This document shows, piece by piece, positions 1-32,193 of a stretch of 32,193 nt of DNA; position 1 is the first letter of the stretch; the number at the start of each line of letters is the position of its first letter. Under the pieces are notes generated by a model. The model was not told the DNA's origin. It did not search any database and saw only the letters and a list, made by a program, of their open reading frames with translations. The stretch is taken from contig NZ_NKTX01000028.1 of assembly GCF_003207815.1 (NCBI RefSeq), positions 1 to 32,193 on the forward strand. The letters run 5' to 3'. Source of the stretch: Komagataeibacter oboediens. Its GTDB lineage: Bacteria > Pseudomonadota > Alphaproteobacteria > Acetobacterales > Acetobacteraceae. The position numbers and the translations under genes are program-made.

Positions 1-781
1 TCGCAGGTAGTACCGCGTCCCTATCTCTTAAATCGCTCATGCTTCATAGCTGAACAAGACCAGAAGTATTCAGCAAGGCGTCAGTCGCCGGGAGCTTACG
101 ACCATAGGTAGGGTCACACATCTTGTCGATCCGATTTCTGTCTTGTTCGGCCTCAAATGGCCCGACTTGGCCCGAAGGAAAGAAACAGCCTGTCCGGGCC
201 GTTTAGGGCCATCGCGGGCCGAGTTGGAACAAATCTGGACTGGCAAGATATGTTGCCCCATACGGGGCACCGGCCTGACTTGCATTCCATGCTCGACGTT
301 GATGCGGGTGATCTGCTGGTGCGCCGCAATGTTTCGTGACCTATGAAGGGTTGACGGATATCTCTCTGATCGCAATGTATGGGGGGTCCGGTGAGGTGAG
401 AACGGCTACCTCACGCACCTGCTAGCCGCAGGTAACTAATCTGGCACCTCTTATGCGGCAGAGAGGGCCGGCCCAAGAGATCGGGGATTGCGTCCCGCCC
501 GGATACCATCCAGCGTCCAGCCAATGACCATTGTCACAAAGGCATACTGGTTGCGATGCAAGGGCATAGTGGCGGAAAGCCTTCGCCGCGTTTGTTTGCG
601 ATATACAAGAATGATGGCGGCTTTGCTCAACCGGGAGCGGGCAGCGATATCTGTCAGGCAACCAGAGGATGAGGTTCAGCATGCTCGACCTTGGTGTCAG
701 CGCGGCGAACATTGACTATGACGGTTTCAATCATATTGGTCAGGCTGTCCACCTCCTGAACCTTGCTGGTTTTTTTTGACC

Positions 782-810
782 TTGAAACCTTACGTTCATA
801 GAGTTATATA
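782..810 (+). promoter_or_regulatory. Candidate sigma-70 promoter, orphan
   Basis: TTGAAA at 782-787 and TATATA at 805-810 are separated by 17 bases, a near-ideal vegetative promoter. An overlapping TTGACC lies at 776-781. No plus-strand gene follows, because the next genes are on the minus strand, so this may be left over from a gene disrupted or removed when the region was rearranged, or may drive a short RNA ending at the hairpin 849-876. Confidence 0.35.
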
Positions 811-848
811 GACCTTGTCTCACCTGCCATGTGTAGGCAGAGCATTCG

Positions 849-876
849 AAGCCGTCCAAGGAAACTTGGGCGGCTT
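849..876. terminator. Hairpin terminator at the end of the cargo operon
   Basis: A 12-bp stem (AAGCCGTCCAAG with CTTGGGCGGCTT, one G-T pair) closes a GAAA loop. It lies 9 bases beyond the stop codon of the leftward operon. On the plus strand a run of five T follows a few bases later, so it could also stop transcription from the 782-810 promoter. Direction is therefore uncertain; it may be bidirectional. Confidence 0.6.
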
Positions 877-885
877 CAGTCGTTT

Positions 886-1353
886 TTAGGGGTTAGAAGC
901 TAGAAAGGCGTCGCGTTCTTTTGTGAGTTGTGCAATGCGCCCTCTTTTCTCTGTGCAATACGCTGTTTTCAATAAATAGTAACCGTTACGATGTGAGAGA
1001 ACCACTAGGTATTCTGTACGAAACCAGAGTAGCGTATTGGTCGCAGTGCCGCGTTGATTCTCCCAGATATCGATTTCGGGATTAGTTTCCGCATTTTCGA
1101 TTACCCAACGTATCCAGCGAATTCGCTCACATCTACGTAGATCAGGCGTACGTTCGGTTTCTATCTGGCCTTCCTGTATCAGATGCCAAAAGGCAGCCCA
1201 TCGGTTGTCAGTTTCTGGGAGACGGCGGCAACTTACTGAATTCCCGCGAAAGGTGAGGCCACCTTGCGCAATTTCAGTAATAAAGACCCGGTTCAGTTCG
1301 CTTTCATAAGCTGACCAGTCACTACAGAACCTGATTAGTTCAGGCGGCTTCAT
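886..1353 (-). CDS. PBECR-like (Barnase/EndoU/ColicinE5/RelE-fold) nuclease-like protein
   Basis: A 155-residue soluble protein. Its central block (AFWHLIQEG, then RTPDLRRCERIRWIRWVIEN, then WENQRG, then YYLLKTAYC) matches what I remember of a mobile-element family annotated as phage P1-related proteins or phage BECR-type nucleases. Those are proposed metal-independent RNases. Basic and aromatic residues (RRCERIRW, HRNGYY) are plausible active-site elements, but I cannot assign catalytic residues. I chose the ATG at 1353 because it overlaps the DUF3800 stop by ATGA and has GGGAG upstream; a longer frame starts at 1419. The overlap implies translational coupling to the DUF3800 gene. It is the last gene of the leftward cargo operon. 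The family assignment is from memory and moderately sure; toxicity or a defence role is inference. Confidence 0.6.
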   Translation of the reverse strand: MKPPELIRFCSDWSAYESELNRVFITEIAQGGLTFRGNSVSCRRLPETDNRWAAFWHLIQEGQIETERTPDLRRCERIRWIRWVIENAETNPEIDIWENQRGTATNTLLWFRTEYLVVLSHRNGYYLLKTAYCTEKRGRIAQLTKERDAFLASNP

Positions 1354-2069
1354 TCCGCCATCTCCCGTGCTCGCCAGACAAGAATATTGAATTTTGTCGC
1401 CGAAAAGGAGGAGGTGCAATTTAAAGCATTTGTTCCTAACCGCGTTTGGATTTTTGTGACGATGGCTGATTTGGCTTGACTAGTCTTGAGGCCACGATTG
1501 GCATACGTCAATGCGCCAATCAAAATATCAGTAATCTGCAGCAACTCGCTCTCGTGGCTACGAATTTGTTGTACACGCTGAATAGTCTGTTGATTAAAAT
1601 CGTGAAGGGTATTGGCTAGTACTTCATGTAGTTTACGGGTTTTAGGACCACCACATGTGTCCTTTATGTCTAGATAGATGCAATATCGATGCTGTGCGCA
1701 AAAGATATGGCGCAACATGACAAAATACATCTTGTAGTACCAGTCATTGTGGGATTGGTCGAAGCGTGAGTGATCTAAAACTTGCTTGTCAGGGACAACG
1801 AGCCCACGAAAATTTAGACAGTCCTCGGAGAGGAAAAGGTCAATTAAACCTAAATAGAAAGATAGTTTTGCCGGTGAAATTTTAGTCCATTTTGCTTCAA
1901 ATTTTGTGCTTAGTCCATGTGACATTTTCAATGTGCGAATTTTTTCTGCAACGTTCCGGACTGCGCTTTTAGGGCATGTTATTGCCCCCCAAGCCATGAC
2001 TGGTACGCCATCATGCTCAAGATGACAGCTTTCGTCGCAATAGACATTGTAAAGAGGTATGTGAGTCAT
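1350..2069 (-). CDS. DUF3800 domain protein
   Basis: A 239-residue protein. It opens with NVYCDESCHLEHD, the acidic DES motif typical of DUF3800, a family with a predicted RNase H-like fold often found in phages, defence islands and mobile elements. A second acidic group, IYLDIKDTCGG (about residues 135-145), and a later conserved block, LLQITDILIGAL (about 180-190), with its Asp also fit. I chose ATG 2069 because GAGGAAAG lies 8-10 bases upstream; the open frame runs further up to 2252 but that part is unlike the family. It is the third gene of the leftward operon, 88 bases after the small membrane protein and overlapping the PBECR-like gene by 4 bases. Biochemical function is not established; a nuclease role in defence is inference. 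Confidence 0.8.
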   Translation of the reverse strand: MTHIPLYNVYCDESCHLEHDGVPVMAWGAITCPKSAVRNVAEKIRTLKMSHGLSTKFEAKWTKISPAKLSFYLGLIDLFLSEDCLNFRGLVVPDKQVLDHSRFDQSHNDWYYKMYFVMLRHIFCAQHRYCIYLDIKDTCGGPKTRKLHEVLANTLHDFNQQTIQRVQQIRSHESELLQITDILIGALTYANRGLKTSQAKSAIVTKIQTRLGTNALNCTSSFSATKFNILVWRAREMAE

Positions 2070-2157
2070 TCTGCGTCTTTCCTCAACCGCACCCCAGCCC
2101 CACCACCATTCTCCGCGATGAACTCGACCCCGGCCCTCCACCATTCCCTGCAGGGTA

Positions 2158-2415
2158 TTAATGGAATGCCCCAAGCAGCATGGCCACAATAGCCCCGATG
2201 ACCACCCATCCAAGAAGACCATTCCACAGTTTGTTTTTGCGGTAATAAACACGGTTGTAGGCGGCTTTCCTTGGATTGGTCAGCCACCCCCAACCGCGCG
2301 GGGCCTTAAAGCCGAGATTGTGCTTTATATAGCGTTTGTAGGATGTCCTTGCCGCAATCTTCTTTCTCAGGCTGGGAAGCCGTGGCCCAAAGCCCATTCC
2401 TCTTTTACGTGCCAT
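2158..2415 (-). CDS. Small basic protein with C-terminal membrane segment
   Basis: An 85-residue protein. The first 60 residues are rich in Lys, Arg and Tyr (KRYIKHN, KAAYNRVYYRKN) and contain GWLTNPRKAAYN, a motif I recall from small hypothetical proteins in mobile elements. The last about 20 residues (LLGWVVIGAIVAMLLGAF) form one membrane helix, so it is a tail-anchored type membrane protein with a positively charged cytoplasmic part. AGGAAGG lies 10 bases before ATG 2415. It sits 30 bases after the HsdR-N-like gene. In defence systems such small membrane proteins can be effectors, but here that is only a guess from context. Confidence 0.6.
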   Translation of the reverse strand: MARKRGMGFGPRLPSLRKKIAARTSYKRYIKHNLGFKAPRGWGWLTNPRKAAYNRVYYRKNKLWNGLLGWVVIGAIVAMLLGAFH

Positions 2416-2445
2416 CGCAGGAATGCCTTCCTGAGTTCGACACCA

Positions 2446-3588
2446 CTACGCGTCAACCTTGGATCGCTTTCCTTTTGCCCCCATGGCTTCAACGCGGGCT
2501 TTAAACACACTGAGAAGCTGATTGTCTATGCCGCCCAGTTCATCTGATTCAAACTCCCCCCCAAATTCTTCACCGAAGTCGAACGTATATTTGACCCCCT
2601 TATCCTCATAAAAATCGAACAGACGTCCAGCCCGCTCCTTTCGGTAGAATACTACAAACTTTCCTTTGTAATCTTTATATTCAATACTGGTTATAGCATC
2701 GAATAATTCGTCACTATCTGCCAAGAACGCGAGTCGCCGTTTGGCATACTCATAAACTTCCAACTCGGTTTCTGTCGTGATGATACCATCTGTGGGTTTT
2801 GCATCGGGATCTACCTTCGGGACATCGGCAACCAGAACCGGCTTGTCAGCTTCCTTGTCCTTTACTGGGAGGTCTAGTCTTTGGAGAATGCGAAGGTTCA
2901 CGAATTCAGCGAAGGCGCTTTTTGTCAGGTCCGTATATTCGGCGACTGCCTTGGCGCGAATATGCTTGAGGCCAATATTTTGCAGCAAAAGGCGCACAAA
3001 CGCCTCACTGGGTGATGCTGCAAGATCCTCGATCTGCTGAACAAGATTTTGGAAAACCAGCTTGCGTTTGGCTTCTGCCCCGATATTTTCAGGATCGAAG
3101 TTGGACTTTTGAAGACTTTTCAATCCGTCAACAACGGAGTCCTCAATCTTCCCTTTTGCAATCTCCCGAAGGTCAAATGATAGAAAGGCGGTCGGGTCCA
3201 TCATATTTGGCTCATCTGAGTCTGCATAGAACTCATAAACTAGGCCATCAGTGATAACGCCCATTTTTACTGTGTGGGCTGCATTAAAATATGACTTTAA
3301 CTGTCCTCGGTCATCTTTTAGTGGCGCACCTAGTGCCTTGCACTCGATTGCAATTACCGGCTGTCCTTCACGAAGGACAGCATAGTCCACTCTATTTTTG
3401 TATTTTTCTGAAAAATCTGCGTGATGTTCCGGGCATACTTCGTCAGGATTCATGATGTCATATCCCAAGAACTGCAAAAATGGCAGAACAAGGAACATTT
3501 TTGTGGCTTCTTCATTGCTACAACGCGGAGCAAGACCAACCATGCGTTCTGAAAATGCTTTAAACTTTTGTCGAAAATCGTCTGACAT
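2446..3588 (-). CDS. Stand-alone HsdR N-terminal-type restriction nuclease
   Basis: A 380-residue protein resembling the type I restriction enzyme R-subunit N-terminal (HsdR_N) nuclease domain without the helicase motor. The PD-(D/E)xK core is intact: NEEATK near residue 26, Asp68 in RVDYA, and Glu82-x-Lys84 in IECKA. Typical HsdR N-terminal features follow (DRGQLKSYF; GVITDG; YEFYAD). The C-terminal part (about 270-380) is an acidic separate domain I do not recognise. AAGAGA precedes ATG 3588. No hsdM or hsdS gene is nearby, so it is not a classical type I system; such solitary proteins occur in prophages and islands. It is the first gene of the leftward operon. Its base composition is AT-richer than the primase region, suggesting separate acquisition. 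A defence function is inferred. Confidence 0.8.
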   Translation of the reverse strand: MSDDFRQKFKAFSERMVGLAPRCSNEEATKMFLVLPFLQFLGYDIMNPDEVCPEHHADFSEKYKNRVDYAVLREGQPVIAIECKALGAPLKDDRGQLKSYFNAAHTVKMGVITDGLVYEFYADSDEPNMMDPTAFLSFDLREIAKGKIEDSVVDGLKSLQKSNFDPENIGAEAKRKLVFQNLVQQIEDLAASPSEAFVRLLLQNIGLKHIRAKAVAEYTDLTKSAFAEFVNLRILQRLDLPVKDKEADKPVLVADVPKVDPDAKPTDGIITTETELEVYEYAKRRLAFLADSDELFDAITSIEYKDYKGKFVVFYRKERAGRLFDFYEDKGVKYTFDFGEEFGGEFESDELGGIDNQLLSVFKARVEAMGAKGKRSKVDA

Positions 3589-3599
3589 ATTCGTCTCTC

Positions 3600-3614
3600 T
3601 TAGAAATTTTCTAA
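3600..3614. promoter_or_regulatory. Perfect 15-bp palindrome upstream of the nuclease operon
   Basis: TTAGAAATTTTCTAA (7+1+7) lies 12-26 bases upstream of the ATG at 3588, within an AT-rich spacer (3589-3724) that must hold the operon promoter. Its symmetry and place suit an operator. No cognate regulator can be named; it differs from the RHH-site sequence at 3890 and 3922. Confidence 0.45.
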
Positions 3615-3724
3615 AAGTTACGAATTAAGGCAATTCTATGGAAATCTTTTCAGAAAATTACAGATATACGGTTTTTAAATAATATTTCCACACGCATTGA
3701 ATCAAACGGGAAATTTGTTCGATT

Positions 3725-3916
3725 TTACTTTTTATCCGCCTCAAGCCCTTTCGCAATTAGGCGGCGGATGGCTTCTGCACGGGTGATGCCGTGACTGGCT
3801 GCCCATGCATCAATCAACCTCATTTCTTCATCGGTGACGCGAGCAGCTACATGAGATCGTTCGCCTGTTTTAGGCCGACCTCTGTTTTTTTGGTTACCAG
3901 TTATTGACGCTTTCAT
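3725..3916 (-). CDS. Ribbon-helix-helix transcriptional regulator
   Basis: A 63-residue basic protein. After a positively charged N-terminal stretch (GRPKTGERS), VAARVTDEEMRLIDAWAAS gives the RHH beta strand and first helix, and GITRAEAIRRLIAKGL gives the second helix, as in CopG/Arc-type repressors. These bind DNA as dimers to short inverted sites. It faces left, divergent from the small-gene operon at 4001. Two matching inverted sites (3890-3900, inside its own 5' end, and 3922-3932, just before its start) point to autoregulation and control of the rightward operon. No Shine-Dalgarno is evident; one operator occupies that position. It could also be an antitoxin, but no toxin partner is adjacent. 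Confidence 0.8.
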   Translation of the reverse strand: MKASITGNQKNRGRPKTGERSHVAARVTDEEMRLIDAWAASHGITRAEAIRRLIAKGLEADKK

Positions 3917-3932
3917 TTTTATTGGTTACCAA
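3890..3932. promoter_or_regulatory. Paired operators between divergent transcription units
   Basis: TTGGTTACCAA, an 11-base perfect inverted repeat with a central T, lies at 3922-3932, and TTGGTTACCAG at 3890-3900. Their spacing of 32 bases is about three helical turns, so both would face the same side of the DNA. A weak rightward promoter, TTGACG at 3904-3909 with a poor -10 at 3927-3932, would have its -10 inside the second site. This arrangement fits cooperative repression by the RHH protein encoded alongside. Confidence 0.6.
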
Positions 3933-4000
3933 AAATGCAGGCCGGAAGGAAGCGGCAACTTCCAACCGGCCTTAACCACAACCGAACCGGAGTTTCGGCA

Positions 4001-4252
4001 ATGGCTAATCGTGCCTATAGCACGCCCAGACACACATGGGCATGCCCCCGGCTGGGTACAAGCATACTCGGCTTCCTTTTTCCCAAAGCTGGGAAAAACC
4101 CCTTAATCACATCCGAGCATCTGGCAGCAGGGCTGATCGTCCCCGCGCTGCTCCTGCTCGCCCTGGCCGGGTTCGCTCAGCCGGAGGTTCTGCGTCACGG
4201 CGGCGCAAAACCCCATCCCACAATGACCGCATTGGCGGAGGTGGCCCGATGA
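4001..4252 (+). CDS. Small predicted membrane protein, first gene of the early operon
   Basis: An 83-residue frame I do not recognise. It has one hydrophobic segment, LAAGLIVPALLLLALAGFA, at about residues 45-63. ATG 4001 has GGAG 8 bases upstream; the frame stays open to an ATG at 3935 that overlaps the operator area and looks less likely. Its stop overlaps the next gene by ATGA, which is the main reason to believe it. The N-terminal half has a chance-like composition, so it may be shorter or not translated. Confidence 0.4.
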   Translation: MANRAYSTPRHTWACPRLGTSILGFLFPKAGKNPLITSEHLAAGLIVPALLLLALAGFAQPEVLRHGGAKPHPTMTALAEVAR

Positions 4253-4440
4253 GCGAGACACCACAGGACCGCGTGCATGCCATTGTGGGTGATCTGGGGT
4301 CTATGGCCGGAATGCTGGATGCCATGTCCTCCGCTTCCGCGCCGCTCCCTCTGGAATGGTTGCAAGAATGGGTTGAGCGCCTTCATATCGAACTGGATGA
4401 GGCATGGGCGGCACTTCCGCGTGGCGAGGGGGTTGCATAA
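4249..4440 (+). CDS. Small protein of unknown function
   Basis: A 63-residue acidic, mostly helical protein (MSETPQDRVHAIVGDL...). It contains PLEWLQEWVERLHIELDEAW, an amphipathic Trp-rich helix. It starts in an ATGA overlap with the preceding frame and ends in a TAATG overlap with the next gene, so it is translated as part of a tightly coupled chain. I recognise no family. Confidence 0.6.
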   Translation: MSETPQDRVHAIVGDLGSMAGMLDAMSSASAPLPLEWLQEWVERLHIELDEAWAALPRGEGVA

Positions 4441-4700
4441 TGACCAGCCCCATCCGCAAGGCCACGATGGCCGCCCTTGGTGCTGATCGCCGGTGCTGGA
4501 AAGAACCCGCCACCTCCGATGCGGAAACACAGATGCGGCGCTTTGGCGTGGCCTACCGCAAAGCCATCCGCACACGCGCCCGGACCCTTGCCGATCTACA
4601 GGACAAGGCCCGGCTTGTAATGCTGTGCAATCCGAAGCCCGACACGATAGAGGGCAGCCTTGCCCGTGACATTCTGGCAATGAAAGGCGGTGAGGAATGA
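4440..4700 (+). CDS. Small basic protein of unknown function
   Basis: An 86-residue protein with a basic centre (RRFGVAYRKAIRTRARTLADLQDKARLVML) and an acidic end. It is probably helical and possibly nucleic-acid or protein binding; no domain recognised. It is coupled to the gene before by TAATG and to the gene after by ATGA. Confidence 0.6.
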   Translation: MTSPIRKATMAALGADRRCWKEPATSDAETQMRRFGVAYRKAIRTRARTLADLQDKARLVMLCNPKPDTIEGSLARDILAMKGGEE

Positions 4701-4921
4701 GCGACCTCCTACAGATCGACATCAAGCAGGTCAGGGCTGCCCAAGACGCCAGCCGGTCGCTTGCACGTCTTGCCATTCTCATGCGCTGGGCAGGTGAAGG
4801 GTTGGCCACTGCCAGCCGGTCGGACCTGACCCCGGCGCAGGCCCGATCCTTCGGGCTGGCTGTCACATGGGCTGGTGAAGAAATCGAGCGGCAATGCACC
4901 GCCATTGATGAGGCGATTTGA
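4697..4921 (+). CDS. Small helical protein of unknown function
   Basis: A 74-residue protein, predicted all-helical (VRAAQDASRSLARLAILMRWAGEGL ... ARSFGLAVTWAGEEIERQ). Its last third resembles the last third of the 5335-5664 product (ELAWLADGIGRYAHAIED), suggesting the two share a helical motif. GGTGAGGA directly precedes the ATG, and it overlaps its neighbour by 4 bases. Confidence 0.6.
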   Translation: MSDLLQIDIKQVRAAQDASRSLARLAILMRWAGEGLATASRSDLTPAQARSFGLAVTWAGEEIERQCTAIDEAI

Positions 4922-4922
4922 G

Positions 4923-5045
4923 ATGAAGCGCCTCTTTATCAATACCGCCCTGTTCGTTCTGATCCCCCTTACCGGCATCGCCGTCCGCATCAGTGGCGCG
5001 ATGGTCCGGCTCTCAAACCGCATGTGGCAGGAGGTGAAGCCATGA
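4923..5045 (+). CDS. 40-residue single-pass membrane peptide
   Basis: A very short frame. It begins MKRLFINTALFVLIPLTGIAV, a charged start followed by one hydrophobic segment, and ends WQEVKP. Its ATG follows the previous stop by one base, and its stop overlaps the next ATG (ATGA at 5042-5045). The unbroken chain of overlaps makes it likely to be real despite its size. Function unknown. Confidence 0.5.
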   Translation: MKRLFINTALFVLIPLTGIAVRISGAMVRLSNRMWQEVKP

Positions 5046-5338
5046 CGCCGGATGAAGCATATGCCACGCTGTTCGGGGTGCCTGACCCGATCCAGAGCGG
5101 AAAACAATGGGCCGATGCTGTGTGGGGCGTGGACGGTCTGTCCTTACAGGAAGCGAAAAGGCTGGTGCAGGCGGAAGCCGAGGCCATGCGCAACAGGCTG
5201 AAAGACGCCCCCTGTGCCCGGTTTGAGCATGAGGGTATCCCGTTGGTGGACCGGCATGTGGATTATTTCACCGTTGCGGCCAAAGCGCGTCTGTATGACC
5301 TCTATATGGCCCGCCAGCATCACAGGGGGCACGCATGA
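5042..5338 (+). CDS. Small soluble protein of unknown function
   Basis: A 98-residue protein (MTPDEAYATLFGVPDP...). It is rich in charged helices (LQEAKRLVQAEAEAMRNRLKDA) followed by a mixed C-terminal half with HVDYFTVAAKARLYDLY. A strong AGGAGGTGAAGCC precedes the ATG, the best ribosome site in this operon. It overlaps both neighbours by 4 bases. I recognise no family. Confidence 0.6.
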   Translation: MTPDEAYATLFGVPDPIQSGKQWADAVWGVDGLSLQEAKRLVQAEAEAMRNRLKDAPCARFEHEGIPLVDRHVDYFTVAAKARLYDLYMARQHHRGHA

Positions 5339-5664
5339 GCCGCCCCGCACGCACATGGTCTGCCCGCGACCTCCGCCGGATTGAACACCTCCGCAAAGAG
5401 GGCCGGTCATGGCGCGAGGTAGGCGAGGCGATGGGCAGCAGTTCCGCGTCCTGCCACCGGGCATGGCGTGCGCATACCGCGCCGCCCTGCTTCGCCACGC
5501 CCGACCGGCTGGCGGCCATACAGGCTGCCACCACGGAAATCAGTGTCATGGCCGGGATACTGGCCCGTATGGCGGAGGGAGACAAACAGACCGGCACTGA
5601 ACTGGCATGGCTGGCCGATGGAATCGGTCGATATGCACACGCCATCGAGGACTGCATTTCATGA
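5335..5664 (+). CDS. Small HTH protein (Myb/GcrA-like helix-turn-helix)
   Basis: A 109-residue protein. WSARDLRRIEHLRKEGRSWREVGEAMG (residues 8-34) has the shape of a short Myb/SANT- or GcrA-like HTH: W at the start, Trp in the second helix and a recognition helix after GRSWREV. This is common in phage proteins that bind DNA. The C-terminal half is helical. It is the last clear gene of the overlapping chain; an ATGA overlap continues into a frame at 5661 that I do not trust. A DNA-binding role is inferred. Confidence 0.55.
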   Translation: MSRPARTWSARDLRRIEHLRKEGRSWREVGEAMGSSSASCHRAWRAHTAPPCFATPDRLAAIQAATTEISVMAGILARMAEGDKQTGTELAWLADGIGRYAHAIEDCIS

Positions 5665-6283
5665 GCCGCCTTATCGGCATCGGGCTTGCCCAAGGATGTG
5701 ACGCTTGGTGCGAAAGCCGGGGTTCCTCAATAGGATTGTCCAATCTGTTCCGTTTTTGTGCTTTTTTGTCCATGTCTGTCCAAAATATAAAGCGCATCAA
5801 AATGATACCATATTGGATACAACATGCCCCTTGGAGGCCCATAGAAGCCCGTGGAGGCGTGTCTATGACGCACATGGTGTGGGACCAGCCCCACGACGGT
5901 CATTGTGCCGTGTGGAGACATAGGAGACTTCCTACGGCATTTCGTATTGGAACCGCTTCGTTTGGGGTGTATAGAGAATCAGTGGCGCGTGACTCGCTTC
6001 TTCGGGAGCGTGTCGCCAAAAGAAAAGCCGCCCGGTGTTGGCGCACCGAAAGCGGCTTCTCGTTGGTAGTGTCATTGCTATCAGGACGGCGGAAAACTGC
6101 CAGTCCGTCTAGGAGACTACAGGTTCCTCGTGGAAAGGGTTCCTTTCAATTTCCTAGACGGATTCTGGCATTCAAAACAAGACTTGACTTATGCTTCTCT
6201 GCGGATTCTAGCGTTTTATCCACATGCATAAAGTAGTGCCGACGCCCTGATAGCACCCTGAAACCCTTGGTTTGCGGTGCTTT
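5665..6283. other. Non-coding stretch, candidate replication origin or control region
   Basis: About 620 bases with no convincing gene. In order it holds two TTGTCCA-starting 16-mers (5736-5751, 5766-5781); an AT-rich patch (about 5781-5824); a compound hairpin at 6025-6058 (AAGCCGC/GCGGCTT with inner CGGTG/CACCG); an 11-bp inverted repeat at 6104-6114 and 6152-6162 with a nested GAAAGG/CCTTTC hairpin (6133-6147); and a perfect DnaA box TTATCCACA at 6216-6224. It precedes the excisionase and primase genes. This combination suits an element origin, but no replication initiator other than the primase is seen. Confidence 0.5.
6216..6224 (+). promoter_or_regulatory. DnaA box
   Basis: TTATCCACA is an exact match to the consensus DnaA site. 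A single site can occur by chance, but its place between hairpins and the primase genes makes an origin role plausible. Confidence 0.45.
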
Positions 6284-6535
6284 ATGACCGAAGAAAACGA
6301 CGACCTGATTCCTTTTGCGGATGCAATCGCGGAACTGAATAGCCAGCGTGCGACTCGGGGCGCTGGCGATAGCTTCCATGCGATGACGACGGCTTACTCC
6401 TACGCGGCAAGCGGGATGATTCCCACAATCAAGCGGGGCCGCTTCCGCTTCGTGCGCCGGTCTGACCTGCCCGTCATTGCCACCCGTCTGCCTGTTGGCC
6501 GCACTGGCTGCGCGCCCTCCCACGCTATGGTTTGA
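6284..6535 (+). CDS. Small excisionase-like DNA-binding protein
   Basis: An 83-residue protein. After an acidic N-terminus, FHAMTTAYSYAASGMIPTIKRGRFRFVRRSDL (about residues 31-62) has the layout of a MerR/excisionase-type winged helix: an N-terminal helix, a turn, a strand with IPTIKRGRF, then a closing helix. AlpA/Xis-like proteins of this size control excision or early transcription in integrative elements. ATG 6284 is chosen; a TTG at 6272 is in frame. It lies 11 bases before the next HTH gene. No integrase is adjacent, so its recombination role is unproven. Confidence 0.55.
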   Translation: MTEENDDLIPFADAIAELNSQRATRGAGDSFHAMTTAYSYAASGMIPTIKRGRFRFVRRSDLPVIATRLPVGRTGCAPSHAMV

Positions 6536-6545
6536 GGGGGTGCGC

Positions 6546-6776
6546 GTGACTGCTGGCGGCAATGAGAAGGCACCTCCGCATTACGTATCGGTGAATGGGT
6601 GGGTGGCGCGGACGGGCATGTCCCGCACGCAAACATATCGTAAGCTGAATGACGGCAAGCTGATCGCAAAGAAGCTGGGAAGCCGGACGGTGATTGATTT
6701 CCGGGCGGGACTGGCATGGCTCGCGTCCCTTCCCAACGCAACATTCATCCCAAAAAGCAACGGCCCCCGTCATTAA
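6546..6776 (+). CDS. Small helix-turn-helix protein (AlpA/excisionase type)
   Basis: A 76-residue protein. VSVNGWVARTGMSRTQTYRKLNDGKLIAKKLGSRTVIDFRAGLAWLASLP reads as a classical excisionase-type HTH: a first helix, the recognition helix SRTQTYRKL, a wing with KKLGSRTVI, then a helix beginning FRAGLAWL. The start is a GTG at 6546, or 6540, with GAGGGGG just upstream; the open frame upstream to 6477 overlaps the previous gene and is unlikely to be used. Together with the preceding gene it probably controls excision or replication gene expression. Confidence 0.65.
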   Translation: MTAGGNEKAPPHYVSVNGWVARTGMSRTQTYRKLNDGKLIAKKLGSRTVIDFRAGLAWLASLPNATFIPKSNGPRH

Positions 6777-6790
6777 CTGAGGGAGCCGCG

Positions 6791-6837
6791 CCGGTGATGT
6801 ATGCTGTCCAGAGGTCACAATCATCATACATCACCGG
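6791..6837. repeat. 13-bp perfect inverted repeat before the primase genes
   Basis: CCGGTGATGTATG at 6791-6803 and its exact complement at 6825-6837 flank a 21-base loop. There is no T-run after it, so it is not a standard terminator. It could be an attenuator, a protein-binding site or part of an origin. It lies 57 bases before the primase start at 6895. Confidence 0.6.
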
Positions 6838-6894
6838 GGCTGGATTTCCCAAGTAAAATGACAGGTGGCACCTGAATAAGGTGGCAAGCCTGAC

Positions 6895-7242
6895 ATGGCA
6901 GAAACACATGCACACCCGGACTCCGTACACACGAATCCGGGGGGTAAGATAGACTTCCAGGCCGTCAACAGCGCAGCCCTTGGCGTGTTGACGGCCCTCC
7001 TCCTGCGCTGGCTGCCAGATGGCAGGCGTGAGGGGCACGAATGGGTATCGCGCAACCCGCGCCGGGGCGACCGTAACCCCGGCTCGTTCAAGGTGAACAT
7101 GAATACGGGTCGATGGTCTGATTTCGCTACGGGCGACCGGGGCGGCGATCCCGTATCCCTTGCGGCCTATCTGTTTGGGCTGTCCCAGCTTGAGGCGGCA
7201 CGGCAGTTATCCCTTATGCTTGGCGTGGAGGTGCAGCCATGA
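6895..7242 (+). CDS. Split primase N-terminal-like protein, Cys-less
   Basis: A 115-residue protein. Residues about 45-95 (GHEWVSRNPRRGDRNPGSFKVN ... GRWSDFATGDRGGDPVSLAAYL) align by pattern with the primase zinc-binding domain, in which nucleotides of the template are recognised, but the CHC2 cysteines and histidine are absent. In many mobile elements this module sits immediately before a TOPRIM/DUF927 protein, as here: its stop overlaps the next start by ATGA. It may help the downstream protein select primer sites. The absence of metal ligands is directly visible; the function is inferred from family and context. Confidence 0.65.
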   Translation: MAETHAHPDSVHTNPGGKIDFQAVNSAALGVLTALLLRWLPDGRREGHEWVSRNPRRGDRNPGSFKVNMNTGRWSDFATGDRGGDPVSLAAYLFGLSQLEAARQLSLMLGVEVQP

Positions 7243-9779
7243 CCGGCATTACCTCCGAAGCCAGCAGCCTTCCCGCAATGGCGTGCCTGTCTGGTGCGGC
7301 TCCGCTTGCGCCCCTGACAGATGAGGAAAAGGCGAAAGCCCAGACCATTGGTGGTGTGACTGGCGAACAGTGGGAGCCGATCACCCCCGCCCCCTGTGAA
7401 CCTGAATTGCCGCGTGGTGCATCATTCCTATGGGTTTACCGGGATGCGGAGGGCCGCCCCCTCTGTGCCCGGTTCCGCAAGGAACGCGAGGACGGCGGCA
7501 AGGATATTCTGCCCCTGTCCTATGGCCGCCGTGTGTGGACGGACAGTAAGGGCAACCGTCATGACGGCACCGGCTGGCACTGGAAGCAGGGACGCAAGCC
7601 GCTGCCGCTTTATGGACTGGATCAGTTGGCGGCCTTCCCTGACGTGCCCGTGCTGCTGGTGGAAGGCGAAAAGACGGCGGACGCGGCAGCCCGTCTGTTC
7701 CCTGATTATGTGGTCATGACCTCCCAGGGTGGCAGCAAGGCGGCAGCCAATAATGACTGGTCACCTCTGGCGGGACGTAGCGTGACCATCTGGCCGGATA
7801 ATGACGACGCTGGCAGCGGGTATGCTGATGCGGTCATTGCCGCCCTTGAGGATGCCGGGGCTGCGGTGGTGCGTACGGTGGCGGTCCCAGACAACCTGCC
7901 TCCCGGTTGGGATTTGGCCGATGATGTGCCGCTTGACCTGACAGGAGGAGAAGACACCTCCGATGTGGACTTCCTGCGCCCCTATCTGGATCAGGCCACG
8001 CCAGCCGTCGCAAACGTCAGGATGCCGCACGGTTACAGCATGGAGCGCGGGGGGCTGTATTTCACCGAGGAACAGGGTGGCGACCTGCCCCCGAAGAAGT
8101 TTTGGATATGCATCCCCTTCAACGTGATTGCCGAAACGCGGGACGTGGATGGCAACGGATGGGGCGTCCTGATTAGCTGGCTGGACCCGGACGGAAGGCC
8201 CCACCAATGGGCATTACCAAGGCGCATGGTGCATGGGGACGGCAAGGACATTGCCGGTGAACTTGAGGATGCGGGTTTCGGGTGCGCCGTCTCTGGGACG
8301 CGATTCCTTCGCCAGTTCTTTTCCTCCGTCCATACCGTGCGCCGCCTGCGCTGTGTCGATAAGTCGGGGTGGTATCATGACAATGGCAACGCCACCTTTG
8401 TCCTGCCCAATGGGGTGACGGTTGGCGCGGGGCGGCGTGATGTGGTGTTCCAGACAACCCGCATGGCACGGGGCGCGGAATACGGGACAGGCGGGACGTT
8501 GACGGACTGGCAGCGCGATATTGCCGCCTATGCCGTAGGCAACAGCCGCCTTGCCTTTTCCCTGTCTGTTGCCTTCTGTGGCCCCCTGCTTGACCTGATG
8601 GGCGAACAGTCCGGTGGGTTCCACATCGTGGGCAAGAGCCAGTCCGGCAAGTCCACATCCCTGTTCGCGGCGGGTTCGGTCTGGGGCAAGGGCGACCGTG
8701 ACGGGCAGGTGCGTTCATGGCGCGGTACGTCCAACGGGACGGAGGGCATCGCGTCCGAGACCTCCGACACCCTGCTTGTTCTCGATGAGATGGGGCAGGC
8801 CAACAGCCGCGAAGTCGGTGAAATCACCTATATGCTGGCGAACAACAGCGGCAAGCAGCGTGCCGGGCGCAATGGCGAAGCCCGTGCCCGCAAGAGTTGG
8901 CGCGTGCTGTTCCTGTCCACCGGCGAAATCACGCTGGCAACCAAGATGGGGGAGGCCGGACAGCGCCCGATGGCAGGGCAGGAGGTTCGCCTTGTGAACG
9001 TGCAGGCCGATGCCGGGGCTGGGATGGGCCTGTTTGAAAACCTGCATGACATGGCCTCACCGGGCGACCTTGCCGATCATATCCGCCGTGCGGCCCGGAC
9101 AAGCTACGGCACCGCAAGCCGTGCCTGGTTGCAGGCCCTTGTGATGGATCGCAATGAGGATGAGGCTGCCCTTACCGATACCATCAAGCAGATCGTGGCA
9201 CGGTTTGAGGAACAGGCATTGCCTGATGCTGCCCCTGTCGATGGGCAGGTGCGCTCCGTGGTGCGACGGTTTGGACTGGTGGCTGCTGCGGGTGAAATGG
9301 CAACTGCGTATGGCGTCCTTCCGTGGCAGCGCGGGGAGGCCACGCGGGCGGCTCTGGTGTGCTTCCGTTCATGGCTGGATGATCGTGGCGGCACCCAGGC
9401 AGCGGAGGACAGGACCGCAATCGAACAGGTCCGCCTTTTCATTGAGGAACACGGAGAGAGCCGCTTTACCCTGCTGGGTGGTCTCGATGGTGATGGCGAT
9501 GACAGCCGCTCCCGCACGATCAATCGCGCCGGATACCGCCGTAAGGTGACAACAGAGGGCGGTGCGGAGAAATGGGAATACCTGATCTTCCCCGCCGTGT
9601 GGCGTGAGGTCGTGTGTAAGGGACTGGATGCTAGGCGGGCCGCGCAAAGCCTTATCGCTGCCGGGTATCTCAATTCGGGCGGGGGAGGGAGTCCGACCTC
9701 CGTCATCAAAGACCCAGAAAAAGAAAAGGCAGCGCGTTTCTATGTCGTGAATGGCGAAATTGTGGACGGAGGTAACTGA
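7239..9779 (+). CDS. TOPRIM primase / DUF927 helicase-like replication protein
   Basis: An 846-residue protein, the largest gene of the element. The N-terminal part has a TOPRIM-like nucleotidyl-transfer core: VLLVEGEKTAD (catalytic Glu near residue 140), then WPDNDDAG about 45 residues later (the metal-binding DxD). The central and C-terminal part matches DUF927, a P-loop helicase-like family of phage and plasmid replication proteins: Walker A GKSQSGKST near residue 464 and Walker B LLVLDEMGQ near 513, preceded by RSWRGTSNG. The C-terminal about 200 residues are typical for the family. It is translationally coupled to the Cys-less primase module. It likely primes and unwinds element DNA. No capsid or packaging genes accompany it. 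Confidence 0.85.
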   Translation: MTGITSEASSLPAMACLSGAAPLAPLTDEEKAKAQTIGGVTGEQWEPITPAPCEPELPRGASFLWVYRDAEGRPLCARFRKEREDGGKDILPLSYGRRVWTDSKGNRHDGTGWHWKQGRKPLPLYGLDQLAAFPDVPVLLVEGEKTADAAARLFPDYVVMTSQGGSKAAANNDWSPLAGRSVTIWPDNDDAGSGYADAVIAALEDAGAAVVRTVAVPDNLPPGWDLADDVPLDLTGGEDTSDVDFLRPYLDQATPAVANVRMPHGYSMERGGLYFTEEQGGDLPPKKFWICIPFNVIAETRDVDGNGWGVLISWLDPDGRPHQWALPRRMVHGDGKDIAGELEDAGFGCAVSGTRFLRQFFSSVHTVRRLRCVDKSGWYHDNGNATFVLPNGVTVGAGRRDVVFQTTRMARGAEYGTGGTLTDWQRDIAAYAVGNSRLAFSLSVAFCGPLLDLMGEQSGGFHIVGKSQSGKSTSLFAAGSVWGKGDRDGQVRSWRGTSNGTEGIASETSDTLLVLDEMGQANSREVGEITYMLANNSGKQRAGRNGEARARKSWRVLFLSTGEITLATKMGEAGQRPMAGQEVRLVNVQADAGAGMGLFENLHDMASPGDLADHIRRAARTSYGTASRAWLQALVMDRNEDEAALTDTIKQIVARFEEQALPDAAPVDGQVRSVVRRFGLVAAAGEMATAYGVLPWQRGEATRAALVCFRSWLDDRGGTQAAEDRTAIEQVRLFIEEHGESRFTLLGGLDGDGDDSRSRTINRAGYRRKVTTEGGAEKWEYLIFPAVWREVVCKGLDARRAAQSLIAAGYLNSGGGGSPTSVIKDPEKEKAARFYVVNGEIVDGGN

Positions 9780-10075
9780 TGGCTCATCCGTCCTTGGTTA
9801 CACGGGTTACACATTGCCCATTCCTTTGTGTAACTGGAAACAGGCTAGAAAAGTGCCGGAAAACAGCCAATCTGAAAACCAGTTACACTGGTTACAAGGG
9901 TTACACTGCATTTTACAGACCCCAAAATGGATTGGTGCTGTTTCCACCTGATAGCAGGCGGTCTGAGGGGCTGCCCTCCGCTGAGAACAGCGCAGATAAC
10001 AGCGCGGGGCATCTGTTGAGAACAACGGGCCTGAACAGGACGCGCATTCACAGCGGAGGTGGGCATCATGGTTAG
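9779..10075 (+). CDS. Possible small protein spanning the 9-bp repeats
   Basis: A 98-residue frame whose ATG overlaps the primase stop (TGATG). The repeat array makes it read VTRVTH and YTGYKGYT. I recall similar TGY-repeat peptides near phage primase genes, but they may be only the translated shadow of DNA sites. The second half has no protein-like pattern, and the stop overlaps the next gene by 8 bases. It may be non-coding. Confidence 0.3.
   Translation: MAHPSLVTRVTHCPFLCVTGNRLEKCRKTANLKTSYTGYKGYTAFYRPQNGLVLFPPDSRRSEGLPSAENSADNSAGHLLRTTGLNRTRIHSGGGHHG
9796..9906 (+). repeat. GGTTACAC 9-bp repeat array (iteron-like)
   Basis: Two tandem 9-mers begin at 9796 (GGTTACACG, GGTTACACA) and three at 9881-9907 (AGTTACACT, GGTTACAAG, GGTTACACT). 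One inverted copy, GTGTAACTGG at 9828-9837, forms a 10-bp perfect inverted repeat with 9879-9888. The exact 9-base spacing, near one helical turn, and position right after the replication gene suggest replication-protein sites. Confidence 0.6.
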
Positions 10076-10568
10076 TGTCGCCCTTGCCGGACTGATGGAG
10101 TGGGCAAAGTCGGATTGCGCCCCAGCGATCCCGGACCCCTCCGCCCTGCTGGCGCAACTGGATGATCTTGGGTGTCGTGTCGTGCTGGTGGATGGGCAAC
10201 CGGCCATAAGGGGCAATACCGCCGCCATCACCCCGGACCTTATCAGGATGATGAAGCACAGCCGGGACGCCATCATCCAGATGCTGGAAGCAGCAGAACC
10301 ATCCCCAGCGCAGGCCCCAGCGCATGAAAATCGTTCGGGCATCCGGCTCGACCCAAAGACCGGCAAGCTGCACCTGTTCGGCGCACCAGACCCGCAATGG
10401 CTCAAAGAGCAGGGGTGGACATGGGATCAGAACCGCCACCGTTTCATGGCTCCCTATCCACACGACCGGGACGACGCCACGCCTGAACACATGATCGGCG
10501 GCGGCCCGCGCCTGCCTGATGACTACCCGCAAATCACCTATGCCCCAGACAGCAATGAGGACGCCTGA
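10068..10568 (+). CDS. Protein with TubC-docking-like N-terminus, unknown function
   Basis: A 166-residue protein. Residues about 27-75 (LLAQLDDLGCRVVLVDGQPAIRGNTAAITPDLIRMMKHSRDAIIQML) share the helix-hairpin-helix pattern of the TubC N-terminal docking fold, which I have also seen in replication-associated proteins of mobile elements. The C-terminal half (about 85-166) is Pro- and Trp-containing (DPQWLKEQGWTWDQNRHRFMAP) and unrecognised. GGAGG lies 9 bases before ATG 10068. The next gene starts one base after its stop, so the two are co-translated. The docking-like fold is a pattern judgement only. Confidence 0.6.
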   Translation: MVSVALAGLMEWAKSDCAPAIPDPSALLAQLDDLGCRVVLVDGQPAIRGNTAAITPDLIRMMKHSRDAIIQMLEAAEPSPAQAPAHENRSGIRLDPKTGKLHLFGAPDPQWLKEQGWTWDQNRHRFMAPYPHDRDDATPEHMIGGGPRLPDDYPQITYAPDSNEDA

Positions 10569-10569
10569 C

Positions 10570-11370
10570 ATGATCAATCCCAAATATGCAACGGCCCGCG
10601 CTGTGCCGACCGTGATGGCTGATCCCACAACACTGGACCCGAAGGCCGTGCGGTGTTTGTGGACGCGGCCTGTCCCGGCAGGGATGGGGGATGCAACCTA
10701 TCTGCCATCTGTGGTGTTCGTGGACGGCACGGAATGCCCGCTTGCCTGTGCGATGGACGGGCTGGCGGCTCGCCAGTTCTGCCAGAAGATTGCCGCTGTC
10801 CATGACTGGCCCGTGAAGGATGGCCGCGCACTGGATGAAAGCCGGGAAGTCGCACAGGCCCGCATCATGGCGTCACTGGATGATAACGACCGCAAGACCG
10901 TTGATGGCGTGGGTATGGTGAACATGCCTGGCACAGGCAGGATCGCGGCCATGTTCGCGCATGATGCCGGACTGCCCTACGGATTCGCTATGGAGGCCGT
11001 AACGCGACGGCTTACGGCGTTGTTTCGCCAGATGGTCATACCGGGGCAGGACACGGACGAGCACAGGCAGGCGGCAATGGATGCAGCCACAGACAAGATG
11101 GCTGAACTCTACCGGGGCGAGAAGCCGCAACCGGGCCTGTCTGAACTGGGTACGCACGGCGCTGGCGTGGTGATTGCCGATTACTGCCATGACCGGAACC
11201 GGACAGACGATGACTACCAGCGTGCCTTGACGGCAACCCTTGAGGCATTGGGTGATTTGTGGACGGAGCGCGGCATCGGGGAAGTGGAGCGCAACCGCAT
11301 GACCGATGAAGTGATGGATACCAGCCTGCGCCGCTGGTTTGCCCTCACAGGAAGGGTCGTGGCGGGGTGA
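10570..11370 (+). CDS. Protein of unknown function, last gene of the element
   Basis: A 266-residue soluble protein I cannot place. It begins MINPKYATARAVPTVM, contains a Gly/Asp-rich centre (DGVGMVNMPGTGRIAAMFAHDAGLPYGFAMEAV) and ends with a helical region (DDDYQRALTATLEALGDLWTERGIGEVERNRMTDEVMDTSLRRW). No metal or nucleotide motif is evident. Coding composition is convincing and the ATG lies one base after the stop of the TubC-like gene. A Rho-independent terminator follows 52 bases downstream, closing the rightward unit. Confidence 0.65.
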   Translation: MINPKYATARAVPTVMADPTTLDPKAVRCLWTRPVPAGMGDATYLPSVVFVDGTECPLACAMDGLAARQFCQKIAAVHDWPVKDGRALDESREVAQARIMASLDDNDRKTVDGVGMVNMPGTGRIAAMFAHDAGLPYGFAMEAVTRRLTALFRQMVIPGQDTDEHRQAAMDAATDKMAELYRGEKPQPGLSELGTHGAGVVIADYCHDRNRTDDDYQRALTATLEALGDLWTERGIGEVERNRMTDEVMDTSLRRWFALTGRVVAG

Positions 11371-11422
11371 TGGCAGGCGGGCCGATAACAGAACGACCCA
11401 CAAAGGAAATCAGGACAGGCAA

Positions 11423-11452
11423 GGGGCTTCCAGAAATGGAGGCCCTTTTTTT
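11423..11452 (+). terminator. Rho-independent terminator of the replication operon
   Basis: The stem GGGGCTTCCA/TGGAGGCCC (one G-T pair, GAAA loop) is followed by seven T. It ends the rightward transcription unit. An 81-codon frame reading through it from 11370 is therefore unlikely to be a gene. Confidence 0.85.
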
Positions 11453-11650
11453 ATGTGTATGGGTAACACCCGTACACCGACCTTCTTACTTTGTAGGCCA
11501 ACCTTTTTCATTACGTTATCGAAACAATCATATCCCCCATCCTGCCTGCCAAAGCCATCCAAGCGGCAGTTTTAAGAGGGGTATTAAGGGGGGTAAGCCA
11601 AAAGGCGACCCCTGAAAAACGGCTATATTCTGCGATTTTCTGAAAATGAA

Positions 11651-11727
11651 TGGCGGACTCGAAAGGATTCGAACCTTCGACCTTCGCCTTCGGAGGGCGA
11701 CGCTCTATCCAGCTGAGCTACGAGTCC
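11651..11727 (-). tRNA. tRNA-Arg (anticodon CCG)
   Basis: On the minus strand the cloverleaf is complete: acceptor GGACTCG/CGAGTCC, D-arm GCTCAGCTGGATAGAGC, anticodon stem TCGCC/GGCGA with loop CTCCGAA (anticodon CCG, reading CGG), and T-arm GGTTCGAATCC. The discriminator G is followed by an encoded CCA (11651-11653). The 3' end faces the mobile element, the usual arrangement when a tRNA 3' end is the integration site. Confidence 0.95.
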
Positions 11728-11784
11728 ACGTCCGTCTGCATACATCGGGATCAGGTCAAACGCCACCCCTGAAATCAGGAAAAA

Positions 11785-12867
11785 TCATTGCGGCGCGATC
11801 CAGTCCATCCATCCGGGCAGGATGGGCAGGGGCCCCGCGCGTCCTTTCTGATCCGCCATCCATGCTGCCGCCGCCATATCCCCGCCCGAAGGCAGGAAAC
11901 TGTCCGGAGTGGTGATCCAGCTGGTCATGTCCGCCGTAACCCGGTTGGCATCCCGGCTGCGCAGCAGCAGGTGATAGCCACCGGGAATATAGTCATGCCG
12001 TGTGGCCTGTGGCATGCGCCGCCACGCCCGTGCCATGGCCGGGGCGGGAATGACCTGGTCATGGCCGCCGTAGATCACCAGCACGCGTCCGTGCATGTGC
12101 GCATCCGCCCGTGCCGCGCGGTGCATGAGGTCGGTCAGGCCGGACAGGGCCACCGTGCTGGTGTCACGCAGGGTCAGCGGGTCGTAATACAGGCGGGCCA
12201 GCGCCAGCATGTCATCGGCCGCCGTGACATGGACGGGTAGTTCATGGCCGCTCAGCCGCCATCGGGGAGCCAGCGCGGCAATCAGGTGGCTGGTCATGCG
12301 CGTGCCGGCATCAAGATCCCATACCGCCGGTGCCAGCAGGATATAGCCCGCCACGGGTGGCGTGTCGGTCTGTGACGCCAGCACGATGGCCAGCGCGCCG
12401 CCCATGCTTTCCCCCACGACATACAGCGGAACACCGGGATGTTCGCGCCCGATGGAGGTGGCAAGCGTGGACACGGTGCGCAGCAGGGTATCCGTTCCCA
12501 CCCATCCGCCACGCTGCGCCGTCTGCCCGAAACCGGGCAGGTCCGGTGCGATGACGGTCATGCCCGCCGCATTCAGCGCGGGGGCGGGGCGTTCCCATGC
12601 ATCGCGGCTGTCATTGAATCCATGCAGCGCAAGGATGACGGCATGTTCCGCCCCCCGTGCGGGCCAGATGCGCAGCGGCACCGCGCCGACGCCCGCAATC
12701 GTGACCGTGCGGTCCGCCGGGATCAGGCGTGCAAGGTCCGGGTGTCGTGCGGGGGTGGCGGGCGGTGCGGCTTCATGCGTGCTGCAGGCTGCCAACATCA
12801 CAAAAAGCGCTGGATAAAGCAGGCGTGACAGGTGAGTGTTTGAAAGCACGGCAATCCTGCGTATCAT
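11785..12867 (-). CDS. Lipoprotein alpha/beta hydrolase (lysophospholipase/monoacylglycerol-lipase type)
   Basis: A 360-residue protein from ATG 12867 (adjacent ATG 12870 possible). A lipoprotein signal ends in MLAAC with Cys28, so it is probably anchored to a membrane facing the periplasm. The hydrolase triad is complete: Ser154 in GESMGG, Asp270 in YGGHDQVIP and His299 in GGYHLLL; LALHGFND supplies the oxyanion loop. The overall pattern (APDLPGFGQ, LLAPAVWD) is like PldB/monoglyceride-lipase proteins that hydrolyse lysophospholipids or acylglycerols; the real substrate is unknown. It diverges from the zinc-finger/polA group with a 70-base spacer and runs toward the tRNA. Confidence 0.85.
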   Translation of the reverse strand: MIRRIAVLSNTHLSRLLYPALFVMLAACSTHEAAPPATPARHPDLARLIPADRTVTIAGVGAVPLRIWPARGAEHAVILALHGFNDSRDAWERPAPALNAAGMTVIAPDLPGFGQTAQRGGWVGTDTLLRTVSTLATSIGREHPGVPLYVVGESMGGALAIVLASQTDTPPVAGYILLAPAVWDLDAGTRMTSHLIAALAPRWRLSGHELPVHVTAADDMLALARLYYDPLTLRDTSTVALSGLTDLMHRAARADAHMHGRVLVIYGGHDQVIPAPAMARAWRRMPQATRHDYIPGGYHLLLRSRDANRVTADMTSWITTPDSFLPSGGDMAAAAWMADQKGRAGPLPILPGWMDWIAPQ

Positions 12868-12941
12868 CATGGACAAGGTGCATGCCCGTCCGTGGATGGA
12901 CATGCAGACCAAAGCCGGACAACAACCCGAGGCCCGTCAAA

Positions 12942-13157
12942 ATGCAAGCCCTGTCCCACGATCCCGTTCCGCACCCCCGTCTGGGTACGATTGAAACCAT
13001 TGTCGTCGATTCGCGTACCCTGTCCTGTGACGGGGGCCTGGGCGCGCTGGGGCACCCGCGGGTTTTCCTGCGCATTGCCGACCACCAGACATTCTGCCCC
13101 TACTGTTCGCGGCTGTTCGTGCTCAGCCCCGACGCCCCGGCGGGCACCGGTCACTGA
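12942..13157 (+). CDS. zf-CHCC zinc-finger protein
   Basis: A 71-residue protein. The second half, CDGGLGALGHPRVFLRI then CPYCSRLFVL, supplies a Cys, a His and a C-x2-C pair, the zf-CHCC signature shared with the NDUFS6 subunit of complex I. Small bacterial homologues are common in alphaproteobacteria and their role is not settled. ATG 12942 gives the usual length. It ends 14 bases before polA and probably shares its transcript. Confidence 0.85.
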   Translation: MQALSHDPVPHPRLGTIETIVVDSRTLSCDGGLGALGHPRVFLRIADHQTFCPYCSRLFVLSPDAPAGTGH

Positions 13158-13171
13158 CTGCATCCTGATAC

Positions 13172-15940
13172 ATGTCCAGCGACAAGCAGGTTCACCTGAT
13201 CCTGGTGGATGGTTCGGGCTTCATTTTCCGCGCCTTCCACGCACTGCCTCCCATGACCAGCCCCGACGGCACGCCCGTCAATGCAGTCTATGGTTTTTCG
13301 AACATGCTGTCGCGCCTGCTGCGCGAACATGCGGGTACCCATCTGGCGGTCATATTCGATGCGGGACGCCATACCTTCCGCAATGACCTGTATGACGAAT
13401 ACAAGGCCCACCGTCCCGAACCGCCGGAGGACCTGCGCCCGCAGTTCAGCCTTGTGCGTGACGCGACAGCCGCCTTCGGCGTGCCGGCGCTGGAGGAAGC
13501 GGGCTGGGAAGCTGATGACCTGATCGCGGCCTATGCCCGCAAGGTGACCGATGCGGGGGGGCAGTGCACCATCTATTCATCCGACAAGGATCTCATGCAG
13601 CTCATCCGCCCCGGCGTGATGATGATGGACCCGATCAAGAACCGGCCCATCGGGGCAAAGGAGGTCGAGGCCAAGTTTGGCGTTACCCCGGACAAGGTGG
13701 CGCAGGTGCAGGCCCTGATTGGCGACCCGGTGGACAATGTGCCCGGCGTGCCCGGCATCGGTCCCAAGACCGCATCGGCGCTGATGGCGGAATACGGGTC
13801 GCTGGACGCCATACTGGCAGGTGCGGAGGGCATGAAGGCGTCCAAGCGGCGTGATAACCTGCTGGCCCATGCCGACATGGCCCGCCTGTCGCTGCAACTG
13901 GTGACATTGCGTGAAGACGCGCCGTGCCCCGAACCCCTGTCCGATCTTGCCTGCTGTGACGTGGACATGGCCCGTCTGGGTGCGTGGCTGTCGGATATGG
14001 GGTTTTCATCCCTGCTGCAGCGCATGGGGCTCAAGGCGAAGCCGCGCCCGCGCATCTCGGCGCATGATACGCCTGCCGCCCGGCCGGCAGGCGAACTGCC
14101 CCCGATCCCGCCCGAACCCTATGGCCCGTATGAAACGGTGACCGATCCCGAAGTGCTGCGGAAATGGGTGGAGCAGGCGCGCACCGGTGGCGTCTGCGCG
14201 GTGGATACGGAAACCGACGGCCTTGACCCGCTTACGGCGCCGCTGGTTGGCATATCACTCGCCCCGCAATGCGGCAGGGCGTGCTATATTCCGCTCAGCC
14301 ACCAGGTTGACCTGATGGACAGCCTTGGCACGCCACAGATGCCCGTGAAAACGGCGCTGGACATCCTTGACCCGCTGTTTGCCGATCCGTCGGTGCTCAA
14401 GGTGTTCCAGAACGCCAAGTTCGACCTGCTGGTGCTGACACAGGCAGGCTGCGTCCAGCCCGCCCCGATTGATGACACCATGCTGATTTCCTACGCCCAG
14501 TCGGCGGGAAAGCATGGGCAGGGAATGGATGAACTCTCGCGTCTGACCCTTGACCATACGCCCATCCCCTATGACGAGGTGACGGGCACGGGGCGCAACC
14601 GGGTGGTGTTTTCCAAGGTGGATATCGCCCGCGCAACGCCCTATGCGGCGGAAGACGCGGATGTGACCCTGCGGCTGTGGCAGGTGCTCCGCCCGCAGCT
14701 GCGCACCAACCATGCACTGGCGTTGTATGAGGAAATGGAACGCCCGCTGGTGCCGATCCTGGCGGATATGGAACGGGCGGGCATTGCGGTCGATGCGGAT
14801 GACCTGCGCGCCATGTCCGCCGAGTTTGCGCAGCGCATGGGCGTGATCGAGGCCGAGATCCATACGCTGGCCGGACGCGATTTCAATGTCGGCTCCCCCA
14901 AGCAGCTTGGCGAGATCCTGTTCGATGAAATGGGCCTGCCAGGTGGCAAGCGGACCAAGGCGGGCGCATGGGGCACGGATTCGTCGGTGCTGCAGGATCT
15001 GGCGGATCAGGGGCATGACCTGCCCGCGCGGATTCTGGCATGGCGGCAACTGGCCAAGCTGAAAAGCACCTATGCCGATGCACTGCTCAACCAGATCAAT
15101 CCTGCGACGGGGCGGGTGCATACATCGTTCCAGATGGCGGTGACGACAACGGGCCGCCTGTCATCGAATGATCCCAACCTGCAGAACATCCCCATCCGCA
15201 CGGAAGAAGGCGGCCGGATCCGCCGGGCCTTTGTCGCGGCACCGGGACATGTGCTGGTCTCGGCCGACTATTCCCAGATCGAACTGCGGCTTCTGGCGGA
15301 CGTGGCGGACATCCCCGCATTGCGCGAGGCGTTTGAACTGGGGCAGGACATCCATGCCCGCACGGCGTCCGAAGTGTTCGGCATCCCGCTGGAAGGCATG
15401 GACCCGCTGACACGCAGGCGGGCCAAGGCCATCAATTTTGGCATCATCTACGGCATCAGCGCCTTCGGGCTGGGCCGTCAGCTTGGCATTCCGCCCGGTG
15501 AGGCACGGGGCTACATCGACGCCTATTTCGCCCGTTATCCCGGCATTCGCGATTACATGGAACGGGTGAAGGCCGAAGCGCGGGCGAAGGGGTATGTCAC
15601 CACGCCATTCGGCCGTCGCTGCTGGGTGCCGGGCATTGCCGACAAAAGCGCCGTGCGCCGCAACTATGCCGAACGCCAGGCCATCAACGCTCCGTTGCAG
15701 GGGGGGGCGGCCGACATCATCAAACGCGCCATGGTGCGAATTCCTGCCGCCCTGTCGGATGCGGGGCTTGACGGACGCATGCTCCTTCAGGTCCATGACG
15801 AACTTGTGTTCGAGGTGCGCAAGGATGATGCCGATCGTCTGGCAGCCCTCGTCAGGCAGGTCATGGAATCCGCAGCCACCCTTTCGGTGCCGCTGGTCGT
15901 GGAAACCGGGACCGGAACGAATTGGGCGGATGCACACTGA
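13172..15940 (+). CDS. polA: DNA polymerase I
   Basis: A 922-residue full-length enzyme for Okazaki-fragment maturation and repair synthesis. The 5'-3' exonuclease domain is N-terminal (LVDGSGFIFRAFHALPP at residue 10; EADDLIA; SSDKDLMQL; GVPGIGPKTA). The 3'-5' proofreading domain keeps its DTETDGL motif near residue 345, so proofreading is expected, unlike in species where it has decayed. Polymerase motifs A (DYSQIELR, near 698), B (RRAKAINFGIIYG, near 750) and C (QVHDELVFE, near 874) are intact. Its stop overlaps the start of the SCO-like gene (TGATG), so the two are coupled. Confidence 0.97.
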   Translation: MSSDKQVHLILVDGSGFIFRAFHALPPMTSPDGTPVNAVYGFSNMLSRLLREHAGTHLAVIFDAGRHTFRNDLYDEYKAHRPEPPEDLRPQFSLVRDATAAFGVPALEEAGWEADDLIAAYARKVTDAGGQCTIYSSDKDLMQLIRPGVMMMDPIKNRPIGAKEVEAKFGVTPDKVAQVQALIGDPVDNVPGVPGIGPKTASALMAEYGSLDAILAGAEGMKASKRRDNLLAHADMARLSLQLVTLREDAPCPEPLSDLACCDVDMARLGAWLSDMGFSSLLQRMGLKAKPRPRISAHDTPAARPAGELPPIPPEPYGPYETVTDPEVLRKWVEQARTGGVCAVDTETDGLDPLTAPLVGISLAPQCGRACYIPLSHQVDLMDSLGTPQMPVKTALDILDPLFADPSVLKVFQNAKFDLLVLTQAGCVQPAPIDDTMLISYAQSAGKHGQGMDELSRLTLDHTPIPYDEVTGTGRNRVVFSKVDIARATPYAAEDADVTLRLWQVLRPQLRTNHALALYEEMERPLVPILADMERAGIAVDADDLRAMSAEFAQRMGVIEAEIHTLAGRDFNVGSPKQLGEILFDEMGLPGGKRTKAGAWGTDSSVLQDLADQGHDLPARILAWRQLAKLKSTYADALLNQINPATGRVHTSFQMAVTTTGRLSSNDPNLQNIPIRTEEGGRIRRAFVAAPGHVLVSADYSQIELRLLADVADIPALREAFELGQDIHARTASEVFGIPLEGMDPLTRRRAKAINFGIIYGISAFGLGRQLGIPPGEARGYIDAYFARYPGIRDYMERVKAEARAKGYVTTPFGRRCWVPGIADKSAVRRNYAERQAINAPLQGGAADIIKRAMVRIPAALSDAGLDGRMLLQVHDELVFEVRKDDADRLAALVRQVMESAATLSVPLVVETGTGTNWADAH

Positions 15941-16569
15941 TGATGCGAAATGAACGGGACCGGTTCTTTGTTATTGTAGGGCTGGTCATACTCGCGGTTT
16001 CCTCGGTGGCCGGATATTTCGGCTACCGTTATTCCAGCAACGCCCCCGTGCCGCTGACCACGTACGGCAACCCCGTTGGCGGTTCGTTCCGTCTGATCAA
16101 CGGGGCGGACGGATCGGTGATGGATACCGATTTCCGCGGACGGTGGATGATGATCTATTTTGGCGACACCCACTGCCCCGATACGGTCTGTGGCGCCACA
16201 GTCAAGGCGATGGCCGATGGGGTGGAGGCGCTGGGCCGTGACCGTGCGCATCTGGTGGTGCCCATTTTCATTTCCCTTGATCCCATGCGCGATACGACGG
16301 AAGTACTGCGCACCTATGCCCTGCGGTTCGGGACGCATGTCACGGTCATGACGGGATCGCCCAAGATGCTGGAAGCCGTGGCGAAGGAATACCACGCTCC
16401 CTACGTCCGCCATGATGGGGAAAATGGCGAATACAGCATGGAACCCGCCACCCAGATCGTGATCATGTCGCCCACCGGGCGGTATGCCGGCAGCCTGCCG
16501 TCCACCGCCACGGCGGCGGAGGTGACGGCACGTATGACGGAACTCATGAACGCACCGGGCAAGCACTGA
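15940..16569 (+). CDS. SCO1/SenC-family protein with altered copper site
   Basis: A 209-residue membrane-anchored thioredoxin-fold protein: one N-terminal helix (FFVIVGLVILAVSSVAGYFGY) then a periplasmic domain. SCO proteins deliver copper to cytochrome oxidase through a CxxxC pair and a distal His. Here the pair is CPDTVC (Cys79, Cys84), one residue longer than usual, and the position of the distal His appears to hold Pro (EPATQ, about residue 169). Copper binding as in classical SCO is therefore doubtful; a thiol-redox role is possible. His152 and His158 lie nearby and could substitute. It is co-transcribed with polA and followed by the binding protein after 16 bases. Confidence 0.8.
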   Translation: MMRNERDRFFVIVGLVILAVSSVAGYFGYRYSSNAPVPLTTYGNPVGGSFRLINGADGSVMDTDFRGRWMMIYFGDTHCPDTVCGATVKAMADGVEALGRDRAHLVVPIFISLDPMRDTTEVLRTYALRFGTHVTVMTGSPKMLEAVAKEYHAPYVRHDGENGEYSMEPATQIVIMSPTGRYAGSLPSTATAAEVTARMTELMNAPGKH

Positions 16570-16585
16570 AACAGCAGGACCGCGC

Positions 16586-18274
16586 ATGAAGGCACCATGG
16601 CAGGCATCCGGCGCGGCCCTGTTCCTTCTGCTGGGGGCGGGAATGCATGGCCTGCCTGCCCGCGCGGCTGACGGTACGCAAGGCAGTCCCCACCGGGGGG
16701 GCACATTGCGGCTGACGGCGGTCACGTCCGCCGGTACGCTGGACCCGCAGGTCAATTACACCAGCCAGTACATGCAGCTTGTGGCTGTCATGTATGACGG
16801 CCTGCTGACCTATCCCAAGCTGGAAGGCCCGGCCGGGGCACAGGTGGTGCCCGATCTGGCGCAGTCCATGCCCGAACGGCTGGATGATGGGCGCACATGG
16901 GTGTTTACCCTGCGCGACGGCATCCGTTTTTCCGATGGAACCCCACTTACCGTGGCGGATGTCGCGGCGTCGTTTCGGCGGCTGTTCCGCGTGGGTTCCC
17001 CAACGGCGGGGTCGTTTTACGGGGGCATCCGTGGGGCGGATGACTGCCTGCGCGATCCGGCGCACTGCACGCTGGATGGTGGCGTGGAGACGGACGCGGC
17101 CACGCGGCGCATCACCATTCACCTGACCGCGCCGGATTCCGAATTCCCGCAAAAAATCGCGTTCGGGCATGCGGTGATCCTGCCCGCCAGTACGCCCGCG
17201 CATGACCTTGGCAACGTGGCGGCCCCCGGGACCGGGCCATACCGCATCGTGTCCTCCATCCCCGACCGGGGCATGCGGCTGGAACGCAATCCCTACTTTC
17301 ATGAATGGAGCGACGCCGCCCAGCCCGACGGGTATGTCGATGCCATACAGTATGACTATGGCCTGTCGGAGGAGGATGCCGTCACGGCTGTGGAGCGGGG
17401 ACAGTACGACTGGATGGCGGGACTGAAGCCACTGGACCGGCTGGGGGAAATTGGCGGGCGGTATACGGCGCAGGTCCATGTCTATCCGTTGTATGGGCTT
17501 ATGTTCCTGCCCATGAACGTCAATATCCCGCCCTTTAGCGACATCCGCGCAAGGAAGGCGGTCAATTACGCGCTCGATCGCCGCGCCATGACCATCCTGT
17601 ATGGCGGATCGGGTATTGCAGCCCCACTGTGCCGCATGGTGCCGCCCGGCCTGTTGCCCGGTGACGGGCAATGCGCATGGACCGAAGGGGCCGATCCCGA
17701 CCATCCGGCCCCGCGCTGGACCCGTCCCGACATGACGCGTGCCCGCCAGCTTGTGCATGACAGCGGGACAGCGGGGCAGGACGTGACCCTGATCGTGCCA
17801 GCCACCGCCATGGGAACCAGCATGGGCACCTACCTGCGCGACATGTTGCAGGATATTGGCTACCACGCGCGGCTGCATCCGCTTTCGGCAGCCATGGAAA
17901 TGTCCTATGCGCAGAACAGCGCCAACCATGTCCAGATCAGCCTTATGGGGTGGTATGCGGATTATGTGTCGCCATCCAATTTTGTCGATACGCTGTTCGA
18001 CTGCGACAATTTCCATCCCGGATCCGACAGTTCGATCAATGTGTCGGGCCTGTGTGATCCGGGTGTGCAGGTACTGGTGGCGCGCATCCGCAACGAACAC
18101 GACCCGCAGGTGATGCAGGATCTGTGGCGCAGGGCGGATGACCGGATTACCCGTCTGGCCCCCGCGGCCCCCATGATCAGCATAAGCTATGTTGACCTGG
18201 TGTCGCCCCGTTTGGGGAATTATTTTTCCACACGGCTGTACCACATGACGTTTTCACGGGTGTGGGTGCAGTAA
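16586..18274 (+). CDS. Peptide-type ABC transporter substrate-binding protein (SBP family 5)
   Basis: A 562-residue periplasmic protein. The N-terminus is a signal peptide (ALFLLLGAGMHGLPARAA), then RGGTLRLTAV, the usual opening of DppA/OppA-type proteins. DGLLTYPKL, WVFTLRDGIRFSDGTPLTVADV and GTGPYRIV are family landmarks. Ligands in this family include peptides, nickel and glycosides; this one cannot be assigned. No permease or ATPase gene is adjacent, so it is an orphan binding protein that must use a distant transporter. It is the last gene of the zinc-finger-polA-SCO group; a hairpin lies 38 bases after the stop. Confidence 0.88.
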   Translation: MKAPWQASGAALFLLLGAGMHGLPARAADGTQGSPHRGGTLRLTAVTSAGTLDPQVNYTSQYMQLVAVMYDGLLTYPKLEGPAGAQVVPDLAQSMPERLDDGRTWVFTLRDGIRFSDGTPLTVADVAASFRRLFRVGSPTAGSFYGGIRGADDCLRDPAHCTLDGGVETDAATRRITIHLTAPDSEFPQKIAFGHAVILPASTPAHDLGNVAAPGTGPYRIVSSIPDRGMRLERNPYFHEWSDAAQPDGYVDAIQYDYGLSEEDAVTAVERGQYDWMAGLKPLDRLGEIGGRYTAQVHVYPLYGLMFLPMNVNIPPFSDIRARKAVNYALDRRAMTILYGGSGIAAPLCRMVPPGLLPGDGQCAWTEGADPDHPAPRWTRPDMTRARQLVHDSGTAGQDVTLIVPATAMGTSMGTYLRDMLQDIGYHARLHPLSAAMEMSYAQNSANHVQISLMGWYADYVSPSNFVDTLFDCDNFHPGSDSSINVSGLCDPGVQVLVARIRNEHDPQVMQDLWRRADDRITRLAPAAPMISISYVDLVSPRLGNYFSTRLYHMTFSRVWVQ

Positions 18275-18294
18275 GGGCGTGTTGATAATGAACT

Positions 18295-18334
18295 GATAAA
18301 AGTTTTTGGGTATCGCCTTTTTCAAAAAGGCGAT
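18295..18334 (+). terminator. T5-C-A5 intergenic hairpin with GATAAAAG leader
   Basis: GATAAAAGTTTTTGG (18295-18309) precedes a perfect 23-base palindrome (18312-18334) with arms ATCGCC-TTTTT and AAAAA-GGCGAT around one C. It follows the binding-protein gene and should act as its terminator. A near-identical leader-plus-hairpin follows fumC at 26213, so this belongs to a repeated intergenic element. Confidence 0.75.
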
Positions 18335-18416
18335 GTTTCCTGAAACTACTACATGACGGCCCGATGTGTCCCTGGCGCAGGCTTTTCAGGCATCCCCCGA
18401 CAATGGCAGCAGGCAT

Positions 18417-18446
18417 TAAAAAACCCCGCCGGAAAACCCGGCGGGG
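18417..18446 (-). terminator. Rho-independent terminator of the DUF2501 gene
   Basis: The 9-bp GC stem CCCCGCCGG/CCGGCGGGG with a 5-base loop is followed, on the minus strand, by a run of six T. It lies about 23 bases beyond the stop codon at 18470. Confidence 0.9.
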
Positions 18447-18469
18447 CGGATACGGGGAGGGGGCCCGGA

Positions 18470-18919
18470 TCAGAGCATGGACTTTGCGCGGGCTTCAACC
18501 TTCGCGCAGGCCTGCTTGCGGATGTCGGCCGATGCGTCTTCCAGCGAGATCGGCGCCTTGCCGCCCACCTTCAGCAGGCCGGTGGAACCGTCGGCATAGG
18601 ACATGTTGCCCTTCTGGTTGGACGGCACGTCGTTGGTCTTCTTGTTCAGCGCCGCCAGGACCGGCCATGCCTCGGACGAGTTCAGGTAGTTGGACTGGAT
18701 GCAGTAATTCAGGATACCGCCCAGATCGGCAGGCTTGGCCGAAGCCACGGCCGAATACACCGTGTCGGCCGACAGGGAACCGGGCTTGATCGCCTCGACC
18801 TGGTTTGCAACGCCGGCCCCGGTCGGCGGCGAGATTTCGGCGGCATGGGCCGCAAGCGGCGCGACTGCCAGAATTGTGGCAAATGCACCGGCAGACAGAA
18901 CGCGACTGAACGACACCAT
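18470..18919 (-). CDS. DUF2501 (YjjA-like) periplasmic protein
   Basis: A 149-residue exported protein. The signal peptide (RVLSAGAFATILAVAPLAAHAA) is cleaved near residue 25. The mature part has the DUF2501 pattern: ILNYCIQSNYL, a central region with GNMSYADGSTGLLKVGG, and DIRKQACAKVEARAKSML near the end, giving two conserved Cys that could form a disulfide. Its Escherichia relative is YjjA; function is unknown. AAGGAAA lies 8 bases before ATG 18919. It is a single-gene unit with its own terminator. Confidence 0.85.
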   Translation of the reverse strand: MVSFSRVLSAGAFATILAVAPLAAHAAEISPPTGAGVANQVEAIKPGSLSADTVYSAVASAKPADLGGILNYCIQSNYLNSSEAWPVLAALNKKTNDVPSNQKGNMSYADGSTGLLKVGGKAPISLEDASADIRKQACAKVEARAKSML

Positions 18920-19309
18920 ATTGATTTTCCTTACATTGTTTGTCGGGCGGAACAGGGCTGACCGTCCCGCCATTTGTAAATCTGTGTGTCAGACATAACA
19001 CGATGCGGCAGTCCGGTACCCGTGTGGCTGATATGTCTGGCATTCGGCTTTTCGATATATGGTCCCCTTGTCTGTTCAGGCCCGCGTTCCATAACCCCCT
19101 GTTGTCCGGTGGTATTTCGCTTTTCTGCGTGGCGGGTGCGGCGCGGGATCGTGACGGATGCCGGTCGTCAAGAAGTCGTGATGATTCTTAAGACTGTTCC
19201 CCATTGCCCCCCGGACCGCCATCCATGCGCAATGGACATTGAGTCCGCCCCGACTTCGTGGGAATGCTTGGCTGACAGTCTTGGCCCTAACCCTGTGCAC
19301 GGGATCAAC
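18920..19309. other. Divergent spacer between DUF2501 and ABC exporter genes
   Basis: This 390-base stretch carries the promoters of both neighbours. The exporter frame stays open upstream to 18986, with ATGs at 19181 and 19232, but the extra residues do not look like the family N-terminus. I see no RNA gene, and no clear -35/-10 pair that I would defend. Confidence 0.4.
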
Positions 19310-21097
19310 ATGCAGCATTTGCGCCTTCTTCTGAAAGATGTCTGGTATCTTACCCGCCCCTATTTCACGTCCGAGGACAGGAAATGGGCATGGGGCCTGC
19401 TGGTGGCGGTACTGGTGCTGACCTTTTCCATCGTGGGGCTGGACCTGCTGCAGTCATTTTCGCGCAATGCCTATTACACGGCGCTGCAGCAGCATGATGC
19501 CAGGACCTTCCTGCGCGGCCTGTTCTGGTATGTGCATAATGACCAGGGCCTTGTGCTGGGGTTCTTCATCGTGACCATTCCCATGGTGCTGTGCAGTATC
19601 TATGCCACCTACCTGCAGCAGATGCTGGGCCTGCGCTGGCGGCGGTGGCTGACCCAGCGCATGACGCGGCAGTGGATGGAAAACCAGACCTATTTCCGCA
19701 TCGCCATCACCACGTCCGGGTTGGAGGCCGGGGCCGACAATCCCGATCAGCGCATACAGGAAGACCTGAACAGCTTTGTCACCGATACGCTGACGCAGTT
19801 CATCAACCTGCTGTCCAATATCGTGACGCTGCTCAGTTATGTCGGCCTGCTGTGGGCGCTGTCCGGCCCGCTGGAGGTACTGGGCATTTCCATACCCGGT
19901 TACTTCTTCTGGGCCGCGCTGATCTATTCCGTGCTGGCGACGTGGGTCACGCACCTTGCGGGGCGCAGGCTGGCGGGGCTGCAGTTTTTCCAGCAGCGCG
20001 CCGAAGCCGACTTCCGCTACAGTCTTGTCCATGTCCGCAACAATGCCGAAGGGATTGCCCTGTACCGGGGCGAGGGAGAAGAACAGGCCGGGCTGAACCG
20101 GTCGTTTTCGCAGGTATACGGCAATTTCCTTACCATCATGCGCCGGACCAAATGGCTGGGGCTGCTGACGACGGGGCTGGAGGTCGTGTCGGGCAACTTC
20201 GCGATGCTGATCGGTTCGATCCGCTATTTCGCGGGCAAGATGACGTTCGGCACGCTCATGCAGCTTGTCATGGCGTTTTCGCGCGTGCAGGGCGCGCTGG
20301 GGTGGCTGTCCACATCCTATGCCTCGCTGACGACATGGCATGCGGAGGTCGCGCGTCTGGCCACTTTCCAGCGTGTGATGGACCGCGCGCAGGCCATGCG
20401 TGACGAGGTCACGGTGGTGTCCGCCCCGCCCACCGCGAACCTGCAGGTCAGCGGACTGGATGTCTTCCGTCCCGACGGCGCGCCACTGCTGCGCAATGTC
20501 GATTTCACGCTGGAACATGGGCAGATGACGGTGGTGACCGGGCCGTCAGGCACCGGCAAATCCACGCTGTTCCGCGTGCTGGCGGGGATATGGCCGTTCG
20601 CCACCGGCACCATTACGCAGCCGGACGTGGCGATGATGTTCGTGCCCCAGCGGCCCTACGTGCCCACCGGCACGCTGCACCGGGCCGTGACCTATCCTGC
20701 CGGGGTGGAGGCCTACGCGGAAGCGGATGTGATCCGTGCCCTGCAGCAGGTCGGACTGGGCGCCCTTGCGCCACGGATCGAAAGCGAGGAGGCATGGGGC
20801 CAGATCCTGTCCCCCGGTGAACTCCAGCGTCTGGCTTTCGCGCGTATCCTGCTGGCGCGGCCGGGCTGGGTGTTCCTTGATGAATCAACATCCAACCTTG
20901 ATGCGGAATCGGAAGCGGCGCTGTACGCGCTGCTTCGTCAGGCGTGTCCGGACATGACGGTTGTCTCCATCACGCATCGGGAAACGGTGGTGGCGATGCA
21001 CGTCAACCGCGTGGACCTGTCCCCCTTTGCCGTGCCGGCAGCACCCGCGGGCAGCGGCGGAACCGTCAGCGCGCTTTCTGCATCGCCGCAACCATAA
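19310..21097 (+). CDS. SbmA/BacA-like ABC transporter (fused membrane and ATPase)
   Basis: A 595-residue half-transporter. Residues about 1-330 are the membrane domain of the SbmA/BacA-related group (KDVWYLTRPYFTSEDRKWAW at the start; GLDLLQSFSRNAYYTALQ; NPDQRIQED; EAEFRY-type segment EADFRYSLVHVRNNAEGIALYRGE). The C-terminal ATPase has Walker A GPSGTGKST (near 412), signature LSPGELQRLAFAR (near 500) and Walker B WVFLDES (near 520). Relatives move peptides, cobalamin or very-long-chain lipids; substrate here is unknown. The ATG at 19310 gives the usual N-terminus, though its ribosome site is weak. Its 3' end overlaps the convergent znuA end by 32 bases. Confidence 0.85.
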   Translation: MQHLRLLLKDVWYLTRPYFTSEDRKWAWGLLVAVLVLTFSIVGLDLLQSFSRNAYYTALQQHDARTFLRGLFWYVHNDQGLVLGFFIVTIPMVLCSIYATYLQQMLGLRWRRWLTQRMTRQWMENQTYFRIAITTSGLEAGADNPDQRIQEDLNSFVTDTLTQFINLLSNIVTLLSYVGLLWALSGPLEVLGISIPGYFFWAALIYSVLATWVTHLAGRRLAGLQFFQQRAEADFRYSLVHVRNNAEGIALYRGEGEEQAGLNRSFSQVYGNFLTIMRRTKWLGLLTTGLEVVSGNFAMLIGSIRYFAGKMTFGTLMQLVMAFSRVQGALGWLSTSYASLTTWHAEVARLATFQRVMDRAQAMRDEVTVVSAPPTANLQVSGLDVFRPDGAPLLRNVDFTLEHGQMTVVTGPSGTGKSTLFRVLAGIWPFATGTITQPDVAMMFVPQRPYVPTGTLHRAVTYPAGVEAYAEADVIRALQQVGLGALAPRIESEEAWGQILSPGELQRLAFARILLARPGWVFLDESTSNLDAESEAALYALLRQACPDMTVVSITHRETVVAMHVNRVDLSPFAVPAAPAGSGGTVSALSASPQP

Positions 21098-21965
21098 GAT
21101 CGGTATTGTGCCGCATCATGGTGATGTAGTCGGGTGCAGGACCACCGGGGGGGGACAGTGCTTCGGCATACAGTTCCCCGCCGGGACGCGCATCCGTCGC
21201 GCGTGCCACCTGCTGGACCATGCGGGGATCGGTTGCGTTTTCCAGGAAGTAGGTGGTCACACCCGTCTGGCGGATCTGCTGGATCAGGCTGGCGACATCC
21301 CCGGCCGAGGCTTCCGTCTCGGTTGACAGACCCTGCGGGGCCATGAACGTCAGGCCATAGGCGCGCCCGAAATAGCCAAAGGCGTCATGGCTGGTCAGGA
21401 TACGCCGATGATCGGCCGGAATGGTGGCGATGCGTTCGCGGATGTCATGGTCCAGCGTACGCAGCTGCGTGACATAGGTGGCGGCGGACGCGCGGAAGCT
21501 GTCGGCATCCGCCGGGTCGATGGCGATCAGCGCATCACGGATGTTGTTGGTCCAGATGATGACGTTGGACACGCTGTTCCACACATGCGGGTCCGCTTCG
21601 GCCTGGTGCCTGCCCGGCGGGGTATAGAGGCTGATCCCGTTGGATACGATAACGGGCGTGCCATGGTACCCCGCCGCATGCGCAAGGCGGCTGAACCATG
21701 TTTCCAGTCCCTCGCCACTCATGAACACGATATCGGCCTGCCGCAGTTGACGGGCGTCGTCGGGGGACGGTTCGAACTCATGCGGGTCGCCATCGGGCGG
21801 CACTAGTGACGTGACATGCACATGCGTGCCGCCGACATGGGCTACGACATCGGCCAGCACGGTAAAACTGGCGACCGCCTGAACCGTATGGGACGCAGGC
21901 GCCGCATGGGCAGGCATGATGGACAGAACCCCGCAGAGGCCCAGCAGGCAGGACAGGCGGCGCAT
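21066..21965 (-). CDS. znuA: Zinc ABC transporter substrate-binding protein
   Basis: A 299-residue periplasmic cluster A-I metal-binding protein. The signal peptide ends MPAHA (residue 21). Metal ligands of the family are visible: His62 (GDPHEFEPS), His127 (DPHVWNS), His193 (TSHDAFGYF), and an acidic C-terminal ligand probably in LYAEAL. The His-rich loop of many ZnuA proteins is nearly absent, so manganese cannot be ruled out from this sequence alone; the Zur box of the operon favours zinc. GGAG lies 9 bases before ATG 21965. It is third in the operon, 142 bases after znuB, with a hairpin (22011-22033) in the gap. Confidence 0.88.
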   Translation of the reverse strand: MRRLSCLLGLCGVLSIMPAHAAPASHTVQAVASFTVLADVVAHVGGTHVHVTSLVPPDGDPHEFEPSPDDARQLRQADIVFMSGEGLETWFSRLAHAAGYHGTPVIVSNGISLYTPPGRHQAEADPHVWNSVSNVIIWTNNIRDALIAIDPADADSFRASAATYVTQLRTLDHDIRERIATIPADHRRILTSHDAFGYFGRAYGLTFMAPQGLSTETEASAGDVASLIQQIRQTGVTTYFLENATDPRMVQQVARATDARPGGELYAEALSPPGGPAPDYITMMRHNTDLMVAAMQKAR

Positions 21966-22010
21966 GGGCACGAACTCCATATAACTGTTAAAAAACAAAA
22001 TGTTCCGGAT

Positions 22011-22033
22011 GCCGTCTTTTTCAGAAAGGCGGC
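22011..22033 (-). terminator. Hairpin between znuB and znuA
   Basis: The stem GCCGTCTTT/AAAGGCGGC (one G-T pair) has a short TTCAG loop. Its T-run-inside-stem style resembles the intergenic hairpins at 18312 and 26258. Within an operon it may attenuate znuA relative to znuCB, or protect the upstream message end. Confidence 0.5.
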
Positions 22034-22107
22034 GTACATGACATGCGGGTGTTCGTATGACCGGCTGGCCATCCTGTGGATCGGCCACTGAACCTGTCCT
22101 CAGACAA

Positions 22108-22959
22108 TCAGGAATGGGCCGCGCGCAGGCCTGCGGGCGACATGACAAGCGAAAGGACATACAGCACGCTGCACGTCAGGATGATCGATGGTCCCGCCGC
22201 CAGGCGGAAATGATAGGACACCAGCAGTCCGATCAGCCCCGCCACCATGCCTGTCAGGGCGGACAGCGCCATCATGGGCAGTAGCCGGCGCGTCCACAGG
22301 CGTGCGGTCGCGGCGGGCACCATCATCATGCCTACCGACATAAGCGTGCCCAGCGCCTCGAACCCCGCCACAAGGTTGATGACGACCAGAAACAGGAACG
22401 CCATGTGGTACAGCCCGCCCTGTCCGCCGGTCATGCGCATGAAGCCGGGATCGACACATTCCATGACCAGCGGCCGCCAGATGATGGACAGCAGGGCAAT
22501 GGTGAGCGTCGTGATGCCGCCCATCAGGTACAGCGCCGGTGCGTCAATGCCCAGTATGGTACCGAACAGCACATGCAGCAGGTCGATATTCGACCCGCGC
22601 GCGGAGACGATCAGTACGCCCAGCGCCAGAGAAGTCAGGTAGAAACTGGCGAAACTGGCATCTTCGGCAAGCTGGGTGCGTCTGCTGACCAGACCGGCCA
22701 GCAGGGCCACGCCCAACCCCGCCACGATACCGCCCAGCCCCATGGCAGTCAGCGACAGGCCACCCGCCAGCAGGAACCCGATGGCGGCCCCCGGCAGGAT
22801 CGCGTGGCTCATCGCATCGCCAATCAGGCTCATCCGCCGCAACTGCAGCATGACGCCAACCGGCCCCGCCCCCATGCCAAGGGTCACGGACGCCACCAGC
22901 GCGCGGCGCATGAAGCCGAACGACGCAAAGGGGTCCCATAACGTGGACAGGATGCTCAT
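22108..22959 (-). CDS. znuB: Zinc ABC transporter permease
   Basis: A 283-residue integral membrane protein of the ABC-3 permease family with about eight helices. Family landmarks include FMRRALVASVTLGMGAGPVGVML, RRMSLIGDAMSHAILPG (the coupling region with the conserved GDA-SH), VLFGTILGI and GTLMSVGMMMVPAATARL. ATG 22959 overlaps the znuC stop (ATGA). It forms the channel for metal delivered by ZnuA and driven by ZnuC. Confidence 0.93.
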   Translation of the reverse strand: MSILSTLWDPFASFGFMRRALVASVTLGMGAGPVGVMLQLRRMSLIGDAMSHAILPGAAIGFLLAGGLSLTAMGLGGIVAGLGVALLAGLVSRRTQLAEDASFASFYLTSLALGVLIVSARGSNIDLLHVLFGTILGIDAPALYLMGGITTLTIALLSIIWRPLVMECVDPGFMRMTGGQGGLYHMAFLFLVVINLVAGFEALGTLMSVGMMMVPAATARLWTRRLLPMMALSALTGMVAGLIGLLVSYHFRLAAGPSIILTCSVLYVLSLVMSPAGLRAAHS

Positions 22960-23690
22960 GCCTGCATTCCCGTTTCCGGCCACGGATCCCGTGCCCCGCC
23001 ATAGGCGCGCTGCAGGGTGACCGGTGTCAGGATGTCGGGCGTCCGGCCCCATGTCGCTCGCCCGGCGTGAAGCAGCACGACATCGGGAAAGCAGGTGCGG
23101 ATCTGGTGAATGTCATGCAGCACGGCAATGATGGTGCGGCCCTGCGCATGCCATTCACAGACCAGCGCCAGCAGGTCCTGCGTCGTGGGCGTATCCAGCG
23201 CGGTAAAGGGTTCGTCCAGCACGATGACCTGCGCATCGGTCATGAGCAGCCGGGCAAAAAGCAGGCGTTGGAACTGGCCTGCGGACAGGGCCGAGATCAT
23301 GCGCTCCGCCTGACCTTCAAGGTTGACGCGCCGCAGGGCCGCCGCCGCGCGCAGGCGTACCGTCCGGTCCGCCCGGCCAAAGGCTCCGGTCTGTCGCCAT
23401 GCCCCGCCCAGGACCATGTCGGTCACGCTTATGGGAAAGTTCCGGTCGATGATACGGGCCTGCGGCAGGTAGCCAAAGTCACGCGGGCCAAGGCCACCGC
23501 GCGTGATCGTTCCCTGCGCCAGTGGCAGTTCGCCCATTATGACACGCAGCAGCGTGGACTTGCCGGTACCGTTGGCGCCGGCAATGGCTGTCATGCTGCC
23601 GGGACTGAAGCTGCCGCTGACATGCTGCCAGACCGGCTGGCCGCCCATCGTGGCGGCGGCATCTTCCAGCCGGATCGTACCATGGGTCAT
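22956..23690 (-). CDS. znuC: Zinc ABC transporter ATP-binding protein
   Basis: A 244-residue ATPase. Walker A GANGTGKST is near residue 38, the signature is LSAGQFQRLLFARLL (near 133, with Phe in place of the usual second residue), Walker B VIVLDEPFTALD is near 155, and the switch His is in AVLHDIHQI. ATG 23690 overlaps the stop of a small upstream membrane frame. It powers zinc uptake with ZnuB and ZnuA. Confidence 0.93.
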   Translation of the reverse strand: MTHGTIRLEDAAATMGGQPVWQHVSGSFSPGSMTAIAGANGTGKSTLLRVIMGELPLAQGTITRGGLGPRDFGYLPQARIIDRNFPISVTDMVLGGAWRQTGAFGRADRTVRLRAAAALRRVNLEGQAERMISALSAGQFQRLLFARLLMTDAQVIVLDEPFTALDTPTTQDLLALVCEWHAQGRTIIAVLHDIHQIRTCFPDVVLLHAGRATWGRTPDILTPVTLQRAYGGARDPWPETGMQA

Positions 23691-23830
23691 GGCGCCGCCA
23701 CGGCCCATGCGATCAGTGCCCATAATACCGCGCATGGCAGGGTCATGCACGCCAGGCGCTGCCACCATGCGCGCGCCATCCATGTCAGTGGCAGCGGGGA
23801 AGGGGGAACAGCGGGGGCGGGATGATGCAT
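23687..23830 (-). CDS. 47-residue membrane peptide leading the znu operon
   Basis: A small frame (MHHPAPAVPPSPLPLTWMARAWWQRL...) with a Pro-rich start and a single membrane helix (LPCAVLWALIAWAVAA). Its stop overlaps the znuC ATG (ATGA), it lies downstream of the Zur-controlled promoter, and no other frame fills this space. The ribosome site is weak. The N-terminal MHH might bind metal, but that is speculation. It could instead be a leader peptide. Confidence 0.45.
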   Translation of the reverse strand: MHHPAPAVPPSPLPLTWMARAWWQRLACMTLPCAVLWALIAWAVAAP

Positions 23831-23901
23831 GGCTGTCCGTCTGCCTTGGTCCGGGGACAATGTGGAAACAGGAGGGGAAAGCGGCATGGGGACGACCAGA
23901 G

Positions 23902-23916
23902 TGTTATAATATAACA
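23902..23916. promoter_or_regulatory. Zur box on the znu promoter
   Basis: TGTTATAATATAACA is a perfect 7+1+7 palindrome and an exact match to the core of the Zur consensus (TGTTATANTATAACA). It lies just downstream of the -10 of the leftward promoter, where bound zinc-loaded Zur would block initiation of znuCBA. It is also about 85 bases upstream of the LysE-type gene, which might share the control. Confidence 0.9.
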
Positions 23917-23920
23917 TATT

Positions 23921-23948
23921 CTTATAGCATGGACTTGCCGACCGTCAA
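23921..23948 (-). promoter_or_regulatory. znu operon promoter
   Basis: On the minus strand TTGACG (23943-23948) and TATAAG (23921-23926) are 16 bases apart. The transcription start would fall near 23914, inside the Zur palindrome. Confidence 0.7.
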
Positions 23949-24000
23949 GGGAAGGCGGCATGGTGCCTTCCTGACATCATGAACAGGCTGGTCCGGACAG

Positions 24001-24630
24001 GTGACGTTTCATACATGGCTGCTGTTTGCGGCCACCGCTTTTGTATTATCCGCAATGCCGGGACCGAACATGATGCACGTCATGTCCACCAGCATCCGGT
24101 ATGGGGTGCCGCGCAGTGTCGGGGTCATGGCGGGGTGCATGCTGGCGATCGTGCTGGTGGTCAGTGCATCGCTGGCAGGCATGGCGGGGGTGCTGGCGGC
24201 CTCGCCACGGCTGTTTGCGGTATTGCGGGTGATCGGGGCCGCGTATCTGGTGTTCCTGGGCGTGCGGGTATGGCGCGCGCGGGACGGGGCGGGCGATGAC
24301 GGGGTGGATATGGCCATGTTGCCGCCCGTCGCCATGCGGGACCTGTTCCGTGACGGGTTCCTGACCGGGATCAGCAATCCCAAGCTGCTGCTGTTCGCCG
24401 CGGCCTTCCTGCCGCAGTTTGTCAATCCTGCCGCCGCGCGCATGCCGCAATATATCATTCTGGTCGTGACCTTCGCGGCGGTGGAGGTGTTCTGGTACGG
24501 GATTTATGCCGGTGGTGGGCGCGTCCTGTCCGCATGGCTGCGCACGCCGGTGGTGCGGCGGGTTTTTTCCATCGTGACCGGGCTTGTGTTCATGGGGTTC
24601 GGGGCCATGCTGCTGCTGACGCGCATGTAG
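24001..24630 (+). CDS. LysE/RhtB-family amino-acid exporter
   Basis: A 209-residue membrane protein with about six helices. It has the family opening (AFVLSAMPGPNMMHVMSTSIRYGVPRSVGVMAGCMLA), the loop DLFRDGFLTGISNPKLLLFAAAFLPQFV, and a C-terminal helix pair. Members export amino acids such as homoserine, threonine or lysine; the substrate here is open. The start is GTG 24001, which gives the standard N-terminus. It lies divergent from the znu operon; whether zinc controls it is unknown. Confidence 0.88.
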   Translation: MTFHTWLLFAATAFVLSAMPGPNMMHVMSTSIRYGVPRSVGVMAGCMLAIVLVVSASLAGMAGVLAASPRLFAVLRVIGAAYLVFLGVRVWRARDGAGDDGVDMAMLPPVAMRDLFRDGFLTGISNPKLLLFAAAFLPQFVNPAAARMPQYIILVVTFAAVEVFWYGIYAGGGRVLSAWLRTPVVRRVFSIVTGLVFMGFGAMLLLTRM

Positions 24631-24754
24631 GAAGGGCAGTGGCCAGCAGGTAGCCCTCGCTACCCCGCGCACCCGCTTGTGATGCCGGGCGGGGGCGCGA
24701 AAGCCCGGCGGTGTGCCCATATTCCCTTCAACCATAAAGGGAAGGAACGCCAGC

Positions 24755-26200
24755 ATGACCGAACCCACGATCAGGGACTGTCCCATCGGCCTTGATGCCA
24801 CCGGCACACGGCGCGAGAAGGATTCGATGGGGGGAATCGATGTTCCCGCAAACCATTACTGGGGCGCGCAGACACAGCGCAGCCTTGTGCATTTTTCGAT
24901 CGGGCGGGACCATATGCCCATCGAGGTCTGCCACGCCTACGGCATCGTCAAGAAAGCGGCGGCGCAGGTCAATGCGGCCGACGGGCGCATGCCGCAATGG
25001 AAGGCTGACGTCATAAGCCGCGTTGCGGATGAGGTGATCGCGGGCAGGCTGGATTCCGAATTCCCGCTTTTTGTCTGGCAGACCGGATCGGGCACCCAGA
25101 CGAACATGAACGTGAACGAGGTCATCGCCAACCGCGCCATCCAGCTTCTGGGCGGGACCGTCGGGTCCAAGACCCCCGTACACCCCAATGATGATGTCAA
25201 CATGGGGCAGTCGAGCAACGATTCCTTTCCCACCGCCATGCATGTCGCAACCCTGCTGGAAATCGACAGCCGCCTGCTGCCGCGCGTGCGTGAATTGATC
25301 GAAAGCCTGCGCACGAAGGCCGAGGAATGGATGCAGGTGGTCAAGATTGGCCGTACCCACCTGCAGGACGCTGTGCCACTGACGGTGGGGCAGGAATGGT
25401 CCGGCTGGGCGCAGCAGCTTGAAGATGCGCTGGAAGCGGTCGAGGCCGCGCGCCCCGGCCTGCTGCAGCTTGCGGCGGGCGGGACGGCGGTGGGCACCGG
25501 CCTGAACGCCCCGCCGGGCTTCAGCCGTGCCATTGCCGGACGCATTGCCGCGCTGACCGACAGGCCGTTTGTCACCGCGCCCAATAAATTCGCGGCCCTT
25601 GGCGGGCTGGACGCCATGGTACGGGCATCCGCCGGCCTGCGCGGGGTGGCGGTCACGCTGCTCAAAATCGCCAATGACATGCGCCTCCTCGGGTCCGGGC
25701 CGCGCTGTGGTCTGGGCGAACTGCGCCTGCCGGAAAATGAACCGGGGTCTTCCATCATGCCGGGCAAGGTCAATCCGACCCAGTGCGAGGCAATGGTCAT
25801 GATCTGCACACAGGTGCTGGGTAATGATGCCACCGTGGCCTTCGCGGGTAGCCAGGGGCAGCTTGACCTGAACGTGATGCGCCCGGTCATTGTGGCCAAT
25901 GTGCTGCATGCCATCCGGATCCTTGCCGATGGCTGCCATAATTTCCGGGTCTTTTCGGTCGAGGGCACGAAGCTGAACCGCAAGCGCATTGATTCTTATG
26001 TAGCGGGTTCGGTCATGCTGGTCACAGCACTCAGCCCCGAAATCGGGTATGACCGGGCGTCCGCCATCGCCCATCAGGCCATGGAGCATGACATCAGCCT
26101 GCGGGAGGCCGCCCTTGCCTCGGGCTTTGTGGATGAAGTGACGTTTGACCGTCTTGTCCGCCCGCTGGACATGGTGGGCAAGGGCGTGGGTGGAGCCTGA
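24755..26200 (+). CDS. fumC: Class II fumarate hydratase
   Basis: A 481-residue, iron-sulfur-free fumarase converting fumarate to malate in the TCA cycle. Substrate-site segments are intact: GSGTQTNMNVNEV, the VHPNDDVNMGQSSND box, GRTHLQDAVP with the catalytic-site Thr-His, and the superfamily signature GSSIMPGKVNP near residue 331. AAGGAACGCC precedes ATG 24755; an in-frame GTG-like extension upstream is not needed. It stands alone and is followed by a double hairpin. Confidence 0.96.
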   Translation: MTEPTIRDCPIGLDATGTRREKDSMGGIDVPANHYWGAQTQRSLVHFSIGRDHMPIEVCHAYGIVKKAAAQVNAADGRMPQWKADVISRVADEVIAGRLDSEFPLFVWQTGSGTQTNMNVNEVIANRAIQLLGGTVGSKTPVHPNDDVNMGQSSNDSFPTAMHVATLLEIDSRLLPRVRELIESLRTKAEEWMQVVKIGRTHLQDAVPLTVGQEWSGWAQQLEDALEAVEAARPGLLQLAAGGTAVGTGLNAPPGFSRAIAGRIAALTDRPFVTAPNKFAALGGLDAMVRASAGLRGVAVTLLKIANDMRLLGSGPRCGLGELRLPENEPGSSIMPGKVNPTQCEAMVMICTQVLGNDATVAFAGSQGQLDLNVMRPVIVANVLHAIRILADGCHNFRVFSVEGTKLNRKRIDSYVAGSVMLVTALSPEIGYDRASAIAHQAMEHDISLREAALASGFVDEVTFDRLVRPLDMVGKGVGGA

Positions 26201-26212
26201 TGCCTGAAAGCA

Positions 26213-26283
26213 GATAAAAGTATTTGGCGAAGCTTTTTTTCAAAAAGCTTCGTTAAACGCCGCCTTTTTAAAAAAAGGCGGCG
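26213..26283 (+). terminator. Double T-run hairpin after fumC
   Basis: GATAAAAGTATTTGG (26213-26227) leads into CGAAGCTTTTT...AAAAAGCTTCG (26228-26252), then a perfect 26-base palindrome of CGCCGCC-T5 and A5-GGCGGCG (26258-26283). It lies between convergent fumC and the gluconolactonase pseudogene and can end both. It shares leader and architecture with 18295-18334. Confidence 0.8.
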
Positions 26284-26299
26284 CCCGGAAACTTGAGAT

Positions 26300-27512
26300 C
26301 TAAGAGGGCGCGGCCCCCTGCGTGTTCACCTGCAGGGTAAACAGCGCATCGCCCGCGCACATGAACAGCACATCCCGCTTTGGGCCGCCGAATGTCAGGT
26401 TCGATACCCCGCGCGGCAGGCGCAGTCGCCCGATCATGTGGCCGTGGGGGTTGTACACCACAACACCACACAGCCCCAGCGGCCCGTTGGCCCCGCACCA
26501 CAGGTTGCCGAAAATATCGGTGCGCATGCCGTCGGGAATCATCTGGTGGCCATTGAGCATCATGTCGGCGAAGGGGCGCAGGTTGCGCACGTCGCCGCCC
26601 ACCACGTCACCTGCATGGATATGCTGGTCACCGCCATGACCGTCCTGTCCCGGTCCGGGGCCATCGGAAATGACATAGACGATCTTTCCATCAGGTGAGA
26701 ACGCAATTCCGTTCGGGTCCGGCAACTGCTGCTGTGTCAGGACGGCGCGGACATCGCCGGTGGCCGGGTCCACGCGGAAAGACATGGTCTTCCTGCCGCC
26801 TGTGTCCGCCAAACTGGGTCACGACTTCCCCATCCAGCGTCCAGCGTTCGATCCCGTTGCGGTTGGCGGGTGCACCGGGGGCGTCGGGGTGGCCTTCCAC
26901 GATCGTGTCGCCATAACCGGGATCGGTAAACCAGACACTGCCATCGGGGTGGACCGCCACGTCATTGGGGGAGTTCAGAGGTGCGCCGCCGTAACTGTCG
27001 ATCAGTACGCGGCATGACCCGTCATGTTCCCACCGGACCACGCGGCGCATGCCGTGTTCGCAACTGACCAGACGGCCCTCATTATCAAAGGCATTGCCGT
27101 TGCTGTTGTAGGAATAGTCACGGAAGACCGAAACCGCACCATTTTCCCACAAATAGCGGTACTGCTGGGCACGGATCGTATCACTCAGCAGCAGGAAGCG
27201 TCCTTCGCTGTTCCATGCCGGGCCTTCCAGCCATCCGCCGCCACGCCATGCCAGTTTCAGGCCGGCATTGGCGTAGGCCAGATTACCGAAGCCGGGATCA
27301 AGTACCAGTATGTCCGGGTCCGGCAACGGCGTGACCGGTGCATCCGCCCCCCATTGCCGGGGCGGGGTGGAGATCACGCTTGCCGGTTGCGGCAGGTTGT
27401 CCGCAGCTATCGCGCGGGTGGACAGGCCACCTGCCCATAATCCGCCCGTAACCAGCCCCCCGGCCAGCAGGGCGCGCCGGGTGGGTGGGAACGGACAGGT
27501 GACTGGTGGCAT
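26300..27512 (-). pseudogene. Frameshifted Tat-exported SMP-30/gluconolactonase
   Basis: The N-terminal part has a twin-arginine signal (PTRRALLAGGLVTGGLWAGG), then EGPAWNSEGRFLLLSD, NGNAFDNEGRLVSCEHGMRRV, NSPNDVAVHPDGSVWFTDPGYG, all typical of SMP-30/gluconolactonase beta-propellers. After VVTQFG (about 26812) this frame becomes nonsense, but the next frame resumes with ADTGGRKTMSFRVDP, PDPNGIAFSPDGKIVYV and GMRTDIFGNLWCGANG. Rejoined, it would be about 400 residues. One extra base near 26805-26815 explains the break; there is no long homopolymer there. The enzyme would hydrolyse gluconolactone in the periplasm. It is downstream of the IsdG-like gene on the same strand. A sequencing error is the alternative. 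Confidence 0.85.
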
Positions 27513-27575
27513 GGAACGCGCCTTTCTGCTGTGGGACCAATCCTCCCGTTCAGGCCGGGGGGCAGGGCAGTCAGT

Positions 27576-27890
27576 TCAGTTTTCGATATTCTGCAGCACT
27601 TCAAACCCTTCGAACACCGGGGGGCCGGCCATGAGCGGCTTGCGGTTGCCCGCATGGGCGTGGGCGGCGCGGAACTGTTCCGACTGCGTCCAGCCGACAA
27701 AGGCTTCATACGATTCCCATACGGTGTGCGAGGCGTAGAGGATGTAATCCTCATGCGTGGGGCCCTTGAGGAACTGAAAACTGACAAAGCCGGGCACGGT
27801 GCGCAGGTGGACTTCACGCCCCAGCCAGCGTTCACGGAATTCCTGCTCGTTTTCTGGCGGGATACGGAAACGGTTCATGGCAATGTACAT
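27576..27890 (-). CDS. ABM-domain protein, IsdG-type haem-oxygenase-like
   Basis: A 104-residue single antibiotic-biosynthesis-monooxygenase (ABM) domain. The three catalytic residues of IsdG-type haem-degrading enzymes fall at matching places: Asn6 (MYIAMNRF), Trp67 (GWTQS) and His77 (FRAAHAHAG). Other family marks are PGFVSFQFLKGP, LYASHTVWES and GPPVFEGFEVL. It could release iron from haem, although some ABM proteins act on other substrates. AGGAG lies 9 bases before the ATG. It is between an SDR gene (34 bases upstream) and the gluconolactonase pseudogene. No haem transporter is adjacent. Confidence 0.8.
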   Translation of the reverse strand: MYIAMNRFRIPPENEQEFRERWLGREVHLRTVPGFVSFQFLKGPTHEDYILYASHTVWESYEAFVGWTQSEQFRAAHAHAGNRKPLMAGPPVFEGFEVLQNIEN

Positions 27891-27924
27891 GGTGTGCTTC
27901 TCCTGTTCTGTCGTCCGGTGGCCC

Positions 27925-28686
27925 CTAGCGACCCCCGGATACCGTCATCACGCTGCCTGTCATATACGATGATGCGGGAGAAAGGAGAAAGGCCACCGCC
28001 TGCGCGATTTCGTCCACATGCCCCACCCGCCCCATGGGGACGACAGTTTCCGCCAGTTTCGCGGTTTCGGGCGGTACCATGTCGGTTGCGGTCAGGCCGG
28101 GGGCAACAGCGTTGACGCGTATGCCTTCCCGCGCGACTTCATTGGCCAGGCCACGGGTAAAGGTCTCGACCGCTGCCTTGCTTGCGGCATAGGGAACCAG
28201 CCCCGGCAGCCCACCCAGACGCGCCGCGACGGAGGACAGGTTCACGATTACGCCGCCCTTTCCGCCATGGCGGGTGGACATGCGCCGCACGGCCTCGCCC
28301 GATGCCAGCATGGTGGCGCGGATATTGATGTTGAACAGGGTATCCAGTGTTTCGGCGGTCTGTTCATCAACCCGCACCTTCGTGCCGGTAATGCCTGCAT
28401 TGTTGACCAGTCCCGTCAGCGGCCCGAGATCGGCTGCCTGTTCAAACAGGGTGCGGATTTCTTCAGGCTTCGATATGTCGGCCCGGATCGCCAGTGCCCG
28501 CCCGCCGTGGGCCGTGATGGTGCGGGCCAGTTCTTCCGCCGGGGCGGCGTTGGCGGCGTAATTGATGGCGACGGCATGGCCTTCACGTGCCAGCAGGCTG
28601 CTTATGGCATGGCCGATGCCCCGGCTGCCCCCTGTTACGATCACGACGCCGGGTGATGGCGCGGGGGTGGAATTGACGCTGTTCAT
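27925..28686 (-). CDS. Short-chain dehydrogenase/reductase
   Basis: A 253-residue classical SDR. The cofactor motif TGGSRGIG (18-25), NNAG (95-98), and the catalytic Ser151/152, Tyr166 and Lys170 (YAASK) are present. Asp70 in ADIS and the region after beta-2 (INYAANAAPAEE) suggest NADP(H) rather than NAD(H). The closest types are FabG-like or sugar/alcohol oxidoreductases; the substrate cannot be told. It heads a leftward group with the ABM protein and the gluconolactonase pseudogene. Confidence 0.9.
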   Translation of the reverse strand: MNSVNSTPAPSPGVVIVTGGSRGIGHAISSLLAREGHAVAINYAANAAPAEELARTITAHGGRALAIRADISKPEEIRTLFEQAADLGPLTGLVNNAGITGTKVRVDEQTAETLDTLFNINIRATMLASGEAVRRMSTRHGGKGGVIVNLSSVAARLGGLPGLVPYAASKAAVETFTRGLANEVAREGIRVNAVAPGLTATDMVPPETAKLAETVVPMGRVGHVDEIAQAVAFLLSPASSYMTGSVMTVSGGR

Positions 28687-28790
28687 GAACCCGTCCTGCC
28701 TGCTGTGCTGATATCAGATGAGACGATCATAGGCCCGCGGGCGGGCATGCAAACAGGAAAACATGCCGACCCGCAGGCCATGGGCGTATA

Positions 28791-29147
28791 TCAGCCATCC
28801 AGCCGCGACAGGTGCGGCAGCAGGTCGGACAGGCCCTTGATGGTGGCGTTGTGGGACAGTCCCGTCTCGGCAGAGAAGCGGTCGATGACCGGGGCGGGAA
28901 TCAGCCGGGTCACCACATCTTCCCCAACCGGGGTATTGGTCGGATGGTTTTCCCATTGCGTGACCTGCGCCTCCAGCCCCGCCCTGCGGGCGCGGTCATG
29001 CAGGTCGCGCCGTCCGGGGCTGCCGGCATCACCCATATAGGCGATGACCGCGCTCATCAGGCCGGATGTATCGGTGCGCGCGCCTGTCAGCACATCCGCA
29101 ACCTTGTCTGCCGTCTGTCCGATCTGGTCTGTTGCTGCTTTGGCCAT
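28791..29147 (-). CDS. YidB-like (DUF937) protein
   Basis: A 118-residue soluble protein. Residues about 55-115 (LEAQVTQWENHPTNTPVGEDVVTRLIPAPVIDRFSAETGLSHNATIKGLSDLLPHL) follow the YidB/DUF937 pattern: a helix with W, N and P, a short linker, then the LS-x5-GL-x2-LLP block. The function of the family is unknown. AAGGAG precedes the ATG by 7 bases. It is a single-gene unit. Confidence 0.8.
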   Translation of the reverse strand: MAKAATDQIGQTADKVADVLTGARTDTSGLMSAVIAYMGDAGSPGRRDLHDRARRAGLEAQVTQWENHPTNTPVGEDVVTRLIPAPVIDRFSAETGLSHNATIKGLSDLLPHLSRLDG

Positions 29148-29391
29148 GGGTTGGCTCCTTCAATAATCAGTGGGCAGGGATATGAAGCCAACGTAGGCAG
29201 GGGCGGATGTGTCCCATCACGGATTTATGAAGAAAAGACGTGAATTCCCGCGGGAACTTTTTGCAGCCTGCATCTGCATCGTTCCATGATGGCAGCACTG
29301 CATGGATGTGTCTTGACTCAGGCGGCAAACTGCAATGCGCTGGATGATATAACAAAAATTGCCATGTCATTATCTGAAGGGAGACAGCCAG

Positions 29392-29712
29392 ATGCAATGC
29401 ATTCCCGCCGTGTGGCGTTATGGGGCGCACGGCCTGATCTGGACATTCCATTTTACCATGGCCGTCGTACTGGTCAGTGCCAGCGCGCATGCCGCAGGAC
29501 GTGAGGACCAGGCCAGCGCCTGCAAGGGCGATGTCTTCCGGCTGTGCTTTCTTGACATTCCGAACGAAAAACTGATGACGGAATGCCTGGAAAGCAAGCT
29601 TGATCAGCTTTCCCCCAAATGCCGCGCCATGTTCGAAGATGACGAGGCACAGGACGCCGAACACAGGCAGGAAGATGCGGCAGTTGCCCGGGAAGTCGCG
29701 CCCACGCACTGA
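29392..29712 (+). CDS. Secreted cysteine-rich-repeat protein
   Basis: A 106-residue exported protein. The signal peptide (FHFTMAVVLVSASAHAA) is followed by one Cys-rich repeat like those of GLG1: ACKGDVFRLCFLDIPNEKLMTECLESKLDQLSPKCRAMF, with four Cys and the CL...LSPxC pattern. The tail is acidic (EDDEAQDAEHRQEDAA). GGGAG lies 8 bases before ATG 29392. It is upstream of the photolyase on the same strand; a link is not evident. Function unknown. Confidence 0.8.
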   Translation: MQCIPAVWRYGAHGLIWTFHFTMAVVLVSASAHAAGREDQASACKGDVFRLCFLDIPNEKLMTECLESKLDQLSPKCRAMFEDDEAQDAEHRQEDAAVAREVAPTH

Positions 29713-29757
29713 CCACGCATTTGACGGGTCGGGGGATTGTGTCCACACAGGACCGTA

Positions 29758-31194
29758 ATGATGATGCTTCCAGCCCACCGGAAAACCGTGACCCTTCCCG
29801 ATCGTGCCCCGACCATCATGTGGTTTCGTGATGACCTGCGCCTTATGGATAATCCCGCCCTGTGTGATGCTGCTGCACGCGGGCCGGTCATATGCCTGTA
29901 TATCCACGACCCGGCCTTTCCGCTGGGCGGTGCGGAAAAATGGTGGCTGCACGGGGCGCTGACGGCGCTGGACCATGACTTGGGCGCATGTGGTGGCCGG
30001 CTTTGGATCATGGCCGGGGACTCGCGGGAAAACCTGTCCTGGCTGGTTGGCCAGACCGGGGCGGAGGGTGTGGTGTGGAACCGGCGTTATGGCCCTCATG
30101 CCCGGCAGGTGGATGCGGACATAAAGGCGGCATTGAAGGCGCGCGGAATCGACGCATGCAGCCATCCCGGCAACATGCTGCATGAACCGTGGCAGGTCCG
30201 CACGAAGCAGGGCACACCTTTTCGCGTCTTCACGCCCTGGTGGCGTGCCGTGCAGGCCATGGGGGCGCCCCTGCCCCCGCTGCCTGCGCCCGTCCGGACC
30301 ACCTTCGCGCCAGTCCCGTCCGCGGTTGCGGACCGGCTTGTGGCGGTTCCGGACCTTGCCCTTCTGCCTGTGCGGCCTGACTGGGCAGGAGGATTGCGCG
30401 GGCAATGGCAACCGGGGGAGGCGGCGGCCCATGCCCGTCTGGATTCCTTTGTTGCGGAACAGGTTCATGGCTATGCCACGCGGCGTGAACTGCCCGCGCA
30501 ACCTGCCACATCGGGACTGTCGCCCTATCTGCGCTTTGGTCATGTATCCGCCCGGCAGATCTGGCACGCGGTGGATGCGACAGGACAGGGAGATCAGGAT
30601 ACCGCCTGTTTCCTGAGTGAAGTGGGATGGCGGGATTTCGCGCAGTCCACCCTGTTTGACTTTCCCGATCTGGGCACGACCAATCTGCGCAGTGAATTCA
30701 ACGGCATGCCATGGCGGCATGATCCGGCGGCGCTGCGGGCGTGGCAGGCAGGGAAAACCGGCTATCCCATTATTGACGCGGGCATGCGTGAGCTATGGCA
30801 TACGGGCTGGATGCATAATCGCGTGCGGATGATTGTTGCGTCATTCCTGACCAAGCATCTGCTGACTGACTGGCGCGCGGGTGCAGCGTGGTTTGCCGAT
30901 ACGCTGGTGGATGCGGATGCCGCCAGCAATCCCTTCAACTGGCAATGGGTGGCCGGGTGCGGGCTGGATGCCGCCCCCTATTTTCGCATATTCAACCCGG
31001 TATCGCAGGGGGAGAAATTCGATCCCGCTGGGGAGTATGTACGGAAATGGGTGCCTGAAATCGCCCGTCTGCCCGATAAATACATCCATGCGCCATGGAA
31101 GGCCGGGTCTGTTGCCCCTGCCGGATATCCCCCGCCCATCGTGGATCTGGCAGGTGGGCGTGCGCGTGCCCTTGCGGCTTGGAAATCACTATAA
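29758..31194 (+). CDS. phrB: Class I deoxyribodipyrimidine photolyase
   Basis: A 478-residue light-driven DNA repair enzyme. The antenna-binding N-terminal domain starts IMWFRDDLRLMDNPAL. The FAD-binding C-terminal half has SGLSPYLRFGHVSARQIW, SEVGWRDFA, PIIDAGMRELWHTGWMHNRVRMIVASFLTKHLL and NPFNWQWVAGCGLDAAPYFRIFNP, including the conserved Trp residues used in electron transfer. It most resembles CPD photolyases. Three ATGs lie in a row at 29758-29766; the first has AGGA 5 bases upstream. Confidence 0.95.
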   Translation: MMMLPAHRKTVTLPDRAPTIMWFRDDLRLMDNPALCDAAARGPVICLYIHDPAFPLGGAEKWWLHGALTALDHDLGACGGRLWIMAGDSRENLSWLVGQTGAEGVVWNRRYGPHARQVDADIKAALKARGIDACSHPGNMLHEPWQVRTKQGTPFRVFTPWWRAVQAMGAPLPPLPAPVRTTFAPVPSAVADRLVAVPDLALLPVRPDWAGGLRGQWQPGEAAAHARLDSFVAEQVHGYATRRELPAQPATSGLSPYLRFGHVSARQIWHAVDATGQGDQDTACFLSEVGWRDFAQSTLFDFPDLGTTNLRSEFNGMPWRHDPAALRAWQAGKTGYPIIDAGMRELWHTGWMHNRVRMIVASFLTKHLLTDWRAGAAWFADTLVDADAASNPFNWQWVAGCGLDAAPYFRIFNPVSQGEKFDPAGEYVRKWVPEIARLPDKYIHAPWKAGSVAPAGYPPPIVDLAGGRARALAAWKSL

Positions 31195-31459
31195 GACTTT
31201 GAAATAAGTCGTATTTTCAGAAAGTGGACAGATTTTACGTTGGGTGTTAAGAAGCTTGCCTAAAATAGGAAGTAAATTCTATTATTGTAAACATTATTTA
31301 AAATATAAATAAAGGAATTCAAACGCATTCTGGATGTTTTTTTCGGTCATTGGAATGCGGAATAAAGAATTTGTTTCTGTAAAAAAACGTAATTTCAGGT
31401 GCTTTTTTCAATCATGTTCCTCAGATGGAACATGTATATGTAACAGGGGACGACACTAC
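31195..31459. other. AT-rich spacer
   Basis: About 265 bases, markedly AT-rich compared with the surroundings, after the photolyase gene. It holds a weak inverted repeat GACTT/AAGTC (around 31194-31212) that may terminate the photolyase transcript. An open frame from 31334 runs through it but its first 42 residues do not look like protein. It is likely the regulatory region of the following gene. Confidence 0.4.
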
Positions 31460-32095
31460 ATGGGCAGGCGGTCCGGTTCTGCAACAGCCATTTCGTACAG
31501 TGGAGGACGCCTCGCCTGTAGCGGCGGGCACTTCGATATGGATATGATCCGCCGCGCCGTTGCCCGCTCCCGCAGTGGCTGCAGGCATATATCCGCGATT
31601 TCCCTGCAGTCGATCCTGGCCTGTTCCGGTGCGTGGATCAGCCTGTGCCTGCATGAACTGCATGACTGGAACCAGGGAATTTTTGGTATTGATGGCGGGA
31701 CGATCGTCATCACCCCGTCCCGGTCGGATGGTGCCACCATCCTGCCGGTTGAGGTACGACGGGGCGGTGGCAGCCTGATATTCAGTGCAGCGGAAAAAAC
31801 GGATGGCCTGCTGCTGGTGCACCTGACCCGCATGCATGACGTCCATGCCTGCGTGCAACTGGTGTTTCAGGGCTGTGCGCGCCAGTTTGCCTGTTACGAT
31901 CCCATGACCGACATGACCCTTGTCGGCCTTATGCCAAAGCAGGAAAAACCCGATGGCTGGGTGGCGGTGCGTCTGGAGGGGAATCCGTGGCATATCGATC
32001 ATTCCGCCGCGACGGGGGAACCACGTCCGCCTGTCCCAATGCGGGAATGGCAGGCTGCCGGACAGGATGCGATTATCCTGCGCCTGCCTGCATAA
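31460..32095 (+). CDS. Orphan protein of unknown function
   Basis: A 211-residue protein, unrecognised. The first about 50 residues are basic and Ser-rich (GRRSGSATAISYSGGRL; RRAVARSRSGCRH). The rest looks like a beta-rich globular domain (IFGIDGGTIVITPSRSDGATILPVEVRRGGGSLIFS; GWVAVRLEGNPWHIDHSA) with several Cys (about six). There is no membrane segment. GGGGA lies about 10 bases before ATG 31460. The AT-rich promoter region and lack of relatives in memory suggest horizontal origin. Confidence 0.55.
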   Translation: MGRRSGSATAISYSGGRLACSGGHFDMDMIRRAVARSRSGCRHISAISLQSILACSGAWISLCLHELHDWNQGIFGIDGGTIVITPSRSDGATILPVEVRRGGGSLIFSAAEKTDGLLLVHLTRMHDVHACVQLVFQGCARQFACYDPMTDMTLVGLMPKQEKPDGWVAVRLEGNPWHIDHSAATGEPRPPVPMREWQAAGQDAIILRLPA

Positions 32096-32193
32096 TACCA
32101 ACGGTTATGGGCACTGACCTGTGTGAGCCCACTTTCTAAGACCGATGGATCGAATGGTGTCAGGCAAGGCGGCAAGATTATTCCAAGCGGAAC
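32096..32193. other. Right-edge sequence, unassigned
   Basis: Beginning just after the orphan gene, the text TAATACCAACGGTTATGGG and what follows resembles, in my memory, repeat or insertion-element margins seen between acetic acid bacterial genes. It is cut by the window edge and cannot be assigned. Confidence 0.2.

Follow-up and report, generated by a model that had tools for sequence, protein, structure and literature searches.

Gene content of the locus and its division into two blocks

The window analysed in this study is an entire contig of 32,193 bases, and the contig ends at position 1. Four leftward open reading frames had been claimed between positions 886 and 3588 by the first-pass annotation, and all four were found in place (Table 1), in a stretch that is indeed AT-richer than its surroundings (GC 0.44-0.50 in windows 1001-4000, against an average of about 0.62 farther right). 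Pfam searches confirmed the DUF3800 domain (E 2.6e-12) and the HsdR-N domain (HSDR_N, E 2e-13) assigned to two of the proteins, and neither a methylase nor a specificity-subunit domain was present among the five proteins scanned, in agreement with what had been reported. No Pfam match was obtained for the 155-aa or the 85-aa protein; the latter has an N-terminal domain known from other phage proteins and a C-terminal hydrophobic segment, recognised by eye. The DUF3800 protein shares 47.6% identity with RlfA of phage P1 and the 155-aa protein about 38% with P1 RlfB, and the rlfA-like gene overlaps the rlfB-like gene downstream of it by 4 bases. The earlier claim that no named system has this gene order does not hold for this pair, which corresponds to P1 rlfA/rlfB and to PADLOC PDC-M04A/B. 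A small RNA gene, convergent with rlfB, had been overlooked.

Table 1. Features mapped at the left end of the window
Feature	Position	Strand	Evidence or remark
Sigma-70-like promoter of the RNA	782..810	+	TTGAAA 782-787, 17 bases, TATATA 805-810; consensus match alone
Small RNA gene cognate to rlfAB	817..891	+	cmsearch model R1, 69.0 bits; one of the 43 training rows
RNA hairpin 1	819-842	+	part of RNA gene 817-891
RNA hairpin 2 / terminator stem	848-877	+	part of RNA gene 817-891
RNA T-run	883-887	+	at its 3' end the RNA runs into the rlfB stop codon (886-888)
rlfB homologue, PADLOC PDC-M04B, 155 aa	886..1353	-	PADLOC E 2.4e-54; PHROG 16230 E 3e-31
rlfA homologue, DUF3800, PADLOC PDC-M04A, 239 aa	1350..2069	-	PADLOC E 2.7e-89; Pfam
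85-aa protein	2158..2415	-	PHROG 3374/10934/29766/4721, residues 7-60 alone
Solitary HsdR-N (PD-(D/E)xK) endonuclease-like gene, 380 aa	2446..3588	-	Pfam HSDR_N; PHROG 4225 'endonuclease'
Ribbon-helix-helix (RHH) protein, 63 aa, upstream	3725..3916	-	Pfam RHH_1

The four genes had been read as one uncharacterised anti-phage operon, a reading to be given up if they were rarely found together, and the neighbourhood search showed that their co-occurrence is rare. Searched by tblastn, 0/41 genome loci of RlfA, each a stretch of 3-15 kb, contained the HsdR-N, 85-aa or RHH gene, and the RHH gene showed no link with rlfAB at these loci. In two samplings of the family at 200 genomes, which seem to have drawn identical genomes, the HsdR-N gene occurred in 14 (the genome of the window counted) and RlfA in the genome of the window alone (1/200). 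At 13 other HsdR-N loci, some of them cut by contig ends, the remaining genes were absent inside about 1.5 kb (0/13), and among 20 viral loci with a relative of the 85-aa protein, a distant HsdR-N relative was present at one and rlfAB at none. The DNA similarity blocks are separate as well, the closest HsdR-N relative aligning to 2459-3681 and the rlfAB relatives to about 806-2054. Because co-occurrence and DNA similarity both break between them, the genes are treated here as two unrelated blocks, and we judge from these comparisons that the HsdR-N and 85-aa genes lie outside the rlfAB unit, as separate arrivals. The common strand and short gaps agree with a four-gene defence operon, but these results already contradict that explanation, which we regard as scarcely credible.

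The RlfA and RlfB proteins and the RNA beside them

Of 41 genome loci with RlfA, 38 have RlfB next to it: tblastn revealed 37 and an HMM one more, the RlfB and RlfA HMMs having been built from loci on which, together with new ones, they were later run. The three RlfA loci without RlfB were L050, where the contig is cut inside rlfA, and the broken loci L049 and L052. Foldseek comparison of RlfA gave RNase HII as the top matches (best E 6.6e-6), and D12, E13, E58, D134 and D181 are among the invariant columns of 39 aligned rows. RlfA is thus modelled as a putative nuclease with an RNase H2-like fold and acidic active-site residues, the exact active site being putative. In RlfB, F55, H57, R74 and T130 are invariant over 40 rows, and an AlphaFold model was obtained at pLDDT 94.2. 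The PBECR label given earlier to this protein found little support: there was no Pfam and no significant PDB match, with no fold comparison at E ≤0.001, and what speaks for it is that the RelE-type toxins HigB, BrnT, HP0894 and Cami1 recur among the weak matches (E about 0.9-2.1). The small partner RlfB is probably an RNase or an RNA-binding subunit and, if an RNase, perhaps one of RelE/BECR type. A PDB sequence search with RlfA and RlfB profiles gave nothing meaningful, and a close-relative search of viral contigs with an RlfB query returned no relatives.

The RNA adjoins rlfAB in 50 of 51 RlfA-bearing sources, P1 included, and in 0/35 sources without RlfA. These 50 comprise the 43 training rows, six near-copies of them (L004, L005, L020, L022, L030 and L051) and L011, the near-copies and L011 having matched the model while being excluded from alignment A1; L006 and L012 had been added to the RNA set after inspection of their sequence. 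Matches that are neither training row nor near-copy were L011 (47.7 bits) and L090 (40.4 bits). Each rlfAB locus has one RNA match above 17 bits. The single RlfA source without the RNA is the truncated L050, so that no complete rlfAB locus among the 51 sources lacks it, and both broken loci retain it. Among six phylum genomes with strong RNA matches, three had no detectable rlfAB. This asymmetry, in which the RNA is kept without rlfAB, in viral stretches too, and complete rlfAB is in these 51 sources always accompanied by the RNA, is what would be expected of an inhibitor. The RNA was absent from ten distant DUF3800 loci, and Rfam gave no match at the rlfAB RNA in positions 1-4200 of the window (E up to 1), in 13 loci or in 8 loci (E up to 5). 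That rlfA, rlfB and the RNA form one unit is well supported, and the trio was found on contigs of bacteria from several phyla.

The RNA is roughly 75 nt long and forms two hairpins, with compensatory changes on both across the 43 rows. Double-sided changes occurred in 15 of 20 pairs, covariation was 0.485 (against 0.210 for shuffled and at most 0.158 for slid alignments), and the 100% pairing of hairpin 1 is helped by its finder, which accepted only stems of 4 or more pairs. The RNA of the window folded better than 200/200 shuffled sequences (z -5.02); folded singly, its hairpin 1 is shifted, the best fold pairing CUGCC with GGCAG, and the best folds of the window and P1 RNAs both omit the consensus CUC/GAG pairs. 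The promoter in the window matches the consensus at 9 of 12 positions, with TATATA 8 bases upstream of a conserved CTCA. A score of at least 9 of 12 was reached by 37/44 promoters of rlfAB RNAs (mean 9.8, against 6.7 for shuffled sequences), and by 15/18 of the viral ones. The RNA runs against rlfAB in 30/43 loci and along it in 13/43 (the window excluded), and this varying orientation ruled out a role as antisense to rlfB. Mimicry of a Shine-Dalgarno sequence by AAGGAG was also rejected, the motif being absent in P1 (AAAGAG) and in the window (GCAGAG).

Hairpin 2 followed by a T-run resembles an intrinsic terminator, and the conserved element might accordingly be no more than a terminator of the rlfAB mRNA or a structure in its 3' UTR. 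We consider this very improbable, as the RNA mostly opposes rlfAB and has promoter matches of its own, hairpin 1 lies upstream of the terminator and combines invariant sequence with compensatory changes, and solitary copies of the RNA exist.

Solitary copies of the RNA and their DUF3800-VIII neighbours

The RNA hairpin was found in at least 132 viral stretches, of which 109 had no detectable rlfAB. Both hairpins are conserved in the viral copies, although stretches retrieved with the pattern are bound to fit the model's hairpin 1. One solitary set consisted of 76 of the 109 loci, near-copies having been removed by eye. A tRNA or tmRNA gene lies within 500 nt of 31/94 solitary copies, a count that rests on the 94 distinct copies and not on 33 loci chosen by eye. 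A promoter score of at least 9 of 12 was seen in 13/90 solitary copies; most solitary copies are without a promoter of their own, so that their expression is putative.

In 14 of 20 phi3T-like sources, which had been chosen as phi3T-like or short and are partly near-identical, the solitary RNA is followed by the Rfam RNA DUF3800-VIII (RF03075). The same succession occurred in one of 16 sources (L187), the other 15 being without it, and for 14 other sources, mostly large phages, no DUF3800-VIII near the RNA was among the 150 matches listed of 185 rows. Within the sources scanned and the matches listed, DUF3800-VIII stands beside the RNA at phi3T-like loci only. In bacteria, DUF3800-VIII adjoins an RlfA-like DUF3800 gene in 6/8 loci and is without such a gene in 2/8, one of them prophage-like by reading of its open reading frames; those of L113-L115, L270 and L271 were judged by eye, with no family search. 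The source genomes of 23 RlfA loci were all free of DUF3800-VIII (0/23), and a search for DUF3800-I in phylum genomes (0/299) is uninformative, as it gave no signal anywhere. The tandem with DUF3800-VIII gives a hint that the solitary phage copies may be decoys.

Proposed function, alternatives and relation to known systems

We propose that the unit would consist of RlfA, as an RNase H2-like DUF3800 nuclease, RlfB, and the two-hairpin RNA, which would be transcribed from its own promoter. The RNA would bind the RlfAB pair and hold the nuclease inactive, as a type III RNA antitoxin does, until an invading phage disturbed the cell; the freed, toxic nuclease would then harm nucleic acid and infection would be stopped. 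Phages would hold the solitary RNA as a decoy, whether by itself, within a tRNA cluster or in tandem with a second RNA of DUF3800 type. This reading, of RlfAB inhibited by an RNA and released as an anti-phage nuclease that phages counter with decoy RNAs, is put forward tentatively, at a little short of an even chance. It preserves part of the original suggestion of an anti-phage nuclease module, in that rlfAB is independently listed by PADLOC as a candidate, but neither the membrane protein nor the HsdR-N nuclease is its constant partner, that place being taken by an RNA.

The constant partnership of the RNA with rlfAB and the RNase H-type fold of RlfA would also suit a guide or scaffold, by which RlfA, as an RNA-directed nuclease, would be targeted or activated. 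One report places DUF3800 proteins of other kinds alongside CRISPR Cas12 effectors, with a role proposed in interference or crRNA handling (PMC10910872). However, no variable spacer was seen in the aligned RNAs, their loops are short, and a pure guide leaves unexplained why the RNA is kept where rlfAB is broken or absent, and we hold such a role to be unlikely. Alternatively, the RNA could be a substrate or recognised feature, used by phages and sensed or cut by RlfAB, in keeping with its wide occurrence in viral contigs without detectable rlfAB and with the conservation of both hairpins there. Since the RNA also lies at the rlfAB loci, in most cases behind a good match to the promoter consensus, the trigger would always be present in the cell, and this explanation appears improbable.

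A further explanation is that phages or plasmids use RlfAB and the RNA to propagate, through lytic replication or RNA processing, and that solitary RNAs do this job alone. In P1, rlfAB follow repL/oriL, and the P1 record notes them as 'possibly associated with lytic replication' with no experiment named; the tRNA-proximal solitary copies would fit as well. The table of a CRISPRi screen of P1 also says 'possibly associated with lytic replication' (PMC10695390). Against this explanation, the screen lists both rlfA and rlfB as NE, and the trio occurs on contigs of bacteria from several phyla, prophage loci possibly among them. Propagation is, on this evidence, a distinctly unlikely function. Because an operator of the C1 repressor is annotated upstream of rlfA, rlfAB may be turned on when P1 grows lytically. 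Expression in the lytic phase would be odd for a prophage defence gene.

Few phages are used as widely as P1, and a conserved RNA partner makes its unexplained rlfAB pair a testable RNA-protein system. The RNA also gives the PADLOC candidate a function hypothesis, links PDC-M04 to the DUF3800 RNAs of Rfam, and suggests why tRNA clusters and phi3T-type phages contain conserved elements that are unannotated. Were the phage copies indeed decoys, an unrecognised RNA counter-defence would exist in SPbeta/phi3T, Vibrio and tRNA-rich large phages. The wider claim, that an undescribed RNA-controlled RlfAB defence exists in P1 and several phyla and that phage decoys, sometimes in mixed-family arrays, disarm classes of DUF3800 nucleases, is possible but doubtful.

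Comparison with known systems places rlfA/rlfB of P1 (rapA/rapB of P7) closest, as a homologous adjacent pair in the same order. The RNA is likewise present in P1 (67.5 bits) and in P7 (70.6 bits), each of which is a training row, and P1 differs from the window in that its rlfAB follow repL and are preceded by a C1 operator, its record annotating no RNA at this site. PADLOC PDC-M04, a phage defence candidate, is matched by both proteins through its A and B models, by which it was compared here, no paper being found under that name. Literature on rlfA, rlfB, DUF3800 and PADLOC candidates, as far as it was openly available with subscription papers mostly beyond reach, contained neither a phage phenotype for rlfAB nor a description of the RNA. 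The DUF3800-associated RNAs of Rfam (DUF3800-VIII, -I and -IX), whose names reportedly come from a 2017 survey of RNA motifs, are alike as small RNAs beside a DUF3800 gene, but DUF3800-VIII is a different RNA, and its six DUF3800 loci show no RlfB match inside about 1.5 kb. The neighbouring HsdR-N gene resembles Type I restriction HsdR and solitary HsdR-N endonucleases by its N-terminal nuclease domain; unlike Type I restriction, HsdM and HsdS are lacking among the five proteins scanned, and the gene is unlinked to rlfAB. Type III antitoxin RNAs are tandem repeats inside the toxin operon, whereas the rlfAB RNA consists of one two-hairpin unit, has a promoter of its own and is most often convergent with the genes, and no ToxN-type match was seen in Pfam or NCBIfam for the scanned proteins. 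The likeness to ToxIN would be one of analogy, a nuclease with an RNA partner and phage RNA mimics: phage-encoded pseudo-ToxI repeats defeat ToxIN (PMC3475682), and decoys of the rlfAB RNA, if real, would widen this precedent to large, mixed RNA counter-defence.

The four leftward genes and the element around them

The four leftward ORFs that the first-pass annotation read as one nuclease-rich, candidate anti-phage operon are present, Pfam finding DUF3800 and HSDR_N domains in the two genes so named and no domain in the other two (rlfB-like and 85-aa), and the stretch has, as was claimed, a higher AT content than the remainder of the window, which is one complete contig of 32,193 bases. Their membership of a single unit did not hold: searching 84,980 species genomes for close relatives yielded 41 RlfA loci, and the HsdR-N, 85-aa and RHH genes were found in none of these 41 stretches. 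The HsdR-N gene was detected in 14 of 200 genomes of the window's family, its own included, and RlfA, in what was apparently the same sample, in its own genome only; none of the remaining genes lay within about 1.5 kb of the 13 other HsdR-N loci, some of them on cut contigs. Among 20 viral loci of the 85-aa family, one carried a distant HsdR-N relative and none carried rlfAB. Similarity to the closest HsdR-N relative and to the rlfAB relatives covers separate extents of the DNA (see table), in two adjoining blocks. The four-gene finding as stated is unsupported.

Proteins of phages and plasmids (protein matches H71-H106) share the N-terminal domain of the 85-aa protein, at about residues 7-60, and most of the matches stop before its C-terminal segment. 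Relatives of HsdR-N occur in 18 phage records and 52 plasmid records, Borreliella plasmids among them.

Rightward of about 11.8 kb the matches are to genes usual on a chromosome (hydrolase, DNA polymerase I, solute-binding protein, ABC transporters, fumarase and photolyase); from these and the tRNA-Arg gene, the left end of the window is taken to be an element. A primase-like DUF927 protein lies inside it, and no integrase was found among the window ORFs scanned. The skipping-rope RNA (RF02924) gave a match that has the consensus stems plus a long insert. Its 23.5 bits fall short of the gathering cut-off, 36.7 (E 0.032 for the window, 0.0069 for its own genome), and in the own-genome search matches below the cut-off also came from 9 of 14 control genomes.

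Coordinates of features in the window and in stretches from other genomes or viruses (L handles)
Feature	Source	Position	Strand
Skipping-rope RNA match	window	386-504	+
rlfAB RNA	window	817-891	+
rlfB-like	window	886-1353	-
rlfA/DUF3800	window	1350-2069	-
85-aa	window	2158-2415	-
HsdR-N	window	2446-3588	-
RHH	window	3725-3916	-
DUF927 protein	window	7239-9779	
tRNA-Arg	window	11651-11727	
Similarity to rlfAB relatives	window	about 806-2054	
Similarity to closest HsdR-N relative	window	2459-3681	
Solitary RNA, prophage	L115	7931-7996	
rlfAB-type RNA followed by DUF3800-VIII RNA	L187	440-860	
rlfAB-type RNA followed by DUF3800-VIII RNA	L254 (phi3T)	2999-3185	
ROOL RNA	L193	12810-13403	
ROOL RNA	L166	10510-11086	
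ROOL RNA	L156	2879-3444	

The rlfA/rlfB pair and its RNA

The DUF3800 protein matched 12 records of the phage collection, P1 and P7 among them, and the window pair is homologous to rlfA/rlfB of P1. In the P1 and P7 records the genes, named rlfA/rlfB or rapA/rapB, are adjacent and downstream of repL; both rlfA and rlfB are given as NE in a P1 CRISPRi screen (PMC10695390). The PADLOC candidate PDC-M04 models match both proteins (A, E 2.7e-89; B, E 2.4e-54). A table in a 2013 survey (PMC3710099) ascribes an RNase H fold to RlfA, and the best structural match of the window RlfA AlphaFold model (pLDDT 89.3) was RNase HII, at E 6.6e-6, with 16 matches reaching E 0.001 or better. Invariant columns in 39 rows include D12, E13, E58, D134 and D181; RlfA is modelled with an RNase H2-like fold, its acidic residues intact, and is a predicted nuclease. 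The structural search with the RlfB model (pLDDT 94.2) gave no significant match, RelE-family toxins recurring among the weak ones. RlfB adjoins RlfA in 37 of 41 loci by tblastn and in 38 with an HMM built from those loci, the other three being a contig that ends within rlfA and the broken loci L049 and L052. In the latter two rlfA is broken, rlfB was not found and the RNA is retained, assembly error being possible; the L049 RNA has a full promoter match, judged by eye.

The rlfAB similarity block reaches beyond the rlfB stop codon, where a motif recurs across loci of several phyla. In the window it lies on the strand opposite rlfB and comprises a promoter-like hexamer pair, hairpin 1 (a conserved CUCA-stem-loop-stem-GAG), a short linker and hairpin 2 with a terminal T-run. 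In the alignment of 43 distinct rows from 44 sites, double-sided changes were seen in 15 of 20 consensus pairs, paired cells amounted to 95.7% (80.0% shuffled), and covariation was 0.485 (shuffled, 0.210; slid, 0.069-0.158). Every cell of hairpin 1 is paired, a figure that is partly by construction because the finder required a stem; the kinds of compensatory change within it are independent of that rule. Single-sequence folds were far better than shuffles for seven of eight RNAs tested (z -3.3 to -6.8; L012, z -2.38), the best fold of the window RNA shifting hairpin 1 and those of the window and P1 omitting the CUC/GAG pairs.

A covariance model found the RNA in 50 of 51 RlfA-bearing sources, at 29.9 to 83.2 bits, missing only from the contig that ends within rlfA; in the 35 sources that lack RlfA it had no match with E values of up to 1. 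The 50 include 43 training rows and six near-copies; outside both groups are the stretches L011 (47.7 bits) and, from a later search, L090 (40.4 bits). L089, which has the same RNA as training locus L018 and a contig of equal length, was left out of the new finds. The RNA is oriented opposite to rlfAB in 30 of the 43 loci and alike in 13, and its promoter-like sequence matches at 9 or more of 12 positions in 37 of 44 (mean 9.8; shuffled mean 6.7). The window's own genome has one strong site only, the runner-up scoring 23.5 bits. Rfam gave no match at the RNA in the window (E up to 1), in 13 loci at gathering cut-offs or in eight loci at E up to 5, and no description of this partner was found in Rfam or in the literature searched on DUF3800 and rlfAB. 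The unit is two proteins plus a structured RNA element with promoter-like sequence, the RNA being always present in the 51 sources where the contig allows; rlfAB itself, though already known, is an unexplained pair of genes, here with an RNA as partner.

RlfA relatives were found in 13 of 299 genomes of the window's phylum, 10 of them distant (31-35% identical), with a weak RlfB match in eight of the 10 and, by the covariance model, the rlfAB RNA in none. Seven of the eight loci viewed (L092-L096, L098 and L099), which look like close relatives of one another, have a different, candidate two-hairpin element at the same place after the RlfB-like gene and convergent with it, read by eye as a promoter-like sequence with a TTGAC-like box, then a GUUCU...AGAAC hairpin and a terminator; it has no Rfam match at E up to 1.

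Copies of the RNA without rlfAB

In apparently the same 299 genomes, six gave strong hits (at least 40 bits), RlfA being present in three; the other three, whose RNA-bearing stretches gave no match to RlfA or RlfB, comprise two chromosome stretches, one of them cut by the contig end roughly 400 nt beyond the RNA, and a prophage (ORFs by eye). In this prophage (L115, genome G238) the RNA adjoins terminase-like genes, one of them small-terminase-like. Thirteen further genomes gave only weak hits of 22-29 bits, probably by chance. Two strict 24-base patterns retrieved at least 120 and 12 stretches of viral contigs, with fewer than one chance match expected by our own estimate, the base count of the collection not being stated. 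Among 132 stretches listed, 21 carry RlfA and RlfB, two RlfB alone and 109 neither; of the 109, 85 are flanked on each side by 600 nt or more, enough to reveal an adjoining rlfB. The RNA persists without the proteins; in the 51 sources, where the contig allows, the proteins of this clade do not occur without the RNA.

Hairpin 2, which the patterns left unconstrained, is kept in solitary copies: mean folding z was -2.83, compared with -0.03 to -0.34 in controls, and z was -2 or lower in 54 of 80 copies and 5 of 80 in each control. All 76 solitary loci tested match the model at 32.8 bits or more, hairpin 1 fitting by construction, and covariation was 0.374 (0.136 shuffled) in an alignment fitted to the model. 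A promoter score of at least 9 was reached by 13 of 90 (mean 6.84; shuffled 6.52), suggesting that solitary copies mostly lack a promoter of their own. A tRNA or tmRNA gene lies within 500 nt of 31 of 94 distinct solitary copies; this holds for 314 of 1,880 positions drawn at random from those loci and for 0 of 18 viral rlfAB loci. Of these neighbours, 75 of 76 such genes near solitary copies are on the same strand. In large phages, ROOL RNAs share tRNA clusters with the solitary RNA.

Annotated phages with the RNA are phi3T (68.7 bits) and SPbeta relatives, Vibrio phages 1.084 (51.1 bits) and 1.121, Streptococcus Javan423 (40.8 bits) and Geobacillus PT9.1 (49.0 bits), the covariance model confirming those for which a score is given, and their records hold no feature beneath the match. 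In phi3T-like loci the first element is followed by a second, alike in shape, whose stem differs yet is self-complementary (two within 400 nt in 20 of 109 solitary loci; nine distinct pairs), and next by the Rfam DUF3800-VIII RNA, about 120-185 nt from the first. DUF3800-VIII followed the solitary RNA in L187 (one of 16 sources), where another rlfAB-type hairpin separates it from the first RNA, and, among 20 more sources that had been selected, in 14, one being phi3T; it was absent from 13 rlfAB loci and, for 14 other sources, mostly large phages, was not among the 150 of 185 matches listed. Of 299 genomes from the phylum to which a Tissierella record belongs, eight have DUF3800-VIII; six loci adjoin an RlfA-like DUF3800 gene, with no RlfB detected within about 1.5 kb, and two have neither, one of them (L270) lying among prophage-like genes (ORFs by eye). 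Therefore at least one phage group brings together RNAs elsewhere tied to different DUF3800 nucleases.

Possible roles and known systems

As the likeliest mechanism we infer that the RNA would restrain the RlfAB nuclease, that infection would release it, and that phage copies of the RNA would neutralise it. The phi3T-like arrays plausibly have the look expected of such decoys, and a shared phage function of these RNAs would look the same. The RNA may instead guide RlfA or trigger RlfAB. RlfAB and the RNA may alternatively act in replication; the P1 record describes the genes as 'possibly associated with lytic replication'. C1 control of P1 rlfAB fits awkwardly with a plain defence role.

The closest precedent in kind is pseudo-ToxI of phage PhiTE (PMC3475682). 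DUF3800 genes with neighbouring RNAs are an existing theme in Rfam and in PMC10910872.
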